From Bacterioplanes sp. (lineage in GTDB: Bacteria; Pseudomonadota; Gammaproteobacteria; Pseudomonadales; Oceanobacteraceae), in NCBI GenBank assembly GCA_014859445.1, contig JACUUC010000001.1, positions 124,001 through 188,000 of the forward strand: a stretch of DNA of 64,000 bases. The letters are read 5' to 3'. A model generated the notes under the pieces. It had not been told where the DNA came from, did not search any database, and saw only the letters and a program-made list of their open reading frames with translations. Numbering within the stretch: position 1 is the stretch's first letter; every line of letters starts with the position of its first letter. Below, in pieces: positions 1-64,000 of the stretch. The translations under genes were made by a program, and so were the position numbers.

Positions 1-16
1 GAAAAAAGGAAATCTT

Positions 17-856
17 ATGAAAACAATCACCCTGCTTATTTGGATATTGTCCGTTACGCTATTGAACACGGCTTGCAGCCAACACGCCAATGAAGAAGCC
101 ATACGTTTGCAACTGATTGAGCAACAACGCCAAGCGCAATTGGCATTACTGGCGGAACAAGAGCGTACCGCACAGCAACAACGCATCGAACAACGCCAAC
201 AGCAAGCAACCGCACACGCGCAATGGCACATACTCAATCGGGACAACCCGGCCATGCACATCCCTTTTGAGCAACAAATCCCAAACCTAACCGCCAGTAA
301 AACGTATTTTTTTACTTTCGATCTGTTTGCCGAACGCTATCAATACGCAGAACAACAACAGCCATTTACCTTAGTTGGCTTGCGCACCATATCCAACAAC
401 CCGCATTACCGCCAATTAATCCCGGATGAATCCGCTCGTTTTCAAACCACAGGACGGATTCCATCGGTGCTCGAATTTGTTCTGCAACAAGAAACAATAC
501 GCAACCGCTTACAACAAACCATTCCAAAACCAGAAGGGAAACGCTGGGTAGCCGTAACCGACAACATCAAACAGCAATCATCACTACAAACCAGCCACCA
601 AGACTGGCATTGGGATCAAGGGCCTTTTGTTGATCTCATTTGGCACACCAGCCCTGAAAATGCGCACCAGCGCATCAGTGACCGCCAACTTCAAGCACAC
701 ATTGGCTTTCGCTTCTGCTCACTGAGCAGTTGTCGCATCGACACACAATATCAGGATCACCCGACCCTGGCCGTTCGTGCAGATGTCATCAGCGTATTGA
801 TTGTTCATCCACCTACTGGCGACATTCTCGCCGAGTTCATTCGCGCCGACCTGTAA
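17..856 (+). CDS. Gln-rich putative lipoprotein, unknown function
   Basis: No family recognised. The 279-residue product begins with a hydrophobic signal peptide ending LLNTAC. Cys20 looks like a lipidation site, though Asn at -3 is atypical for a lipobox. Residues about 25-70 are rich in Gln, Glu and Ala and look like a coiled coil. The remainder is a soluble domain with a paired Cys motif near residues 234-239 (CSLSSC). The ATG is preceded by a good AAAAGGAA ribosome site. The gene stands alone, converging on an outer-membrane protein gene across a shared terminator. Likely envelope-anchored; function cannot be inferred. Confidence 0.7.
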   Translation: MKTITLLIWILSVTLLNTACSQHANEEAIRLQLIEQQRQAQLALLAEQERTAQQQRIEQRQQQATAHAQWHILNRDNPAMHIPFEQQIPNLTASKTYFFTFDLFAERYQYAEQQQPFTLVGLRTISNNPHYRQLIPDESARFQTTGRIPSVLEFVLQQETIRNRLQQTIPKPEGKRWVAVTDNIKQQSSLQTSHQDWHWDQGPFVDLIWHTSPENAHQRISDRQLQAHIGFRFCSLSSCRIDTQYQDHPTLAVRADVISVLIVHPPTGDILAEFIRADL

Positions 857-893
857 ACCAACCGATCCTCTGCACGATCGACAAACACGTGAC

Positions 894-928
894 AAAAAAA
901 AGAGACACGATGGCGTGTCTCTTTTTTG
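894..928. terminator. Bidirectional rho-independent terminator
   Basis: A hairpin with arms at 895-909 and 914-927 (AGAGACACG paired with CGTGTCTCT), flanked by A- and T-runs on both sides and closed by a 4-base loop. It lies between two convergent genes, so it can end transcription from both strands. Confidence 0.9.
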
Positions 929-950
929 GCACAGTTAACAATCAATCGTA

Positions 951-1703
951 TTAAAAACCAACCGACAACGAAGCACCGAAGAAAACGCCTTTGGTATCAA
1001 AGTCCGCATCAATATCAACGTCTTTCTTATCGGTTTGCAGGGACATTGAGCGATAACCTGCTTCTAGCGCCACGTCAACAATGGGTATCGGCAAATCGTA
1101 ACCGATGGTCGCACTCATGTCCGTGAGGGTGTTTTTACCAAAACCGATGTAATTCACATCCGCTGCAGCATAAATGCCAAAAGGTGAACCTATTTTAATC
1201 GCACCATAGGCCAATGGTAACACCATATCAAGATCGACAGCTTTACGACCGGCATTATCGCCCGTCCCCGTCACACTCGCCTCGCCATCGAACTGACGCA
1301 CAGACAAACCAAAATCAGCACTGATGTAGGGCAAAGGAATCGGCAAACCCCAATATAAGGTCAAATCGGTATGGCTTAAATCGGCAACCGTACGCACGTC
1401 TTCATCAAAAGTTTGTCCGGCAAAGCTCGCATTGATTGTGCCCTTACCATCCAGCTCTAAGCGTGTTTGCTTAATTTTCGCATTGGGAATCAATGGCAAT
1501 GGGTGCTCAAAAAACACCGTCAACTGACTGCCGTTATCTGAATCCAGATTCAAACCGTCTTTTTCAACAGAAAGATTTTTATCCAACTGACCGGTAGGTT
1601 CAGCATTCCATACACTGGCTTTTGCACCAACGGTAAAAAACAAATCCGCCTGAGCGACGGGTACGGCTGCCATGAACACAGCGGCCAATGCCATTTTTTT
1701 CAT
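951..1703 (-). CDS. TIGR04219-type outer membrane beta-barrel protein
   Basis: The 250-residue product has a clear signal peptide (MKKMALAAVF...VAQA, cleaved after about residue 19). It alternates polar and hydrophobic residues throughout and ends in Phe (SLSVGF), the usual C-terminal signature of BAM-inserted barrels. The N-terminal mature segment (GAKASVWNAEPTGQL) matches the style of the TIGR04219 outer-membrane family, whose role is not established. An upstream in-frame start exists at 1766, but the ATG at 1703 is preceded by TAGGAATTCG and starts the signal peptide directly, so it is preferred. Monocistronic. Confidence 0.75.
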   Translation of the reverse strand: MKKMALAAVFMAAVPVAQADLFFTVGAKASVWNAEPTGQLDKNLSVEKDGLNLDSDNGSQLTVFFEHPLPLIPNAKIKQTRLELDGKGTINASFAGQTFDEDVRTVADLSHTDLTLYWGLPIPLPYISADFGLSVRQFDGEASVTGTGDNAGRKAVDLDMVLPLAYGAIKIGSPFGIYAAADVNYIGFGKNTLTDMSATIGYDLPIPIVDVALEAGYRSMSLQTDKKDVDIDADFDTKGVFFGASLSVGF

Positions 1704-1863
1704 TATTCGAATTCCTATAGTGTCGTGTTTCCTATGCGCAACGCGCAACCTTTGCGTCTCACCCAAGCCATTGACGACTTACGTTAGCAATAGGAATAGC
1801 ATGCCCAATGATAAAAAGACTGTAAAGCGCTTTGTCGTCAACGGAGCATGCCTTAAAGAATGA

Positions 1864-2574
1864 TTAGAAAGTCACACCAATGCGACGCCCTACTTCTTCG
1901 TAAGATTCAATGACATTGCCCAAACCTTGACGGAAACGGTCTTTGTCCAATTTTTCTCGTGTTTGCGCATCCCACAGACGACAGCCATCCGGTGAGAATT
2001 CATCGCCCAGCACCACCTCACCCTGGAACAAACCAAATTCGAGTTTGTAATCAACCAACAGCATACCGCCATCCGCGAACAACTGCTTCAATACGGTATT
2101 GACCTGAAAGGTCAACGCCTTCATTTGATCGAGGTGTGCTTCTTCAGCCCAACCAAAAGAGCGTGCATGGTATTCGTTCACCATGGGGTCACCCAATGCA
2201 TCGTTCTTCAAGAATAACTCAAACGTCGGTGGATTCAGGTCAATGCCCTCTTCAACACCAAGACGACGTACTAAGCTACCAGCCGCCACATTACGTACAA
2301 CACATTCGAGAGGGATCATATCCAGACGTTTCACTAACGATTCCGTATCGGACAGCAGTGCCTGAAAATGCGTAGGAATACCTGCTTCAGCCAACTTCGT
2401 CATCACGAATGCGTTGAATTTATTGTTGACCATACCTTTACGAGCCAGTTGCTCGATTTTTTTACCATCGAAAGCAGAGGTATCATCGCGAAATTCAAGA
2501 ATCATCAAATCCGCATCATCGGTGGTATACACTGATTTTGCCTTGCCGGAATAAAGCAAATCACGCTTTTCCAT
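1864..2574 (-). CDS. purC: Phosphoribosylaminoimidazole-succinocarboxamide synthase
   Basis: SAICAR synthetase joins CAIR and aspartate using ATP in de novo purine synthesis. The 236-residue length matches the bacterial monofunctional enzyme. The N-terminus ([15 protein letters not shown]) carries the conserved nucleotide-binding GKAK segment, and the central PLECVVRN and C-terminal VDYKLEFG and DEFSPD motifs are all present. The ATG at 2574 follows a GGAG site. It is the last gene of the dapA-bamC-yycJ-like-purC run, echoing the dapA-bamC-purC order of E. coli. The end of the gene shows no clear terminator. Confidence 0.96.
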
Positions 2575-2622
2575 GGGTATCTCCAGAAATAAACATCAAA
2601 GTAATTCGTTACGGCGAACGTG

Positions 2623-3387
2623 TCAGGCCAAACAATACCAATCCGATACAGTGTCCTGTTCAAGCAAATTTACGTCATCTGGTCGGCAATCCAATACCGG
2701 AGCCAGACACGATCGAACCAGATGTCGATCGTTATTTTTTTCACTAATATGACCCGCACTGACGTGCTGCAGTCCGGACCAACGAACGCGCAGTAAAAAA
2801 TCCGCGCATTGCTCATTGCTCAAGTGACCAAACTGACCCGCGACACGCGCCTGCAAAGACGGCGGATAGGGGCCAGCGCGCAACAAGGGAACATCGTGAT
2901 TGGCTTCAACCTGCAACCCGTGACACGCACGATAATGATGAAGTAAGTGTGCGGTAAGAGAGCCCAAATCCGACAACAATCCCAACACCAAACCACGCTC
3001 ATTACGAATAACAAATTGCAATGGCTCTTGCGCATCATGCGGAACAACCACAGGCATCACATCCCAGCCAGCTATCCGCAACGGCTCATCACCACGAATA
3101 CAATGCCATAAAGGGTGAGATAACCAGCCCATTTTCCGCGCCGTACCAAACGAGGTGTAAAATGGTACATCAAAGGATTCGCATACGGTTAACACACCCT
3201 TAGCATGATCGCCATGCTCGTGGGTCACTAACACACCTTGCAGACCCTGAATATCCACCTGGGCTTGCTCGAGACGCGCGACTAAGTTTTTACGACTAAA
3301 ACCGCAATCAACCAGCAAACTCATGCGTCCTTGCTGCACGACGGTGGCATTACCTCGGCTACCACTGCCTAGCGAACAATATCTCAC
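2623..3387 (-). CDS. MBL-fold metallohydrolase, YycJ/VicX-like
   Basis: A 254-residue metallo-beta-lactamase-fold hydrolase. The first strand (YCSLGSGSRGNATVV) and the metal-binding THEHGDH motif at residues 55-61 are typical of the YycJ/VicX branch, thought to be DNA-processing or phosphodiesterase-like enzymes of uncertain substrate. It begins with GTG, and that start overlaps the bamC stop codon (GTGA), indicating translational coupling. Its place between bamC and purC interrupts the E. coli-type dapA-bamC-purC order. Confidence 0.85.
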   Translation of the reverse strand: MRYCSLGSGSRGNATVVQQGRMSLLVDCGFSRKNLVARLEQAQVDIQGLQGVLVTHEHGDHAKGVLTVCESFDVPFYTSFGTARKMGWLSHPLWHCIRGDEPLRIAGWDVMPVVVPHDAQEPLQFVIRNERGLVLGLLSDLGSLTAHLLHHYRACHGLQVEANHDVPLLRAGPYPPSLQARVAGQFGHLSNEQCADFLLRVRWSGLQHVSAGHISEKNNDRHLVRSCLAPVLDCRPDDVNLLEQDTVSDWYCLA

Positions 3388-4052
3388 AAATCGAGTTGAC
3401 GCTTGACGCTTTGCAGTACCGACTGAGTGATGGCTTCGTCGGCTAAGTTATCCGCATCGGTCAACAGAGACAGATACACACCGGATCGAACCGTATGCAT
3501 TTTAAGCTGCATTATTTGAATGCTGGGCTCTGGTGCTTTTCGCCACAAACGTCCCCACCAACTGCGATCGTCGTCTACATCCTCGCCCATCATGGCCAAA
3601 TAGTAGGTGCCGATACTGCGATTCAAATCGGACAACTCAAGATCTGACGCAACAATGGCATCGGTCACTTGCGCCCACGCATAGGCAAAAGGTACATCCA
3701 AATACAACACCTGAGTACCCGCACCATCAACACCAATTCGGGCATTGAGTGTCTGACTGCGGAATTGACTTAAGCTGGCAACAGTATCCGTATCAGGCTG
3801 ACCAGTAAAAGGAGAGGGTCTTGCCACCGTTTGCTGAGTGATCACCGCGTCTTCGGACACGGCTGACGGAATAGGATACGCATCACGTTCCAGCAGAGCC
3901 AGCTGACCCGCTTGGTTGAGTAATGGGCGTCCTTCCGTCGCTTGTGGATAGTGATTTGCACGGTTACTGAATCGATCACCGAACACACTGCAACCGGTCA
4001 ACGAAACAAGCATCAATCCAACACATAGCCAACGCATCATGCCATTGCTCAC
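3384..4052 (-). CDS. bamC: Outer membrane assembly lipoprotein BamC, short form
   Basis: BamC is a lipoprotein of the BAM complex that inserts beta-barrel proteins in the outer membrane. A signal peptide with lipobox LTGC (Cys21 counting from the GTG) is followed by an extended segment (YPQATEGRPLL...YPIPS) like the BamD-binding N-terminus. At 222 residues it is much shorter than the roughly 340 of E. coli, leaving room for only one of the two helix-grip domains. The GTG at 4052 overlaps the dapA stop as GTGA; an ATG at 4040 is an alternative start. Location directly after dapA supports the call. Confidence 0.82.
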   Translation of the reverse strand: MSNGMMRWLCVGLMLVSLTGCSVFGDRFSNRANHYPQATEGRPLLNQAGQLALLERDAYPIPSAVSEDAVITQQTVARPSPFTGQPDTDTVASLSQFRSQTLNARIGVDGAGTQVLYLDVPFAYAWAQVTDAIVASDLELSDLNRSIGTYYLAMMGEDVDDDRSWWGRLWRKAPEPSIQIMQLKMHTVRSGVYLSLLTDADNLADEAITQSVLQSVKRQLDL

Positions 4053-4924
4053 AGTAAATCCAATGACGCTAACGCCAATTCCACTTTCGGTGCGTAACGC
4101 TCATCCATCGTGACCAATGGCAAGCGAATACCCGATCCCATTTTACCCATACGCTGCAACGCCCATTTAACCGGTATCGGATTGGCTTCACAAAACATGG
4201 CATTATGCAGCAACATCAGACGCTCATTTAATGCTCGGGCCTCATCGGCTCGACCATCCAATGCTAGCATACACAATTCGTGCATCAGCCTTGGGGCAAC
4301 GTTGGCAGTCACCGAAATATTGCCATGTCCCCCCATCAATATCAGTTCAAATGCCGTTGCATCATCGCCCGAATACACGGCCATCCGGTCGCCGACCAAG
4401 TCCAACACTTGGCGAGCTCGCTGCAAATCGCCGGTCGCTTCTTTCACGCCAACAATTTGTTCCACATCGGCTAACGCCGCGATGGTTTCGGGGAGCATGT
4501 CACACGCTGTGCGCCCTGGCACATTGTACAAAATTTGAGGAATATCAACGGCGGCCGCGATGGCCTCATGGTGTTTGATGATGCCACGCTGAGGCGGTTT
4601 ATTGTAGTAAGGGGCAACCAACAAACACGCATCAGCACCCACGCGTTTGGCTTCTTGCGTGAGTTCAATGGCCTCACTGGTGGAGTTGGCACCGGTACCA
4701 GCAATGATCGGTTTGCGTCCCGCACACACCTTCACGACGCGCTCAATCACATCGCAATGTTCTTGAGTGTCCAGTGTCGCCGACTCCCCAGTAGTACCAA
4801 CTGCAACGATGGCATCGGTGCCTTCTTTGATGTGAAATTCCACCAAACGATCCAAGGCATCCCAATCGACGCGGCCATCCGTATGCATAGGAGTCACTAA
4901 CGCGACAATACTACCGGTAATCAT
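4049..4924 (-). CDS. dapA: 4-hydroxy-tetrahydrodipicolinate synthase
   Basis: DapA condenses pyruvate with aspartate semialdehyde, the first committed step towards lysine and meso-diaminopimelate. The 291-residue protein has the TTGES pyruvate-binding motif near residues 44-48, the catalytic Tyr133 (ILYNVPGRT) and the Schiff-base Lys161 (VGVKEATGD). An upstream in-frame GTG at 4930 is possible, but the ATG at 4924 gives a start (MITGSIVALVT) that aligns with the E. coli enzyme. A GGGAG sequence lies 10 bases upstream. First gene of the coupled dapA-bamC-yycJ-like operon. Confidence 0.97.
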   Translation of the reverse strand: MITGSIVALVTPMHTDGRVDWDALDRLVEFHIKEGTDAIVAVGTTGESATLDTQEHCDVIERVVKVCAGRKPIIAGTGANSTSEAIELTQEAKRVGADACLLVAPYYNKPPQRGIIKHHEAIAAAVDIPQILYNVPGRTACDMLPETIAALADVEQIVGVKEATGDLQRARQVLDLVGDRMAVYSGDDATAFELILMGGHGNISVTANVAPRLMHELCMLALDGRADEARALNERLMLLHNAMFCEANPIPVKWALQRMGKMGSGIRLPLVTMDERYAPKVELALASLDLL

Positions 4925-5031
4925 GAACACAACACTCCCAAAATATGAGTTGCCAGCTTGCTAACTGACCAAAGGCGCAAGTCTACTGATCGACAACGAC
5001 GGTGACAAGTAGCGCGCAGCGGATTACATCA

Positions 5032-6108
5032 TTAGTCCTCGACCAACGGCGCTTCTTCCTGCACAACGATCGGCCAAGCCTGGACCACGGCCTTGAACAA
5101 CGTCGCGAGAGGGATGGCAAAAAACACACCCCAGAACCCCCACAACCCACCAAAAATCAATACCGCAAAAATGATAGCAACGGGGTGTAGATTAACGACT
5201 TCAGAAAACAACAAAGGCACTAGCACATTACCGTCAAGTGCTTGAATAATAAAATACACAATCATCAACGAAACAAAATGGTTGCCCCACCCCCACTGCA
5301 CATAGGCGACTAACGCAATCGGGATCGTCACAACGGCCGCACCAATGTAAGGAATCAACACCGAAAAACCCACGGCCAGAGCCAACAGCGCCGAATACTT
5401 CAGCCCAAACAGGCTAAATACAATGAAGCTGACGCCACCAACGATCAAAATTTCAACCACTTTGCCACGAATGTAGTTAGCAATCTGCTGATCCATTTCA
5501 TGCCAAACGCGATTCAATAAATTCCGCCGCACCGGAAGAAAAGACGTACTCCAATGGATGATTTGTTGTGAATCCTTCAGCATGAAAAACACCAAAATCG
5601 GCACCAATACACAATACACCAGCATCGTCATCAAGCCGGTCAAGCCTGATAAAGAAAAGCCCAACACCCACTGACCGCGGCGCGTCAATTCATCGCCAAT
5701 TTGTTTTGTCCATTGCTGCGCCTGTTCAACCGAAATTAACTCCGGATATTTTTCAGGCAACAACATCATAAGCTCTTGGCCTTTCAGAGCCATCCGAGGA
5801 AGTTCGGCAAAAAACTGAGTCAACTGCTGCCAAATTGACGGCAAGATGATAAATAACGAAGCCAGCAATCCGCCCATAAAAAGGAGAAAGACCACGACCG
5901 TGGCCAACAAATGCGACAGACCTCGACGCTTGAGATACACCACACTGCCTTGCAGTAAATACGCCAACACCACTGAAATCAGAAAGGGCATTAACACAGA
6001 ACCTAGGCTCATTAACACAAGGAGAAATAAGCCGATTAACAACAACAACAACAGCGCTTCTTCGTCTGACAAATACCGATCAATCCAACGGCGCACCACA
6101 TTCAGCAT
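5032..6108 (-). CDS. AI-2E family transporter / PerM-type permease
   Basis: A 358-residue polytopic membrane protein. It has hydrophobic segments near the N-terminus (about residues 18-60), around 65-90, and a dense cluster from about 155 to 345. The overall pattern, with the long soluble stretch between the first and second halves, matches the PerM / AI-2 exporter (UPF0118) family. These are putative permeases with differing substrates, some acting as cation antiporters. An AAAGGAG site precedes the ATG. It follows a TusA-like gene by one base, and bepA is divergent, as with perM and bepA in E. coli. Confidence 0.85.
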   Translation of the reverse strand: MLNVVRRWIDRYLSDEEALLLLLLIGLFLLVLMSLGSVLMPFLISVVLAYLLQGSVVYLKRRGLSHLLATVVVFLLFMGGLLASLFIILPSIWQQLTQFFAELPRMALKGQELMMLLPEKYPELISVEQAQQWTKQIGDELTRRGQWVLGFSLSGLTGLMTMLVYCVLVPILVFFMLKDSQQIIHWSTSFLPVRRNLLNRVWHEMDQQIANYIRGKVVEILIVGGVSFIVFSLFGLKYSALLALAVGFSVLIPYIGAAVVTIPIALVAYVQWGWGNHFVSLMIVYFIIQALDGNVLVPLLFSEVVNLHPVAIIFAVLIFGGLWGFWGVFFAIPLATLFKAVVQAWPIVVQEEAPLVED

Positions 6109-6109
6109 G

Positions 6110-6340
6110 CTAAGCTCCTTTCTTTAACCAAAAATGATAATCGCCATCCACCACATCGCTGGCCACTAATTGATGGACGCTCAATTCAACGTAACGCGGA
6201 ATATCGCGCCAAGAGCCTTGATCGCTGGCAATAACCCACAAAACATCACCAACAGCCAGTTGCTGTAGCGCTAACTTGGTTTTCAATAACGGCATTGGAC
6301 ACGCCAACCCCCTCGCATCCAGTTGTTGTTGATAATTCAT
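6110..6340 (-). CDS. TusA-family sulfurtransferase-like protein
   Basis: A 76-residue protein with the family hallmark DARGLACPMPLLKTK, where the Cys in the CPMP motif is the persulfide carrier. TusA homologues relay sulfur for tRNA thiolation or other sulfur trafficking, but several paralogues exist and this one cannot be assigned to a pathway. The ATG at 6340 was chosen because it sits just ahead of the conserved domain; longer in-frame starts reach 6424 but add a tail without homology. It is co-transcribed with the PerM-like gene (1-base gap), an arrangement seen in other gammaproteobacteria. Confidence 0.85.
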   Translation of the reverse strand: MNYQQQLDARGLACPMPLLKTKLALQQLAVGDVLWVIASDQGSWRDIPRYVELSVHQLVASDVVDGDYHFWLKKGA

Positions 6341-6465
6341 TGTATTCGACACAAAAGAAACCATTTGCCACACTAAGGTATCCATTATACGTTGGCAGCC
6401 GCGATACGCTAGGAACTTGCGCACTCAAAAACCTCTAAATAAGCCTACCGATCAGGATAACTGTT

Positions 6466-7917
6466 GTGACACCTGTTGCTCGTACGTTACTGAGTCTAAG
6501 CATCGGCTTCGGACTCAGCTTTCAAAGTTCACTGCTTGCCAGCCCTGAGCTGCCTAGCCTAGGTGATCGTGCGTCGTCGATTGTTTCTTTGCAACAAGAA
6601 CATGAGCTCGGACGCCTGTGGCTGCGTCAACTTCGCTCGCAAGTCGACACCATCGACCACCCTCTCGCCACCACATTTTTACACGATGTTATCTTTCGGC
6701 TTGTTCCGCACAGCGAAGTGTCCCTCACTGATTTTGAATTTGTGATTATTGACAGTCGTGAACTCAATGCCTTTGCCGTACCCGGCGGCATTATTGGCAT
6801 TAACTATGGACTGCTGCTGCATGCTCGGGATGAAGATGAGTTATCCGCCGTACTCGCCCACGAATTAGCACACATCAGCCAACGCCACTTTGCACGTCGC
6901 TTAGAACAAGCCGAACGCCAACAACCGATTGCCATCGCGACCCTGCTGGCCAGTATTTTGTTGATCGCAAGCAACAATCCCGATGCGGGTTTTGCCGGAT
7001 TGGTTGGCAGCCAAGCCGCCAGCATTCAGAATCAATTGGCTTACAGCCGTGATTGGGAGCGTGAAGCCGATCGAATTGGTATGCGCACTCTGATCAATGC
7101 CGGCTTGGACCCCAACGCCATGTCCAGCATGTTTCAACAAATGCTGCTGGCCAGTCGCTACAGCCAGCGCCCACCCGAATTTTTGCTCACACACCCCATG
7201 ACAGAGGGCCGAATTGCCGATGCAGCCGATCGTGCGGAAACACGTTCGCGTATCAACAGAACTCGGAGTTTTGAATTTGCATTGCTGCAGAATGATGCCC
7301 GATTGCGCTATCAAGTGACTACCGACAAACAGCATCAGTACGTCATCGAACAATTGACAAATGCCCCTGAAACGTCGCTGGACCTTGCGGCCTGGCGATA
7401 CAGTTTGGCCAACTACTTACGGCAACAAGGCAATCCTCAGGACGCCATGAAAGAACTGAACAGCATACCCGCGCCTTGGCAGCACCATCCCGTCGTGATC
7501 GACTTGCACGTGCAACTACTGGATCAACTCGGCCAACAAGGCGAAGCAGATACACAATTGCAGCAAGGAATAACGCTGCATCCCGAGAATTTGGTATTGC
7601 AATTACGCCATGCACAGCGACTGAAACACACCGATACTCAACAAGCCGTTCATGTTTTACGCCACCTGTGTCACCAACACCCGACCAATCCCATGCTCTG
7701 GCATGAATTAGCCGACGTTGCACACCGCGCACACCAAACCGCTCTGAGTCATCGTGCGCAAGCAGAGCAGCTCTTTCTAAATGGTCGTCATGCACAGGCA
7801 TTACGCCAAATGGAAGTGGCACTGGCAGAGGCGCAGAAAAACGGGGATTTCCAACAAATGGCCGTGATTCGTACCCGCTTACACGCCATATCCATCAGTC
7901 CGACCCAACTGCGTTAA
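6466..7917 (+). CDS. bepA: Periplasmic metalloprotease/chaperone BepA (M48 family with TPR)
   Basis: BepA (YfgC) maintains the outer membrane by helping LptD assembly and degrading stalled barrels. The 483-residue protein has an N-terminal signal peptide (about residues 1-25), the zinc site HELAH at 132-136, the third ligand in the YSRDWEREAD segment near 200, and a C-terminal half of helical TPR-like repeats (about 305-480). The start is GTG, preceded by CAGGA. Divergent from the perM-like/tusA-like pair, as in E. coli. Confidence 0.93.
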   Translation: MTPVARTLLSLSIGFGLSFQSSLLASPELPSLGDRASSIVSLQQEHELGRLWLRQLRSQVDTIDHPLATTFLHDVIFRLVPHSEVSLTDFEFVIIDSRELNAFAVPGGIIGINYGLLLHARDEDELSAVLAHELAHISQRHFARRLEQAERQQPIAIATLLASILLIASNNPDAGFAGLVGSQAASIQNQLAYSRDWEREADRIGMRTLINAGLDPNAMSSMFQQMLLASRYSQRPPEFLLTHPMTEGRIADAADRAETRSRINRTRSFEFALLQNDARLRYQVTTDKQHQYVIEQLTNAPETSLDLAAWRYSLANYLRQQGNPQDAMKELNSIPAPWQHHPVVIDLHVQLLDQLGQQGEADTQLQQGITLHPENLVLQLRHAQRLKHTDTQQAVHVLRHLCHQHPTNPMLWHELADVAHRAHQTALSHRAQAEQLFLNGRHAQALRQMEVALAEAQKNGDFQQMAVIRTRLHAISISPTQLR

Positions 7918-7952
7918 CACCCTGCGAACTCCATCGAGAAAATCGCAAGCAC

Positions 7953-7982
7953 AAAAAAGGCGACCCGAAGGTCGCCTTTTTC
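7953..7982. terminator. Bidirectional rho-independent terminator
   Basis: A perfect hairpin with arms at 7954-7965 and 7970-7981 (GGCGACC paired with GGTCGCC, loop CGAA) with A-run on the left and T-run on the right. It separates the convergent bepA and isocitrate lyase genes. Confidence 0.92.
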
Positions 7983-8004
7983 ATACTCAATGAACCGTCA
8001 CAAC

Positions 8005-9603
8005 TTAGATGTTGTTGAACTGGTTAGAGGTATTCTTCGCACCACCGGCTTTCAGGGCACGATCACCAGCGTAGTATTCTTTGTGATCATCACCAATGTC
8101 TGAACCAGACATGTTTTGGTGTTTCACACACGCGATACCTTGACGGATTTCTTTACGCTGAACGCCAGCAACGTAACCCAACATGCCAGCTTCACCAAAG
8201 TATTCTTTGGCCAAGTTGTCTACTGACAACGCAGTCGTGTGGTACGTTGGCAACGTGATCAAGTGGTGGAATACGTTCGCTTCGCGTGAACAATCCGCTT
8301 GGAAAGTACGTACACGTGCGTCTGCATCAGCCGCCAATTGAGAATCGTCGTATTCAGCAGACATCAACTTGCTGCGATCGTAAGCAGAAACGTCTTTACC
8401 TTCAGCAACCCACGCATCGTAAGTTTGCTCACGGAAGCTCAACGTCCAGTTGAACGACGGAGAGTTGTTGTACACCAGCTTCGCATCTGGGTGTACTTTA
8501 CGTACGTCGTTCATCATGTCACGGATTTCGTGAACGGTTGGAACGGCTGTTTCGATCCACAACAGGTCAGCACCGGCATTGATGGCTTCGATACAATCGA
8601 ATACGCAACGCTCATGACCAGTACCTTTACGGAACTCGTACAAGCCAGATGCCAAACGCTTAGGACGAACCAACTTGCCATTACGGTTCAACAACACGTC
8701 ACCGTGCTTCACGTCTTTTACGTCAACTTCTTCAACGTCTAAGTAAGAGTTGTAGATGTCGCCTTGATCGCCTGGCTCGTTAACCACAGCGATTTCTTTG
8801 GTCAAGCCAGCACCTTCAGAGTCAGTACGGGCAACGATCACACCTTCGTCAACGCCCAGTTCCAAGAAAGCGTAACGCAGAGCGCGCAACTTAGCGTGGA
8901 AATCAGCGTGTGGTACGGTTACTTTACCGTCTTGGTGACCACATTGCTTTTCATCAGCAACTTGGTTTTCAATTTGCAAGCAGCAAGCGCCTGCTTCAAT
9001 CATTTGCTTAGCCATCAAGTAAGTGGCTTCTGCGTTACCGAAACCGGCATCGATGTCAGCAATGATCGGCACAATGTGCGTTTCATAGTTGTCGATTTGG
9101 TTTTGGATTTCAGCTGCTTTTGCGTTATCGCCTGCTTGACGAGCCGCGTCCAGCTGACGGAACAAACCACCCAATTCACGAGCGTCAGCTTGACGCAAGA
9201 AGGTGTACAATTCGCGAACTAAGTCAGCAACCACAGTTTTTTCATGCATTGATTGGTCAGGCAGAGGACCAAATGCAGAACGCAGTGCAGCAACCATCCA
9301 GCCAGACAAGTACAAGTACTTACGCTCGGTTGAACCGAAGTGTTTTTTGATTGAGATCAGTTTTTGCTGACCCACAAAACCATGCCAGCAACCCAATGAT
9401 TGAGTGTACTTAGTTTTGTCTTTGTCAAACTCAGCCATGTCACGACGCATGATAGACGCGGTGTACTTAGCAATGTCCAAACCCGTTTTGAATTTGTTTT
9501 GCAAGCGCATGCGAGCAACGTTTTCTGCTTTGATTTCCGCCCAAGGAGCGCCATTTTTTTCAATGACGGCTTGTGCCGTAGTAGTTTCGTTTTGGTATGA
9601 CAT
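8005..9603 (-). CDS. aceA: Isocitrate lyase, long (Pseudomonas-type) form
   Basis: Isocitrate lyase splits isocitrate to glyoxylate and succinate, the first step of the glyoxylate bypass used for growth on acetate and fatty acids. The 532-residue length and the motif EKQCGHQDGKVTVPH correspond to the longer isoform found in Pseudomonas, not the roughly 430-residue E. coli type; the Cys of this motif is the catalytic base. A GGAAGGA ribosome site precedes the ATG. No malate synthase gene is adjacent. Codon usage is strongly biased towards preferred codons, suggesting high expression. Confidence 0.95.
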   Translation of the reverse strand: MSYQNETTTAQAVIEKNGAPWAEIKAENVARMRLQNKFKTGLDIAKYTASIMRRDMAEFDKDKTKYTQSLGCWHGFVGQQKLISIKKHFGSTERKYLYLSGWMVAALRSAFGPLPDQSMHEKTVVADLVRELYTFLRQADARELGGLFRQLDAARQAGDNAKAAEIQNQIDNYETHIVPIIADIDAGFGNAEATYLMAKQMIEAGACCLQIENQVADEKQCGHQDGKVTVPHADFHAKLRALRYAFLELGVDEGVIVARTDSEGAGLTKEIAVVNEPGDQGDIYNSYLDVEEVDVKDVKHGDVLLNRNGKLVRPKRLASGLYEFRKGTGHERCVFDCIEAINAGADLLWIETAVPTVHEIRDMMNDVRKVHPDAKLVYNNSPSFNWTLSFREQTYDAWVAEGKDVSAYDRSKLMSAEYDDSQLAADADARVRTFQADCSREANVFHHLITLPTYHTTALSVDNLAKEYFGEAGMLGYVAGVQRKEIRQGIACVKHQNMSGSDIGDDHKEYYAGDRALKAGGAKNTSNQFNNI

Positions 9604-9808
9604 GAGTCAATCCTTCCAAGTTGAGTGGTTGGTAGTAAAGCCGAACACAGAATCGAATTCGAGCCACACTAGCTGCAAGAGAATAGTAGTGAGTTCAACC
9701 CCATAAATAAAATCAATAGAATCTATACCTACTATTTTCACCATGAATGTATAAGCGGAACGCATTGTGCCGTGTCACACACGCATTGTCACGCCACAAA
9801 ACCCGTTC

Positions 9809-10999
9809 CTAAACATATTGAGCACTGGCATAAGCACTCGACCACGCCCACTGAAAATTGAAACCGCCTAAGTGACCCGTCACATCGACCACCTCACCAA
9901 TAAAAAACAATCCAGGTTGACGCACACTCTCCATCGTTTTTGACGATAACTCATCCGTATCAACGCCGCCCAAAGCCACTTCAGCGGTACGATACCCCTC
10001 GGTACCAGCCGGTTTAATGGTCCAATGGTGCAACCGCTCTGACAACGAGGTAACCTCCTCTAACGATAGGCTAGACAAGGGTCTTGTGGCCAAGTCCCCC
10101 GCCCATTCGTCCGCCAGTTTTTGTGTCAACCATTCGGCCAGCCACGTTTTGACCTGTACTTTCGGTCGAGCATGCTGCTGCTCTCGCCATAACGTCAGTA
10201 CCTCTTGATTGGGTAGCAAATTGATACTCAGCACGTCGCCCATTTGCCAGTAAGAGGAAATTTGTAAAATAGCAGGACCACTCAGACCACGATGGGTAAA
10301 CAACAAATCATCCCGAAAAATGCGATCGCCACAGGCAACATCAACCGTCAGTGAGGTACCGGATAAACGCTGACAGACCTCACGAAAATGATCGGTCACC
10401 GTCAAAGGCACCAATCCCGGTCGATGTGGATAGACGTTTAGACCAAATTGGCGAGCAATATCATACCCAAAACCGCTCGCACCCAGCGTAGGAATGGAAG
10501 GGCCACCGGTAGCAATGACCACACTGTGAGCGGTGTAAACACCCTGTGACGTCGTCAAACGATATCGAGCATCATCGGAATCCAGCGCCTCGAGAGCCTG
10601 AATCGAGGTACTGAGCTGCACCTGAACCCCAGCATGCGTACACTCATCCAGCAGCATCGCTAAAATTGCCGACGCTTTGTCATCGCAAAACAATTGTCCA
10701 GCCGTTTTTTCATGGTAACCAATGCCATACTGCTCAACCAAGGCGATGAAATCCCATTGTGTGTATCGGCTTAAGGCCGATTTGCAAAAGTGGGGGTTGT
10801 GACTCAGATAACGATCCGGCTCAACGTAGTAATTGGTGAAATTACAGCGCCCCCCACCCGACATAAGGATTTTTTTACCGGGTTTATTGGCGTGATCCAA
10901 CACCAACACACGAGGCCCTCGCAGTCCGGCTTGAGCGGCACAAAACAAGCCAGCGGCACCAGCACCTAAAACGACCACATCATAATCAACTTGTTTCAA
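9809..10999 (-). CDS. YhiN/HI0933-family FAD-dependent oxidoreductase
   Basis: A 396-residue flavoprotein. The N-terminus has the dinucleotide-binding motif VVLGAGAAGLFCA (about residues 9-21), then the family hallmark KILMSGGGRCNFTN (about 44-57), and ends with a second FAD-contacting segment (GFNFQWAWSSA). The family is widespread, but its physiological substrate is unknown. The likely start is TTG, with a GAAGAG purine stretch ahead; no ATG or GTG fits before the Rossmann motif. Single gene downstream of the isocitrate lyase promoter region and divergent from the acyltransferase gene. Confidence 0.85.
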   Translation of the reverse strand: MKQVDYDVVVLGAGAAGLFCAAQAGLRGPRVLVLDHANKPGKKILMSGGGRCNFTNYYVEPDRYLSHNPHFCKSALSRYTQWDFIALVEQYGIGYHEKTAGQLFCDDKASAILAMLLDECTHAGVQVQLSTSIQALEALDSDDARYRLTTSQGVYTAHSVVIATGGPSIPTLGASGFGYDIARQFGLNVYPHRPGLVPLTVTDHFREVCQRLSGTSLTVDVACGDRIFRDDLLFTHRGLSGPAILQISSYWQMGDVLSINLLPNQEVLTLWREQQHARPKVQVKTWLAEWLTQKLADEWAGDLATRPLSSLSLEEVTSLSERLHHWTIKPAGTEGYRTAEVALGGVDTDELSSKTMESVRQPGLFFIGEVVDVTGHLGGFNFQWAWSSAYASAQYV

Positions 11000-11085
11000 C
11001 AGCGACTCTTCTATTTCAGGGAATAAACGACACTGTTATTATGCCAGCCTGCGATAATGTGCGATAGCAAAGAGGTAGTAAGTAC

Positions 11086-11895
11086 ATGGAACTGTTTGAT
11101 CGTTCGGGGTTAATGCAAGCGACTGGCCTGTCGGAGGCCAAGATCAACTGGGCTTTGCGCCTCATCAAAGGGCCGAAAATGGAGCGTATTTATGCCGAAC
11201 TCGAATACAAAGAAGGGATCTTGCTGATTGAAAGCTTGCTACAACACCTGCAGATTACTCTCGATTACGACGTTGATGCGTTATACCGAGCCATTCCCAA
11301 AGAAGGCCCGTTCATCACCGTATCAAATCACCCATTTGGCTTTCTCGATGGCGTTATTGTGCTGATGATGGTGGGGAAAATTCGACCTAATTTTCGCGCC
11401 ATCGCCAATTTTTTGCTCAGTTACTTCGCCCCCATTTCCGATCTGTTTTTAACGGTCAATCCCTTCGAGACCTCTGGCCCGAAGGGCATGGGAGGCACCG
11501 AAAAATCGTTACACCAATTACGCCAAGGACTCGGGCTCGCGTTATTTCCAGCGGGTGAAGTATCCACTTGGTATCAGGGTCAACGTGGAATCAGTGACCG
11601 TCCTTGGTCATTACGCAGCATGCAATTGATACAACAAGCACAAGTACCGGTCATTCCCATCTACTTTGCTGGAGAAAACAGTCTCAGTTTCCATCTACTC
11701 GGAAAACTACACCCGGCTCTACGCACGGTTCGCATACCGGCCGAAATGTTCAAGAAACAAGGAAGGACGTTACAAATCGCGATTGGTGAACGAATAGAGT
11801 GGCATCAGCTCGCGCAGTACGACCGTGCGGAAAGTTTGCGCGACACCTTGTATGACACGACGTATGCCTTGCAAGAGACATTAAAATCACAGTAG
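11086..11895 (+). CDS. PlsC-like lysophospholipid acyltransferase family protein
   Basis: A 269-residue acyltransferase-domain protein. The catalytic block appears as [10 protein letters not shown] (about residues 83-92), a variant of the H-x4-D motif, followed by the FPAGEVS segment (block III, about 153-159) and [12 protein letters not shown] (block IV). Similar proteins occur near hemolysin-like acyltransferases that make ornithine lipids or modify phospholipids, but the acyl acceptor here is unknown. ATG follows AAAGAGGTAG. Its 3' end overlaps the convergent rnhB gene by 9 bases. Confidence 0.8.
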
Positions 11896-12489
11896 CGCTT
11901 TCACGGGTGCATAACTGCGGCGATGAATTGGGCACGGGCCAAGTCGCCGTAATGCTTCCAAATGCACCGCCGTACCATACCCTTTATGTTGAGCAAAACC
12001 ATAACCTGGGTACTGCTCGTCCATGACCAGCATTTCACGATCGCGTTGAACCTTCGCCAAAATAGAGGCCGCCGCAATACTGGCCACCAACGCATCGCCT
12101 TTGACGATGGCGGTAGCCGCTATGGCCAAGTCGGGAACACGATTACCATCAATTAAGGCGTAACGACAAGACAACTGTAAACCCGCAACGGCACGACTCA
12201 TCGCCAGCATACGTGCTTGTAAAATATTGATGCGATCAATCTCTTCGACCGTCGCCCGAGCAATGCAAAAATCCAATGCACTGTCACAAATCAACTCAAA
12301 TAACGCTTCGCGTTTTTTTTCGGACAATTTTTTCGAATCATTCAACGCATCAATGGGTTTCTCAGGATCTAAGATGACGGCAGCCGCCATGACATCACCG
12401 CATAACGGGCCAGCCCCCGCTTCATCGACACCACAATACAACAGGCGCTGATCCAGTAACTGTTGCTCAATCGCCGTACTCACCTTCAT
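11887..12489 (-). CDS. rnhB: Ribonuclease HII
   Basis: RNase HII removes ribonucleotides and RNA primers from RNA-DNA hybrids. The 200-residue protein opens with [11 protein letters not shown], containing the catalytic Asp22-Glu23 pair, followed by the NDSKKLS segment and an Asp in ALIDGN near residue 114. Its ATG overlaps the lpxB stop as ATGA. Last gene of the envelope operon, as in E. coli, although dnaE does not follow here: the next gene is convergent. Confidence 0.96.
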
Positions 12490-13616
12490 GACAACAGCTC
12501 TGCCACCGCCTGAGCAGCTTGCTCATCAGCGTGACAACGCAACGTATGATGAATCTGGAGAAAATCCGCCTGTAGCTGTTGCGTATTGGCGTTGTCTTGC
12601 AAGAGTTCAAACACGGTTTGTGCCAGACGTTCCGGTGTCGCATCATCCTGCAAGATTTCTGGAACCAACTCACGCCCAGCCAGTAAATTCGGCAACGAAA
12701 TGTAGGGCTGAGTGACCATACGCTTTAATAACCAAAACGTGAGTGGTGCCATGACATAGCTGACCACCATCGGCTTCTTCAGCAACAAGGCTTCTAAGGT
12801 AGCAGTACCGGAAGCCAATAACACCACATTGGACGCCGCCATACAGGTATGAGACTGACCCAGAAAGACATGAATCGGCAAAGCAACCGACAAGGCATGT
12901 ATTTGCTCTAATATTTGCTCGCGCCGTTCTTCATTAGCCGCCGGAATCAAAAACTGAATATCCGGCTGATGCGTCATAAGATTCTGCGCGGTCTGCAAAA
13001 ACACATCACCCAATTTTGCCACTTCACCACGACGGCTGCCAGGCATCAGACACACCAATGGGGCGGACTCATCCACCGCCAATACGCGACGAGCGGCGAT
13101 ACTATCGGTTTGCAAAGGGATCTTATCCGCCAGATGATGGCCAACAAAACGCACAGGCACCTGTTGCTGCTGATAAAATTGCGCTTCAAATGGGAATAAG
13201 GTCAGCATCAAGTCGACGGCTTTGGCGATTTTGATAACGCGCTTTTTACGCCAGGCCCACACTGACGGACTGACATAATGTACGGTTTTAATACCCTGCT
13301 CACGCAGCCGTTGCGCCAGTGTCAAATTAAAGTCAGGGGCATCAATACCAATGAAGACATCGGGTGGATTGGCGCGCCAACGCTGTACTAACGAACGTCG
13401 AATGCCAAGTAATTCCCATAAACGCCCCAGCACCTCAACCAATCCCATCACCGATAACCGTTCCATCGGGTGAAAAGAATCCATTCCTTCAGCGATCATG
13501 AGTGGCCCACCAATGCCTTCAAAGGTCGCATCAGGGTAACGCTGCTTCAGGTGTTTGATTAAACCAGCACCGAGCATATCACCCGATGTTTCTCCGGCGA
13601 CCAGTGCAATACGCAT
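12486..13616 (-). CDS. lpxB: Lipid-A-disaccharide synthase
   Basis: LpxB joins UDP-2,3-diacylglucosamine and lipid X to form the lipid A disaccharide at the inner membrane. The 376-residue length fits the family. The N-terminal [11 protein letters not shown] motif, [17 protein letters not shown] and the C-terminal ASGTATLE segment (nucleotide-sugar binding) are present. The start codon overlaps the lpxA stop codon by one base (TAATG). Confidence 0.97.
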
Positions 13617-14383
13617 TAACGAATAATACCGCGTTGCGACGTTTCAACACTGCGAACAAACAGCGCAATAGACTCATCATGAGTCGCATCGGCTAATGCA
13701 AGCAAGGCTTCTTCACGAGTCAACCCCTGACGATAAACGGTTTTATAAGCCCGCTTAATGGCCATAATGTCATCGCTAGAAAATCCCCGGCGACGCAGAC
13801 CTTCACTGTTGATACCATGCGGCTGAGCCGGGTGTCCACTGGCCATGACATAGGCTGGAATGTCCTTAAACAGCACGGTTCCAGCGCCAGTCATCGCATG
13901 TGCACCGATATGGCAAAACTGATGGACTTGCGTACTGCCACCTAAGATAGCCCAATTACCCACGTGCACATGCCCAGCTAAATTGCTGTCATTGGCAACG
14001 ATAACATGGTCGCCCACGACGCAGTCATGAGCCACATGCACATTCACCATGAATAAATTATGACTGCCTATCTGAGTATGTCCTTGATCTTGAATGGTGC
14101 CTCGATGAATCGTGCAGGCCTCACGAAAGACATTGTGATCACCAATACTCAAGGTAGTCGGTTCACCCGCGTACTTTTTATCTTGGCACTCTTCACCAAT
14201 GCTCGAAAATTGGAAAAAACGATTGTGCTTACCAATTTTGGTGGGACCACGAATGATCACATGAGGACCAATCACTGTACCTTCCGCAATCTCGACATTG
14301 GCACCAATAATACTAAACGGACCCACGACGACATCGGCTGCTAGCTTGGCAGAAGGGTCTACAATCGCTCTTGAATCAATCAT
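13616..14383 (-). CDS. lpxA: UDP-N-acetylglucosamine O-acyltransferase
   Basis: LpxA catalyses the first step of lipid A synthesis, moving a hydroxyacyl chain from ACP to UDP-GlcNAc. The 255-residue protein is built of hexapeptide repeats forming a left-handed beta helix, with the catalytic His in the [12 protein letters not shown] segment and a C-terminal helical cap. A longer in-frame start at 14410 exists, but the ATG at 14383 overlaps the fabZ stop as ATGA and begins at the conserved [12 protein letters not shown], so it is chosen. Confidence 0.97.
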
Positions 14384-14847
14384 GCTGTCTCCGCATCGCG
14401 TTGCGCACACAAAATTTCCGCACTACAAACCACGGCACCATCCACCAGTGCACGACAGTCAAACTTCCAAATACCGCGACGACCGTTCAAGAAACGCGCC
14501 TCTAAGCGCACTTGATCACCAGGCACAATGGGGCGCTTAAAACGCACACGATCGGAACCGGCAAAATAATACATCGACAACGGCTGACCTTGAGCGGCCA
14601 AAATAGACATACCCAGCAAACCAGCGGCTTGCGCCATGGCTTCCAAGGTCAGTACGCCCGGCATGATCGGATGCCCAGGAAAGTGACCGTTAAAAAACTC
14701 TTCATTAATGGTTACATTCTTTATCGCACTGATGTGAGCACCATCAGCAGCATCAAGCTGCACATCCAATACCCGATCCACCAATAAAAAGGGGTAACGA
14801 TGTGGTATCAGCTTCTTAATGTCTTCAATAGTAAGTGTATTATTCAC
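14380..14847 (-). CDS. fabZ: 3-hydroxyacyl-ACP dehydratase FabZ
   Basis: FabZ dehydrates beta-hydroxyacyl-ACP in fatty acid elongation, competing with LpxA for substrate. The 155-residue product contains [13 protein letters not shown] and the active-site segment [12 protein letters not shown] with catalytic His, then a Glu in the following helix (LEAMAQAAG). The longer frame open to 14937 has no support: GTG at 14847, read as [10 protein letters not shown], overlaps the lpxD stop by 8 bases and gives the expected length. Located between lpxD and lpxA as in E. coli. Confidence 0.95.
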
Positions 14848-15868
14848 GCGTGTTATCCAGCTGCTTCTCAATGTGTTGCAAACGTTTTGCCATGGCATCC
14901 AATTGACGAAAACGCGTTGCACTGCGTCGCCATTCATTCATGGGCATTTGAGCCGTGCCAGAGGCATAAGCGCCAGCCTCGGTAATGGATTTAGTGATCG
15001 CCGCTTTCGGTCCAACATGAACACCATCGGTTAATGTGAGATGCCCAGCCACGCCACCATTACCCGCAATGGTGCACCCCTTACCAAGAGTCGTACTACC
15101 GGCCACGCCGGCAAAGGCCGCCATCGCACAAGACTCTCCGACATGCACGTTATGGGCAATTTGAATCAAATTATCCAAAATCACATGATCATCAATGATC
15201 GTGTCTTCAAGTGCGCCACGATCGATACAGGTATTGGCACCAATTTCAACGTGGTTTCCAATGCGCACTCGACCAAGTTGGGCAATCTTTTCCCAGCGCC
15301 CCTGATAAGGTGCAAAACCAAAGCCATCCGCGCCAATGACCGCTCCCGAATGAATGATCACCGCATCACCAATCATGACATCGTGGTACACCGTCACATT
15401 GGCATGCAAGCAACAATCTTGCCCCAATTGCGTTCCGGCACCGATAACACAACCTGCACCAATTTCCGTATTCGCACCGACAACCACATGCTCACCAATA
15501 ACCGCATTTGCAGCAATACGCACCCCCTCAGCCAACTGCGCCGAAGCGGCGACAACCGCACTGGCATGAACACCACAAACCACCTTGGGCCGGTTATCAA
15601 ACAGTTGCGTGGCTAATGCAAAACTCCGATATGGGTTAGCACTCACCAACGCAACCGTGGGGACTTCAGCGGCAAAATCCGGGTGCACAATGACCGCGCC
15701 AGCCTTCGTGGCATGCAATTGCGATCGATAGCGATCATTGGCCAAAAAACTGATGTGTTCCGACGTCGCCGATTTGAGCGTATTTACGCCCGTAATGGGT
15801 TGCTGGCCATCACCCTGTTCTAGCGTGGCATCAATATGAGCGGCTAACTCCGCTAATGTCATAGGCAT
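14840..15868 (-). CDS. lpxD: UDP-3-O-(3-hydroxyacyl)glucosamine N-acyltransferase
   Basis: LpxD adds the second acyl chain in lipid A biosynthesis. The 342-residue protein has an N-terminal uridine-binding domain (about 1-100), then a long run of hexapeptide repeats (about 105-290), including the catalytic His of the [11 protein letters not shown] segment, and a C-terminal helix rich in charged residues (about 310-342). Starts at ATG 15868, 14 bases after skp. The regular repeats leave a long open frame on the opposite strand, which is not a gene. Confidence 0.97.
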
Positions 15869-15882
15869 TGGTTAAACCACAC

Positions 15883-16374
15883 TTATTTGGCATTCAAACG
15901 TTCGAGTAGTGTTCTCGTTAAATCGATGCTGGGGCTTGAATAAATCACCGCACCCGATTGCAAAACCACATCATAACCGCCTTCTTCGATAATCGCTTTT
16001 AATAAACGCTCAATATTAGGCAATTGTGTTTGGAAGAAATCTCGCTTCCATTGTTGCTCCATTTGCTGCAGCTTACGGGCAAAAAACTGAAATTCCGCAC
16101 TTTGCTCTTCAAAACGACTGCGTAAACGCCGCACTTCGTCTTCACTCATGATGTCGGTTTCTTTTTCAATTTTCTCACGCAAATCGCGCAATGACTGCTC
16201 TAGCGTTTTTAGTTTTTCAATATCGGCTGTGTTGTCTTTTTCAAACTGAGCAATGGATGCCTGTGCCGCGTTCGATAAAAACAAGGCACGCTCCATATCC
16301 ACTACCGCAACGTTTGTTTGTGCCATCGACATCACACTGAATAGCACACCTGCTGTTAACAATAACCAACGCAT
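15883..16374 (-). CDS. skp: Periplasmic chaperone Skp/OmpH
   Basis: Skp holds unfolded outer-membrane proteins in the periplasm and delivers them to BAM. The 163-residue protein has a signal peptide (MRWLLLTAGVLFSVMSMAQ), a first strand NVAVVDMERAL, a long charged coiled-coil tentacle region (about residues 45-110), and the closing strand segment YDVVLQSGAVIYSS. The ATG at 16374 follows GGAGAATGAA. A longer frame to 16428 would overlap bamA and hide the signal peptide, so it is rejected. Confidence 0.94.
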   Translation of the reverse strand: MRWLLLTAGVLFSVMSMAQTNVAVVDMERALFLSNAAQASIAQFEKDNTADIEKLKTLEQSLRDLREKIEKETDIMSEDEVRRLRSRFEEQSAEFQFFARKLQQMEQQWKRDFFQTQLPNIERLLKAIIEEGGYDVVLQSGAVIYSSPSIDLTRTLLERLNAK

Positions 16375-16399
16375 TTCATTCTCCAATCTGTTGTTATGA

Positions 16400-18955
16400 T
16401 TAAAATACTTGCCCCAAAGAGAATTCAAACCCTTCGGTGCGATCGCCTTTTTGCTTATTCAACGGGAACGAGTAAGTAAAGGTCAATGGACCAATCGCTG
16501 TGATCCACGTCAAACCAACTCCCGCACTGGTACGAATATCCGATAAATTAATGCCATCCTGACAAAAAGGATGCCGCTTCAGGCTGGGTACATCAGGATC
16601 ATTTGGCGTGTAACATTCGTCAGTAAACGTATTACCTGCATCTAAGAACACCACCGAACGTACCGAACGACGATCTTCAATGAACGGCGTGGGGAAAATC
16701 AGCTCGAGACTGCCTTCCGTCAAAATATTACCACCCAGCGCACGCTCACTATCACGGAAAAACGGTGCAGTTACCGTAGAGCCATTCTCATCAACGGCGT
16801 ACAACGGCTGATATCGATTATTATTAACAAGACCGACGGTACCGCCTTTGCCATCTTCGACATACACAAAACGTGGTGCATTTTCATCCACAACGGGATT
16901 TCCCAATGCATCCGTTTCAAATTTAAAGCCATTGCCATCGGCTTGCGCCACATCGACAACCGCGTACTCAGAAAGCCCCTTAGGACCTAAGCTGTTTGAA
17001 CGAAAACCACGCACCGACCCCATGCCGCCAGAACGGAAATTCTTGAAGAATGGCAATCCATCTTGCTCGCCATAACCATTACCGTAACCTAGCTCGGTAC
17101 GGATACGGAATGACCAATCGGTCGCCAGTTCAAAATAATAGTTAGCGACATAGTTCATCTTGTAGTAAGTCAAATCACTACCAGGAACCGCCAAATCGAT
17201 AGAAACTCGATGTTCGGTACCACGAGTTGGAAATAACCCGCGGTTCAGGGCGTTATAGCGCCAATTTAAACCAAGCGTATATTCATCAAAGTCGTTGCCC
17301 TCGCGCTCAATGAAATCAATGATCTCGTATGGAACATTGACACCACGGAACATTTCGGTATTGGCATAGCCGACGGAAAAGGACACGCGCTGCGCATTGG
17401 AAATGGGGTAACCAAAGGTGACGTTACCACCCAGCGTGTTCGTTTGATAATCACTCACCGATCCAAGCTGCTTGAAATCGGTCTCACGATAAAACAAATT
17501 AAACCCACGACTCACACCATCAATGGTGTAAAACGGATTCAAATACGAGAAATTATAAGATTGAACCACATCGTTCTTCTGCACACCCAGCGACATGCGG
17601 TTACCGGAACCTAAGAAGTTATTCTGACTCACACTGGCACCCAAAATCATGCCGCTGCCACCAGCGTAACCAATATTGAAGTTCAAACTGCCGCTGAGTT
17701 GTTCTTCCACATGGTAATTCACATCAATCAAATCATCCGTACCCACCACCGCTGGTGTCTCAACATTGACCGCTTTAAAAAAACCCAACTGATTTAACCG
17801 ATTTTTTCCAGCGTCAATTTTCTCTGTCGACGCCCAGCCACCTTCCATTTGCAACATCTCACGACGCAGTACTTCGTCAATCGTGGTTTCATTACCGGTA
17901 AAATTAATGCGTCGCACATAAGTGCGTTTGCCAGGATCGACAAAAAACGTCAGGTCGACGGTTTTATCGTCATCATTAATGCGTGGAATGCCGTCTACTT
18001 TAGCAAAGGTGTAACCCTCATTGCCCAAACGCCTTGACATCAGATCCGACGTTAAGGTGACTCGACGTCGAGAAAACGTGTCATTTTCACGAATCAAATA
18101 CAAACGCTCCATAACGGCTTCATCGAGTACGAAGTTACCCGCCAAGCGCACATCATTAACGGTGTAAAGATCACCTTCAGAGACGTTGATGGTAATGTAA
18201 ACGCCTTTTTTATCCGGCGACAAAGAGACTTGGGTCGATTCAATATTGAATCGAATGTAACCACGGTCCAAGTAAAATGAGCGCAGCGTCTCTAAATCAC
18301 CACCAAGCTTCTCGCGGCTGTATTTGTTGTCTCCCGCGTACCAAGACCAAAAATGAGTCGTTTGTAACTCAAATTGCTTCAACAACTCGTCGTTGCTGAA
18401 CACCTCATTACCCACAATATTAATATGAGCAATATTCGCCACATTGCCTTCGTCGACTTGAATATTCAACGACACGCGATTACGAGGCAGACGCACCACT
18501 TCGGTCGAAATGTTCGCATCGTAACGGCCTTGCGCTACGTATTGACGCTCCAGTTCCATGGCAATGCGCTCCAACGTGGCGCGCTTAAACACCAACCCTT
18601 CTGCCAGACCTGACTGCTTCAATCCATCCAACAACATCTCGGTTTGAATGGCTTTATTACCCTGAATATCAATGCTGGTGATGGTTGGTAACTCAACTAA
18701 TTGCACCACCAGTACATTGCCATCGCGATACAACTGAATATCATTAAACAATCCTGAACGAAACAAACTCTTGCTGGCAGCCGCCAAACGTTCTGAACTG
18801 ATCGACTCACCAACACCAATGGGGAAGGCATCGAACACAGTACCTGCAGAAACACGCTGTAAGCCTTCTAAACGAATGTCTTCTACCACAAACGGCTGCG
18901 AAGCAAAGGCGGCCGACGCGCTCACAAACAACAGCGCTAACACTAAAAAACGCAT
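16400..18955 (-). CDS. bamA: Outer membrane protein assembly factor BamA
   Basis: BamA is the essential channel of the BAM complex that inserts beta-barrels. The 851-residue precursor has a signal peptide (about 1-18), five POTRA domains (about 22-420; the first starts [14 protein letters not shown]) and a C-terminal barrel (about 425-851). The loop-6 motif appears as [13 protein letters not shown], close to the conserved VRGF. It ends in Phe (SLGQVF). It carries an extended extracellular loop after the VRGF region (about 670-730), longer than in E. coli. Directly after rseP and before skp, the standard order. Confidence 0.98.
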
Positions 18956-18980
18956 CTAATACATCCAGTTAGAGCCACCC

Positions 18981-20318
18981 TTAGAGGCGGCTAATATCAT
19001 TGTAAAAAGCGATCAACATCAGTCCAATCAATACGGCAAAGCCGATCTGAATAGCCACCATTTGCACCGACTCTGGTACCGGTTTTCCTCGCATCATTTC
19101 TACGAGATAAAACACAATGTGCCCGCCATCCAGCATTGGTATGGGTAACAAATTCAGTACGCCAAGGGAAACACTTAACAACGCAAGAAAACCAACAAAA
19201 TCCATCCAACCACTGCTGGCCGTATCGCCCGCTACTTTAGCAATGGTAATCGGACCGCTCAAGTTCTTTACTGAGACATCGCCTGCCACCATTTTCCATA
19301 ATGAAGCGAGTGTAAAACCAATTAATTCGTACGTTTTTTGCCAACCCTGTTGCATCGATTGCCATAAGGTACTGTTCGATGTGGTAAGCCATGTCGCCGG
19401 AAATGCGGGAGCTTGCACACGAGCCCCAATGTAGCCCTGCACGTCACCACTGTCCGTCGTACGGCTGTCGGGTACGACTAAGAGTGATTCGTAACCCTGT
19501 GCTCGACGAATTTCCACCATCAGCATCTGTTCCGCAGAGCGTTGCAATAGCGCCGTTAACGCGTACCAATCATCAATCGATACGCCATTCACTGAAACGA
19601 TCTCGTCTCCTGCTCGCAAGCCTGCTCGCTCAGCCGCACTATTTGGTAACACATCCGCTAACATTGCGGGAATAGGGACTTGGCGAGGACGAACCCCCAA
19701 ACTGAGTAGTGGATTGGGCATGTCCTCTGCCGTCAACCAATCACGCAATGACACCATCACATCCGATGGCATCCCATCTCGTTTTAACGAAACAACGATG
19801 TCAGCATCTTCACCAATAAACGACAACAACTGCCAGTTCACGTCTTCCCAAGTGGCAGTGACTCGACCATTAATCGCAACAATCTCATCCCCCATACGCA
19901 CGTCTGCTAACGACGCGGGCGAGTCTACTTCGACACTGCCCACTACGGGAATCAATCCCGTCACACCGTGCCATTGCAGTGCTGCGTAAGCCAATACCGC
20001 AAAGATGAAGTTGGCCACAGGTCCTGCCAAAGCAATGGCAATACGCTGCCAAGGCGGTTTGCGATTGAACGTTTGAGACAACAACGCATCGGGCACAGGC
20101 GCTTCACGTTCATCCAGCATTTTGACATAGCCACCCAAAGGAATCGGGGCGACCGAAAATTCCGTACCCGATGAATTGCGCCAAGACCACAGTGGCTTAC
20201 CAAAACCGACAGAAAAACGTATGACATGAACACCGCAGCGCCGCGCCACCCAGTAATGACCATACTCGTGAACCACCACCAAAATGCTGATGGCAATAAT
20301 GAAATACAAAATGGTCAC
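18981..20318 (-). CDS. rseP: RIP zinc metalloprotease RseP
   Basis: RseP is the site-2 protease that cleaves RseA within the membrane, releasing sigma-E. The 445-residue protein has the zinc motif [13 protein letters not shown] in the first membrane segment (HEYGH near residue 17), two PDZ domains (about 115-190 and 205-290) and the LDGGH motif near residue 395 in a C-terminal membrane segment. Starts with GTG overlapping the dxr stop (GTGA). Its position between dxr and bamA is the conserved one. Confidence 0.97.
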
Positions 20319-21496
20319 AGTGTGCCCTCAATCAACGCTCGTTTGGCACATTCACGCGCCCAGCTATCGACATTAAGCACTTGTTGCAATCCTATCATGG
20401 GTTCAACCGTATGCTGCTGCATGGTGTACTGAATCAGCGTTGGAATACGATCGAAGTGAATTTGTTCCGCAAGAAATGCCTCAACGGCCACTTCGTTGGC
20501 GGCATTAAGAACCGCAGGCATCGTTCCTCCTGCCGCAAATGCCTCACGTGCCAGAGTCAAACAGGGGAACGTCTCCTCATCGGCTTGGCAAAAATCCAAC
20601 CGCGCGATTTGAAACAAATCCAACGCCTCGACGCCAGCCTCAATACGCTCAGGCCAAGCCAAACCATAAGCAATCGGGGTTCGCATATCAGGCTGCCCCA
20701 GTTGCGCGATGACCGAGCCATCACAATACTGCACCATCGAATGAATCACACTTTGCGGATGAACCACCACCTGTATTTGTTCAGGCTGACAGTGAAATAG
20801 AAAACACGCTTCGATTAACTCTAAGCCTTTGTTCATCAATGTGGCCGAATCAACGGAAATTTTTTGTCCCATTGACCAATTGGGATGGGCAACGGCTTGA
20901 GCGGGAGTCACATGATGAAGTTGAGCGCTGGACCAACCCCGAAATGGACCACCCGAAGCCGTCAACAAGATTTGCTTGATTCCTGCCGCATCATAGTCGC
21001 CCTGAAAACCGACTGGCATGGCTTGAAAAATGGCGTTGTGTTCACTGTCAATGGGCAACAATTGTGCACCGCCATCGGCAACGGCCTGCATAAACAATGG
21101 TCCAGCCATGACCAAGCTTTCTTTGTTCGCCAGCAATACTCGCTTACCCGCTTGCGCGGCGGCCAACGTCGGTAACAACCCTGCTGCGCCGACAATGGCC
21201 GCCATCACAATACTGACGTCATCATGACGAGCTATCATGGCCATAGCAGCATCCCCGAACAGCACGGTTGTGGGCGTACCACTGGGCAATTGCGCTTGTA
21301 ATTGCAAGGCATCCGCTTCCGCCGCCAATACCGCATAGCGCGGTTGAAAGAGCACAATTTGTTGCGCCATTGTCGTCACATTTTTACCCGCACCCAAGGC
21401 AAAAACGAAATAACGATCAGGGTGACGGGCAATCACATCCAAGGTATTGATACCGATGGAACCCGTGGAGCCCAATACGGTCACCGCTTGTCTCAT
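20315..21496 (-). CDS. dxr: 1-deoxy-D-xylulose-5-phosphate reductoisomerase
   Basis: Dxr makes 2-C-methyl-D-erythritol 4-phosphate, the committed step of the non-mevalonate isoprenoid pathway that feeds undecaprenyl phosphate. The 393-residue protein starts with the NADPH-binding [11 protein letters not shown] and contains [28 protein letters not shown] and the NHP/MNKGLE metal/substrate segments. The ATG at 21496 overlaps the cdsA stop (ATGA); a start at 21511 would add five residues without support. Confidence 0.97.
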
Positions 21497-22338
21497 GCAA
21501 CAAGACTCCAACCCAACATCAACATGCTAAATGCAAACACCGGCACCGCAGCGGCCATACTGTCGATACGATCCAAAATACCACCATGCCCTGGTAACAA
21601 CGCCGAACTGTCTTTGATACCACGATGGCGCTTCATCATACTTTCTACGAGATCACCCAGCACAGAAATCACCATGGTAACCACAGTAATGACAATCAAT
21701 TTCCACGCATTGTCGAAAGTAACCGGACGAATCGCTTCGTGTACGTAAAGACCAAACACCAACGCCACCAATAACGCCGTCACCAAACCGCCCCAAAAAC
21801 CCGCCCAGGATTTACCGGGGCTGACTGACGGTGCTAATTTGCTGCGCCCCCAACGCTTACCCGAGAAATACGCTCCCGTATCCGCCCCCCAGATAACGAA
21901 CATCACATAAATGATTAATAAGCTGCTGTGTTCTTGCTGTTTAAGCTCAACAAAACCAACCCACATTGGAATTAATACACACAACCCCAACATGGCTCGA
22001 ATGGGTCTGGCATTCCATAATCGCGTACCACCGGGGTAGCGCCGCACCAAAGCAAAGGCGATGGCCCACCATAACGTACCAATCGCTAAAAAGTAGATAA
22101 CGAAACTGGGGTATGCGTGAAGAAATTGCGCACTGAAGAACAAACACACCGCGACAAAAAAAGCGTAAGCAATACGGCCGGTACTTTTTTCATAGCCCGC
22201 AATATTGGCCCATTCCCAAGCGCCAAGTGTGGCAATCAATCCAATAAATAACGCAAAGTAGGTTTGTTCTAAGAAAAATATGCCACCGATCATGATCGGT
22301 GCCAAAACCAAAGCAGTTAATACACGTTGCTTAAACAT
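21493..22338 (-). CDS. cdsA: Phosphatidate cytidylyltransferase
   Basis: CdsA makes CDP-diacylglycerol, precursor of all phospholipids. The 281-residue polytopic membrane protein has the family signature near its C-terminus ([18 protein letters not shown]...PGHGGILDR). The ATG at 22338 gives [14 protein letters not shown], which lines up with other CdsA starts and lies one base after the uppS stop. An ATG 12 bases further upstream (22350) is possible but has its purine run too close. Part of the conserved uppS-cdsA-dxr block. Confidence 0.96.
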
Positions 22339-22339
22339 G

Positions 22340-23098
22340 CTATTCAGCATCCTTTAGTTGCGCATCGGTCCGTCCAAAGCGGCGAGTTCGCTCGGCAAAG
22401 GCCGCTAATGCGTTTTGATATTCTTGCTGCTTAAAATCTGGCCAATAGGCATCAGAAAAATACAGCTCGGTGTATGCACTTTGCCACAACATAAAATTAC
22501 TGATGCGCTGCTCACCACCGGTTCTAATGAGCAAATCGGGAGCCGGAAACTGATGCAACCAGGTGTACTGATGAAAACGCTGTTCATCAATATCATCGAC
22601 CCGTAAGCGGCCAGCTTGCACATCCAGCGCAATGCGTTTTGCCGCAGAAGCAATGTCCCATTGGCCGCCATAGTTTGCCGCAACCGCCAATGTTAACCCG
22701 CTATTGTGCTCAGTAAGCTGTTGAGCCGCTTCGATGGCTTGCTGAATTTTTGGCGTAAAACGAGACAAATCGCCCATCACAATGAGGCGAATATTGTGCT
22801 CATGTAAGTGTTTGACTTGCCGTTGCAAGGCCGATAAAAACAGCTGCATGAGGGCGGAGACTTCCGCTTCAGGTCGTCGCCAATTTTCACTGCTGAAGGC
22901 AAACAGGGTCAACACCTCAACGCCTTGACGTGCAGACACTTCCACCACCGCACGCACAGCCTTAACCCCCGCCCTATGACCAGCAACGCCCGGCAAATGC
23001 CGCTGCTTGGCCCAACGATTGTTGCCATCCATAATAATGGCTACGTGTCGAGGTGTCTGGCCGTGCGCGGCCAGACAATCATTGATACTAGTCGACAT
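22340..23098 (-). CDS. uppS: Di-trans,poly-cis-undecaprenyl-diphosphate synthase
   Basis: UppS builds the C55 carrier lipid for peptidoglycan and O-antigen synthesis. The 252-residue cis-prenyltransferase has the IMDGNNRWAK motif (about residues 22-31; catalytic Asp), GHRAGVKAVR, FAFSSENW and the C-terminal LIRTGGEQRISNF substrate-binding segment. It lies 9 bases downstream of frr and is followed at once by cdsA. Confidence 0.97.
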   Translation of the reverse strand: MSTSINDCLAAHGQTPRHVAIIMDGNNRWAKQRHLPGVAGHRAGVKAVRAVVEVSARQGVEVLTLFAFSSENWRRPEAEVSALMQLFLSALQRQVKHLHEHNIRLIVMGDLSRFTPKIQQAIEAAQQLTEHNSGLTLAVAANYGGQWDIASAAKRIALDVQAGRLRVDDIDEQRFHQYTWLHQFPAPDLLIRTGGEQRISNFMLWQSAYTELYFSDAYWPDFKQQEYQNALAAFAERTRRFGRTDAQLKDAE

Positions 23099-23107
23099 GG
23101 GTCGAAA

Positions 23108-23665
23108 TTAAACCTGCATCAAGTCCTTTTCTTTATCCGCCAGCAAACTGTCTACTTGGCCAATAAACTTGTCGGTTAATTTCTGGATTTGATCTTCAGC
23201 GCCACGCTCTTCATCTTCCGAGATGGCTTTTTCCTTCAAAAGATCTTTGAGACTGGCATTGGCATCGCGGCGAATATTACGCACAGACACACGGCCTTTT
23301 TCTGCTTCAGCACGCGCCTGCTTGATAAACTGCTGACGAGTTTCTTCCGTCAATGCCGGCATGTGAACACGGATGGTATCACCTGACGTATTCGGGTTTA
23401 AACCAAGATCCGACTTCATGATGGCCTTTTCAATCTCAGGCACTAAATTCTTCTCCCAAGGATTGATACCCAAGGTACGCCCATCTTCCACAATAATATT
23501 CGCTACTTGTGCTAATGGGGTCGGTGAGCCGTAATAGTTCACCATGATCGAATCAAAAATATTGGGATTCGCACGACCGGTACGAACTCGCTTAAAGGCT
23601 TCTACTAACGCCGCGACACTTTTTGCCATGCGCTCTTCAGCGTCTTTTTGAATATCATTGATCAT
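23108..23665 (-). CDS. frr: Ribosome recycling factor
   Basis: RRF releases ribosomes from mRNA after termination together with EF-G. The 185-residue length is exactly that of the E. coli protein, with the hallmark [13 protein letters not shown] and the [15 protein letters not shown] and VRNIRRDAN segments of the three-helix bundle. The ATG at 23665 follows GAGGAACAACACG and gives [13 protein letters not shown]; an earlier in-frame start at 23680 would overlap pyrH and is not favoured. Confidence 0.97.
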
Positions 23666-23676
23666 CGTGTTGTTCC

Positions 23677-24402
23677 TCAACTTACAATCAAAGTGCCGTC
23701 ATCACCGCCTGTTACCAAGCGCGCCAACACACCAGATTCATTCATATTATAAACTCGCAACGGCATATTATGGTCACGAGCCAGACAAATTGCGGTTAAA
23801 TCCATCACGCCCAATTGCTTCTCCAGCACCTCTTGGTACGTTAGCGTATCGTATTTTTCAGCGCTAGGATCTTTCTTAGGGTCTGCAGTATACACACCAT
23901 CGACGTTGGTGGCTTTCAAAACCACCTCAGCGTTAATCTCGATGCCGCGCAAACAGGCGGCCGAATCGGTTGTAAAGAATGGATTGCCAGTGCCAGCCGA
24001 AAAAATGACCACATCGCCGGCTTCTAACGCACGGATAGCGCTGCGCCGATCGTAATGATCAACAACACCACTCATTGGAATGGCCGACATGACACGCGTT
24101 GGCATATTGGCACGTTCCAGTGCATCACGCATGGCTAACGCGTTCATGACCGTTGCCAGCATGCCCATGTGATCACCAGCAACACGATCCAGACCCGCTT
24201 CGCTCAACGCTTTACCGCGGAACAAGTTACCGCCACCAATCACCAATCCAACCTGAACACCAATGCCACGTAACTGTGCAATTTCAAGCGCCATGCGGTC
24301 CAATACTTTAGGATCAATACCAAAATCCATATCGCCCATAAGGGCCTCACCGCTGAGTTTCAATAAGATGCGTTTGTATTTTGCACTTTTCAGATCGGCC
24401 AT
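23677..24402 (-). CDS. pyrH: Uridylate kinase
   Basis: PyrH phosphorylates UMP to UDP in pyrimidine nucleotide synthesis. The 241-residue amino-acid-kinase fold protein carries [14 protein letters not shown], the GGGNLFRG phosphate-binding loop and the [12 protein letters not shown] segment. The start at 24402 ([11 protein letters not shown]) has GGAG seven bases ahead; the apparent extension to 24414 includes that ribosome site and is not coding. Follows tsf and a hairpin at 24435-24456. Confidence 0.97.
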
Positions 24403-24434
24403 GATGATCTCCAAACAGGATGATTAAATACAAA

Positions 24435-24456
24435 TATGCCGGGCGAGCCCGGCATA
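24435..24456 (-). terminator. Hairpin between tsf and pyrH, weak terminator
   Basis: Arms at 24435-24443 and 24448-24456 (TATGCCGGG and its exact complement, loop CGAG). On the minus strand it is followed by a T-rich but interrupted stretch (TTTGTATTTAA). It may reduce read-through from rpsB-tsf into pyrH rather than stop it fully. Confidence 0.6.
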
Positions 24457-24491
24457 GTATTGGGTAATCGATAGACGACCACCCGGCTTGC

Positions 24492-25346
24492 TTAGCCCTT
24501 CAGCTGAGCAGCAACTTCTGCAGCAAAGTCGACTTTCTCAACTTCAATGCCTTCACCCACTTCTAAGCGCAAAAAAGAAATCACTTCTGCACCCGCAGAT
24601 TTGGCCAACTGAGCAATGGTTTGCTCTGGGTTTTTAACAAATGGCTGATCCAGTAAGCTGTTCTCTTTCAAGAACTTGCTGATACGGCCAACCATCATTT
24701 TTTCAACGATTTCATCTGGTTTACCAGCCATGTCAGGCTGTGCCTTGATGATTTCTTTTTCTTTAGCAACCACATCTTCTGGCATGTCTTCAGCGCGAAC
24801 AACGCGTGGATTAGAAGCCGTCACGTGCATGGCGATGTCTTTTGCCACTTCTTCGTTGCCACCTTTTAAAGCGACAACACACGCGATCTTACCGTTTGAG
24901 TGAACGTACGCACCGACGGTTTCTGCTTCAATCACAGCAGGACGACGAACCGTAATGTTCTCACCAATTTTTTGCACCAGCGCCATACGCGCTTCTTCCA
25001 GCTCGCCTTCCATCAGCTTAGCAACATCGGCTTCTTTGGTTGCTGCCAATTTCGCAACGACCGCATCAGCAAAGTTGTTGAAGTTGGAATCACCAGCGGC
25101 GAAATCCGTTTCTGAGTTAACTTCAACAACGACCGCAACACCACCATCAACAACGACACGAATCTTACCTTCAGCGGCAGTACGATCGGCTTTTTTGGCT
25201 GCTTTTAAGCCAGAATTTTTACGCAAATCATCGATTGCTTTTTCGATGTCACCATCATTTTCAGTCAGTGCTTTCTTGCACTCAAGCATACCTAAACCAG
25301 TACGCTCGCGCAGTTCTTTTACCAATGCTGCTGATACGCTCGCCAT
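24492..25346 (-). CDS. tsf: Elongation factor Ts
   Basis: EF-Ts is the nucleotide exchange factor of EF-Tu. The 284-residue protein begins with [23 protein letters not shown], the N-terminal UBA-like domain, followed by the VNSETDFAA motif (about residues 76-84) that contacts EF-Tu. The coding sequence uses mainly preferred codons. It follows rpsB after a strong terminator-like hairpin, the classic rpsB-tsf arrangement. Confidence 0.98.
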
Positions 25347-25515
25347 GTCCTAATCCTCTTCAAATTGTCAAATTCGGGCTTTCATTGAGCCATGACCACC
25401 TAAGCAATCATGCGCCCAGCTGTGAATGATCATGAGTACACGACGATACTCAAGATGTATTACAAAACAAGATGCATTCACACGATTGATTACTGCCTTG
25501 CAGCAATCGCTAATT

Positions 25516-25541
25516 CAAAAAAAGGGGGTTGCCCCCCTTTT
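25516..25541 (-). terminator. rpsB terminator/attenuator ahead of tsf
   Basis: On the minus strand, a stem AAAGGGGG/CCCCCTTT (25521-25528 with 25533-25540, loop 25529-25532) is followed by a run of eight T. It lies just past the rpsB stop and upstream of tsf, so tsf is transcribed by partial read-through, as known for rpsB-tsf in E. coli, or from a promoter in the 25347-25515 gap. Confidence 0.85.
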
Positions 25542-25552
25542 ATATCGTCAAC

Positions 25553-26296
25553 TTACTCGGCAGCGTCTTGCGCCGCTTCAGCAACTTCAACGAATTCACT
25601 TGGCGTTGCACCATTTTGCTGCTTGCCTTCCAAAACTGCATCAGCGATGGCTGACGCATAAATTTGGATTGCACGGATCGCATCGTCGTTACCAGGAATA
25701 ACGTAATCTACGCCATCTGGGTTTGAGTTGGTATCAACCACACCGATAACTGGGATACCCAATTTATTGGCTTCTTGAATGGCGATACGCTCATGATCAA
25801 CGTCGATCACGAACAACAAATCAGGCAAACCGCCCATTTCCTTGATACCACCGATAGAGCGCTCAAGCTTCTCCATCTCACGAGTACGCATCAACGCTTC
25901 TTTTTTAGTCAGCTGTTCAAACGTACCATCGGTTTGTTGGCCTTCAAGGTCACGCAAACGGCGGATCGATTGACGAATCGTTTTGTAGTTGGTCAGCATG
26001 CCGCCCAACCAGCGGTGTGCAACGAAGGGCATGCCCGCACGTTCCGCTTGTTCTTTCATGATTTTGCCCGCAGCGCGCTTAGTACCAACAAACATAACTT
26101 TGTTGTTTTTCGCAGCCATCGCTTCGACTAATTTCAACGCATCATTTAACGCAGGAACGGTGTGCTCAAGGTTGATGATGTGAATTTTGTTGCGCGCACC
26201 AAAAATGTACTTACCCATTTTAGGGTTCCAGTAACGAGTTTGGTGACCGAAGTGAACGCCTGCCTTCAGCAGGTCACGCATGCTTACTTGTGCCAT
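25553..26296 (-). CDS. rpsB: 30S ribosomal protein S2
   Basis: S2 binds at the back of the small subunit neck with S1. The 247-residue protein starts [21 protein letters not shown] and contains the signatures [14 protein letters not shown] and [22 protein letters not shown]. The C-terminal tail is acidic ([13 protein letters not shown]). A long leader with its own promoter lies upstream, consistent with S2 autoregulation of rpsB-tsf known in E. coli. Confidence 0.98.
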
Positions 26297-26440
26297 GATA
26301 TTTACCTTAAAATAATTGGGTTAGGCCTCCATACACCCACCTCACCGACCTTTGCGAGCAAAGGCACCCCGGATTGGCGTGTGGTGCATGTGTGTCATTA
26401 CCGAATGCGTTCTAACAGGAACACACCGGTTGCTTTTCGC
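26297..26440 (-). promoter_or_regulatory. rpsB mRNA leader, possible S2-binding control region
   Basis: About 140 bases of untranslated leader precede rpsB. A hairpin CCTTTG-CTCG-CAAAGG (26349-26364) is followed by a G-rich stretch (GGTGAGGTGGG) and a purine run ahead of the ATG. E. coli-type rpsB leaders are controlled by S2 itself, and this region has the right place and length. The specific fold was not verified. The stretch 26297-26602 has no protein gene: it holds this leader, the rpsB promoter, and the map promoter region. Confidence 0.5.
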
Positions 26441-26446
26441 GGCGGC

Positions 26447-26456
26447 TTTATACCAT
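26447..26456 (-). promoter_or_regulatory. Extended -10 promoter of rpsB
   Basis: Read on the minus strand the site is TGGTATAAA: a TATAAA -10 box with the TG of an extended -10 element. The -35 region 17 bases upstream is poor, as expected when an extended -10 is used. It places the transcript start about 140 bases ahead of rpsB. Confidence 0.5.
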
Positions 26457-26602
26457 TTCTACGCAATAAACGCTAGTCATGGAACAAGCCTGACCCAGAA
26501 CATGACAAAGCCGACAATTTGTTTCATGGCCAACGAATAGCGGTTTGCGCCTCGCCACTCACACAGTACAATGGTGTTTTGTTGATTAGGTATAGTGCGT
26601 TC

Positions 26603-27379
26603 ATGAGTGTCATCATTAAGACTGCCGACGAAATCGAAAAAATGCGTATTGCTGGCCGCTTAGCGGCGGAAGCGTTAGAAATGATAGGTGACTATGTCAA
26701 ACCTGGCATCAGTACCGGTGAACTCGATCGCATTTGTCACGAATACATTACTGTTCAACAGCAAGCTATCCCAGCGCCGCTTAATTATCATGGATTCCCT
26801 AAATCCATTTGCACCTCCATCAACCACGTTATTTGTCACGGCATTCCTAGCGACGAAAAACTGTTGAAAAAAGGTGACATCGTTAATATTGACATTACCG
26901 TGATTAAAGATGGGTATCACGGAGACACCAGTAAAATGTTCTATGTTGGTGAACCCTCACCAGCAGACAAGCGTTTAGTCGACGTCACACAACAATGTCT
27001 TTACCTGGCAATCGACATGGTCAAACCCGGTGCTCGACTCGGTGACATAGGCCATGCTATTCAGCAACATGCCGAGAAAAATCACTATTCTGTGGTGCGC
27101 GAATATTGTGGTCATGGCATCGGCCAAGTGTTTCATGAAGAACCACAAGTACTGCATTATGGCCGCCCCAACACCGGTCTGACGCTGCAGCCTGGTATGA
27201 TCTTCACCATTGAGCCAATGATCAATCAAGGAACACGCTTCAACAAATTACTGAACGATGGATGGACGGTAGTCACCAAAGACCGCAAACCATCGGCCCA
27301 ATGGGAACACACACTGTTGGTCACAGAAACGGGCGTCGATGTGTTGACACGTCGCCGTGAAGAGACGCAATTTTGGTGA
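26603..27379 (+). CDS. map: Methionine aminopeptidase, type I
   Basis: Map removes the initiator methionine from nascent proteins. The 258-residue protein contains the five metal ligands of the pita-bread fold: Asp in NIDITVIKDGYHGDTS (two), His in GHGIGQVFHEEP, Glu in FTIEPM and a C-terminal Glu in WEHTLLVT. The ATG at 26603 (MSVIIKTADEIEKMR) fits the family start; the longer open frame from 26519 is not supported. A TACAAT -10-like box sits at 26567-26572. Divergent from rpsB, as in E. coli, and followed by glnD after 7 bases. Confidence 0.96.
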   Translation: MSVIIKTADEIEKMRIAGRLAAEALEMIGDYVKPGISTGELDRICHEYITVQQQAIPAPLNYHGFPKSICTSINHVICHGIPSDEKLLKKGDIVNIDITVIKDGYHGDTSKMFYVGEPSPADKRLVDVTQQCLYLAIDMVKPGARLGDIGHAIQQHAEKNHYSVVREYCGHGIGQVFHEEPQVLHYGRPNTGLTLQPGMIFTIEPMINQGTRFNKLLNDGWTVVTKDRKPSAQWEHTLLVTETGVDVLTRRREETQFW

Positions 27380-27386
27380 TCCTGTC

Positions 27387-30086
27387 ATGACGGTCACTCA
27401 GGCAAGTCCAGAACTACCCAGCATCGATGCCAGCGAGTTACTCAAGGAACTGGCGCTTAAGCCGTCGCCATTAATGGTGATCAAGCCATTGCTGGCGCGT
27501 ATACAGGCCGAATCTCATCACTATTTTCGTGCCACACTCGATGCCACCACACTGATCCATCGACGTGCCAACATCATGGACACGCTGTTACAATGCCTGT
27601 GGCAACACCTACAATTGCCTCAACAGGGCTTTGCTCTCATTGCTGTAGGTGGTTACGGTCGAGGTCAACTGCATCCACATTCTGACATTGATCTTCTGCT
27701 GTTAGCGCAACAAGAAGAGCAGATTCATGTCAGCAGTGACCAACTTCAGTCATTCATTACGTTATTGTGGGATTTAAAGCTCGATATTGGGCACAGTGTC
27801 CGCACATTATCAGAGTGTGTGCAGGAAGCTGAAAAAGACCTAACCGTAATCACAAACCTGATGGAAAGTCGTTTACTGATTGGTGATACCGAACTGCACC
27901 AACAGTTATTAAGGCACACCGCGGCGGATAAAATTTGGCCAACGGCGCAGTTTTTTAATGCCAAGTGGGAAGAAATTCAACTCCGACATCGCAAACACAA
28001 AGACACGGAACACAACCTCGAACCCTGTGTAAAAAACTCCCGTGGTTCATTACGAGACATTCAAACCATCAGCTGGGTAACGATGCGTCATTTTGGCCAA
28101 GGAAGCCTTCAAGCGTTGGAAGACAACGGCTTCTTAACGCATTTCGAACATCAGCAGCTACGCAAAAGCGAGCACTTTTTATGGCAGGTTCGCTATGCCT
28201 TACACATGCTGGCTGGTCGAGAAGAAGACCGTTTACTGTTCGATTTACAGCGTGAAATTGCCAGGTTACTTGGCTTTGAAGACGATGGCAATCTGCTTGG
28301 GGTTGAGCAATTCATGTCACGTTTTTATCGCAAACAATTGGCCACAATGGAATTATGCGATCTACTACTGTTGCATTTTCATGACGATGTCATGCGCGCC
28401 GATGTTCGCCAAGTCATCGAACCCTTAAATCAGCATTTTGTTTTTTCTGATGGGTACTTAAAACTACTCACACACGACCTGTTCGCCCAAGATCCCAGCT
28501 GGCTATTACGTGTTTTCGTGATGATGGCGCAATACCCCAGCGCGAAAGGCATTCATGCGAATACCATTCGCGCATTGCGTGATCATCGACACCTAATCGA
28601 CGACCAATTTCGCAGCAATCGCCAGCACAACGAACTATTCATGCAACTGATGCGCAACAATTCATGCGTCGTGAGAGAACTCTCACGCATGATGCGCTAT
28701 GGCATCCTGGGACGCTATATTCCCGAGTTCGGGTCCATCATCGGCATGATGGAGCACGATCTGTATCACGTTTACACCGTCAACGAACACAGTATGCGCA
28801 TGGCGCGATTATTACGCCACTTTCGCTTTGCCGAACTTCGCGAGCAATACCCATTGGCGTCACGTTTGATTCATCGCGTGCCGAAAAAAGAAATACTGTA
28901 CCTGACCGCACTTCTGCACGACACCGGCAAAAGCCACGAAGGCGATCATTGCGCAAACAGCGAGGAAATTGCTGTTCAGTTTTGTCGGCAGCATAATTTA
29001 CGCCCAACCGATAGCCACTTAGTGGCTTGGCTTGTCGCCAATCACTTACTGATGTCCAATGCCGCGCAACGCTTAGATCTGAACAACCCTGAGGATATTC
29101 ATCAATTTGCGTTAGAAGTCGGTGATCAACAGCACCTTGATCATCTGTATTTGATTTCCGTGGCCGATGTCGTCACCACCAATCCCAAACTATGGACGCC
29201 TTGGCGTGCAGAGCAAATGAACGACCTGTACACCAATACGCTGGCCGCACTTCGGCGTGGACTGGGCAACCCGATGAATAAAGACGACGTCATTGACGAA
29301 ATCCAGCAGGAAGCGCTTGAACAATTACGCTTACAAGGTCTGACCGACGAGCAAATCTTAACGATTTGGGGAGAACCCGGGGACGACTATTTTTTACGCG
29401 AAGGTGCTGACAACATCATTTGGCATACCCTGATGATTCATGCGCACGGACAAAATCCTGCTCCGCTGATCGCTCTGCGTCAAACATCCAGCCATGAATT
29501 CGAAGGCGCAACGCAACTGTTCATTTTCATGAAAGATCAACCCAACTTATTTGCCATCACCACAGCAACACTGGATCAGCTCAATATCAATATTCAGGAC
29601 GCACGAATCATGACGTCCGAAAAAGAGCACAATGCCGTCGATACCTATATTATTCTCGATGAAGCCAACCGTCCAATTGACGACCCCAAACGCATCGAAC
29701 ACATACGCAGTACATTAGAGACCGCGTTATCTACGCCCTCTCAACGACCGAATATTATCCAGCGCAGAACCCCCAGGGCGCTGAAACAATTTCCGGTCGC
29801 AACCAAAGTAACCATCAGCAATGACCCTCTTATGCTGCGCACCATTGTCGAGGTCGTGGCAGCAGATCGTCCCGGTCTCTTAGCACGCGTTGGTGCCATT
29901 TTGTCGGATTTTAACGCGCAACTTCAGGGCGCTAAAATTTTGACGGAAGGTGAGCGCGTATCGGATATCTTTTTCATTGTCGACGAAGATGGCAACCCAT
30001 TCTCCGACGCGCAGATTTGTCAGCGGTTATGTACCGCCATCACGCAAGGCTTAGACGAACAAATCGAAGCTCAATCGGCCGTTTAA
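27387..30086 (+). CDS. glnD: Bifunctional uridylyltransferase/uridylyl-removing enzyme (PII regulator)
   Basis: GlnD senses glutamine and adds or removes UMP on the PII proteins GlnB/GlnK, setting nitrogen assimilation. The 899-residue protein shows the nucleotidyltransferase motif GGYGRGQLHPHSDIDLL (about residues 85-101), a central HD domain with LLHDTGKSHEGDH (about 510), and two C-terminal ACT domains (about 700-780 and 810-890) that bind glutamine. The GTG at 27357 overlaps map, but the ATG at 27387 preceded by GGTGAT is preferred. The dapD gene that follows in E. coli is absent here. Confidence 0.96.
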   Translation: MTVTQASPELPSIDASELLKELALKPSPLMVIKPLLARIQAESHHYFRATLDATTLIHRRANIMDTLLQCLWQHLQLPQQGFALIAVGGYGRGQLHPHSDIDLLLLAQQEEQIHVSSDQLQSFITLLWDLKLDIGHSVRTLSECVQEAEKDLTVITNLMESRLLIGDTELHQQLLRHTAADKIWPTAQFFNAKWEEIQLRHRKHKDTEHNLEPCVKNSRGSLRDIQTISWVTMRHFGQGSLQALEDNGFLTHFEHQQLRKSEHFLWQVRYALHMLAGREEDRLLFDLQREIARLLGFEDDGNLLGVEQFMSRFYRKQLATMELCDLLLLHFHDDVMRADVRQVIEPLNQHFVFSDGYLKLLTHDLFAQDPSWLLRVFVMMAQYPSAKGIHANTIRALRDHRHLIDDQFRSNRQHNELFMQLMRNNSCVVRELSRMMRYGILGRYIPEFGSIIGMMEHDLYHVYTVNEHSMRMARLLRHFRFAELREQYPLASRLIHRVPKKEILYLTALLHDTGKSHEGDHCANSEEIAVQFCRQHNLRPTDSHLVAWLVANHLLMSNAAQRLDLNNPEDIHQFALEVGDQQHLDHLYLISVADVVTTNPKLWTPWRAEQMNDLYTNTLAALRRGLGNPMNKDDVIDEIQQEALEQLRLQGLTDEQILTIWGEPGDDYFLREGADNIIWHTLMIHAHGQNPAPLIALRQTSSHEFEGATQLFIFMKDQPNLFAITTATLDQLNINIQDARIMTSEKEHNAVDTYIILDEANRPIDDPKRIEHIRSTLETALSTPSQRPNIIQRRTPRALKQFPVATKVTISNDPLMLRTIVEVVAADRPGLLARVGAILSDFNAQLQGAKILTEGERVSDIFFIVDEDGNPFSDAQICQRLCTAITQGLDEQIEAQSAV

Positions 30087-30089
30087 TCT

Positions 30090-30118
30090 AAAAAATCGAA
30101 TGTTTCACGCGATTTTTT
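30090..30118 (+). terminator. Probable glnD terminator
   Basis: An A-rich arm AAAAAATCG (30090-30098) can pair with CGATTTTTT (30110-30118), loop 11 bases, ending in a run of six T just after the glnD stop. The stem is mostly A-U, so it may be weak. Confidence 0.45.
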
Positions 30119-30184
30119 CCGCTCATCACAACACAAAAAGCAAGGTACAGTAAGGTCAATTTGAACAGACAAGGTATTGTCACT

Positions 30185-31021
30185 ATGACCCCCATTAAAC
30201 ACATGATTGCTAGTCGGCCAAGCTCCGATGGCGACGGTGTCAAAATCAAACGTCTTTCGTTATTCAATCAGCAGCTCACCGATCCATTTCTCATGTTGGA
30301 TGAACTGGGCTCCGATAATCCAAACGATTACATCGGGGGCTTTCCGCCTCACCCGCACCGCGGCATGGAGACATTAACCTATTTGCGTCATGGTAGCCTG
30401 ACTCACAAAGACCACCTAGGCAACACTGGCTTGATCAACAGCGGCGGTGTGCAATGGATGTCTGCGGGTAAAGGCATCATTCATAGCGAGATGCCCGCGC
30501 GTGAACTCGATCGACTGCATGGCTTTCAACTCTGGATAAACCTGCCCGCCGCCGAAAAGATGTCAGCCCCGCAGTATCGTGACGTTCCGATGGAAGAAGT
30601 CGTACACGTTCAATTAGAAAACGGTACGCAGTTGCATGTCATTGCTGGTGATTGGCAGATTGATGGCATTGAACATTCAGGGCCATTGTCCACACTGGCA
30701 GCCAATGCGCACTACCTAGACATTGAATTACCCGCTGGAGCCGAGCTGACTCTGCCAGTGAAACGCGATCACCAAGTCATGGCCTACGTCTACGAAGGAC
30801 AATTACTGACGCAACCCACCAGCCATGCTGGGCATTTATTGATTTTTGATCATCAGGGCGAGGTGCAACTAAAGGCCGAGCAAGATTCTTCTATCTTGCT
30901 ACTGACTGGACGGCCGCTGCGAGAACCCGTCGTTCACTACGGTCCCTTTGTCATGAACTCCGTCGAGCAAATTGAACAAGCGATTCAAGATTACAATGCC
31001 GGCCGATTTGGTCAGTTATAG
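30185..31021 (+). CDS. Pirin family protein
   Basis: A 278-residue bicupin protein. The pirin N-terminal metal-binding block is intact: PPHPHRGMETLTYL and the following HKDHLGN, GVQWMSAGKGIIHSE (His, His, His, Glu ligands). Bacterial pirins include quercetin-degrading dioxygenases and regulators of pyruvate dehydrogenase, so the substrate is uncertain. The ATG at 30185 has AAGG nine bases ahead; a TTG at 30161 is less likely. Single gene. Confidence 0.88.
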   Translation: MTPIKHMIASRPSSDGDGVKIKRLSLFNQQLTDPFLMLDELGSDNPNDYIGGFPPHPHRGMETLTYLRHGSLTHKDHLGNTGLINSGGVQWMSAGKGIIHSEMPARELDRLHGFQLWINLPAAEKMSAPQYRDVPMEEVVHVQLENGTQLHVIAGDWQIDGIEHSGPLSTLAANAHYLDIELPAGAELTLPVKRDHQVMAYVYEGQLLTQPTSHAGHLLIFDHQGEVQLKAEQDSSILLLTGRPLREPVVHYGPFVMNSVEQIEQAIQDYNAGRFGQL

Positions 31022-31069
31022 CACTACCGCTCAGTACGTCGCGTTATTCATTGCACCCTAGCAAGAACC

Positions 31070-31100
31070 GCCAAACGCACTCAGGATGAGTGTGTTTGGC
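31070..31100. terminator. Hairpin between convergent pirin and helicase genes
   Basis: A 14-bp inverted repeat (31070-31083 with 31087-31100, one G-U pair on one strand, loop GGA). It lies between two convergent genes. No T-run follows on either strand, so the terminator role is inferred from position and stem strength. Confidence 0.5.
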
Positions 31101-31110
31101 TCACAAACAA

Positions 31111-32463
31111 TTAATCCGTCGCGGATGGTTTGCGTTTGATTGGCGCAAAACCCTCACTGTCCATCAGCGTACCCGCTGGGCGAGACGGACGAGGGCCAGC
31201 GCGTTTTTTATCATTTTTAACAGCAGCTGCTTTTTTCGCAGGTGCTTTCTTAGCGCTTTTTTTCGCATCCACTTTGGTTTTTTTCTTACCGGCGGCCTTG
31301 CCCGATGCTTTTACTTTTTTCGGCCCCTTATAGTTCCCTTCGAGTTCTTTAATCGTACGAGGGGTCATCACCTGCTCAAGGTAACGTTCAATAGAGGCTT
31401 TTAAATTCCATTCATACGGCGCGATCAAACTAATGGCCGTGCCTTGCTGACCGGCACGACCCGTACGACCAATACGATGGATATACTCGTCACCCTTACG
31501 CGCTAAATCATAATTAATGACCAAGTCGAGACCTTCTACATCCAGACCTCGTGCAGCCACATCAGTCGCCACCAAAATACGACGCTTACCTTGACGCACC
31601 GACTGCATGACGTAATTACGCTCATCTTGAGTCATTTCACCATGCAATGCCGCAACACTGCCTTGATGGCGACGCAAAAACACAAACAAGCGATCCACTT
31701 CACTGCGTTTGTTCACAAACACAATGGCCTTGTCATAAGTTTCATTGGCCAACAACCACGTTAAGAGGCGATCTTTATGGGCATTATCATCGGCCAAAAT
31801 GCGTTGTTGCTGAATATACGCATGCTGTTCACGCGCATGATCCGTTGTAATGATTTCAGGGTCGGATAACATGGCGCGTGCAATGCGCCCGACCCCTTCA
31901 TGACGCAAGGTGGCAGACAACATAAAAGTCTGACGCTGCTGTCCACAGTGATTGACAATAATCTCCATGTCTTCGGCAAATCCCATATCCAGCATACGGT
32001 CTGCTTCATCCAAAATAAGACACTCAATGCGACTGAGATCGATGGTCTTACGACCAATGTGATCCACCAAGCGCCCTGTGGTGGCAATCACAATTTCAGG
32101 ATTTTTGCGCAACATGGCCGCTTGAAATTTGAATTCTTCACCGCCCGTTAACACACCGGCTTGCAAACGCGTCAATTCAGTAAACGGCTTTAATACTTTA
32201 AACACTTGTCGCGCTAATTCGCGCGTCGGCAATAAGATCAATACGCGAGTGCCATCACCTTGAGCGGGCTCATCCAACAACCGTTGCAGAACAGGCAGCA
32301 AGTACGCCAGCGTTTTTCCGCTACCCGTTTCGGCACACACTTGCAAATCACGCCCAGCCATGGCTAACGGCAACATCAATGACTGCACTTGCGTGGGTTC
32401 GGTTATTTTTAAACGTTCTAAACCCAGCAGGATGCGCGGGTTAAATTCAATATCAGCAAACAA
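31111..32463 (-). CDS. DEAD-box ATP-dependent RNA helicase, SrmB/RhlE-like
   Basis: A 450-residue RNA helicase. Motifs in order: Q-motif (EPTQVQSLMLP), I (AETGSGKT, about residue 42), Ia (PTRELARQV), Ib (TTGRLVDHI; a variant of the usual TPGR), II (DEAD, about residue 148), III (SATL), IV-VI (HRIGRTGRAGQQG, about 330). A basic Lys/Ala-rich tail (about 385-450) probably binds RNA. SrmB-like proteins help large-subunit assembly, but the exact subfamily is not certain. ATG start 32463. Confidence 0.9.
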   Translation of the reverse strand: MFADIEFNPRILLGLERLKITEPTQVQSLMLPLAMAGRDLQVCAETGSGKTLAYLLPVLQRLLDEPAQGDGTRVLILLPTRELARQVFKVLKPFTELTRLQAGVLTGGEEFKFQAAMLRKNPEIVIATTGRLVDHIGRKTIDLSRIECLILDEADRMLDMGFAEDMEIIVNHCGQQRQTFMLSATLRHEGVGRIARAMLSDPEIITTDHAREQHAYIQQQRILADDNAHKDRLLTWLLANETYDKAIVFVNKRSEVDRLFVFLRRHQGSVAALHGEMTQDERNYVMQSVRQGKRRILVATDVAARGLDVEGLDLVINYDLARKGDEYIHRIGRTGRAGQQGTAISLIAPYEWNLKASIERYLEQVMTPRTIKELEGNYKGPKKVKASGKAAGKKKTKVDAKKSAKKAPAKKAAAVKNDKKRAGPRPSRPAGTLMDSEGFAPIKRKPSATD

Positions 32464-32617
32464 GGCGATGTACTCTCAATCAGACAGACTTGAGTATACC
32501 CTGTTCGCTTTCAAACGTCGTGCATGAGCGAGAATCAAAGACAGAGCAATTCGGCAACGTTGCACTGAGAACACAAACTGTTTATAACAGCCCCTCATTG
32601 TCAGTTTATAAAACACC

Positions 32618-33259
32618 ATGAATCGTGAAAAACGTCGTGTCATCTTAACACGCCTGCGTTCGGCCAACCCCGAACCGAAAACCGAACTCGAATACAACAC
32701 ACCGTTTGAGCTATTGGTCGCCGTCGCGCTCTCAGCGCAAGCGACCGACGTCAGTGTCAACAAAGCAACACGCTTGTTATTTCCCGTGGCCAACACCCCA
32801 GAGAGCCTACTTGCATTGGGTGAGGATGGCCTAAAAGCTTACATTAAAACCATCGGCCTATTTAACAGCAAAGCCAAGCACATCATACAAATGTGCCAGC
32901 AACTCATAGAACGTCATCACGGTGACGTGCCACAAAACCGACCCGCGTTAGAAGCCCTCTCGGGCGTAGGCCGAAAAACCGCCAATGTCGTACTCAATAC
33001 CGCCTTTGGACAACCAACCATTGCCGTTGATACGCATATTTTTCGGGTATCCAATCGCACCGGACTCGCCAAAGGCAAAAACGTCGATGAGGTCGAACAA
33101 AAGCTTCTGCGACATATTCCAACCGAATTTAAACAGGATGTGCATCATTGGTTGATCTTACATGGTCGATACATTTGCGTGGCGAGAAAACCGAAATGCG
33201 CGGCTTGTTTGATTGAAGACTTGTGCGAATTTAAAGAAAAAACCAGCGATAACGACTGA
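32618..33259 (+). CDS. nth: Endonuclease III
   Basis: Nth is a DNA glycosylase/AP lyase that removes oxidised pyrimidines. The 213-residue sequence has the helix-hairpin-helix LSGVGRKTANVVLN with catalytic Lys120, catalytic Asp138 (AVDTHIFRV), and the iron-sulfur loop Cys187, Cys194, Cys197, Cys203, all at the same numbering as E. coli. It is followed by gloA after 9 bases. In many relatives it follows the rsx/rnf genes; those are not here. Confidence 0.98.
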   Translation: MNREKRRVILTRLRSANPEPKTELEYNTPFELLVAVALSAQATDVSVNKATRLLFPVANTPESLLALGEDGLKAYIKTIGLFNSKAKHIIQMCQQLIERHHGDVPQNRPALEALSGVGRKTANVVLNTAFGQPTIAVDTHIFRVSNRTGLAKGKNVDEVEQKLLRHIPTEFKQDVHHWLILHGRYICVARKPKCAACLIEDLCEFKEKTSDND

Positions 33260-33268
33260 GGACAACAC

Positions 33269-33652
33269 ATGCGTCTATTACACACTATGTTACGCGTAAC
33301 CAATCTAGAACGAACCATTCGCTTCTATACCGACATGATGGGCATGCGCTTGCTGCGGCAGCATGACAACCCAGAATATCGATACACTCTCGCGTTTGTG
33401 GGTTACCAAGATGAATCGGAGGGTAGCGTGCTTGAACTCACCTACAATTGGGATCAACACGAATACGAACTCGGCAACGCCTATGGCCACATTGCCATCG
33501 CGGTCGACAATGCCAAAGACACGTGCCAACGCATACGAAGCCAAGGCGGTAATGTGATTCGTGACGCAGGCCCCGTTCAAGGCGGCACAACCATCATTGC
33601 TTTTGTTGAAGACCCTGATGGTTACAAAATTGAACTGATTGAAAAGCACTGA
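33269..33652 (+). CDS. gloA: Lactoylglutathione lyase (glyoxalase I)
   Basis: GloA detoxifies methylglyoxal by isomerising its glutathione hemithioacetal. The 127-residue protein keeps the metal ligands His5, Glu56, His74 and Glu122 in the nickel-type numbering. The start ([16 protein letters not shown]) follows GAGGACAAC. It forms a two-gene unit with nth. Confidence 0.97.
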
Positions 33653-33707
33653 TCAGAATGTCACGCAAAGTTCACTTGCATTGCCTGTGTTTTAGTAAAA
33701 CCTGACC

Positions 33708-33734
33708 TACACTGTTGCCCATAATGGCCGATAT
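33708..33734 (+). promoter_or_regulatory. Sigma-28 (FliA) type promoter of the chemoreceptor gene
   Basis: TACACTGT at 33708-33715, then exactly 11 bases, then GCCGATAT at 33727-33734. The flagellar sigma-28 pattern is TAAAGTTT-N11-GCCGATAA, so the -10 matches 7 of 8 positions and the -35 matches 5 of 8. It sits about 45 bases ahead of the start codon. Confidence 0.6.
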
Positions 33735-33778
33735 GGCTTACGTATCCGCTGGAATCCATTTCGAATGAGGCACACAAA

Positions 33779-35650
33779 ATGTGGTTTAGTCATTTAACAA
33801 TTAAAGCCAAGCATGGCCTAATTCTAGTGTTGGTCACACTTGGCTTAATGTTGACCGTTGCCGTCAGCATCATCGAATTCAACAAATTATCCGCATTGGA
33901 TGGTGTTCGCCTGCAACAAGCCACCGTGAATTACCACATCCAAGAAATGCGTCGACTCGAAAAAGATTTTTTGGAACGAAAAAACACACGTTATATGGAT
34001 CGCTACAGTGAAACAGCACGTGCGACCAAAAAAGAGCTGGATCAACTACTGCAACAGATGTTGCAGCTCAAGCTGAATACACAATCGGTACAACAACTGC
34101 ATCAACAAGTCGATCAATACCAACGTGTATTTTTACAACTAGCCAACAGCCAAGTTGTTATTGGCCTAGATGCCCAAAGCGGGCTGTACGGCTCGTTACG
34201 CTCTGCCGTTCACCAAGCCGAACAAATCACACAAGCAGAACAAGCCTACGAATTGCTTTACCACATGCTGATGCTACGCCGCCATGAGAAAGACTTTATG
34301 TTGCGCCGTGACGATCGCTATTTGGATCGATTTAATCAACAGATCACCCTCTTTAACAACGTCTTAACGACTCTCGACAGCAGCAACCATACTCAAATAG
34401 TCAACAACATGAAGGACTATCAGACGCAATTCATTGCCTTAGTCAACGAAGAAAAGAAAGCGGGCCTGACCGAATCAACTGGATTGCGGGGGCAAATGCG
34501 CGAGGCCATCCATCAAACAACGCAAAGCTTTACACAATTAAGTGACTATTTGCTAGATCGCGTCAGCACCTTACGCCAACAAGCCTATTGGACCTTAGGT
34601 ATCCTCATCAGTATTGTCTTAACGGTTTGTATTTCACTCACCGCCATGGTGTCGCGTGCCATTTATCAACCGATTGGCTTGATCACCGATAAAATTCAAC
34701 AGATAGCCGATAATTTAGATTTAACACAACGTGTCAACCACAACAGCACGGATGAAGTTGGTATTTTATCCAATGCGTTTAACAAATTAGTCGGCAGCCT
34801 TCGTGACACCGTGAATCAAGTGAAACTAGGAGCCCACCAAGTCTCGCAAGCCTCGGAGGAAATGGCGGGTATCACGCAAGCGGTAGGAAACGCCAGCGAT
34901 CAACAACAACAAGAAATTGCCCAGGCCGTTACCGCGATTCACGAAATGACCACCACCATTCAAAACATTGCCAGCAATGCCAACGATGCGGCGAAAGCCG
35001 TCGGCGATGTGCATCAAGAAATTGACAAAGGACGACACGTATCGGTTGAAGCAAGAACACAGATTGAAACGCTGAACGACGACATATTACAAGCCGCCGA
35101 AGCCATTGAAACGCTGAAAAAAGACAGCGACAGCATTGGTGATATTTTGGCCGTGATCAGTGCCATTGCCGAACAGACCAATTTACTGGCGCTGAATGCC
35201 GCCATTGAAGCCGCACGCGCGGGCGAGCAAGGTCGTGGTTTTGCCGTTGTTGCTGACGAAGTACGTACATTGGCTGGTCGCACGCAAGAATCGACTGAGC
35301 AAATTCGTAAAACTATCGACGAATTTCAAAAAGGAACCGCAGCCGTTGTAAAAACCGTTACGCAATCGCGCAGCAGAGCCGAATCTGGGATATTACAAGT
35401 ACGCGAATCCGCTCATATTCTTGATAGCATCTACCAAAACATTGCCAGCATCAGCGATTTGAACACCCAAATCGCTACCGCAGCCGAAGAACAAAGTTAC
35501 GCATCCGAAGAAATTAACCGGAATGTCACACGTGTGAATGAGTTAGCCACCACCAGCCACCACCAAGCTGGTGAGGCCGCGAAAGCCAGTGCCGATCTTG
35601 CTAAACTATCAACAGGATTGCATGCCACGGTTGAAAAATTCACGGTATAA
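33779..35650 (+). CDS. Methyl-accepting chemotaxis protein with HBM-type sensor
   Basis: A 623-residue chemoreceptor. A first membrane helix (about 12-32) is followed by a periplasmic helical region (about 33-270) that contains two related segments, [19 protein letters not shown] and [19 protein letters not shown]. This repeat is the mark of the helical bimodular (HBM) sensor, as in the McpS organic-acid receptor. A second membrane helix (about 275-297), a HAMP domain (about 298-352) and the signalling hairpin ([20 protein letters not shown], about 462-481) follow. No CheR-binding pentapeptide at the C-terminus. A FliA-type promoter is upstream. Confidence 0.93.
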
Positions 35651-35714
35651 GCTAAGGAATCTCGGCATAACCTGACTCCGCTCTGCGCGAGCATTGAGTT
35701 GTACCGAAAATTTC

Positions 35715-36848
35715 CTAGGACAACGGGTAAACGATGGTGTCTTCATAACCCGTTGTGACGATCATGGTTCCTGTCCACTCGGCATCCAATTGAGCATCGC
35801 CACTGTCCATCAACAGTGGCCGTCCTTGTAAGGCGCGCATCTTGGTTTTACTCGAAAGAACTTGGATATTCGACTTGCCCAAATGACGTAACACTCTTGG
35901 GCTAAACTGTTGGTTACCGCGACCAAAGACATGCCCTTGGCCTCCTACAGTACTAACCAATGCTCGACATTGAGGATATTGCTGCAATAAAGACCAGATC
36001 AACGATTCGGTTAAGTCGGTCGCAATCAATTGCTGATTATAGACCGCGTCCACGCCAAGCAAGGTACCCGACATGCCCAAGGCATGCAAAACGGCCTGAG
36101 TGGTTTTCCCCGCGCCAATCAAATACAGCACATCATCTTGCATATTCTGAACCACACTGGCGGCAATATCATCCAGCACAAGCGCTTCAACCTCAACGCC
36201 ACCTTGTTTAACCGCCTGTACAAAGTGTCCTAAACGCGGCACTTGCATCTCACCAAACGTCCGTGCTTTTAACTGATGCTGGCGATAAGCGTCTTCATCC
36301 AGATCGCGTACCTCAGCAAGAGCAATATCCACCAAATCACCCAATAACAAGTGTCGAAGAATTTCACCAGCGGCGATGGGAGATACGGCAAACACACCAG
36401 AGTGTATTTTTACCCCGGCGGGGATTCCCAACACAGGCAGCCGATCCTCAACCACTTGGCAAATATCACGAGCGGTACCATCGCCACCGGCAAAAAGGAG
36501 TACATCCACAGCACGTGCCTGCATTTGTTGTGCCGCCCAACGCGTGTGCTCAGCGCTGGTGTATTCCGGAACGTCCTCGGCTAACAGCTCGAAGTTCAAG
36601 CCCAGCTCGGTTAATACCTGCTCCCCCATCGCCCCCGAACAGGTCACGAAATGGCATCGTTCCGCCAGTGGCACCAAGCCACTCAATGCTTGCAAACAAC
36701 GCTGCTGTGCCTTGGCTTCTGCACCGTCACGCAGAGCTTGTTGAATACACTCGGCATCGTCACTGCCTTTAAACGCCAATGGACCGCCAACCCCTGCGAT
36801 AGGATTAATGATCAAACCGAACGTAATGTGGGTTGCTGAGCTGTTCAA
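35715..36848 (-). CDS. ATP-NAD kinase family protein (AcoX-like)
   Basis: A 377-residue protein of the ATP-NAD/AcoX kinase family. The N-terminus (FGLIINPIAGVGG) and the motif LFAGGDGTARDI (GGDGT near residue 125) form the kinase-like nucleotide site. It is longer than housekeeping NadK (about 290 residues), so it is a paralogue of unknown substrate. No ATG is available before the conserved start; TTG at 36848 overlaps the pldA stop as TTGA, and TTG at 36854 is the alternative. Translationally coupled to the phospholipase gene upstream. Confidence 0.82.
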   Translation of the reverse strand: MNSSATHITFGLIINPIAGVGGPLAFKGSDDAECIQQALRDGAEAKAQQRCLQALSGLVPLAERCHFVTCSGAMGEQVLTELGLNFELLAEDVPEYTSAEHTRWAAQQMQARAVDVLLFAGGDGTARDICQVVEDRLPVLGIPAGVKIHSGVFAVSPIAAGEILRHLLLGDLVDIALAEVRDLDEDAYRQHQLKARTFGEMQVPRLGHFVQAVKQGGVEVEALVLDDIAASVVQNMQDDVLYLIGAGKTTQAVLHALGMSGTLLGVDAVYNQQLIATDLTESLIWSLLQQYPQCRALVSTVGGQGHVFGRGNQQFSPRVLRHLGKSNIQVLSSKTKMRALQGRPLLMDSGDAQLDAEWTGTMIVTTGYEDTIVYPLS

Positions 36849-37852
36849 AACCAATCACTCAATTGTACGCCGATACCGAAACGACGCTGATAAATGTTGT
36901 AATCCAGCATATTGTCGCCGTAACCGTCGAAATAATGCACATAACCTTTTACTTTCGTGGTCATTGGGAAACTCCAACCCAACTCAACGGAACCGCGATT
37001 TTGATCTGGGCTGAAATTGTTGCGCACATTCACCGTAAAGGAATGCAGCGCCATCGGGTAGATATAGCGAATTTCACCAATGCCCATATATTGCTCAATA
37101 CCTGGGTTATCATCCGTCATGGGGTCTAATGGATCGGTTCGTTTTTTTTCAGGAATCCGCCACCACACGCGCGACACCCAAACCCCTTGACTGGTCACTT
37201 TCGTTGCTTCAGCAATGATACGATTCCAACTGCGCGATAAAATCATCGCTTGTCCGTTCGATTGGTGATTAAAGGCAACACTGTAACGATCAAACCAATG
37301 CCCTTCTGGGCTTAACGAAATAATCAGCTCGGGTTCATGATTGGTTTCACGGAATGGTTTCGAAATATCACTATTATACGATTGCCAAAACGAGCGATTG
37401 GTATAGCCCACTTCAATACGGCTGAATTTACCAAACACATCATCGGCTAAAATGTACTTAATACTAAACTGAAACATGGCCTCGATGTGATCAAAATCGT
37501 AATTACGATCTCGCACACGATTTTCGTCCAACCCAGCCACATCCACTAACGTTGCCAAGGGTTGTTTATTGATGCGCTGCATGTAGGTGAAAGGCAAAAC
37601 ATAATTCGGCCGATGCGGTAAGAGCACATTCGGTGTGTCTGCCGCAATTCGTTCGATTTGAATTTTTTCTACCAAGCGCGGTAACCGTCTTACTCGTTCG
37701 TTAAAGGCGCTGGCAGAAACGACTTCAACAGCCACCATTTCCGTCGGTACCGATTCATCCTGCGGCTCGTCCTCCGCAACGACAGACGTCGATACAGTCA
37801 GAAGAAACACCGCCACATAGAGAGCACACTTCCGATGAATGTCCATTAACAT
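36845..37852 (-). CDS. pldA: Outer membrane phospholipase A (OMPLA/PldA)
   Basis: OMPLA hydrolyses phospholipids that reach the outer leaflet. The 335-residue precursor has a signal peptide (about 1-27), an acidic linker, and a beta-barrel with the active-site pattern NHQSNG (His and Ser, about residues 197-202) followed by SRSWNR (Asn), as in the E. coli Ser144-His142-Asn156 triad. It ends with an aromatic residue (DWF), as barrels do. ATG 37852 is preceded by GAGG; an ATG at 37846 is also possible. Confidence 0.92.
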   Translation of the reverse strand: MLMDIHRKCALYVAVFLLTVSTSVVAEDEPQDESVPTEMVAVEVVSASAFNERVRRLPRLVEKIQIERIAADTPNVLLPHRPNYVLPFTYMQRINKQPLATLVDVAGLDENRVRDRNYDFDHIEAMFQFSIKYILADDVFGKFSRIEVGYTNRSFWQSYNSDISKPFRETNHEPELIISLSPEGHWFDRYSVAFNHQSNGQAMILSRSWNRIIAEATKVTSQGVWVSRVWWRIPEKKRTDPLDPMTDDNPGIEQYMGIGEIRYIYPMALHSFTVNVRNNFSPDQNRGSVELGWSFPMTTKVKGYVHYFDGYGDNMLDYNIYQRRFGIGVQLSDWF

Positions 37853-37918
37853 AACGAACCAGCCTCATATCATAATCCATGAAGGCACATCATAATGAAA
37901 CCGGTCAACTGAAGCGAC

Positions 37919-38365
37919 CTAAACCAGCACATCCGCTTCGATATACGGGGTGCGGGCCGCTTGATATTCATTTTTACAGTGTCCGCAAACGCGAACCTCT
38001 TTCGATAAAATCTTATTATGCAAATGAATGGTTTTTTGTTCATGCTCCCAGCAATAAGAGCAATACGGTTGTCCATAGGGTCGACCATCTTGTGTCTTAT
38101 AATAGCCGTCACCACGACGACGCATGTTGCCACGATACGCCAATGCCAGATGCAGCTTTTGAATTTCTTGGTCTTTACCGGCGAGTACTTCTTGCAATAA
38201 GGTCAACTGCATTTTGGCCTCACTCACCGACCCCGATAAATCCGCCAGCGAACGACGTAAGTCATCCTTGTTTCCTAAAAACCCGGCTTCACGAATGTCT
38301 TTTGACACCGCTTGTGCCGTTTGCAAACTGCGCAACACCGCAGCCACACTACTCAAATTCGACAT
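37919..38365 (-). CDS. Coiled-coil protein with C-terminal zinc ribbon, unknown
   Basis: Family not recognised. The 148-residue product has an Ala/Leu/Ser-rich helical N-terminus, a likely coiled coil (about residues 30-75, AKMQLTLLQEVLAGKDQEIQ...), then a four-cysteine module: CSYC (about 102-105) and CGHC (about 127-130), typical of a zinc ribbon. ATG 38365 follows GTGGGG. A rho-independent terminator ends only 14 bases upstream, so expression needs read-through or a promoter overlapping the hairpin. A TTG-initiated extension to 38431 would run through the terminator and is not favoured. Confidence 0.7.
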   Translation of the reverse strand: MSNLSSVAAVLRSLQTAQAVSKDIREAGFLGNKDDLRRSLADLSGSVSEAKMQLTLLQEVLAGKDQEIQKLHLALAYRGNMRRRGDGYYKTQDGRPYGQPYCSYCWEHEQKTIHLHNKILSKEVRVCGHCKNEYQAARTPYIEADVLV

Positions 38366-38379
38366 ACGCACCCCACGAC

Positions 38380-38432
38380 AAAAAAATGGCACTGTTTCTA
38401 CTTGCTTAACATCAAGCAGGAACAGTGCCAAT
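38380..38432 (-). terminator. fpr terminator, immediately upstream of the zinc-ribbon gene
   Basis: On the minus strand a two-part stem (10 bp 38387-38396 with 38421-38430, plus about 7 bp 38401-38407 with 38414-38420, and a small internal bulge) is followed by seven T. It ends fpr transcription, but the next start codon on the same strand is only 14 bases beyond the T-run. Confidence 0.85.
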
Positions 38433-38457
38433 TTCTTAAACGGAAACGCGGTTAGTT

Positions 38458-38508
38458 TTCGACTGTTTATTTTTCAACTGTTTATTTTTCGACCGTCTAT
38501 TTTTCGAC
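38458..38508. repeat. 15-bp tandem repeat carrying repeated stop codons at the fpr 3' end
   Basis: Three full and one partial copies of a 15-base unit (TTCGACTGTTTATTT on the plus strand, with 1-2 changes per copy). Read in the fpr frame on the minus strand this gives VEK-stop, TVEK-stop, TVEK-stop, TVEN-stop. The end of the gene, including its stop codon, has therefore been duplicated in tandem. Confidence 0.9.
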
Positions 38509-39270
38509 AAAGGCGCGTTCAATCACATAATGACCCAGCTTGCCGCCACGTGATTCTTGGAATCCCCAGCTATCCAGCATACGCGTCAGATCATCAAGCA
38601 TGGCTGGGCTTCCGCATAACATAAAGCGGTCGGTTTCAAGGTTCGGTGTTGGCAAACCAATGTCTTCGAACAATTTTCCGGATGTCATCAAATCCGTCAG
38701 TCGCCCTTGGTTACGGAAAGGTTCTCGCGTCACCGTTGGGTAGTAAATCAACTGTTCGCGCACACTTTCGCCGAAATACTCATTATTCGGTAGTTCGTGT
38801 TCAATACGCTGCTGGTACGCCAATTCCGACACGTAGCGCACGCCGTGCGTCAAAATTACACGATCAAACTGCTGATAAATCTCGTAATCTTTAATGATAC
38901 TCATAAACGGAGCCAATCCGGTTCCGGTACTCAACAAATACAAGTTTTTCCCTGGCAGTAAATGATCCGCCACCAGAGTACCTACCGGCTTTGTGCCAAC
39001 CAACAACTCATCTCCCACGGCGAGTTTTTGCAAATGAGACGTCAATGGGCCATCCGGTACCTTAATGGAAAAAAACTCCATTTCCTCTTCATAATTGGCA
39101 CTGGCAATACTGTATGCCCGCAATAACGGTTTATTCTCGACTTCTAAACCAATCATGGTGAAGTGGCCATTTTTAAAGCGCAAACCCTGTGAGCGCGTCG
39201 TGGTAAAACTAAACAAGGTCTCATTCCAATGATGCACGCTGGTCACGGTTTCGCGAATGACATTACTCAT
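38497..39270 (-). CDS. fpr: Ferredoxin/flavodoxin--NADP(+) reductase
   Basis: Fpr passes electrons between NADPH and ferredoxin or flavodoxin and helps in oxidative stress. The 257-residue protein has the FAD motif RAYSIAS (about residues 50-56), the NADP motifs STGTGLAPF (about 111-119) and MLCGSPAMLDD (about 217-227), and ends ERAFVEK, like the bacterial (Pseudomonas/Azotobacter) type. GGAG precedes the ATG. Divergent from a LysR-type regulator. Confidence 0.95.
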   Translation of the reverse strand: MSNVIRETVTSVHHWNETLFSFTTTRSQGLRFKNGHFTMIGLEVENKPLLRAYSIASANYEEEMEFFSIKVPDGPLTSHLQKLAVGDELLVGTKPVGTLVADHLLPGKNLYLLSTGTGLAPFMSIIKDYEIYQQFDRVILTHGVRYVSELAYQQRIEHELPNNEYFGESVREQLIYYPTVTREPFRNQGRLTDLMTSGKLFEDIGLPTPNLETDRFMLCGSPAMLDDLTRMLDSWGFQESRGGKLGHYVIERAFVEK

Positions 39271-39309
39271 AACAACTCCACAGGGAAAACTGAATTGCGA
39301 AGTAGCATA

Positions 39310-39327
39310 CGATAGGGCAAACTATCG
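39310..39327. promoter_or_regulatory. Dyad in the fpr / LysR intergenic region, candidate operator
   Basis: CGATAG (39310-39315) and CTATCG (39322-39327) form a perfect inverted repeat around six bases. It lies midway between two divergent genes, the usual place for a LysR-type binding site. Inference from position and symmetry only. Confidence 0.45.
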
Positions 39328-39400
39328 GCAAAACGACTTATTCAGATAATACCATTCGATTTTTCCGATCAATTTACCATGGCCGATCAAGGGGATTGTG

Positions 39401-40336
39401 GTGCATTTCACCTTACGTCAATTACAAGTGTTTCTCGCCGTTGCCCACTACGAACACCTAACCCGAGCAGCCGATACACTCTCGCTGTCACAAAGTGCCA
39501 CCAGCAGCGCACTGAAAGACTTGGAAACTCAATTTTCATTGACCCTGTTTGATCGAGTCGGTAAACGCTTACAACTCAATGAACAAGGGCGATTACTGCG
39601 CCCTAAAGCCGAAGCCTTACTGGCACAAGCGCAAGAGTTGGAGCAATCCCTGCGGCAGCACGCTCAAGCAGGCCCAATCAGCGTCGGAGCCACACTCTCC
39701 ATTGGTAATTATTTAGCCGTGGGTTTGATGGCAGAATACATGGCGCAACATCCACAATCCACGATCCGCTTGGATGTGGCCAACACCCATCAAATAGTGC
39801 AAAAAATCCTAAATTATGAATTGGACATGGGCTTAATCGAAGGCGAAGTCAGCCACCCAGAATTGCACATCGAACCATGGCAACAAGACACGCTTGTGGT
39901 GTTCTGCCACCCCAATCATCCATTGGCACAACGCCAGCGCACGCAAGGAGGGTTAACCGATGACGATTTGCAACACGCGACGTGGATTCTACGAGAAACA
40001 GGATCGGGCACACGCCAAGCCTTCGATCGAGCCATGCATGGTTTATTACCGAACCTGCACATTGGTTTAGAACTGCAACATACCGAGGCCATTAAGCGTG
40101 CCGTCGAGGCACAATTGGGTATCGGTTGTTTATCACAAATCACTTTATCGGATGCTTTTTCATCGGGTCGGCTGGTGCCACTGGCCGTACCGCAACGAGA
40201 CTTCAGTCGTCAATTGTACTTAATTACGCACCGCCAGAAGTTTCTCAGTACCGGACTAAAAGCGTGGATAGCTCTCTGCCAACAAAGCCTGCATGACACC
40301 CCAACATCGCCCAGTACACCGAGCGTTCCAGCATGA
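39401..40336 (+). CDS. LysR-type regulator, FinR-like
   Basis: A 311-residue LysR-family protein with N-terminal helix-turn-helix (HFTLRQLQVFLAVAHYEHLTRAADTLSLSQSATSSALKDLE, residues about 1-42) and a periplasmic-binding-like effector domain (about 90-300). Two adjacent GTG codons (39398, 39401) could start it; AGGGG spacing favours the second. Divergent from fpr, the same layout as finR-fpr in Pseudomonas, where FinR activates fpr under oxidative stress. The C-terminus overlaps the next gene (ATGA). Confidence 0.85.
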   Translation: MHFTLRQLQVFLAVAHYEHLTRAADTLSLSQSATSSALKDLETQFSLTLFDRVGKRLQLNEQGRLLRPKAEALLAQAQELEQSLRQHAQAGPISVGATLSIGNYLAVGLMAEYMAQHPQSTIRLDVANTHQIVQKILNYELDMGLIEGEVSHPELHIEPWQQDTLVVFCHPNHPLAQRQRTQGGLTDDDLQHATWILRETGSGTRQAFDRAMHGLLPNLHIGLELQHTEAIKRAVEAQLGIGCLSQITLSDAFSSGRLVPLAVPQRDFSRQLYLITHRQKFLSTGLKAWIALCQQSLHDTPTSPSTPSVPA

Positions 40337-40833
40337 AATACCTTGCCCATTATCCGGCCAACATACGTCAACAAGCCGAACAACTGCTGCATACTCAACA
40401 AACAACAGACTGGTTTTTACAAAAATACCCCAATGCACATACGCACCGAAGTGATCGCGCGCTGTATGAATTCACCCTGGCATTGAAAGAGCGCTATTTG
40501 CGCAGTTCCGCCCCCATCAGTCGAGTTCACTATGACGATCAACTGCATGTTGTCGATCATGCACTAGGGATGCATCGTTTTGTTAGCCGCGTACAAGGCA
40601 AAAAATTAAAAGCGAAACACGAAATTCGCATCTGTCGCTTATTTCGGCAGGTTCCAGAAGCCTTCTTAACCATGATTGTGGTGCACGAACTGGCCCATTT
40701 ACGCGAAAAAGAACACAACAAGGCCTTTTATAAACTGTGTTGCTACATGGAACCAGAATACCACCAGCTCGAATTTGAATGCCGACTCTACCTATGTCAT
40801 CTGGAGCAATTCGGAGCCCTTTGGCAAGCCTAG
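40333..40833 (+). CDS. YgjP-like (DUF45/M48-type) metallopeptidase domain protein
   Basis: A 166-residue protein with zinc-protease motif VVHELAHLREKEHNKAFY (HELAH followed by a second His in EH, about residues 117-134), typical of the YgjP/WLM group of small predicted metallopeptidases. The substrate is unknown. ATG overlaps the stop of the LysR regulator (ATGA), so the two are translationally coupled. Confidence 0.8.
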   Translation: MKYLAHYPANIRQQAEQLLHTQQTTDWFLQKYPNAHTHRSDRALYEFTLALKERYLRSSAPISRVHYDDQLHVVDHALGMHRFVSRVQGKKLKAKHEIRICRLFRQVPEAFLTMIVVHELAHLREKEHNKAFYKLCCYMEPEYHQLEFECRLYLCHLEQFGALWQA

Positions 40834-40991
40834 CTGTCATGCCTGATTGCTGAATACGCCATCCGGTGACTTTTTTGGCGCAAGGGACACTGTTGGATTC
40901 CCCCCCGTATCCACTAGGATTGAAAACGTCATCACTCGCTTTGAACGGCCATCATGACTCATCTTTCATTTTTTCTTCTACGGAGCTTTTC

Positions 40992-42314
40992 ATGACGGTA
41001 TCCGCGTTAACATCCTCGTCGTCAGATCAAACCACATCGTCCACTCAAACACGATTGGGTTTACCACTCGTGCTCAACAATGGCAGCGTCATTCCGAATC
41101 GTTTTGCCAAGTCGGCGTTGAGTGAAACCTTAGGCACGGTGGATCTGCGCGTGAGTAAAGCACTACCGAAACTCTATCAACGCTGGGCGGATGGCGGTGT
41201 CGGTCTGAGTATTACCGGCAACGTCATGATTGACCGACGTCATTTAGGTGAACCGAATAACGTTGTTTTAGAAGATGAACGTGATATGGAACGATTGCGC
41301 GCATGGGCCAACGCGGCAAAATCCAGAGGCGGCCAAGTGTGGATGCAACTCAATCATCCTGGCAAACAGACGCCTAAAATGCTCAACAGTGACCCCATGT
41401 CGCCGAGTGCTATTCCCTTCCATCCATCGATGCAATCGTTTTTTGCCACGCCCAGAGCCATGACCGAAGACGATATCCACGATGTCATCCAGCGCTTTGC
41501 CACCGCCGCTCGTTTGGCACAAACAGCTGGCTTTGACGGCGTACAAATTCATGGTGCGCATGGCTATTTGGTCAGTCAATTTCTGTCACCACATCACAAT
41601 CAACGCACCGATCAATGGGGTGGCTCACTCGACAATCGCATGCGCTTTGTCATCGAAGTGTATCAAGCCATGCGAGCAGCTACCGGACCGTCGTTCAACA
41701 TTGGCATCAAAATGAATTCGGCGGATTTTCAACGAGGTGGGTTCAATGAAGACGATGCGGCCATCGTAGCAACCACGCTCGCAGATCTTGGTATTGATTT
41801 GATTGAGGTATCGGGCGGTACCTACGAAACACCAGCGATGGCACAGGGTCGTGAGAGTCACCAAGACTCGTCCACGACATCTCCTATGAAAGAATCCACC
41901 CGTTTACGCGAGGCCTATTTTCTTGAGTTTGCCGAAATGCTGCGCACCAAAGTGAAGGTGCCCTTAATGGTCACCGGTGGTTTCCGCAGTAAAGCCGCCA
42001 TGGAAGCCGCCGTTGCGTCCGGTGCGTGCGATTTAGTGGGCTTAGGTCGTCCGTTATGTGTAGAGCCTGATTTAGTGAATCAGATTCTGTCTGGCAATGA
42101 TTTCGTCAGCGTGGTGAAACCCATTAAAACCGGTGTCAAGCTCATCGACAAGATGGCATTGATGGAAGTCTCTTGGTACGAACGACAGTTGCATCGTATG
42201 GGCAAAGGGAAAGAGCCGCGCCGACAGGATCAAGGGTTCTGGTCTCTTCTTGATGTACTGTGGCTGATGATGTATCGCGGCCTGTTTAACCGCATCGGTC
42301 GTTTGCGAGCATAA
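40992..42314 (+). CDS. Old yellow enzyme family NADH:flavin oxidoreductase
   Basis: A 440-residue FMN-binding TIM-barrel protein. Recognisable parts: NRFAKSALSE near the start of the barrel, WMQLNHPGKQ (about 117-126), the substrate-binding pair in QIHGAHGYLVSQFLSP (His/His/Tyr, about 184-199), DQWGGSLDNR and the C-terminal FMN-phosphate segment VTGGFRSK and LVGLGRPL. The C-terminus extends about 60 residues past the barrel with a hydrophobic helix (SLLDVLWLMMYRGLF). ATG 40992 follows CGGAG; the longer frame to 40866 has no ribosome site. Confidence 0.87.
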   Translation: MTVSALTSSSSDQTTSSTQTRLGLPLVLNNGSVIPNRFAKSALSETLGTVDLRVSKALPKLYQRWADGGVGLSITGNVMIDRRHLGEPNNVVLEDERDMERLRAWANAAKSRGGQVWMQLNHPGKQTPKMLNSDPMSPSAIPFHPSMQSFFATPRAMTEDDIHDVIQRFATAARLAQTAGFDGVQIHGAHGYLVSQFLSPHHNQRTDQWGGSLDNRMRFVIEVYQAMRAATGPSFNIGIKMNSADFQRGGFNEDDAAIVATTLADLGIDLIEVSGGTYETPAMAQGRESHQDSSTTSPMKESTRLREAYFLEFAEMLRTKVKVPLMVTGGFRSKAAMEAAVASGACDLVGLGRPLCVEPDLVNQILSGNDFVSVVKPIKTGVKLIDKMALMEVSWYERQLHRMGKGKEPRRQDQGFWSLLDVLWLMMYRGLFNRIGRLRA

Positions 42315-42384
42315 CCACAACGCCATCCACAACGCCATGAACCACGCACGAATAACCATCAACGTGCGTGGCCATCAAGATCAA

Positions 42385-43713
42385 CTACGGCTCGGTTTTT
42401 CGATTCCGCAAATAGTCAGACACGGCCTGATAAGCCGGTAACGAGGTGGCATCATTGGCGTGATTGCCAGCCACCGGATGAGAGGCAAAACGGACGATGA
42501 CCATGTCAGCCGTAGGATCAATATAGAGCGTTTGACCATGCACGCCACGTGCCGCATACGCGCCCTGTGGATTATGAAAGACCCACCACATACCACGATA
42601 GCTTGCACCCGGTAAGTTGCTGTAACCTGCTTTGCTAAACGCTTCTCGACTACCACCTTGTCGAATGCGAGCAATGGCTTGTTCGGGTATGATGCGCTGA
42701 TCCTGCCACACGCCCCCATTCAGCAATAACTGGCCGACACGCGCCATATCGCGCAAACCGGCACTGAGCCCGCCACCGGCAAAAGGCGTACCCAATGCAT
42801 CTACCGTCATATAAGCACTTTGCTCAGTACCAATTTTGGACCAAATTCGGTCAGACAACAGCTCATTGATTTTTTGCCCAGTCACACGTGAGATAATCCA
42901 GCCTAAGGCGTCGGTATTGATCGTCTTGTAGCCAAAAACATGACCGTGTTCACCCTCCGCTTGCACCGTTTGCAAATACTCAAAATAGCCATTGGGGCCT
43001 TGGTAATCGCTGGGCTTAGGCAATGGACTTGCCGCTGCGGCATAGCGCCAAATATCCGCATTCGGATCGGCATAATCTTCGCTATACGCCAGCGCGGTAG
43101 TCATTTCCATGACCTGCTGAACCGTCGCCGAACCAAACGCGCTGTTGCGCAACTCAGGAACGACTGTCCCCACTAATGCACGTTCATCTAACCGTTTTTC
43201 GGCGACTAATATTTCTGCCAGCAAGCCCGTCATCGACTTCGTCACCGACATGGCGCCATGCTGGCCGCGTTCGTCTAAGCAACCCGAATAATGCTCGTAG
43301 ACCACATGACCTCGATGCAAAATAATCAGACCGTCGGTGTAATTGGCCGCCAATGATTGTTGCCATGTCATTGACTCAGTCGCGCCCAATGGCATGAATG
43401 ACAAGGCATCAATGGCATCGGTATCCAGCGCATAAGGCAGTGAATGAGGCGCAGCCAAGCCACGACTCACTTCCGCAGTGGGCAACAGCTCACGAAAATG
43501 ACAAACCGTCCAACGTAACTTCGGAAAACTGAAAAAGTTGGAATCCGGATGCATAATGCGTTTGTCGACAGCCGGAGGAAATCCCTGCATCCAGCCCAAG
43601 CGCTGCGGATCGGATTGCTCTGCCGTCAACACCGGTACGGCGAACAGATTGGTTGACCACAACAGCCACCATGCCACTGCTAAAGAAACACTCAAACAAC
43701 GAATCGCATTCAT
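42385..43713 (-). CDS. Serine hydrolase, beta-lactamase/esterase (class C) family
   Basis: A 442-residue exported protein: signal peptide (about 1-26), then a class C beta-lactamase-like fold. The nucleophile motif appears as SVTKS (S-x-x-K, about residue 155) and a YS pair in ALAYSEDYAD follows. The family includes esterases, D-aminopeptidases and penicillin-binding-like proteins; resistance function should not be assumed. ATG 43713 follows GGAGGTTA. Single gene. Confidence 0.85.
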   Translation of the reverse strand: MNAIRCLSVSLAVAWWLLWSTNLFAVPVLTAEQSDPQRLGWMQGFPPAVDKRIMHPDSNFFSFPKLRWTVCHFRELLPTAEVSRGLAAPHSLPYALDTDAIDALSFMPLGATESMTWQQSLAANYTDGLIILHRGHVVYEHYSGCLDERGQHGAMSVTKSMTGLLAEILVAEKRLDERALVGTVVPELRNSAFGSATVQQVMEMTTALAYSEDYADPNADIWRYAAAASPLPKPSDYQGPNGYFEYLQTVQAEGEHGHVFGYKTINTDALGWIISRVTGQKINELLSDRIWSKIGTEQSAYMTVDALGTPFAGGGLSAGLRDMARVGQLLLNGGVWQDQRIIPEQAIARIRQGGSREAFSKAGYSNLPGASYRGMWWVFHNPQGAYAARGVHGQTLYIDPTADMVIVRFASHPVAGNHANDATSLPAYQAVSDYLRNRKTEP

Positions 43714-43803
43714 ATTAACCTCCAAGTCAATAATTTGATCCTAATAGGAAAAACGACGAATTGCGACCACAATATCAAGCGAACCACGTACCGCAAGACA
43801 AAA

Positions 43804-43829
43804 AAATGGCCAGCAAGTGCTGGCCATTT
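43804..43829 (-). terminator. argG terminator
   Basis: Arms at 43804-43814 and 43819-43829 (GGCCAGC paired with GCTGGCC, AT ends, loop AAGT). On the minus strand it is followed by seven T. It follows the argG stop codon. Confidence 0.9.
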
Positions 43830-43852
43830 GATTCAACGACTACGTACATCAC

Positions 43853-45073
43853 TTACTTCAAAAAGGAACGGCCTTTTTTAGCGGCAGTACGTAAACGCAG
43901 TGCATTTAGCTTAATAAAGCCCGCCGCGTCTTTTTGATCGTAAGCACCAGCGTCGTCTTCGAAGGTGGCGATTTGCTCGTCGAATAATGAATCTTCTGAC
44001 TGACGACCCACCACAATGACGTTGCCTTTGTACAACTTCAGACGCACATCACCGTTTACCACGGTTTGCGTTTGATCAATAGCGGCTTGCAGCATTTCAC
44101 GCTCAGGTGACCACCAGTAACCGTTGTAAATCAAATTGGCGTAGCGTGGCATCAACTCGTCTTTCAAGTGCGCGGCTTCACGGTCCAACGTCAGTGATTC
44201 GATTGCACGGTGCGCTTTTAATAACACGGTGCCAGCGGGCGTTTCATAGCAACCACGTGCTTTCATACCCACATAACGGTTTTCGACGATGTCGACACGA
44301 CCAATGCCGTTTGCGCCCGCAATTTTGTTCAGCTCTTCCATGATGGTCGCAGGTGATTTTTCCACACCATCAATGGCCACTGGATCACCGGCTTTGAAGC
44401 GAATGGTAATGTAGGTCGGGGTATCCGGTGCATTTTCCGGCGAAACGCTCCACAGCCACATGTCTTCTTCTGGCTCATTCCAAGGGTTTTCAATCAAATC
44501 CCCTTCGTAAGAAATGTGCAGCAAGTTGGCATCCATTGAGTAAGGCGACTTTTTGCCTGCTTTATTCTCAACTTGAATGCCATGCTCTGCACAATAGGCC
44601 ATTAACGTTTCACGCGAGGTCAAATTCCACTCACGCCAAGGAGCGATCACTTTCACACCCGGCTTTAACGCATAAGCACCCAGCTCAAAACGCACTTGGT
44701 CGTTACCCTTACCGGTTGCACCGTGCGCAATGGCATCGGCACCGGTTTCGTTGGCAATTTCAATTAAGCGCTTAGCAATCAGTGGGCGCGCAATCGACGT
44801 ACCAAGTAGGTATTCACCTTCATAGATGGTGTTGGCACGAAACATGGGGAAAACGAAATCACGCGCAAACTCTTCGCGCAAATCATCAATGTAAATTTCT
44901 TTGATGCCCAATGCTTCCGCTTTGGCGCGCGCAGGCTCAACCTCTTCACCCTGACCCAGGTCGGCCGTAAAGGTAACGACTTCGCAGTTGTATTCTTCTT
45001 GTAGCCACTTGGCAATCACAGAGGTATCTAAACCGCCGGAATACGCCAACACCACTTTTTTGATGTCTGACAT
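43853..45073 (-). CDS. argG: Argininosuccinate synthase
   Basis: ArgG joins citrulline and aspartate using ATP in arginine synthesis. The 406-residue protein has the N-terminal PP-loop [10 protein letters not shown] (about residues 9-18), the [14 protein letters not shown] citrulline/aspartate motif and [10 protein letters not shown]. It is the shorter type 1 form. It lies next to motY, pyrC and rnt, the same neighbourhood as in Pseudomonas. Confidence 0.98.
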
Positions 45074-45178
45074 GCAATTCTCCAGGATGATGAGTTAACG
45101 GTACTGGCCGCATCGTTCAGCCGAGCACGCAGGAATATATTGAAAGCGTGGCATTGTACTGATTGTTACCGCGACTGG

Positions 45179-46123
45179 CTACTCAGCGGCGGTATTCAAG
45201 CGAGGACGTGGTGGGCGTTGAAAGCGCAAGTGCTCGGGAATGTCCATGTCATCACGTTGCTCCAAGCGAATGGTCACTCGACGATTTTCAGCACGCCCTC
45301 GAGCGGTTTCGTTACTGGCAATGGGATAACGACTACCATGAAAGCGCGTGGTAATCATATCGGGATCAATGCCTCGGTTAATAAAGTAGCGCTCAACTTG
45401 TTCCGCACGCGCCTTGGATAACTGGCGATTGTCGTAACGACGACCAATGTTATCCGAATGTCCATCGAGGTAAATGGCAAACACGCGTGGATCGTTTTGC
45501 ACATAAAACACGATGCGATCCAGTAGCGCCATGTCATCGTCATCAGGCGCTTCCTTACCCAAACCAAATAACACCCGAGAACGAGCGACCTGATTAAAGT
45601 TCATGGGTAGCAACTGATCAACACACGCCAGATAATCTCGGTAGGGCTCATCAAACTGCACTGCCGACAAATGCACTTTCACAAAGCGCTGGCGATCGTA
45701 ATGCGTGTAATGCGCAATCGTAGGCCATTTGCCTTCCAGCAGGGCATGCATGAATTGTTGCGTGCGTTGAGTGTCTAGCATCAACAAAGGAGCATCATCG
45801 GCAATCGTCACCGTTCCTAAACGCTCACTGCGCACACTGGGCTGCCAGGGTGGCGGCAAAATACTCACCTGCGCGGCGCTGTACGCCATTAAATTGCGCT
45901 GCGCCCATAATTGAAAGCGTACGTCTTCGCCCGCTTGATGATAAAACACGGCTCGGCCGTAGCGTGGAATGGTTTGCTCAAAACGACACTCGAATACCGA
46001 ACCCGATATCTGCCACTCTGTCGACTCGATGTTACCGCCATACACCAAGGGTTGAGCCGACGCGGTGAGGCCATAGCTCAGCAAGCTAACAAATAAGCCC
46101 ATCACACAGTAACGATTCATCAT
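45179..46123 (-). CDS. motY: Flagellar motor stator ring protein MotY
   Basis: MotY forms the T-ring around the basal body and anchors the stators. The 314-residue precursor has a signal peptide (about 1-24), an N-terminal MotY-specific domain (WQISGSVFECRFEQTIPRYGRAVF...) containing two conserved cysteines (about 46 and 188), and a C-terminal OmpA-like peptidoglycan-binding domain (LDGHSDNIGRRYDNRQLSKARAEQV region, about 215-300). A FliA-type promoter precedes it and pyrC is divergent, as in Pseudomonas. Its presence implies a polar-type flagellum. Confidence 0.92.
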   Translation of the reverse strand: MMNRYCVMGLFVSLLSYGLTASAQPLVYGGNIESTEWQISGSVFECRFEQTIPRYGRAVFYHQAGEDVRFQLWAQRNLMAYSAAQVSILPPPWQPSVRSERLGTVTIADDAPLLMLDTQRTQQFMHALLEGKWPTIAHYTHYDRQRFVKVHLSAVQFDEPYRDYLACVDQLLPMNFNQVARSRVLFGLGKEAPDDDDMALLDRIVFYVQNDPRVFAIYLDGHSDNIGRRYDNRQLSKARAEQVERYFINRGIDPDMITTRFHGSRYPIASNETARGRAENRRVTIRLEQRDDMDIPEHLRFQRPPRPRLNTAAE

Positions 46124-46154
46124 AGTCGGTTTCTTTTCATTCCTATTGCCATTT

Positions 46155-46181
46155 GTATCGGCCGCGACACAGAAAAGTTAA
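46155..46181 (-). promoter_or_regulatory. Sigma-28 (FliA) type promoter of motY
   Basis: On the minus strand TTAACTTT (46174-46181), then exactly 11 bases, then GCCGATAC (46155-46162). Against TAAAGTTT-N11-GCCGATAA it matches 6 of 8 and 7 of 8 positions. The predicted transcript start is about 25 bases ahead of the motY ATG. Confidence 0.75.
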
Positions 46182-46244
46182 CGGCATTTTTATCGAAGTT
46201 TCTGTACAATGCCTTCATTCATTTTTGATCTCAAGGTGGTCTTT

Positions 46245-47282
46245 ATGACTGATCGCTTCACCATTACTCGTCCTGATGACTGGCATTTGCACCTACGCGA
46301 CGGTGCGGTATTAGCCTATACCGTACCGGCGACTGCGCGTTACATGGCACGAGCGATCATCATGCCGAATTTACAACCGCCCGTCATGAATGCCGAGCAA
46401 GCCTTGCAATACCGTGATCGTATTTTAGCGCATGTACCACCAGAGCGCGCCTTTGATCCATTAATGGTGCTGTATTTAACCGACAACACCACGCCCGACA
46501 TGATTTATGCCGCCAAACAGGCTGGCAACATTGTTGCTGTGAAATTGTACCCTGCCGGAGCAACCACCAATTCGTCATCTGGCGTGACGGATTTGAGTAA
46601 ACTGGATGACATTGCAGCAGCCCTAGCGGAATGCCAAATGCCGCTACTGGTTCACGGCGAGGTGACACACAGCGATGTGGATATTTTTGATCGCGAAAAA
46701 CAATTTTTAGATGACATTTTGGCCCCATTGATGGCTCGTCAACCCACGTTGCAAGTGGTGGTAGAGCACATTACCACGCGTGATGCGGTGGAGTTTGTCA
46801 ATGCGCATGGCGATAACGTCGCAGCCACCATCACCGTGCAGCACTTGGCGTACAATCGCAATCACATGCTGGTCGGTGGTATTAAACCGCACTATTACTG
46901 TTTGCCAGTGCTTAAACGCAATACCCACCAGCAAGCCTTACAAGCAGCAGCCATTAGTGGCAGTCCTAAATTTTTCTTAGGTACCGACAGTGCCCCCCAT
47001 GCGCGTGGTGCAAAAGAAAGTGCCTGTGGTTGTGCCGGCTGTTATACCGCCTATGCGGCCATCGAATTGTATGCTGAAATTTTTGAAGACTTAGGTGCAC
47101 TGCACCGCCTAGAAAACTTTGCCAGCCACTTTGGCCCCAACTTTTATCGCTTGCCGCGCAACACCGACACCATCACGCTGATCAAACAAGATTGGCAAGT
47201 TCCGCCAGAAATGCCATTTGGCAACGATGTTATTGTTCCGCTGCGCGCAGGTGAAACCCTACGCTGGCAAATAGAAGCTTAA
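46245..47282 (+). CDS. pyrC: Dihydroorotase
   Basis: PyrC closes carbamoyl aspartate to dihydroorotate in pyrimidine synthesis. The 345-residue class II enzyme has the zinc-binding [10 protein letters not shown] (His14, His16), the carboxylated Lys in [11 protein letters not shown], further His ligands (HGEVTH, EHITT) and the catalytic Asp in [16 protein letters not shown] 46245 is preceded by AAGGTGG; a start at 46209 lacks support. Clustered with motY and rnt. Confidence 0.97.
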
Positions 47283-47311
47283 CCTCATTCGGTAATCACC
47301 TAAGGCACGTC

Positions 47312-47980
47312 ATGAGTAACCCTAACGAGAAGCAAGAAAAACCCTTAATGGCCCAACGGTTTCGTGGCTTCTTACCCGTTGTCGTCGATGTCGAAACCGG
47401 CGGTTTTAATCCCAAAACCGATGCCCTACTTGAAATTGCGATGGTGACGTTGCGCTTTGATGAACAGGGCATATTACACCCTCATGAAGTCATGTCAGCC
47501 CAAGTCCATCCTTTTGATGGCGCCAATTTGGAACAAGATGCCTTAAACTTTACCGGTATTGATCCATTTGATCCCGAACGTGATGCCGAATTTGAAATCG
47601 ATGTGTTGAGCAGCATGTTTCAAACCGTGCGCCGCGAAATCAAATTAGCAGGTTGCAACCGAGCAGTATTGGTGGGTCATAACGCGCATTTTGATCACAG
47701 TTTTTTACGTGCAGCCATTGACCGTAACGACATCAATCGCGATCCATTCCATCCCTTTTCCTCCCTCGATACGGCCTCAATTTCCGCCATCGCACTCGGC
47801 CAAACCGTATTAGCCAAGTCCTGTATTACCGCCGGTATTGAATTTGATAACCATCAGGCGCACAGTGCGAAATACGATACATGGAAAACAGCCGAGCTCT
47901 TTTGCTACATCGTTAATCGTTACCAAGCCCTCGGTGGTTGGCCATTGGCCAATGCAGTGGATCTAGATGACTCTGAATAA
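47312..47980 (+). CDS. rnt: Ribonuclease T
   Basis: RNase T is a DEDDh exonuclease that trims tRNA and 5S/23S rRNA 3' ends. The 222-residue protein shows Exo I VVDVETGGFNPKTDALLEIA, Exo II GHNAHFDHSFL and Exo III HSAKYDT. ATG follows TAAGGCACG, 29 bases after pyrC. Confidence 0.97.
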   Translation: MSNPNEKQEKPLMAQRFRGFLPVVVDVETGGFNPKTDALLEIAMVTLRFDEQGILHPHEVMSAQVHPFDGANLEQDALNFTGIDPFDPERDAEFEIDVLSSMFQTVRREIKLAGCNRAVLVGHNAHFDHSFLRAAIDRNDINRDPFHPFSSLDTASISAIALGQTVLAKSCITAGIEFDNHQAHSAKYDTWKTAELFCYIVNRYQALGGWPLANAVDLDDSE

Positions 47981-47996
47981 CATCGAGTAGAACCCT

Positions 47997-48365
47997 ATGG
48001 ATTATCGTTTTTACCTCAATGAGCGCAATCAACCGCAAGCGTCCTTATCCATGGGGCATGAAGCCTTTGGCGACTGGCTCACACATGACATTGGCAACGA
48101 TCTCGCTCAATGCCAACAGTTGCTGCAATGGATGGATGAGTTAACGCAGCGGCAACGATCCGAGCTGGAATGGCACACAACGCAATACACCCTGCAACTT
48201 GACCGCGAAGAGGCGCTATTGACTACGCGCTATCAACACGATGACAGTGACGAGGCGTTAAACGATTCTGACCTGCACGTCTATCAAGACGAGTCCGAGG
48301 CGGGTTGCGGTCTTGATGATCTGCGTGAACTGGTCTGTGCCTGGTTAGACTTTATACAAGACTAA
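47997..48365 (+). CDS. yacL: YacL family protein (UPF0231)
   Basis: A 122-residue acidic protein of unknown role. Residues MDYRFYLNERN...SMGHEAFGDWL, the central EYTL-like TQYTLQLDREE and the C-terminal CGLDDLRELV region resemble E. coli YacL over its full length (about 120 residues). The first ATG follows GAG at short range, 16 bases after rnt, so it is likely co-transcribed with pyrC-rnt. The E. coli gene sits elsewhere (near acnB), so the context differs. Confidence 0.8.
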   Translation: MDYRFYLNERNQPQASLSMGHEAFGDWLTHDIGNDLAQCQQLLQWMDELTQRQRSELEWHTTQYTLQLDREEALLTTRYQHDDSDEALNDSDLHVYQDESEAGCGLDDLRELVCAWLDFIQD

Positions 48366-48865
48366 CACACTCCTTGCCAGACCCATCCCGACTGTCCCTG
48401 CCAGAGGCAGTCGTCACCCACCGTACAGCGCCGAAATGTTGCCACCAGTGGCGCTTTCACATTGATCACATGCACCGTCTCCTCAGCCAACGTAAGTTGC
48501 CGTCCTCCCGTCGGGGTCAGCCACAATAACGCATCACCCTGCTGTGGATGCTGTAAATGCAACAGTGCGCCAGCGCCGAGCTCATCATCCTCATCAAACA
48601 CAGGTACTTGCCAGCGATTAATCGCAATACGCAACTGTTGTAATTGATGAATGCGTTCCGACTGACCATGGGCAAGATAAGCTGCCTCTAACGCAAGGGT
48701 GTCGTACTGATTCTCAGGGCGATTGTTGTCGTCCGCTGCCGTTGCTTGCGCCACATTAGCGGCGCGAATCGCGTGCTCAATTTCATCGTCCATATCCGCC
48801 AGCAGCGCTTGCTGTAAGTGCTGTTTCAGAATGTCAGGGGGCAAAGAAAACACAGTAGAAGCCAT
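48362..48865 (-). CDS. Conserved protein resembling the C-terminal half of GreA/GreB
   Basis: A 167-residue protein with a helical N-terminus, a conserved middle segment (ENQYDTLALEAAYLAHGQSERI, residues about 51-72), and a C-terminal beta-rich domain like the FKBP-like domain of Gre transcript-cleavage factors. It lacks the long N-terminal coiled coil with acidic tip that enters the RNA polymerase channel, so true Gre activity is doubtful. Some relatives carry misleading names in databases. It overlaps the end of yacL by 4 bases on the opposite strand. Confidence 0.55.
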   Translation of the reverse strand: MASTVFSLPPDILKQHLQQALLADMDDEIEHAIRAANVAQATAADDNNRPENQYDTLALEAAYLAHGQSERIHQLQQLRIAINRWQVPVFDEDDELGAGALLHLQHPQQGDALLWLTPTGGRQLTLAEETVHVINVKAPLVATFRRCTVGDDCLWQGQSGWVWQGVC

Positions 48866-48947
48866 AATCTCTCAATATAAATCGGCGTAAATATGCGATG
48901 ATATCCATCCTAAAATCATCAAAGCCCATGTGCAGAGCGTTTCAACT

Positions 48948-49862
48948 ATGATGCCAGTTTCCTTGCAGCGCAGTGCGTTTGTAAAGCAAATCCGTCATGA
49001 TCAACTCGATGTATTACACATTCAACACCCGCGTTTACAAGCAGCCATTGCCTTGCAAGGCGCACAACTGCTGCGCTTTCAACCGCACGATGACAGCAAC
49101 TGGTTTTGGCTGAGTGAGCAGGCACAATATCGTCAGCAACAGTCCGTGCGCGGTGGTATTCCGATTTGCTGGCCATGGTTTGGCGCGCTCGACAAAAATC
49201 ACAGCGCGGTTCGCAAGCAATTAAACGCGGACGCCGTTGCCCCTGCTCATGGTTTTGTCCGACAACAACCGTTTATCTTAACCCGGCTCCACGAAGCCTG
49301 CGACCACCTCGAATTGACCTTGAGCTGGCAGGGGCATTATTCAGGCTGGCAGGGCAATGCCCGTCTTGATGTCACCTTCACGTTACGGGCCAGTGAGTTC
49401 AGCATTACCCTTACCACGCACAACCTTGGCTCGAAACCTCTGGCCATCAGTCAAGCGCTGCACAGTTACTTCCCAACCCGTCATATTCGCCATACACACG
49501 TGCATGGTTTATCACAAACAACGTACATTGACACCTTACGACAGTGGCAACGTTATGACGCGCAATCGATCGTATCCTTCCACACCGAAACCGACCGGAT
49601 CTATCAAACTGACGGGGATGACATGCCAACCCTCATGCTACAGACCCCCGAACATGGTTATGCCTTGCACAGTCAAAACAGTCGCAGCCTCGTGCTGTGG
49701 AATCCTTGGATAAGCAAAGCCCAACGCTTGAGTCAATTTGCGCCTCATGCCTGGCAACACATGGTCTGCCTAGAAACGGGGCAAGTGGCTGACGACTATC
49801 GACAGCTCGCCGCTGGGGAACACAGTTCGCTGACACTGCGTATCACGCGACGAGCCGTGTGA
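48948..49862 (+). CDS. D-hexose-6-phosphate mutarotase (YeaD-like)
   Basis: A 304-residue aldose-1-epimerase-fold protein. It has GGIPICWPWFG (about 68-78), PAHGFVRQQPF with the catalytic His (about 102-112) and QALHSYF with the second (about 158-164), and a Glu in VCLETGQVAD near the end. The YeaD group interconverts alpha and beta hexose 6-phosphates. Either of two adjacent ATGs (48948, 48951) is plausible; the GTG at 48930 lacks a ribosome site. Convergent with the LysR gene. Confidence 0.85.
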   Translation: MMPVSLQRSAFVKQIRHDQLDVLHIQHPRLQAAIALQGAQLLRFQPHDDSNWFWLSEQAQYRQQQSVRGGIPICWPWFGALDKNHSAVRKQLNADAVAPAHGFVRQQPFILTRLHEACDHLELTLSWQGHYSGWQGNARLDVTFTLRASEFSITLTTHNLGSKPLAISQALHSYFPTRHIRHTHVHGLSQTTYIDTLRQWQRYDAQSIVSFHTETDRIYQTDGDDMPTLMLQTPEHGYALHSQNSRSLVLWNPWISKAQRLSQFAPHAWQHMVCLETGQVADDYRQLAAGEHSSLTLRITRRAV

Positions 49863-50798
49863 TCAACACACTCGCGCCACCTCGACGATGGTGCGTCGTA
49901 GCCAACGATGTGCTTGATGATGCTGTACTAAAGGCGACCACGCCATTTTTAATTCAAATGGTGGAATTTGGAACGGTGGCTCTTTCACCACTAAAGAAGC
50001 AGAGATCGCTTGCATATCCGCCACGCGGCGCGGCAAGGTAGCCACTAAATCGTTGTTTAACGCCAGCAGCGCTGGCATTTGGTAGTGACGCGTAAACACC
50101 GAGATTTTGCGCTTTTGACCCAGTTTTGACAGCGCATTATCCACCCAACCCAAACGAATCACTTTTTCAGGGTCGATACCAACCCCTGCGCCCATGCCGG
50201 TCTTGCTCACCCAGATGTGCTTACTGGCCAAATAGGCATTCAAATCAAAGTGACTGATGAGCGGATGCTGAGGATTAATCAGGCACACAAAGTCGTCTTC
50301 CCATAAGGTCATTTGATGGAATGACTGCGGCATGTCGTCGAAACGGTTAATGGCCATATCGACTTTGCCCGCTTCCACGTCTTTGAATGTCACATCCGAG
50401 GGTGTGAGCACATCCAAAATAATATCCGGTGCTTCGGCACGCAAACGCTTGACCAGCTCTGGGACTAACGTCGATTCGGCGTAATCGCTGACCATAATGC
50501 GAAACACCCGATTGCTCAGTGCGGCATTGAATTCGTCTTGCGGTTGCAAGGCGATTTCTAAATCGGCTAGCGCTTTGCGAATAACCGGTTGCAACTCTAA
50601 CGCACGCTGCGTGGGCGTCATGCCATCGGACGTGCGAACCAATAAAGGATCGGCAAAAAGATCGCGTAAACGACGCAAACCATTACTCATGGCCGGTTGA
50701 GTAATACCCAATTGCTGTGCCGCTTTGGTCACGCTGCCCTCTCGTAGCAGCACATCCAAGTACACCAAGAGGTTCAAATCAATTCGATCGAGATTCAC
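49863..50798 (-). CDS. LysR-type regulator, NodD/NahR-like
   Basis: A 311-residue LysR-family regulator. The N-terminal segment (MNLDRIDLNLLVYLDVLLREGSVTKAAQQLG...QPAMSNGLRRL) carries the helix-turn-helix, and its DLNLL opening places it in the NodD/NahR/LeuO branch. A C-terminal effector-binding domain follows (about 90-300). GTG start with AGGGTGATGC ahead. The target cannot be told from the context: the mutarotase gene is convergent and hom is upstream on the same strand, so no divergent partner is present. Confidence 0.85.
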   Translation of the reverse strand: MNLDRIDLNLLVYLDVLLREGSVTKAAQQLGITQPAMSNGLRRLRDLFADPLLVRTSDGMTPTQRALELQPVIRKALADLEIALQPQDEFNAALSNRVFRIMVSDYAESTLVPELVKRLRAEAPDIILDVLTPSDVTFKDVEAGKVDMAINRFDDMPQSFHQMTLWEDDFVCLINPQHPLISHFDLNAYLASKHIWVSKTGMGAGVGIDPEKVIRLGWVDNALSKLGQKRKISVFTRHYQMPALLALNNDLVATLPRRVADMQAISASLVVKEPPFQIPPFELKMAWSPLVQHHQAHRWLRRTIVEVARVC

Positions 50799-50920
50799 GC
50801 ATCACCCTACCCATAAAACAATCATGGCATTATGCCATTCATCACACGAATATAGAAACAAGATGTCATCACTGTATTCCATACAAAACAGCCATACCAA
50901 ACAGCAAAACAGGAGCCAAA

Positions 50921-50948
50921 AAAAAACGGAACCGATTGGCTCCGTTTT
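50921..50948 (-). terminator. hom terminator
   Basis: Arms at 50923-50933 and 50938-50948 (one G-U pair on the minus strand, loop GATT); on the minus strand a run of nine T follows, after the hom stop codon. Confidence 0.9.
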
Positions 50949-50969
50949 ATGCGTTCATTACGATGCGTG

Positions 50970-52271
50970 TTAACCGTTTAGATGTTCTACACGAATACGC
51001 GTAACAGACCCAACGGTACTGACCAATCCTTCGATGGCCAAAATCGCTTCATTCATGGTGCGCTCAACAATGCGATGAGTCAGCAAAATGATTTGTGCAT
51101 ACTCATCGTTCGCTTTCGGCTCTTTTTGGATGATGGCTTCGATATTGATGCCACGCTCACTCAAAATACTCGCCACACTCGCCAATACGCCGGCTTGATC
51201 CAACGCTTGAATGCGCAAATAGTACGATGTTTCAACGTCTTCCATCGCCATCACTTGCACGTCTTCGATCTGATTAAAGGCCAAATGCGATACGCGCGCG
51301 CTGGCGGGCGCATCGATGCTACGCGCCAAATCAACAATATCGGCAACAACCGCAGACGCGGTTGGGCCTGCCCCGGCACCGGCACCCACATACAAGGTGT
51401 CACCCACGGCATCACCATTGACCATAACGGCATTCAAAACACCATCGACTTTGGCAATCGGACGAGCCACCGGAATCATGGTCGGATGCACACGTAAATC
51501 AATGCCGTCGGCTGTTTGACGACTGATACCCAAATGCTTAATGCGATAACCCAACTCTTCGGCAAACTCCACATCTTGCGGGGTAATCCGGCTGATGCCT
51601 TCCGTATAACAACGCTCAAATTGCAACGGGATGCCATACGCAATAGAGGACAGAATGGTCAACTTATGCGCCGCATCAATCCCTTCAACGTCAAACGTCG
51701 GATCGGCTTCGGCATAACCCAACGCCTGTGCTTCGGCCAACACATCGGCAAAATCACGACCCTTGTCACGCATTTCCGTCAGAATAAAGTTGCCCGTGCC
51801 ATTAATAATACCGGCCAGCCATTGAATACGGTTGGCCGCTAACCCTTCACGCAGGGCTTTAATAATCGGAATGCCACCCGCCACAGCCGCTTCATACATC
51901 ACGCTGACACCCTTGGCCTCAGCGGCGGCAAAAATTTCGTCACCATGAACGGCGATTAACGCTTTGTTAGCGGTGACGACATGCTTACCTTGAGCGATAG
52001 CCCCTAACACCACATCTTTAGCAATGGTGTAACCACCGATCAATTCAACCACAATATCAATAGTCGGATTATTGATGACGTCATTCACGTCCGCCGTGAC
52101 GGCAACCGAACCGGTATCCACATTCGGGTTAGGATGGCGTGTCGCTACTTGCGCAATCACGATATCACGACCTGCACGACGTGCAATGTTCTGAGCGTTC
52201 TGCGTTAAGGTGTTGAATGTGCCACCACCGACTGTACCCAAACCACAGATACCTACATTTACCGGTTTCAA
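50970..52271 (-). CDS. hom: Homoserine dehydrogenase
   Basis: Hom reduces aspartate semialdehyde to homoserine on the path to threonine and methionine. The 433-residue monofunctional enzyme has an N-terminal nucleotide-binding motif (VGICGLGTVGGGT), a NKALIAVHGDEI segment, the catalytic region (YAEADPTFDVEGIDAAHKL) and a C-terminal ACT domain (about residues 355-433) for threonine feedback. The start is TTG, preceded by GGAGA. No thrC follows downstream. A 9-bp hairpin (52317-52339) lies in the leader. Confidence 0.96.
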   Translation of the reverse strand: MKPVNVGICGLGTVGGGTFNTLTQNAQNIARRAGRDIVIAQVATRHPNPNVDTGSVAVTADVNDVINNPTIDIVVELIGGYTIAKDVVLGAIAQGKHVVTANKALIAVHGDEIFAAAEAKGVSVMYEAAVAGGIPIIKALREGLAANRIQWLAGIINGTGNFILTEMRDKGRDFADVLAEAQALGYAEADPTFDVEGIDAAHKLTILSSIAYGIPLQFERCYTEGISRITPQDVEFAEELGYRIKHLGISRQTADGIDLRVHPTMIPVARPIAKVDGVLNAVMVNGDAVGDTLYVGAGAGAGPTASAVVADIVDLARSIDAPASARVSHLAFNQIEDVQVMAMEDVETSYYLRIQALDQAGVLASVASILSERGINIEAIIQKEPKANDEYAQIILLTHRIVERTMNEAILAIEGLVSTVGSVTRIRVEHLNG

Positions 52272-52316
52272 GGTCGTTTCTCCTATTGAATCTGCAACAA
52301 AATGCGTCAGCCAGTC

Positions 52317-52339
52317 GCGGTATCGGCATCGATACCCGC
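52317..52339 (-). other. Hairpin in the hom leader
   Basis: GCGGTATCG (52317-52325) pairs with CGATACC and GC (52330-52339, one bulged C) around a GCAT loop. It lies between the hom start codon and its likely promoter, without a T-run, so it is not a simple terminator; a regulatory role is speculative. Confidence 0.35.
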
Positions 52340-52493
52340 AGCCATTTGACGGCTCATGGTAAAAAACAAGAATGTATCATAATCCCCGACTAGGTTCGCC
52401 ACCGTGCATGGAATTAATTCGTGTTTAATTTGCATTAGCCTAAATGAAACGGCTTGTGCTAACGTTTTAAGAAATCATCCAAAGGAAGAGCGT

Positions 52494-53009
52494 ATGAGTG
52501 TTACCTTGGTATTGACCATCGTTGCCGATGACAAACCTGGCATTGTGGAATCCATCGCGACCGTTGTGGCCCATGAAGGTGGTAATTGGCTAGAAAGTCG
52601 TATGGCACAGATGGCCGGAAAATTTGCTGGTATAGTGCGCGTGGATATCGCCGCCGCCCAACAAGACAATCTGTTAACCGAACTGGCCGCGTTACGACGA
52701 CTCGGCATTCTCATTCATGCAGAATCTTGTCAAATGACGGATACTCGCACCCGTAAGCAAGACTTTTCAGTGAGTGTGGTCGGCAATGATCGCCCTGGCA
52801 TCGTCAAGGACGTCAGCCAAGTCATGGCGCAATCTGGCGTGAACGTACTGGAATTTATTTCCAATTGTGACAGTGCCGAAATGTCGGCCACCGCACTCTT
52901 TAAAGCCGAAGCCCACTGCCAAGCACCCGACACCTTTGATATCCACGCACTGCGCGAACAGCTGGAAAGTCTGTCCAATGATTTGATGGTCGATATTCAC
53001 TCGGTATAA
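52494..53009 (+). CDS. ACT-domain protein, GcvR-like
   Basis: A 171-residue protein made of two ACT domains (about 3-78 and 85-165), each opening with a DDKPGIVE or NDRPGIVK motif. E. coli GcvR has the same layout and represses glycine cleavage through GcvA. The gene lacks the gcv neighbours, so the target is inferred only. ATG 52494 follows AAAGGAAGAG; an upstream open frame to 52404 is not used. Divergent from hom. Confidence 0.8.
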   Translation: MSVTLVLTIVADDKPGIVESIATVVAHEGGNWLESRMAQMAGKFAGIVRVDIAAAQQDNLLTELAALRRLGILIHAESCQMTDTRTRKQDFSVSVVGNDRPGIVKDVSQVMAQSGVNVLEFISNCDSAEMSATALFKAEAHCQAPDTFDIHALREQLESLSNDLMVDIHSV

Positions 53010-53016
53010 ACCTCAA

Positions 53017-53056
53017 AAGGCTCTGAATCACGCGGTATCGAATCATTCGGAGCCTT
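53017..53056. terminator. Hairpin between convergent gcvR-like and membrane protein genes
   Basis: AAGGCTCTGAAT (53017-53028) pairs with ATTCGGAGCCTT (53045-53056) with one mismatch. It lies between convergent genes. On the minus strand it is followed by TTTTG, a short T-run. Confidence 0.6.
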
Positions 53057-53081
53057 CCTAGGTCGTATTACTCACACACTG

Positions 53082-53564
53082 TCACTGGCTAGGCATCAAT
53101 GCGTCGATAAAAGTTCGATAGTTCTCCGCATCAGCCGCTTTGTCTTCAGCGACCATCATTCCCACACGATGCTCGTACACTTCCAACATCAGCAAGGTAT
53201 CCTTCAGCATAGGCCAAGCGGCCAGCAATTGCCCTCGCTCCGCAGCCGTGGCTTCATCATGCCATGCATAGCCTTCCGGTAGGTCTTCTTGCATCCAACC
53301 GGCCTGACGCACAATACGGTAACGCAGCAAACCCGGTTTGATGGCACCAACACGCATGACACTGTAACTGGTGGCACGTAACTCATCACGAATACCGTTC
53401 TTTTCCGAACGCGGTTTGAAGGTGTATTGACGAATCTGCAACCCTTGCTTCAACGCCGCCATACGCAATGCCGACAAATGCTGATCACGAGGACTCGGCT
53501 TCAACCACAGTACCGAACTGATGATGGCAAACACCACTAATCCGATGAGCAACCAAGGCATCAT
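53082..53564 (-). CDS. Small membrane-anchored protein, unknown
   Basis: Family not recognised. The 160-residue product has one N-terminal membrane helix (MMPWLLIGLVVFAIISSVLWL) followed by a soluble, probably cytoplasmic, mixed alpha/beta domain with basic residues. The ATG at 53564 overlaps the uup stop codon (ATGATG containing TGA), indicating coupling to uup. The longer frame from 53591 would lie inside uup and is not favoured. Confidence 0.65.
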   Translation of the reverse strand: MMPWLLIGLVVFAIISSVLWLKPSPRDQHLSALRMAALKQGLQIRQYTFKPRSEKNGIRDELRATSYSVMRVGAIKPGLLRYRIVRQAGWMQEDLPEGYAWHDEATAAERGQLLAAWPMLKDTLLMLEVYEHRVGMMVAEDKAADAENYRTFIDALMPSQ

Positions 53565-55468
53565 TCCGTCATACTCTCTAATTCCAACCAACGCTCTTCA
53601 AGGGCTTCCAACTGCTGCTCAGCCTCAGCCAACTCGGCCAATTTGGCTTGCACAGAAGCCGTCTCACCACTGTAAAAATCCGCGTCTTGAGTGATGGCCA
53701 ATAGCTGATCACGTAACGCTTCTTGCTGAACAATTTGCCCTGGCAGTTGATCCAATTCACGCTGCAATTTATAGGACAATTTCTTTTTTTCAGTAGCGGC
53801 AGGCGTTGATTGGGTTGCCGCGGCGGCTGGCTCAGCCGTCGCCGCAGTCGGTTGCTTCGGCATCGACGAGGCGGCTTTCGGACGCTTCTCAATGCGCGCC
53901 TGCCAATCACTGTAACCACCGACGTGCTCTTCGATGTGCCCACCCTCACTAAAGACCCACAAATGCGTGACCACGTTGTCGATAAAAGCCCGATCGTGAC
54001 TGACCAATAACAACGTACCTTGATAGTCCATCAAACGTTCTTCCAGTAACTCGAGTGTTTCCACATCCAAATCGTTGGTGGGCTCATCCATCACCAGCAA
54101 GTTGCACGGTTTTAAAAATAACTTGGCTAACAACACGCGGTTACGCTCACCACCGGACAAGGCCTTCACCGGTGTTCTGGCACGAGCGCCCGAAAACAAG
54201 AAATCACCCAAGTAGCCAATGATGTGACGGCTTTGACCATTCACTTCAACCATGTCTTTGCCATCGGCGACGTTGTCCGCAATGGATTTTTCTTCATCCA
54301 GTTGATGGCGGGCCTGATCGAAATACGCCACCTCTAACTTAGTGCCAACACGCAAGGAACCGGATTGAGCTTGCAAATTCCCCAGCAACAATTTCAACAA
54401 GGTACTTTTGCCAACGCCGTTCGGCCCAACAAGACCAATTCGATCACCGCGCATCACTTGAGTAGTAAAACCAGCCACTTGCGGCTGCGCGCCCCACGCA
54501 AACGCCACATCGTTCAATTCGAATACCAACTTACCCGACGAATCGGAGCTGCTCATGGTCAAATTGGCGGTTCCCACTCGCTCACGTCGATCGCTGCGTT
54601 CTTTGCGCATATTTTTTAACCGTTCAACACGGCCTTCATTACGCGTGCGACGCGCTTTTACACCTTGGCGGATCCACTTCTCTTCTTCTGCCAAGCGCTT
54701 ATCAAATAAGGCATTTTGTGTGGCTTCATCTTCTAAGCGTTTTTCACGGTGCAGCAAAAAGCTTTGGTAATCCCCTTGCCACTCATAAATATGACCACGG
54801 TCTAAATCGAGAATGCGGGTCGCCAGGCTTTGCACAAAAGCCCGGTCGTGGCTGATGAAAATCAGCGTGCCATTAAACTGCTTGAGTTGTTCTTCCAACC
54901 ATTCGATGGTGGCAACGTCCATGTGGTTGGTCGGCTCATCCAGAATCAACAGCTCTGGCTCAACGACTAAGGCACGAGCCAGCATGACACGACGCTGCCA
55001 ACCACCCGATAATTGAGAAAAATTCGTCTCGGCAGGCAAATTGAGCTTTTGAATCACCGAATCCACTTTTTGCTGCCAACGCCAGCCATCAACGGCTTCG
55101 ATTTGACCCTGTAAGCGCTCAAGCACTTGCATGTCGGTGTCTTCACCGCGAGCGATTTCGTCATGGTAGGCGGCAATGACTCGGCCCACATCACCCAAGC
55201 CTTCGGCCACCACATCGTACACCGTGGCGTCATAACCGGCCGGCAATTCTTGTTGCAACACGGCCATACGCAGTAAGTCACGGCGCTGCACCATGCCGTC
55301 ATCCGGCAATACCTCACCATGAATGATTTTTAACAGCGTCGACTTGCCTTCACCATTACGACCGACAATACAAATGCGTTCTCCGCTATGAATTTCGACG
55401 TTCACACGATCCAATAACACATGATCGCCAAACGCCAATTCCAATTGTTTCAGTTGCACCAACAGCAT
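53561..55468 (-). CDS. uup: ABC-F family ATPase Uup
   Basis: ABC-F proteins have two ATPase domains and no membrane part; Uup affects transposon excision and ribosome function. The 635-residue protein has, twice, Walker A (GRNGEGKST about 36-44, GPNGVGKST about 355-363), signature (LSGGWQRR, LSGGERNR) and Walker B (LLILDEPTNHMD, LLVMDEPTNDLD), linked by a charged helical region, and a C-terminal coiled coil (about 560-635). Upstream TATACT box at 55502-55507. Confidence 0.95.
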   Translation of the reverse strand: MLLVQLKQLELAFGDHVLLDRVNVEIHSGERICIVGRNGEGKSTLLKIIHGEVLPDDGMVQRRDLLRMAVLQQELPAGYDATVYDVVAEGLGDVGRVIAAYHDEIARGEDTDMQVLERLQGQIEAVDGWRWQQKVDSVIQKLNLPAETNFSQLSGGWQRRVMLARALVVEPELLILDEPTNHMDVATIEWLEEQLKQFNGTLIFISHDRAFVQSLATRILDLDRGHIYEWQGDYQSFLLHREKRLEDEATQNALFDKRLAEEEKWIRQGVKARRTRNEGRVERLKNMRKERSDRRERVGTANLTMSSSDSSGKLVFELNDVAFAWGAQPQVAGFTTQVMRGDRIGLVGPNGVGKSTLLKLLLGNLQAQSGSLRVGTKLEVAYFDQARHQLDEEKSIADNVADGKDMVEVNGQSRHIIGYLGDFLFSGARARTPVKALSGGERNRVLLAKLFLKPCNLLVMDEPTNDLDVETLELLEERLMDYQGTLLLVSHDRAFIDNVVTHLWVFSEGGHIEEHVGGYSDWQARIEKRPKAASSMPKQPTAATAEPAAAATQSTPAATEKKKLSYKLQRELDQLPGQIVQQEALRDQLLAITQDADFYSGETASVQAKLAELAEAEQQLEALEERWLELESMTE

Positions 55469-55501
55469 CGTATTTCAGTCTCGCGGGATAAATGGGCGCA
55501 C

Positions 55502-55507
55502 AGTATA
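55502..55507 (-). promoter_or_regulatory. Candidate -10 box of uup
   Basis: TATACT on the minus strand, about 34 bases ahead of the uup start codon. No good -35 is seen, so this is tentative. The 143-base gap 55469-55611 between uup and the Mrr-like gene holds this and no other gene. Confidence 0.4.
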
Positions 55508-55611
55508 CTGCAAAGCGCCACAAACTACTGCCTTACGCCAAGCAAAGCCAATCGAGTCATTTCATATTGCCGAGCTGGTTTGGGTTTTGTCTTTTGAAAT
55601 CATCGTCGGCC

Positions 55612-56529
55612 TTAATCATCAAAATAGTCGCTGTCGAACTTCGGTATTTTGACTATACGGGTCGATACACCTACTTCATGATCAATCATCAACTCTGCCA
55701 GTTTAATACCGTCTACCAGTACAATGCGCTCAACTGAATTAGCAAACTCAACGGCCTGTGCTGTATAGGCTGACGTGGTAATAAACACCCCCTTGGTGGC
55801 ACGCTGCCCTGCTAATGCACCATAAAACCCCTGAATTTCTGGCCGCCCAACACTGCTTTGCCAGCGTTTCGCCTGTACATATACTTTTTCTAGGCCTAAC
55901 TTATCCAGCGAGATCACTCCATCAATACCACCATCACCTGAGCCACCAACCCGCTGCAAATCACTACGGTTAGCGCCGTAACCCATTTTATGCAGCAAAT
56001 CTAAAACAATAGTTTCAAAGTAGGTTGGGTTTACCTTGGAAAGTGTTTCCAGTAAGTCAGCAGCTACGCTTTCGCGCATTTCTTTAACAGCCGCACCTAA
56101 ACGCTCTTCCGGGCTGGCGGTTTCGGCAGTGCTATCGGTTGTAGTTGCGACATTAGCCAGCTCAGTAGTTGAAGTGGCTTCCCTCAACCGTACGTCCATA
56201 TAGCCAGTAGCAAGTGCAGCAACTTGCCCCTGCGATAACGGCCCCGCGTTACTTGCAGCAAATGATTTACCTTCATCCGTTAAGCACCACACTCCGCGCC
56301 TAGCAGAGCTAGACAAACCAGCACGTTTTAACCGGTCATGCGCCCAGCCAATACGATTTTTATAAACCTGCTGTGATTGGCTAGGTAATAACTCAGCTCT
56401 CTCTTCGTCTGTTAGCTGCAATGCTTCAGCTGCAGCTTCATAAACCTCGCGAGCTAAGGCGCCATCAGGGCAAGTAGCCAGAAACCGAAGTACGGGCTCA
56501 ATAAATTGGTCGTAGGTAGGAATGGTCAC
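55612..56529 (-). CDS. Mrr-type restriction endonuclease
   Basis: A 305-residue protein. Residues about 1-95 form an Mrr N-terminal winged-helix domain (YDQFIEPVLRFLA...), and the C-terminal part has a PD-(D/E)xK variant core: GDGGIDG (Asp203) and VQAKRW (Gln219, Lys221), where Gln replaces the usual Glu, as is typical of Mrr. Mrr-like enzymes cut modified DNA or act with other defence genes. The GTG at 56529 is preceded by AAGGA with six-base spacing and is preferred over TTG at 56535. Last gene of the defence cluster, 30 bases after the HNH gene. Confidence 0.88.
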   Translation of the reverse strand: MTIPTYDQFIEPVLRFLATCPDGALAREVYEAAAEALQLTDEERAELLPSQSQQVYKNRIGWAHDRLKRAGLSSSARRGVWCLTDEGKSFAASNAGPLSQGQVAALATGYMDVRLREATSTTELANVATTTDSTAETASPEERLGAAVKEMRESVAADLLETLSKVNPTYFETIVLDLLHKMGYGANRSDLQRVGGSGDGGIDGVISLDKLGLEKVYVQAKRWQSSVGRPEIQGFYGALAGQRATKGVFITTSAYTAQAVEFANSVERIVLVDGIKLAELMIDHEVGVSTRIVKIPKFDSDYFDD

Positions 56530-56559
56530 TTTCAATCCTTAAAAGTTAAAAAAACAGCC

Positions 56560-57327
56560 TTATCCTGCATAACCGATGTTGTGAAGATGTACTTCAGCTT
56601 CAGAGCCAAGGTAGCTTCTTATCGAAGTAAAAAACGCAGGCCAATGTTGTTGAGTATCTTTGTTAAGTAGTATTCGTGCTAACTTAGTTCGGGCAGCTTC
56701 TATAGAGAGGCCCATGCTGGTTAACTGTGTTAGTTGCCGGTTTATCTCATCGAGTAACGTTTTTCTAAAACGGTTTAACCGAGCTGAATCTAACCGCAGT
56801 TCAGAAATAGTTGCGGCAGCTTTTGCTGCACTAATTGTCGCGGATTGGCAATTCTGAACATTAACCTTGAGCTTCCCGGTGCTACGCTCCGCTGCAAACA
56901 ACGCCGGAAATGCCGGCAAATGCAAAGGGTTTAAAATAATGGCATCCAGATTTTTGTTGCCTTTGGGTACATCACAACTGTGGTCACCGTTGCCAAAACG
57001 TTCAGCCTCTTCAACTATGTTTCTCTGGCTGCCGCCATGACAACAACCAAGGAGATTCTGCCAGTCCAGGTGCCAGTTATGCGCTGTTGTGGTATCTGAC
57101 TTTGGGTGAAAGTGCTCTACCCTGAAGTCCGCCTCACCTTCATGAGTTTTTGATAGCAACTTAATTTCACAATAAGCACACAAACCAGCTTGGTCATGTT
57201 TTAACTGTTCAGACACCGCCTCTTTTCTGACATCACTGCGTTTAAACTGATCCCAAGTATTTGCGCTGTTGCGCTGCCGATAGGCTTCTAGTAACTCAGG
57301 CTCAGTACCTTTTAGTACTTTTTTCAT
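56560..57327 (-). CDS. HNH nuclease of the TIGR02646/PtuB-like family
   Basis: A 255-residue protein. The HNH module is CAYC (Cys50, Cys53), VEHFHPK (Glu71, His72, His74), then a conserved WQNLLGCC (Asn91, Cys95, Cys96) segment. The TIGR02646-type HNH is the nuclease of the Septu (PtuA-PtuB) anti-phage system and of some retron systems. Its ATG overlaps the upstream ATPase stop (ATGA), so the two form a coupled pair, matching PtuA-PtuB order. Confidence 0.82.
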   Translation of the reverse strand: MKKVLKGTEPELLEAYRQRNSANTWDQFKRSDVRKEAVSEQLKHDQAGLCAYCEIKLLSKTHEGEADFRVEHFHPKSDTTTAHNWHLDWQNLLGCCHGGSQRNIVEEAERFGNGDHSCDVPKGNKNLDAIILNPLHLPAFPALFAAERSTGKLKVNVQNCQSATISAAKAAATISELRLDSARLNRFRKTLLDEINRQLTQLTSMGLSIEAARTKLARILLNKDTQQHWPAFFTSIRSYLGSEAEVHLHNIGYAG

Positions 57328-58625
57328 GCTTGCTCGCGTTCCCAGGCTTTTATTTTAATGTCCATATCCAGTCGGGCTAATTCAGGCTCGTACTCGCCTC
57401 CCCATCTATCCAACTTCTGCCGCAGCGCCTGCGCTTCTTCGCTATCCCACTGATCATCTTCAACTAACTGTTGGTATTTTTTCAAACTCTGCACAATGGG
57501 TAATTGCTCAGCACGGGTGCTGTGCACACCTAAAACATCTAACAACACCTGCTGTGCTTCTGCCCCTTCAGAAAAATCAATCTCCAACAAGCTCGGTGTA
57601 TCGTCTTGCCAATCAATCACACGTAGACACTCAGGTTTGACCGACGAAATCACCTGCGCACTATGGGTTGAAACAATAAACTGAATATTTGGGAAGGTGC
57701 GCTGCAAATCGAGCAGAATATGCTGCTGCCAGCCGGGATGTAGGTGCAAATCTACCTCATCTATAAGCACTATGCCTGATGTTGCTAGTGGATCTGAACT
57801 CTTTGGGTTAGCTTCTGCCATTCTGGCGGCAATATCCATAACCATCGCTAAGGTGGTGCGAAAACCGTCACTTAGCTGCTCAATACGTAACTTCTTTTTT
57901 ATGCCATCGTCTAACCAATCAACTTGAATACCTGCAGGCATAACGCTTTCTGGGTTGCTAAACGCGGGCATCATCAAATTGATTGCACGTCGTATGGCTT
58001 TAAGTTCAGGTAACTCAACATCAAAGGAAAGTAGCTCTTTCTGCAGCTTGCTTTCCTGCGCCTCAAGGAAATAAAAATATTCTACAAACTTTTTAAAGTT
58101 GGTTTTGCTTTCTAAACTGCCATTAAAGGCATCAAAGCGTGGAAATTCGTTAGCAAAATCGCGCTTACGCTGCGGTACGTCAAATACGCCACGGCCTGTG
58201 CCATAGTAGATAAATACCGGTAACTCGTAGCTTAAACCTGCATTTTCAGCATCGATAAATTCATCTACGTAATCATTTAACTGTCTAATACCCAGCGCTG
58301 TTGGAATAAGATCGGCGGTCCTTTTACTCTTGTCGCGCTTTTCGGTTCTATCCCAGCTAACACCGTCAAAACTCTCGGCGGTTAAACGCATAAAAGCGGG
58401 TTTGCTGCCATCGGCATTTACCTGAAAATCATTATCTTTAGGATTAATACCATTAACTTTGGGCAAGCGGGTCAAAAAGGCACCCAACAATGTAGCAATA
58501 CCATCAAGCACAGAGGTTTTACCGGCACCATTGCGCGCCACCAAAACCGTTAAATGCTGATGCAACGGCAAGCGAAAATCAGTAAAACGGCGAAAGTGCT
58601 GTAAATGCAGAGTTTTAATTTTCAA
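57324..58625 (-). CDS. AAA ATPase, PtuA-like partner of the HNH protein
   Basis: A 433-residue ABC-type/AAA ATPase. Walker A ARNGAGKTS (about 30-38), signature-like LSDGFRTTLAM (about 252), Walker B IVLIDEVDLHLHP (about 287-299) and a switch His in STHSAQV (about 320-326), the layout of the RecF/Septu-type ATPases. The length is smaller than typical PtuA (about 550 residues), so it is Septu-like rather than a certain match. TTG start with GGGGTAAG ahead, overlapping the hsdS end by 11 bases. Confidence 0.8.
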   Translation of the reverse strand: MKIKTLHLQHFRRFTDFRLPLHQHLTVLVARNGAGKTSVLDGIATLLGAFLTRLPKVNGINPKDNDFQVNADGSKPAFMRLTAESFDGVSWDRTEKRDKSKRTADLIPTALGIRQLNDYVDEFIDAENAGLSYELPVFIYYGTGRGVFDVPQRKRDFANEFPRFDAFNGSLESKTNFKKFVEYFYFLEAQESKLQKELLSFDVELPELKAIRRAINLMMPAFSNPESVMPAGIQVDWLDDGIKKKLRIEQLSDGFRTTLAMVMDIAARMAEANPKSSDPLATSGIVLIDEVDLHLHPGWQQHILLDLQRTFPNIQFIVSTHSAQVISSVKPECLRVIDWQDDTPSLLEIDFSEGAEAQQVLLDVLGVHSTRAEQLPIVQSLKKYQQLVEDDQWDSEEAQALRQKLDRWGGEYEPELARLDMDIKIKAWEREQA

Positions 58626-60099
58626 CAGACTTACCCCAGCTTTTTTTTGTTTGGCTTAATTTAGCACGTTCGGTTTTAATTTTCGCCAGCAACGCCTCAG
58701 CGCTATGCTCACCACAAATCAGCTCAGGGTTAGCCGCCCGCCAGTCAGCGGTGAGTTCACCACGAAAGGCTTTGGCGAGGATGGATTGGGTGAGGTTATT
58801 GACCCGACTAAGCGCTGCCTGCGCGGCTTGTTCAATGCGGTCGGCAAAGGCAAAGAGCTCTTCTACCCGGCGGACAATTTCGGTTTGTTCTTCAGGTGAA
58901 GGCATTGGGATTGGCAGCAAACTTAATGTGGTTTTATTAATACTTGCAAGGTTAACTGATTGAGTCCCGTTTCTTAAAAAATATTCCTTCCCTTCGGAGT
59001 TACCATAGAAAGAAATAAATTTTGACTCAATTTTTTCTGAGAAGCAGCGCGCCCTAAAAACATGATTTTGATGAATACAATCGTCTATTTGTGATTCCCA
59101 AATCCAACCACGGCCAAGCTTGTCAATGTCGCCACCTTCATTAAACAAAATATCACCATACTGTAATTTCAATGACTCTGCTTTATCTGGTGACACCTCT
59201 ATTTCCTTTATCTCGTCAAGATTAAGATAGCCGCGCTGCACATTTGCTACTCTAAGATATGGACGAGAAACTGTTTCACCGTTAGATTTTGAGCCTTTTG
59301 CAACTCCACTTGCAATATCAGCTATCTTAGATAAACGAACCCAAGACCAATCACCGGGCGTTACTATCGTAATTTCTTCAGCTGATATTGGTTTATCAGC
59401 CAACTCCAATATTTTTTTTGATTTAATAAGACCGCTAAATGTTTTAACAAGATCAGAAATATCCGAACACGAATTATCTTCACGCCACTCCTCCGTCAAC
59501 TTGCCACTTACCGTGGCGGCGAGGACGGATTGGCGGAAGCGTTTTAGGATGTCGGGGATGCGCTCGAGGCGGGCTTTGGTGTTGTCGACCTGTGTCAGCA
59601 AGGTGTCGAGTTTTTCGGCGATGACTTTTTGTTCGGCTAGTGGGGGGAGTGGAAACTCATAACCCTGAACGTCAGACGATTTCGCTGCAGGGTACAGCGC
59701 CCCCTGAACGGCACCACTTATTGCATCAATAAAGTGCTTAGAACGCGTCAATGCAAAAACATAACGTCCATCGACAATCAACGGTTTGATAACTTCAAAG
59801 CCTGTTGAAGCTATCTGCTCATTAAGCTCGTCAGGAACAAGTGCTACAGCATTAAGATTCGGTCTTGTCAAAGAAACAAGCACATCGCCTGAGTTTATGA
59901 CCTTCCTCGCCCGACTTGGTGCGGAATCGCCGAGTAACTTCTGCGGTGTCTGTATAATTTTCAGGTCTCTGTTGATGCTGCCAATATCAACGTAGATGAA
60001 CTCTTCTGATGCGTTAGGTGTACGTTGTTCGCCTTTTGTTGCAATGTCGCTTATTCGAGAGAGACACCAACCTTTCGGTAGATTAACCTCAGCCATCAC
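58615..60099 (-). CDS. hsdS: Type I restriction specificity subunit HsdS
   Basis: HsdS recognises DNA and binds HsdM and HsdR. The 494-residue protein has two target-recognition domains (about 1-150 and 230-400) separated by conserved helical regions (LAEQKVIAEKLDTLLTQVDN, about 155-175, and PEEQTEIVRRVEELFAFADR, about 405-424), the normal two-part layout. It overlaps hsdM by 4 bases (GTGATG with TGA). The second recognition domain predicts a bipartite site that cannot be read from the sequence. Confidence 0.93.
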   Translation of the reverse strand: MMAEVNLPKGWCLSRISDIATKGEQRTPNASEEFIYVDIGSINRDLKIIQTPQKLLGDSAPSRARKVINSGDVLVSLTRPNLNAVALVPDELNEQIASTGFEVIKPLIVDGRYVFALTRSKHFIDAISGAVQGALYPAAKSSDVQGYEFPLPPLAEQKVIAEKLDTLLTQVDNTKARLERIPDILKRFRQSVLAATVSGKLTEEWREDNSCSDISDLVKTFSGLIKSKKILELADKPISAEEITIVTPGDWSWVRLSKIADIASGVAKGSKSNGETVSRPYLRVANVQRGYLNLDEIKEIEVSPDKAESLKLQYGDILFNEGGDIDKLGRGWIWESQIDDCIHQNHVFRARCFSEKIESKFISFYGNSEGKEYFLRNGTQSVNLASINKTTLSLLPIPMPSPEEQTEIVRRVEELFAFADRIEQAAQAALSRVNNLTQSILAKAFRGELTADWRAANPELICGEHSAEALLAKIKTERAKLSQTKKSWGKSVEN

Positions 60100-61661
60100 A
60101 CCGCCCCTTCCAACGCCTTTAACAACCCATCCAGCTCACTGAGCGCAGCTTCCAGCTCATCTTTTGCTTCACGCGCCAGCACGTCTGGTTCTGGCAAATT
60201 GGCGGCATCGACGCTGTCTTTGTCTTTTAACCAGCTAATATCCAGCGAGTCGGCTTTAAGCTCGCGGATCCACTCGCGGCTAAACGTGCGCCAGCGGCTG
60301 TGGGCCAGCTTGCTGTCTACGCCCTGGTTTTCATCGGTTTCTGCTACTTCAACCTGTTCAGCATTAAAGCTATATTCTCCCTCTTCGCGCGGGCTTTGGC
60401 CGTTGGCATCGTCGCCAAACACCGCTTCAAACGGCGTTAAATGTTGCTCACCAAAGGGCGTGCGTTTGCCAAAGCTGGGCATATTGGTGCGCAGGTCATA
60501 CACCCACACGTTCTCGGTGCAGTTTTCTTGCTGGTGTTTGTCTTTAGCGCTGCCTTTAGTAAAAAACAGCACATTGGTTTTAACGCCCTGTGCATAGAAG
60601 ATACCGGTGGGCAGGCGCAAGATGGTGTGCAGGTTGCACTTGTGCATTAAATCGCGCCGCACCTCGGTGCCGACACCGGCTTCAAACAATACGTTATCGG
60701 GCAGTACCACCGCGGCGCGACCGCCGGGTTTTAAGTTGCGGTAAATATGCTGCAAAAACGCCAGCTGTTTATTGCTGGTTTTATAGGTTAAATCGTCACG
60801 GGTATTGCTGGCCTCGCCACCTTTGCTGGTGCCAAACGGCGGGTTGGCTAAGATAATATCGGCACGCGCTAAGCTTTTACCGCTATCACCCAGCGCATTA
60901 CCCAGATGCACCACGCCCTCAGCGTCACCTTCCATACCATGTAATAAGCAATTCATGAGTGCTAAACGGCGGGTGCCGGGCACCAGTTCAATACCAACAA
61001 AGGCGTTATTGCGCTGAAAGCTTTGTTCTGTGGCAGTGAGATCATATAAATCATCCGTCTGCTGTTTAATATACGCATCGGCGGCAATTAAAAAACCAGC
61101 GGTGCCGGCCGCCGGGTCTTGCACTACCTCGCCCGGCTTGGGCTTAATACAGCGCACCATGCTGTTAATTAAGGCGCGCGGGGTAAAGTATTGGCCAGCA
61201 CCCGATTTCGTTTCGCCGGCGTTTTTCTCCAGCAAGCCTTCGTATAAATCGCCCAGGCCGTCTTTGGCGGCGCTGAACCAGTCTATTTGGTCCAGCGTTT
61301 TAATCATCTGCTCTAAATGGCGTGGCTCACGTAAACGGGTTTGCGCATCGGCGTAAATGGCACTGATCAGCGGGTCTTCATGCACCAGATTGCCCAGTGC
61401 ATCTTTGCCGGTCGACAGGCTTAATAGAATGCGTTTGTAGTCATCTAGCAGGTTAATGCCTGACTTGCCGTTTAAGTCGGTCCAGCGGCAGCCCTCTGGC
61501 AACGGGTGTTTTTTTAAGGTGCCGGCTTCGGTGTTTTCATGCACCATTTTAATAAACAGCAGCAGTACCAGCTCGGTGACGTAATCGCTGTAGTTAATGC
61601 CGTCGTCGCGCAGTACGTCACACAGGTTCCAGAGTTTTTGTACAATGTCGTTGTTGGTCAT
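60096..61661 (-). CDS. hsdM: Type I restriction modification methyltransferase HsdM
   Basis: HsdM makes N6-methyladenine at the site chosen by HsdS. The 521-residue protein has an N-terminal HsdM_N domain (about 1-130), methyltransferase motif I DPAAGTAGF (residues 182-190) and motif IV NPPF (273-276), and a C-terminal coiled region. ATG 61661 follows a weak GAG. hsdM comes 20 bases after the TOPRIM-like gene, so the two are probably on one transcript. Confidence 0.95.
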   Translation of the reverse strand: MTNNDIVQKLWNLCDVLRDDGINYSDYVTELVLLLFIKMVHENTEAGTLKKHPLPEGCRWTDLNGKSGINLLDDYKRILLSLSTGKDALGNLVHEDPLISAIYADAQTRLREPRHLEQMIKTLDQIDWFSAAKDGLGDLYEGLLEKNAGETKSGAGQYFTPRALINSMVRCIKPKPGEVVQDPAAGTAGFLIAADAYIKQQTDDLYDLTATEQSFQRNNAFVGIELVPGTRRLALMNCLLHGMEGDAEGVVHLGNALGDSGKSLARADIILANPPFGTSKGGEASNTRDDLTYKTSNKQLAFLQHIYRNLKPGGRAAVVLPDNVLFEAGVGTEVRRDLMHKCNLHTILRLPTGIFYAQGVKTNVLFFTKGSAKDKHQQENCTENVWVYDLRTNMPSFGKRTPFGEQHLTPFEAVFGDDANGQSPREEGEYSFNAEQVEVAETDENQGVDSKLAHSRWRTFSREWIRELKADSLDISWLKDKDSVDAANLPEPDVLAREAKDELEAALSELDGLLKALEGAV

Positions 61662-61681
61662 GCTTTACTCGAGTTTAAAAA

Positions 61682-62194
61682 TTATTGGCCTTGTAACAGT
61701 TCGCGTACTGCTACAACTGAGGTATTTTGCGTTGCAATTACCACCGGCAAGGTAAATAAGCTAGCGTAAGCTTCCGGTTTGGTATGATGCGCAGCCAAGC
61801 GCGGATGCAACCGTTGCTTAAGAGCCTGACTGCTCTCATGGGGTTGTACCCTCTCACCCAACACGTCTAGCAGGGCACCTTCTAAGCAGTGTGGTTGCCA
61901 TAAAATAATCTGATAGCCTGCCGCTTTGGCATTTTTTATATCAGCTGAGGTTGGTGGAATATCATCGTCAAGTACGAAGTAGCGATAGTTATAGTCTTCT
62001 GCCTGATAGGCGCGGCTGGCATGGGTAATAATATTCCCCGGTGAACCACCATCTCCTGCCTTTACTGTAACCCTGCGGCCATGGCCCCTTTGTACCAGCA
62101 AGCTTTTAAGGTGATCGATAAAGGCTTTGTCATCACTGCCCTCGCCAACAACTAAGAGCGTGGTCAAACTGACATGGCGCGGCTTCCTTGGCAT
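61682..62194 (-). CDS. Small TOPRIM/RloB-like protein in the hsd operon
   Basis: A 170-residue protein not matched to a named family with certainty. Its pattern (VVGEGSDDKAF with Glu18, then SPGNIITHASRA, then YFVLDDDIP with Asp76-78, then PHCLEGAL with Glu105) follows the TOPRIM-like RloB proteins that pair with RloA-type ATPases. The acidic residues could bind metal for nuclease action; this is inference. It follows the ATPase gene by 8 bases and precedes hsdM by 20, so it is embedded in the operon. Confidence 0.65.
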   Translation of the reverse strand: MPRKPRHVSLTTLLVVGEGSDDKAFIDHLKSLLVQRGHGRRVTVKAGDGGSPGNIITHASRAYQAEDYNYRYFVLDDDIPPTSADIKNAKAAGYQIILWQPHCLEGALLDVLGERVQPHESSQALKQRLHPRLAAHHTKPEAYASLFTLPVVIATQNTSVVAVRELLQGQ

Positions 62195-62202
62195 GCATGC
62201 TC

Positions 62203-63387
62203 CTACAAGTTTGGCACAGCGCCCAGGGCACCCGCCATATATTTAGCGTACAGATTATCGTCGGCACGTAACCCTACAATGTCATCAGCCCGCCAGGACT
62301 CGCTGCACTGTCCGATTTTTTCAACCAGATACACTTGATGTTTTTGCAATAGGTTCAGCACCTCTGGCGTATGACAGGTAAAAATAAGCTGTGCCTGTTT
62401 GGGGTTGGTATGTTCAAAGCGGAACCAATCCAACAGGATGGGGACCAGGTGGGGATGTAAATCGTTATCCAGCTCATCAATTACCGCGACGCCACCTTGT
62501 TGCAAGGTTTTTAATATCGGTTCTAATAAGACAAAAGCAGACTGGGTGCCGCTGGACTCGTCAAAAAACGGCAGCTCAAAATTTTTACCGTCATCAGTTT
62601 GATGCAGACCAAAAGGTACATAAATAGTGCCTTCTTTTCCCGTTTCATCACGACTGATTAATTGTTTAATTTCAACACGACTAAGCCCCAAGTCAAACTG
62701 GCACATCGCCTCTGTCATTGGTTCTAAAAGTTCAGGGGCATGGGCAAACCTTTCGGCAGCGCGCATTAGTTCGCCATGCTGAAAATGACGGCGGCCGGAA
62801 CTGGCCACATTCGTTTCTATGTGCTGAAAATAGTCAACAAAGCCTTTTGCTTCTGCCACGTCAAAATTATGTGCAGCACTGATAATGGATGCATTGCTGC
62901 GAATTTTTTCAGCTTGCGGCTTGGCAAAGCCAAAGCCTTTTTGCTTAACAAGGTAGCCGTCGGCTTGTTTTTCACGCTTAATTAAATAACTAAATTGATT
63001 GCTGGTTTTCTCAAATAACGCTTCAAACTGTACTTCTTTTTCCTTAAGAACGAGTTGATAGCGGTAATCTTTACCCTTGTGAAAGAATTCCAGCTCAAAC
63101 ATGGTTGGTAAAATTTCTTTAAAGCGATGGGGTTCATAGGGAATACCCTCATCAGGCGCTGTGCGCAAAAACGAGTTTGCAATAAACCAGCTTAAAAATG
63201 CCAGTGGCTTTAACAGTTGTGTTTTACCCGAACCATTGGCACCGATAATGGCTATGGCTTTATTAAAACGATCACCATCAACGTGAATATCAAAACCGGA
63301 CGGCGTGGGCTTTTTGCCTAATGCAAAATCAATCACCGTCTCTTCTGCAAAGCTGTAGAAGTTACTGAAGGTTAGTTTCTTAAGCAT
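62203..63387 (-). CDS. AAA ATPase of the RloA/AbiLi type
   Basis: A 394-residue ATPase (AAA15/AAA21-like). Walker A GANGSGKT (residues 49-56), a signature-like DESSGTQ (about 276-282), Walker B AVIDELDNDLHP (about 301-312) and the switch His in TCHTPEVLN (about 337-345). The start was set at ATG 63387, where the conserved domain begins; the open frame to 63519 adds 44 residues with no support. Paired with the small TOPRIM/RloB-like protein, a common defence pairing. An AT-rich gap separates it from hsdR. Confidence 0.82.
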   Translation of the reverse strand: MLKKLTFSNFYSFAEETVIDFALGKKPTPSGFDIHVDGDRFNKAIAIIGANGSGKTQLLKPLAFLSWFIANSFLRTAPDEGIPYEPHRFKEILPTMFELEFFHKGKDYRYQLVLKEKEVQFEALFEKTSNQFSYLIKREKQADGYLVKQKGFGFAKPQAEKIRSNASIISAAHNFDVAEAKGFVDYFQHIETNVASSGRRHFQHGELMRAAERFAHAPELLEPMTEAMCQFDLGLSRVEIKQLISRDETGKEGTIYVPFGLHQTDDGKNFELPFFDESSGTQSAFVLLEPILKTLQQGGVAVIDELDNDLHPHLVPILLDWFRFEHTNPKQAQLIFTCHTPEVLNLLQKHQVYLVEKIGQCSESWRADDIVGLRADDNLYAKYMAGALGAVPNL

Positions 63388-63582
63388 GAAAAGCTCATTT
63401 GAACAAATTTTTGTGCATTTTGCGCCACAACAGTGAATTAAACAAGCTTTTAGTACCGACTTCTCTACGCAGTGATAAAAATTAAACAGATATAAAAAAC
63501 GCCACAAATTAGGCATCAACAGTTACATATGCATAAAAAATAGCAAAAACTATACATCCGATGCTTTGTTTTAAGCTGGCTG
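63388..63582 (-). other. AT-rich gap between hsdR and the ATPase gene
   Basis: 195 bases with no coding support. It is AT-rich and contains TTGATG, TATATC and similar boxes on the minus strand that could form a promoter, but no pair with ideal spacing was found. It suggests that the genes downstream of hsdR can have their own promoter. Confidence 0.35.
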
Positions 63583-64000
63583 TTATGCCCAGATCGCGTC
63601 GGAAAGCTCTGCTAACACTTGTTCCAATTGATCCTCCAACACCACATTCAACCGTTTAGCACCGCCATCGTTAGCAAAGCAGTTATTCACAAAATCGCGG
63701 TCGACCACCACTTCGTGTACCAGCTGTTTGGCTAGCCGCTCTAACCATTTACGTTGGTTAGGATTAAAACTGTGTTGCTGATACAAGCGCTGCATGGCTT
63801 GGGCTACGCGTTGCTCAAACGGCAACAGTGGCTCGCCCAGCGCAGCACGGCGAATATGGCCAATAATGCTGGCGGCAATGTCTTGGTTGGTTTGGTTGCG
63901 CACCGCGCTTTGCAGTTTGGCTTCGGAATAGCCTGCGCCATCGAGCAGCAGCTTCACTTCTTTTAGCTGCTCGCGAGATAAATCACGCGGCTTGTTGACC
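63583..64000 (-). CDS. hsdR: Type I restriction enzyme HsdR, C-terminal part (cut by window edge)
   Basis: The frame is open to the end of the window and encodes about 139 residues of the C-terminal helical domain. The opening NKPRDLSREQLKEVKLLLDG followed by GYSEAKLQ and the ending of conserved helices (NCFANDGGAKRLNVVLEDQLEQVLAEL) match the EcoEI-type HsdR C-terminus. HsdR is the translocase/nuclease subunit of the type I system; its motor and nuclease domains lie beyond position 64000. Its stop is followed by a 195-base gap. Confidence 0.82.
   Translation of the reverse strand, partial: VNKPRDLSREQLKEVKLLLDGAGYSEAKLQSAVRNQTNQDIAASIIGHIRRAALGEPLLPFEQRVAQAMQRLYQQHSFNPNQRKWLERLAKQLVHEVVVDRDFVNNCFANDGGAKRLNVVLEDQLEQVLAELSDAIWA

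Follow-up and report, generated by a model that had tools for sequence, protein, structure and literature searches.

The locus

The window, that is the whole stretch of 64,000 nucleotides of Bacterioplanes sp. DNA analysed here, runs at its far end into a type I restriction-modification operon. The gene order is hsdR, abiLi, abiLii, hsdM, hsdS, ptuA, ptuB and mrr. Two open reading frames of 394 and 170 residues lie on the minus strand between hsdR and hsdM, exactly where the first-pass annotation of this DNA had placed them. The features of the region are as follows.

63583-64000, minus strand: 3' end of hsdR; the whole gene (L006:3584-7102) encodes 1172 residues
63388-63582, minus strand: leader between the hsdR stop and abiLi, 195 bp, 67% AT versus 53% for 55001-64000
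62203-63387, minus strand: abiLi, coding for AbiLi, an RloA-like ABC/Rad50-like ATPase of 394 residues with its ATG at 63387 (PADLOC, Pfam, conservation and AF2)
61682-62194, minus strand: abiLii, coding for AbiLii, an RloB-like small TOPRIM protein of 170 residues, predicted nuclease or toxin (PADLOC, conservation and AF2)
61662-61681, minus strand: spacer between the abiLii stop and the hsdM start, 20 bp
61662-63582: variable cargo slot from the hsdR stop to the hsdM start, 1921 bp in the window
60096-61661, minus strand: hsdM, 521 residues (Pfam N6_Mtase, E 7.7e-78; PADLOC MTase_I, E 9.9e-224)
58615-60099, minus strand: hsdS, 494 residues (Pfam Methylase_S; PADLOC Specificity_I, E 1.8e-136)

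The hsd reading frames that flank the pair are all open. HsdR extends beyond the end of the window, is intact over its 1172 residues and matches Pfam EcoEI_R_C, ResIII and HSDR_N. The genes are tightly packed, with an overlap of 4 bp between hsdS and hsdM and a spacing of 8 bp between abiLi and abiLii. The window copy of abiLii is the single match to it in the host genome at E ≤ 0.001.

The AT-rich leader of 195 bp may contain a promoter of the pair's own. A consensus scan found two promoter-like sites (shuffled sequences gave 3.4, sd 2.1), none of them on the minus strand. Ten terminator-like sites were found (shuffled sequences, 3.8, sd 2.0), of which a weak one on the minus strand, at 63517-63498, lies in the leader behind hsdR, while most of the others are inside genes. 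The site at 63517-63498 may partly insulate hsdR from the pair.

Further defence genes follow hsdS. A Septu-type ptuA/ptuB pair at 56560-58625 directly overlaps the end of hsdS, and an Mrr-family type IV restriction gene at 55612-56535 closes the cluster. The order hsdS-ptuA-ptuB is found also in the loci L151 and L166, and because their order matches that of the window a second docking place may exist at the 3' end of operons of this type. The hsd operons of L032, L034 and L154-L156 have Mrr-like genes nearby as well.

Identity of the pair

The pair is AbiLi/AbiLii, an RloA/RloB-like AbiL system, and is in itself a known kind of phage-defence module. The first-pass annotation had likened the two proteins to the ATPase and TOPRIM partners RloA and RloB, and the profile searches bear this out. 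The ATPase matches the PADLOC AbiLi model PDLC02335 with an E of 3.2e-74 and Pfam AAA_21 with an E of 2.1e-26. The small protein, which had been said to lack a clear match, is in fact matched by the PADLOC AbiLii model PDLC02338 (E 1.6e-18), and the same model matches 73 of the 75 aligned AbiLii proteins at E ≤ 0.001. The Pfam RloB family (PF13707) is matched by 59 of these 75 rows at E ≤ 0.01, with a best value of 1.9e-11. The window AbiLii itself reaches an E of 0.0023 and 18.6 bits, and because this score is below the curated RloB cut-off of 31.5 bits the protein is named RloB-like only.

Among the PHROGs, the ATPase matches phrog_5836, the function of which is unknown, and nothing matches AbiLii at E ≤ 1. 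A sequence search of the PDB with AbiLii returned a single match with an E of 1.2, which is not meaningful. Nine stretches of viral contigs fit the pattern, and none of them encodes a relative by tblastn.

Two other architectures were considered for the pair and rejected. It is not a Septu system, for the partner of the ATPase is AbiLii and not the HNH nuclease PtuB. It does not have the PrrC/RloC architecture either, since there are two genes and neither product matches a HEPN family of Pfam at E ≤ 1.

Conserved motifs and predicted structures

AbiLi has a Walker A motif around G49-T56, a signature-like ESSGTQ at 277-282, a Walker B motif with D304/E305, and H339. Residues G49, G54, K55, D304, E305 and H339 are present in 79 of 79 aligned rows. 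The AF2 model of the protein (pLDDT 91.2) resembles Rad50 (Z 20) and the PtuA proteins of Septu and retrons (Z 17-18).

AbiLii carries the acidic E ... DxD signature, formed by E18, D76 and D78. E18 is found in all 74 ungapped rows and D76 and D78 in all 75, while K126 is kept in 74 and E105 in 71 of the 75. The candidate metal site proposed in the first-pass annotation, Glu18 and Asp76-78, is thus conserved at E18, D76 and D78, and D77 is variable.

The first-pass annotation had taken the small protein to be TOPRIM-like, and the predicted fold of AbiLii is that of a TOPRIM domain of the OLD type. In its AF2 model (pLDDT 89.6, pTM 0.84) strands and helices alternate. The top VIA-align match of the model is 2p62, an archaeal protein of unknown function (Z 9.8). 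The C-terminal regions of OLD proteins align over 143-144 residues with Z scores of 8.2-9.2 and an rmsd of 4.0-4.2. Models without a match commonly reach a best Z only slightly lower than such values of 8-9. A designed Rossmann protein comes after the OLD regions with a Z of 7.7, followed by values of 6.7 and below. In Foldseek, every PDB match of AbiLii has an E above 0.001, and the OLD entries are outranked by lumazine synthases. As Foldseek gives no significant match, the assignment of the fold leans also on the motifs and the profiles.

Relatives of the pair

A scan of one genome per species for relatives of the ATPase gave 530 pattern matches. Relatives are encoded by 291 of these, and the best 80 were kept. 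An AbiLii reading frame (140-225 residues, with AbiLii as its best phmmer match) lies beside the ATPase gene in 77 of the best 80 loci of 291; AbiLi and AbiLii are conserved as a unit. The pair is located between hsdR and hsdM in 20 of the best 80 loci of 291, and in a 21st, L073. The remaining loci of the best 80 have no match to these hsd genes nearby, are cut by a contig end, or lie near other type I genes. The slot copy of L073 (10001-11317), from Psychrobacter, has abiLi split into two frames, with hsdR, abiLii, hsdM and hsdS open.

The 23 embedded pairs included in the AbiLi tree all belong to one starred clade of 33 rows. The same clade holds six pairs without these hsd genes, three pairs with short flanks and one pair near an hsdR remnant. 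The nearest relative of the window pair, with 85% ATPase identity, is the solitary pair L012 of Nitrincola alkalisediminis, which has thrS-like and uvrB-like genes as neighbours and no match to the window Hsd proteins within 10 kb. The pair of L020 is also solitary, between a transporter gene and ureD, and no hsd gene is annotated around the AbiL copies of Vibrio and Photobacterium plasmids.

Within the order, 14 of 390 genomes have an AbiLii match at E ≤ 1e-10, and six of the eight closest AbiLii proteins of this sample (at least 149 bits) are encoded in the slot. Genome G373 has a solitary AbiL pair and carries a Fic gene in its slot, and in G661 (L178, seemingly identical to L021) the pair is found about 4 kb from an hsdR remnant. 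The first search of the class with AbiLii gave four non-self matches. The class-search loci L002 and L003 are pairs without hsd genes in their flanks of 1.5 kb; L004 and L005 were dropped because the AbiLii matches fall inside what look, by eye, like other genes.

The pair is also found beside other type I genes. At L069:6205-14967, an unrelated type I operon has AbiL between its hsdS and hsdR genes, which is also the arrangement of prrC. In L057 the AbiL pair comes just after an EcoR124-type hsdR. L067 and L080 resemble each other in combining type I genes with an AbiL pair and with genes that look TIR-like by eye, and represent a different combined defence locus.

Occupancy of the hsdR-hsdM junction

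An HsdM search of 390 genomes of the order gave 50 matches at E ≤ 1e-100 in 48 genomes. The slot survey took the 40 order matches of at least 480 bits other than the window's own, together with 15 further loci from searches of the class (369 genomes), the family (44) and the phylum (398). Left out of the slot count were the nine of the 50 order matches below 480 bits, which include the partial G464, as well as L123, the contig of which ends before hsdR, and L169, which has no HsdR match. Apparent repeats (L015/L124, L027/L125, L024/L129 and L018/L167), which agree in the lengths of their contigs and genes, were counted once. The subtype of the window was delimited by an HsdM of at least 730 bits (phmmer) and the presence of both hsdR and hsdM, and comprises 37 loci with the window included. 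Ten slot proteins and the pair of L165 were scanned with Pfam, and the others were assigned by phmmer to the tested members.

The slot is filled in 34 of the 37 loci of this subtype, by Fic in 22, AbiL in 7, Abi_2 in 3 and other genes in 2. Three loci have no gene there, the two hsd genes being 105 bp apart in L131, 27 bp in L164 and 61 bp in L168. When HsdM is more distant (476-606 bits), the slot is filled in 2 of 17 loci. One of them, L161, has a Fic gene there. In the other, L165 (reverse strand, 7470-8158), a PIN-domain gene (PIN_3) is preceded by a small upstream gene in a toxin-antitoxin-like arrangement, of which the Pfam scan matched only the second gene; this locus was counted although its contig ends within hsdR and leaves 198 residues of the protein (116 bits). 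The contrast of 34/37 with 2/17 has a Fisher p of 1.1e-8, the loci sharing ancestry and not being independent trials. The hsdM-hsdS junction served as a control; among the 31 loci of this subtype in the order sample, one has a gap of at least 700 bp there. These two comparisons indicate that the slot is more selective than a generic defence island.

At the hsdM-hsdS junction of L152 (oriented 11626-12666) there is a gene of 346 residues, DUF1016-like by eye.

The Fic motif HPFxDGNGR is kept in all 24 slot Fic proteins checked. Of these, 21 match SSxIE[G/N] and two more have SSxVEN; L153 is without a match to SSxIE[G/N]. A pattern of this kind is known from self-inhibited Fic proteins. The three Abi_2 slot proteins all have the R-x4-6-H motif of the HEPN type. 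Since the Fic and Abi_2 motifs are kept, most of the slot cargo appears to be a latent effector that could stop growth, and AbiL fits this pattern.

Other contents of the slot are more diverse. Two of the 34 fillings are not obvious toxins: L154 (reverse strand, 7522-9551) has three slot genes, one unassigned, one coding for a weakly AbiEii-like nucleotidyltransferase and one PP2C-like, and L157 has an Imm11-like gene. The slot of L167 extends over 5.96 kb and has several other reading frames besides AbiL, and L031 has one of 219 residues, with no evident toxin feature, between hsdR and abiLi. AbiL and Fic share a single slot at L019:9992-13029, in the order hsdR, abiLi, abiLii, fic, hsdM.

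Exchange of the cargo and co-evolution

The boundaries of the slot were compared in nine pairs of loci, of which seven have unlike cargo classes, one has two unlike Fic genes and one has Fic genes of the same kind. In all eight unlike-cargo pairs, the DNA homology ends at most 114 bp ahead of the hsdR stop and restarts at a distance of 48 bp or less from the annotated start of hsdM. L143 and L130, the two loci whose Fic genes are alike, align continuously through the slot.

The best HsdM tree, of 62 proteins, is enriched for AbiL, since 20 of the 62 proteins and at least 10 of the 24 AbiL rows were found through AbiL; it has 19 cargo changes, compared with a mean of 30.0 after shuffling, and none of 200 shuffles was as low. 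The starred branches alone require at least eight changes for Fic and at least six for AbiL. The cargo is thus partly inherited and often swapped. The HsdM nearest to that of the window (87%) belongs to L122, which carries Abi_2. The hsdM genes of L140 (AbiL) and L162 (Fic) have about 89% DNA identity and different cargo, and such combinations of similar HsdM and different cargo can be regarded as natural swap experiments. The breaks of homology at the boundaries, together with the 19 cargo changes, identify the junction as an exchange slot for mostly toxin-like effectors.

Distance correlations over the 23 embedded loci were used as a substitute for a direct test of contact between AbiLi and AbiLii. 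The proteins form two evolutionary modules, HsdR with HsdM (r 0.89) and AbiLi with AbiLii (r 0.85), and the correlations across the two sets are 0.59-0.68. The distances of AbiLi correlate with those of HsdR and HsdM with r of 0.59-0.62 (Mantel, 0/999), species kinship not being removed. Given HsdR, the partial correlation of AbiLi with HsdM is 0.25.

Possible function of the pair

By bringing these results together, it is possible to propose what the pair does. It is probably a self-contained AbiL-type abortive-infection module, carried in the exchange slot as second-line cargo. We infer that the ABC ATPase AbiLi would sense infection and hold the small TOPRIM nuclease AbiLii in check. A trigger would then release or activate AbiLii, which may cut a nucleic acid that the cell requires to grow, most probably RNA and perhaps tRNA, by analogy with AriB of PARIS. 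The cell would stop before the phage is completed. The module would be cargo between hsdR and hsdM of one type I lineage, its place being taken elsewhere by Fic-family or Abi_2 (HEPN-like) proteins. Because the module sits in the exchange slot, the host operon would carry an interchangeable second line of defence.

Two precedents, as given in the available portions of the sources, are consistent with this mechanism. An RloB-family TOPRIM_OLD protein and an AAA protein have been validated as a toxin-antitoxin pair by toxicity neutralisation (PMC10440598). AriB is a Toprim nuclease, freed from a complex with its ABC ATPase, which cuts tRNA-Lys (PMC12409363, PMC12707154). The existence of solitary AbiL copies suggests that sensing of HsdRMS is not required.

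The association with the restriction genes could also be one of neighbourhood alone, and the chance of this is not far below even. The junction would simply tolerate insertions, defence genes would gather there, and the pair would be linked to and transferred with the hsd genes with no functional tie to restriction. The solitary AbiL copies are in agreement with this explanation, as are the separation of the proteins into two evolutionary modules, the additional defence genes after hsdS in the window and the other reading frames in slots such as those of L167 and L031. A junction chosen only for its tolerance is harder to reconcile with the hsdM-hsdS junction of the same operons, which is gapped in just one locus of the control, and with a filling that is near-universal in this subtype and rare elsewhere.

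It is possible, if somewhat doubtful, that the pair guards the restriction enzyme, in line with the sensing of the HsdR/HsdM state that the first-pass annotation had suggested. HsdRMS would hold the pair inactive, or be watched by it, and the pair would fire when phage anti-restriction proteins disable HsdRMS, in the manner of PrrC. The place of the pair inside a type I operon is suggestive of such a coupling, and a related pair lies between hsdS and hsdR of the unrelated operon of L069. Unrelated toxin-like proteins in the same slot would be expected if HsdR/HsdM controls any cargo, and the correlation of AbiLi with HsdR/HsdM distances, with its component of species kinship, points in the same direction. 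PrrC inside EcoprrI provides the precedent in the accessible parts of three papers (PMC3874165, PMC3710099, PMC12707154). However, AbiL pairs are often solitary, as in L012 and L020, the pair supplies its own ATPase partner, and the partial correlation of AbiLi with HsdM is low once HsdR is given.

A broader proposal, which we consider rather unlikely, is that the hsdR-hsdM junction of this type I lineage is a socket dedicated to effectors. HsdR/HsdM or the assembled enzyme would act as a common sensor or latch for chemically unrelated effectors, namely the TOPRIM nuclease, the Fic-family proteins and the HEPN-like Abi_2 proteins, each of which would arrest growth once the enzyme is disabled by anti-restriction proteins. 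If true, it would generalise the single case of PrrC and EcoprrI to an exchangeable guard architecture.

The target of AbiLii might also be different from the one proposed above. The protein could be a Gabija/OLD-like DNA nuclease that degrades phage DNA, instead of a growth-arrest toxin. The GajA profile matches it weakly (E 4.6e-6; 46 of the 75 rows at E ≤ 0.001), and its predicted structure is similar to the OLD fold. This is nevertheless unlikely, because the TOPRIM subunit is small and separate, as in PARIS and AbiL, and because TOPRIM_OLD pairs neutralised by an AAA protein have been scored as toxin-antitoxin, as reported in a section of PMC10440598.

The identification of the pair as a PARIS (AriA/AriB) system, entertained in the first-pass annotation, is very improbable and was rejected: the two-gene ATPase-TOPRIM layout is shared and PADLOC AriA matches the ATPase at E 9.7e-32, but this match covers the stretch that generic AAA_21 also matches and the AbiLi/AbiLii models fit far better, while no AriB model of PADLOC matches the small protein at E ≤ 1, for which reason the pair is not filed as PARIS (AriA and AriB are also absent among the structure-search matches listed, which excludes nothing).

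Comparison with known systems

Several elements of this picture are already published: hsd loci that contain rloAB, Abi and Fic genes, and the proposed displacement of toxins in restriction-modification operons. AbiL, known from Lactococcus lactis, is an ABC ATPase-Toprim system according to the parts available of PMC12409363 and PMC10440598. The window pair is similar to it in consisting of an ABC-type ATPase and a TOPRIM-type protein, for both of which the AbiL models are the best of PADLOC. It differs in being chromosomal and inside a type I operon.

The C. jejuni locus is a close parallel. In the restriction-modification region of Campylobacter jejuni M1, rloA and rloB (CJM1_1491 and 1492) lie, by locus number, between hsdR (1490) and hsdS (1493) in the portion seen of PMC2928727. 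There, hsdS and then hsdM follow the pair, whereas in the window the pair separates hsdR from hsdM. The window AbiLii also falls short of the Pfam RloB cut-off. A passage of PMC10440598 mentions the occurrence of RloB in type I operons and its relationship to OLD_TOPRIM. The type I locus of Histophilus somni 2336 has the order HsdR, Abi family protein, S subunit, Fic and M subunit according to a figure legend (PMC3339403). In that locus Abi and Fic flank the S gene and there is no AbiL, and the accessible text of the paper does not discuss a slot.

Excerpts of the literature also describe restriction-linked toxins in general terms. Repeated displacement of toxins in restriction-modification operons has been proposed, along with a hypothesis that couples immunity to suicide (PMC3506569). 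Abi2 is embedded in such operons, and DOC occurs with restriction-modification genes plus RloC (PMC3710099). An hsdR-hsdM slot with AbiL as an alternative to these HEPN/Abi2 and DOC toxins is not described in the available parts of the two papers. In the portions of open-licence PMC full text that were accessible, no description was found of an hsdR-hsdM slot in which Fic, Abi_2 and AbiL replace one another, and those of PMC4420470, PMC5675462 and PMC10568477 contain nothing on it. A fail-safe role of toxins at restriction-modification loci has been proposed in the accessible parts of PMC3506569 and PMC3710099, with PrrC as the worked example. The slot allows a direct test of this old idea, that restriction operons as a rule carry fail-safe toxins which can be interchanged.

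The window pair shares with PARIS the two-gene logic of an ATPase and a TOPRIM protein, and differs from it in lacking an AriB profile match. Its likeness to PrrC in EcoprrI is of another kind: in both cases a growth-arresting gene, which AbiLii is predicted to be, is embedded in a type I operon. PrrC, however, is a single ABC-HEPN protein, whereas the window pair consists of two genes with a TOPRIM-type protein and belongs to a family whose members are often solitary.
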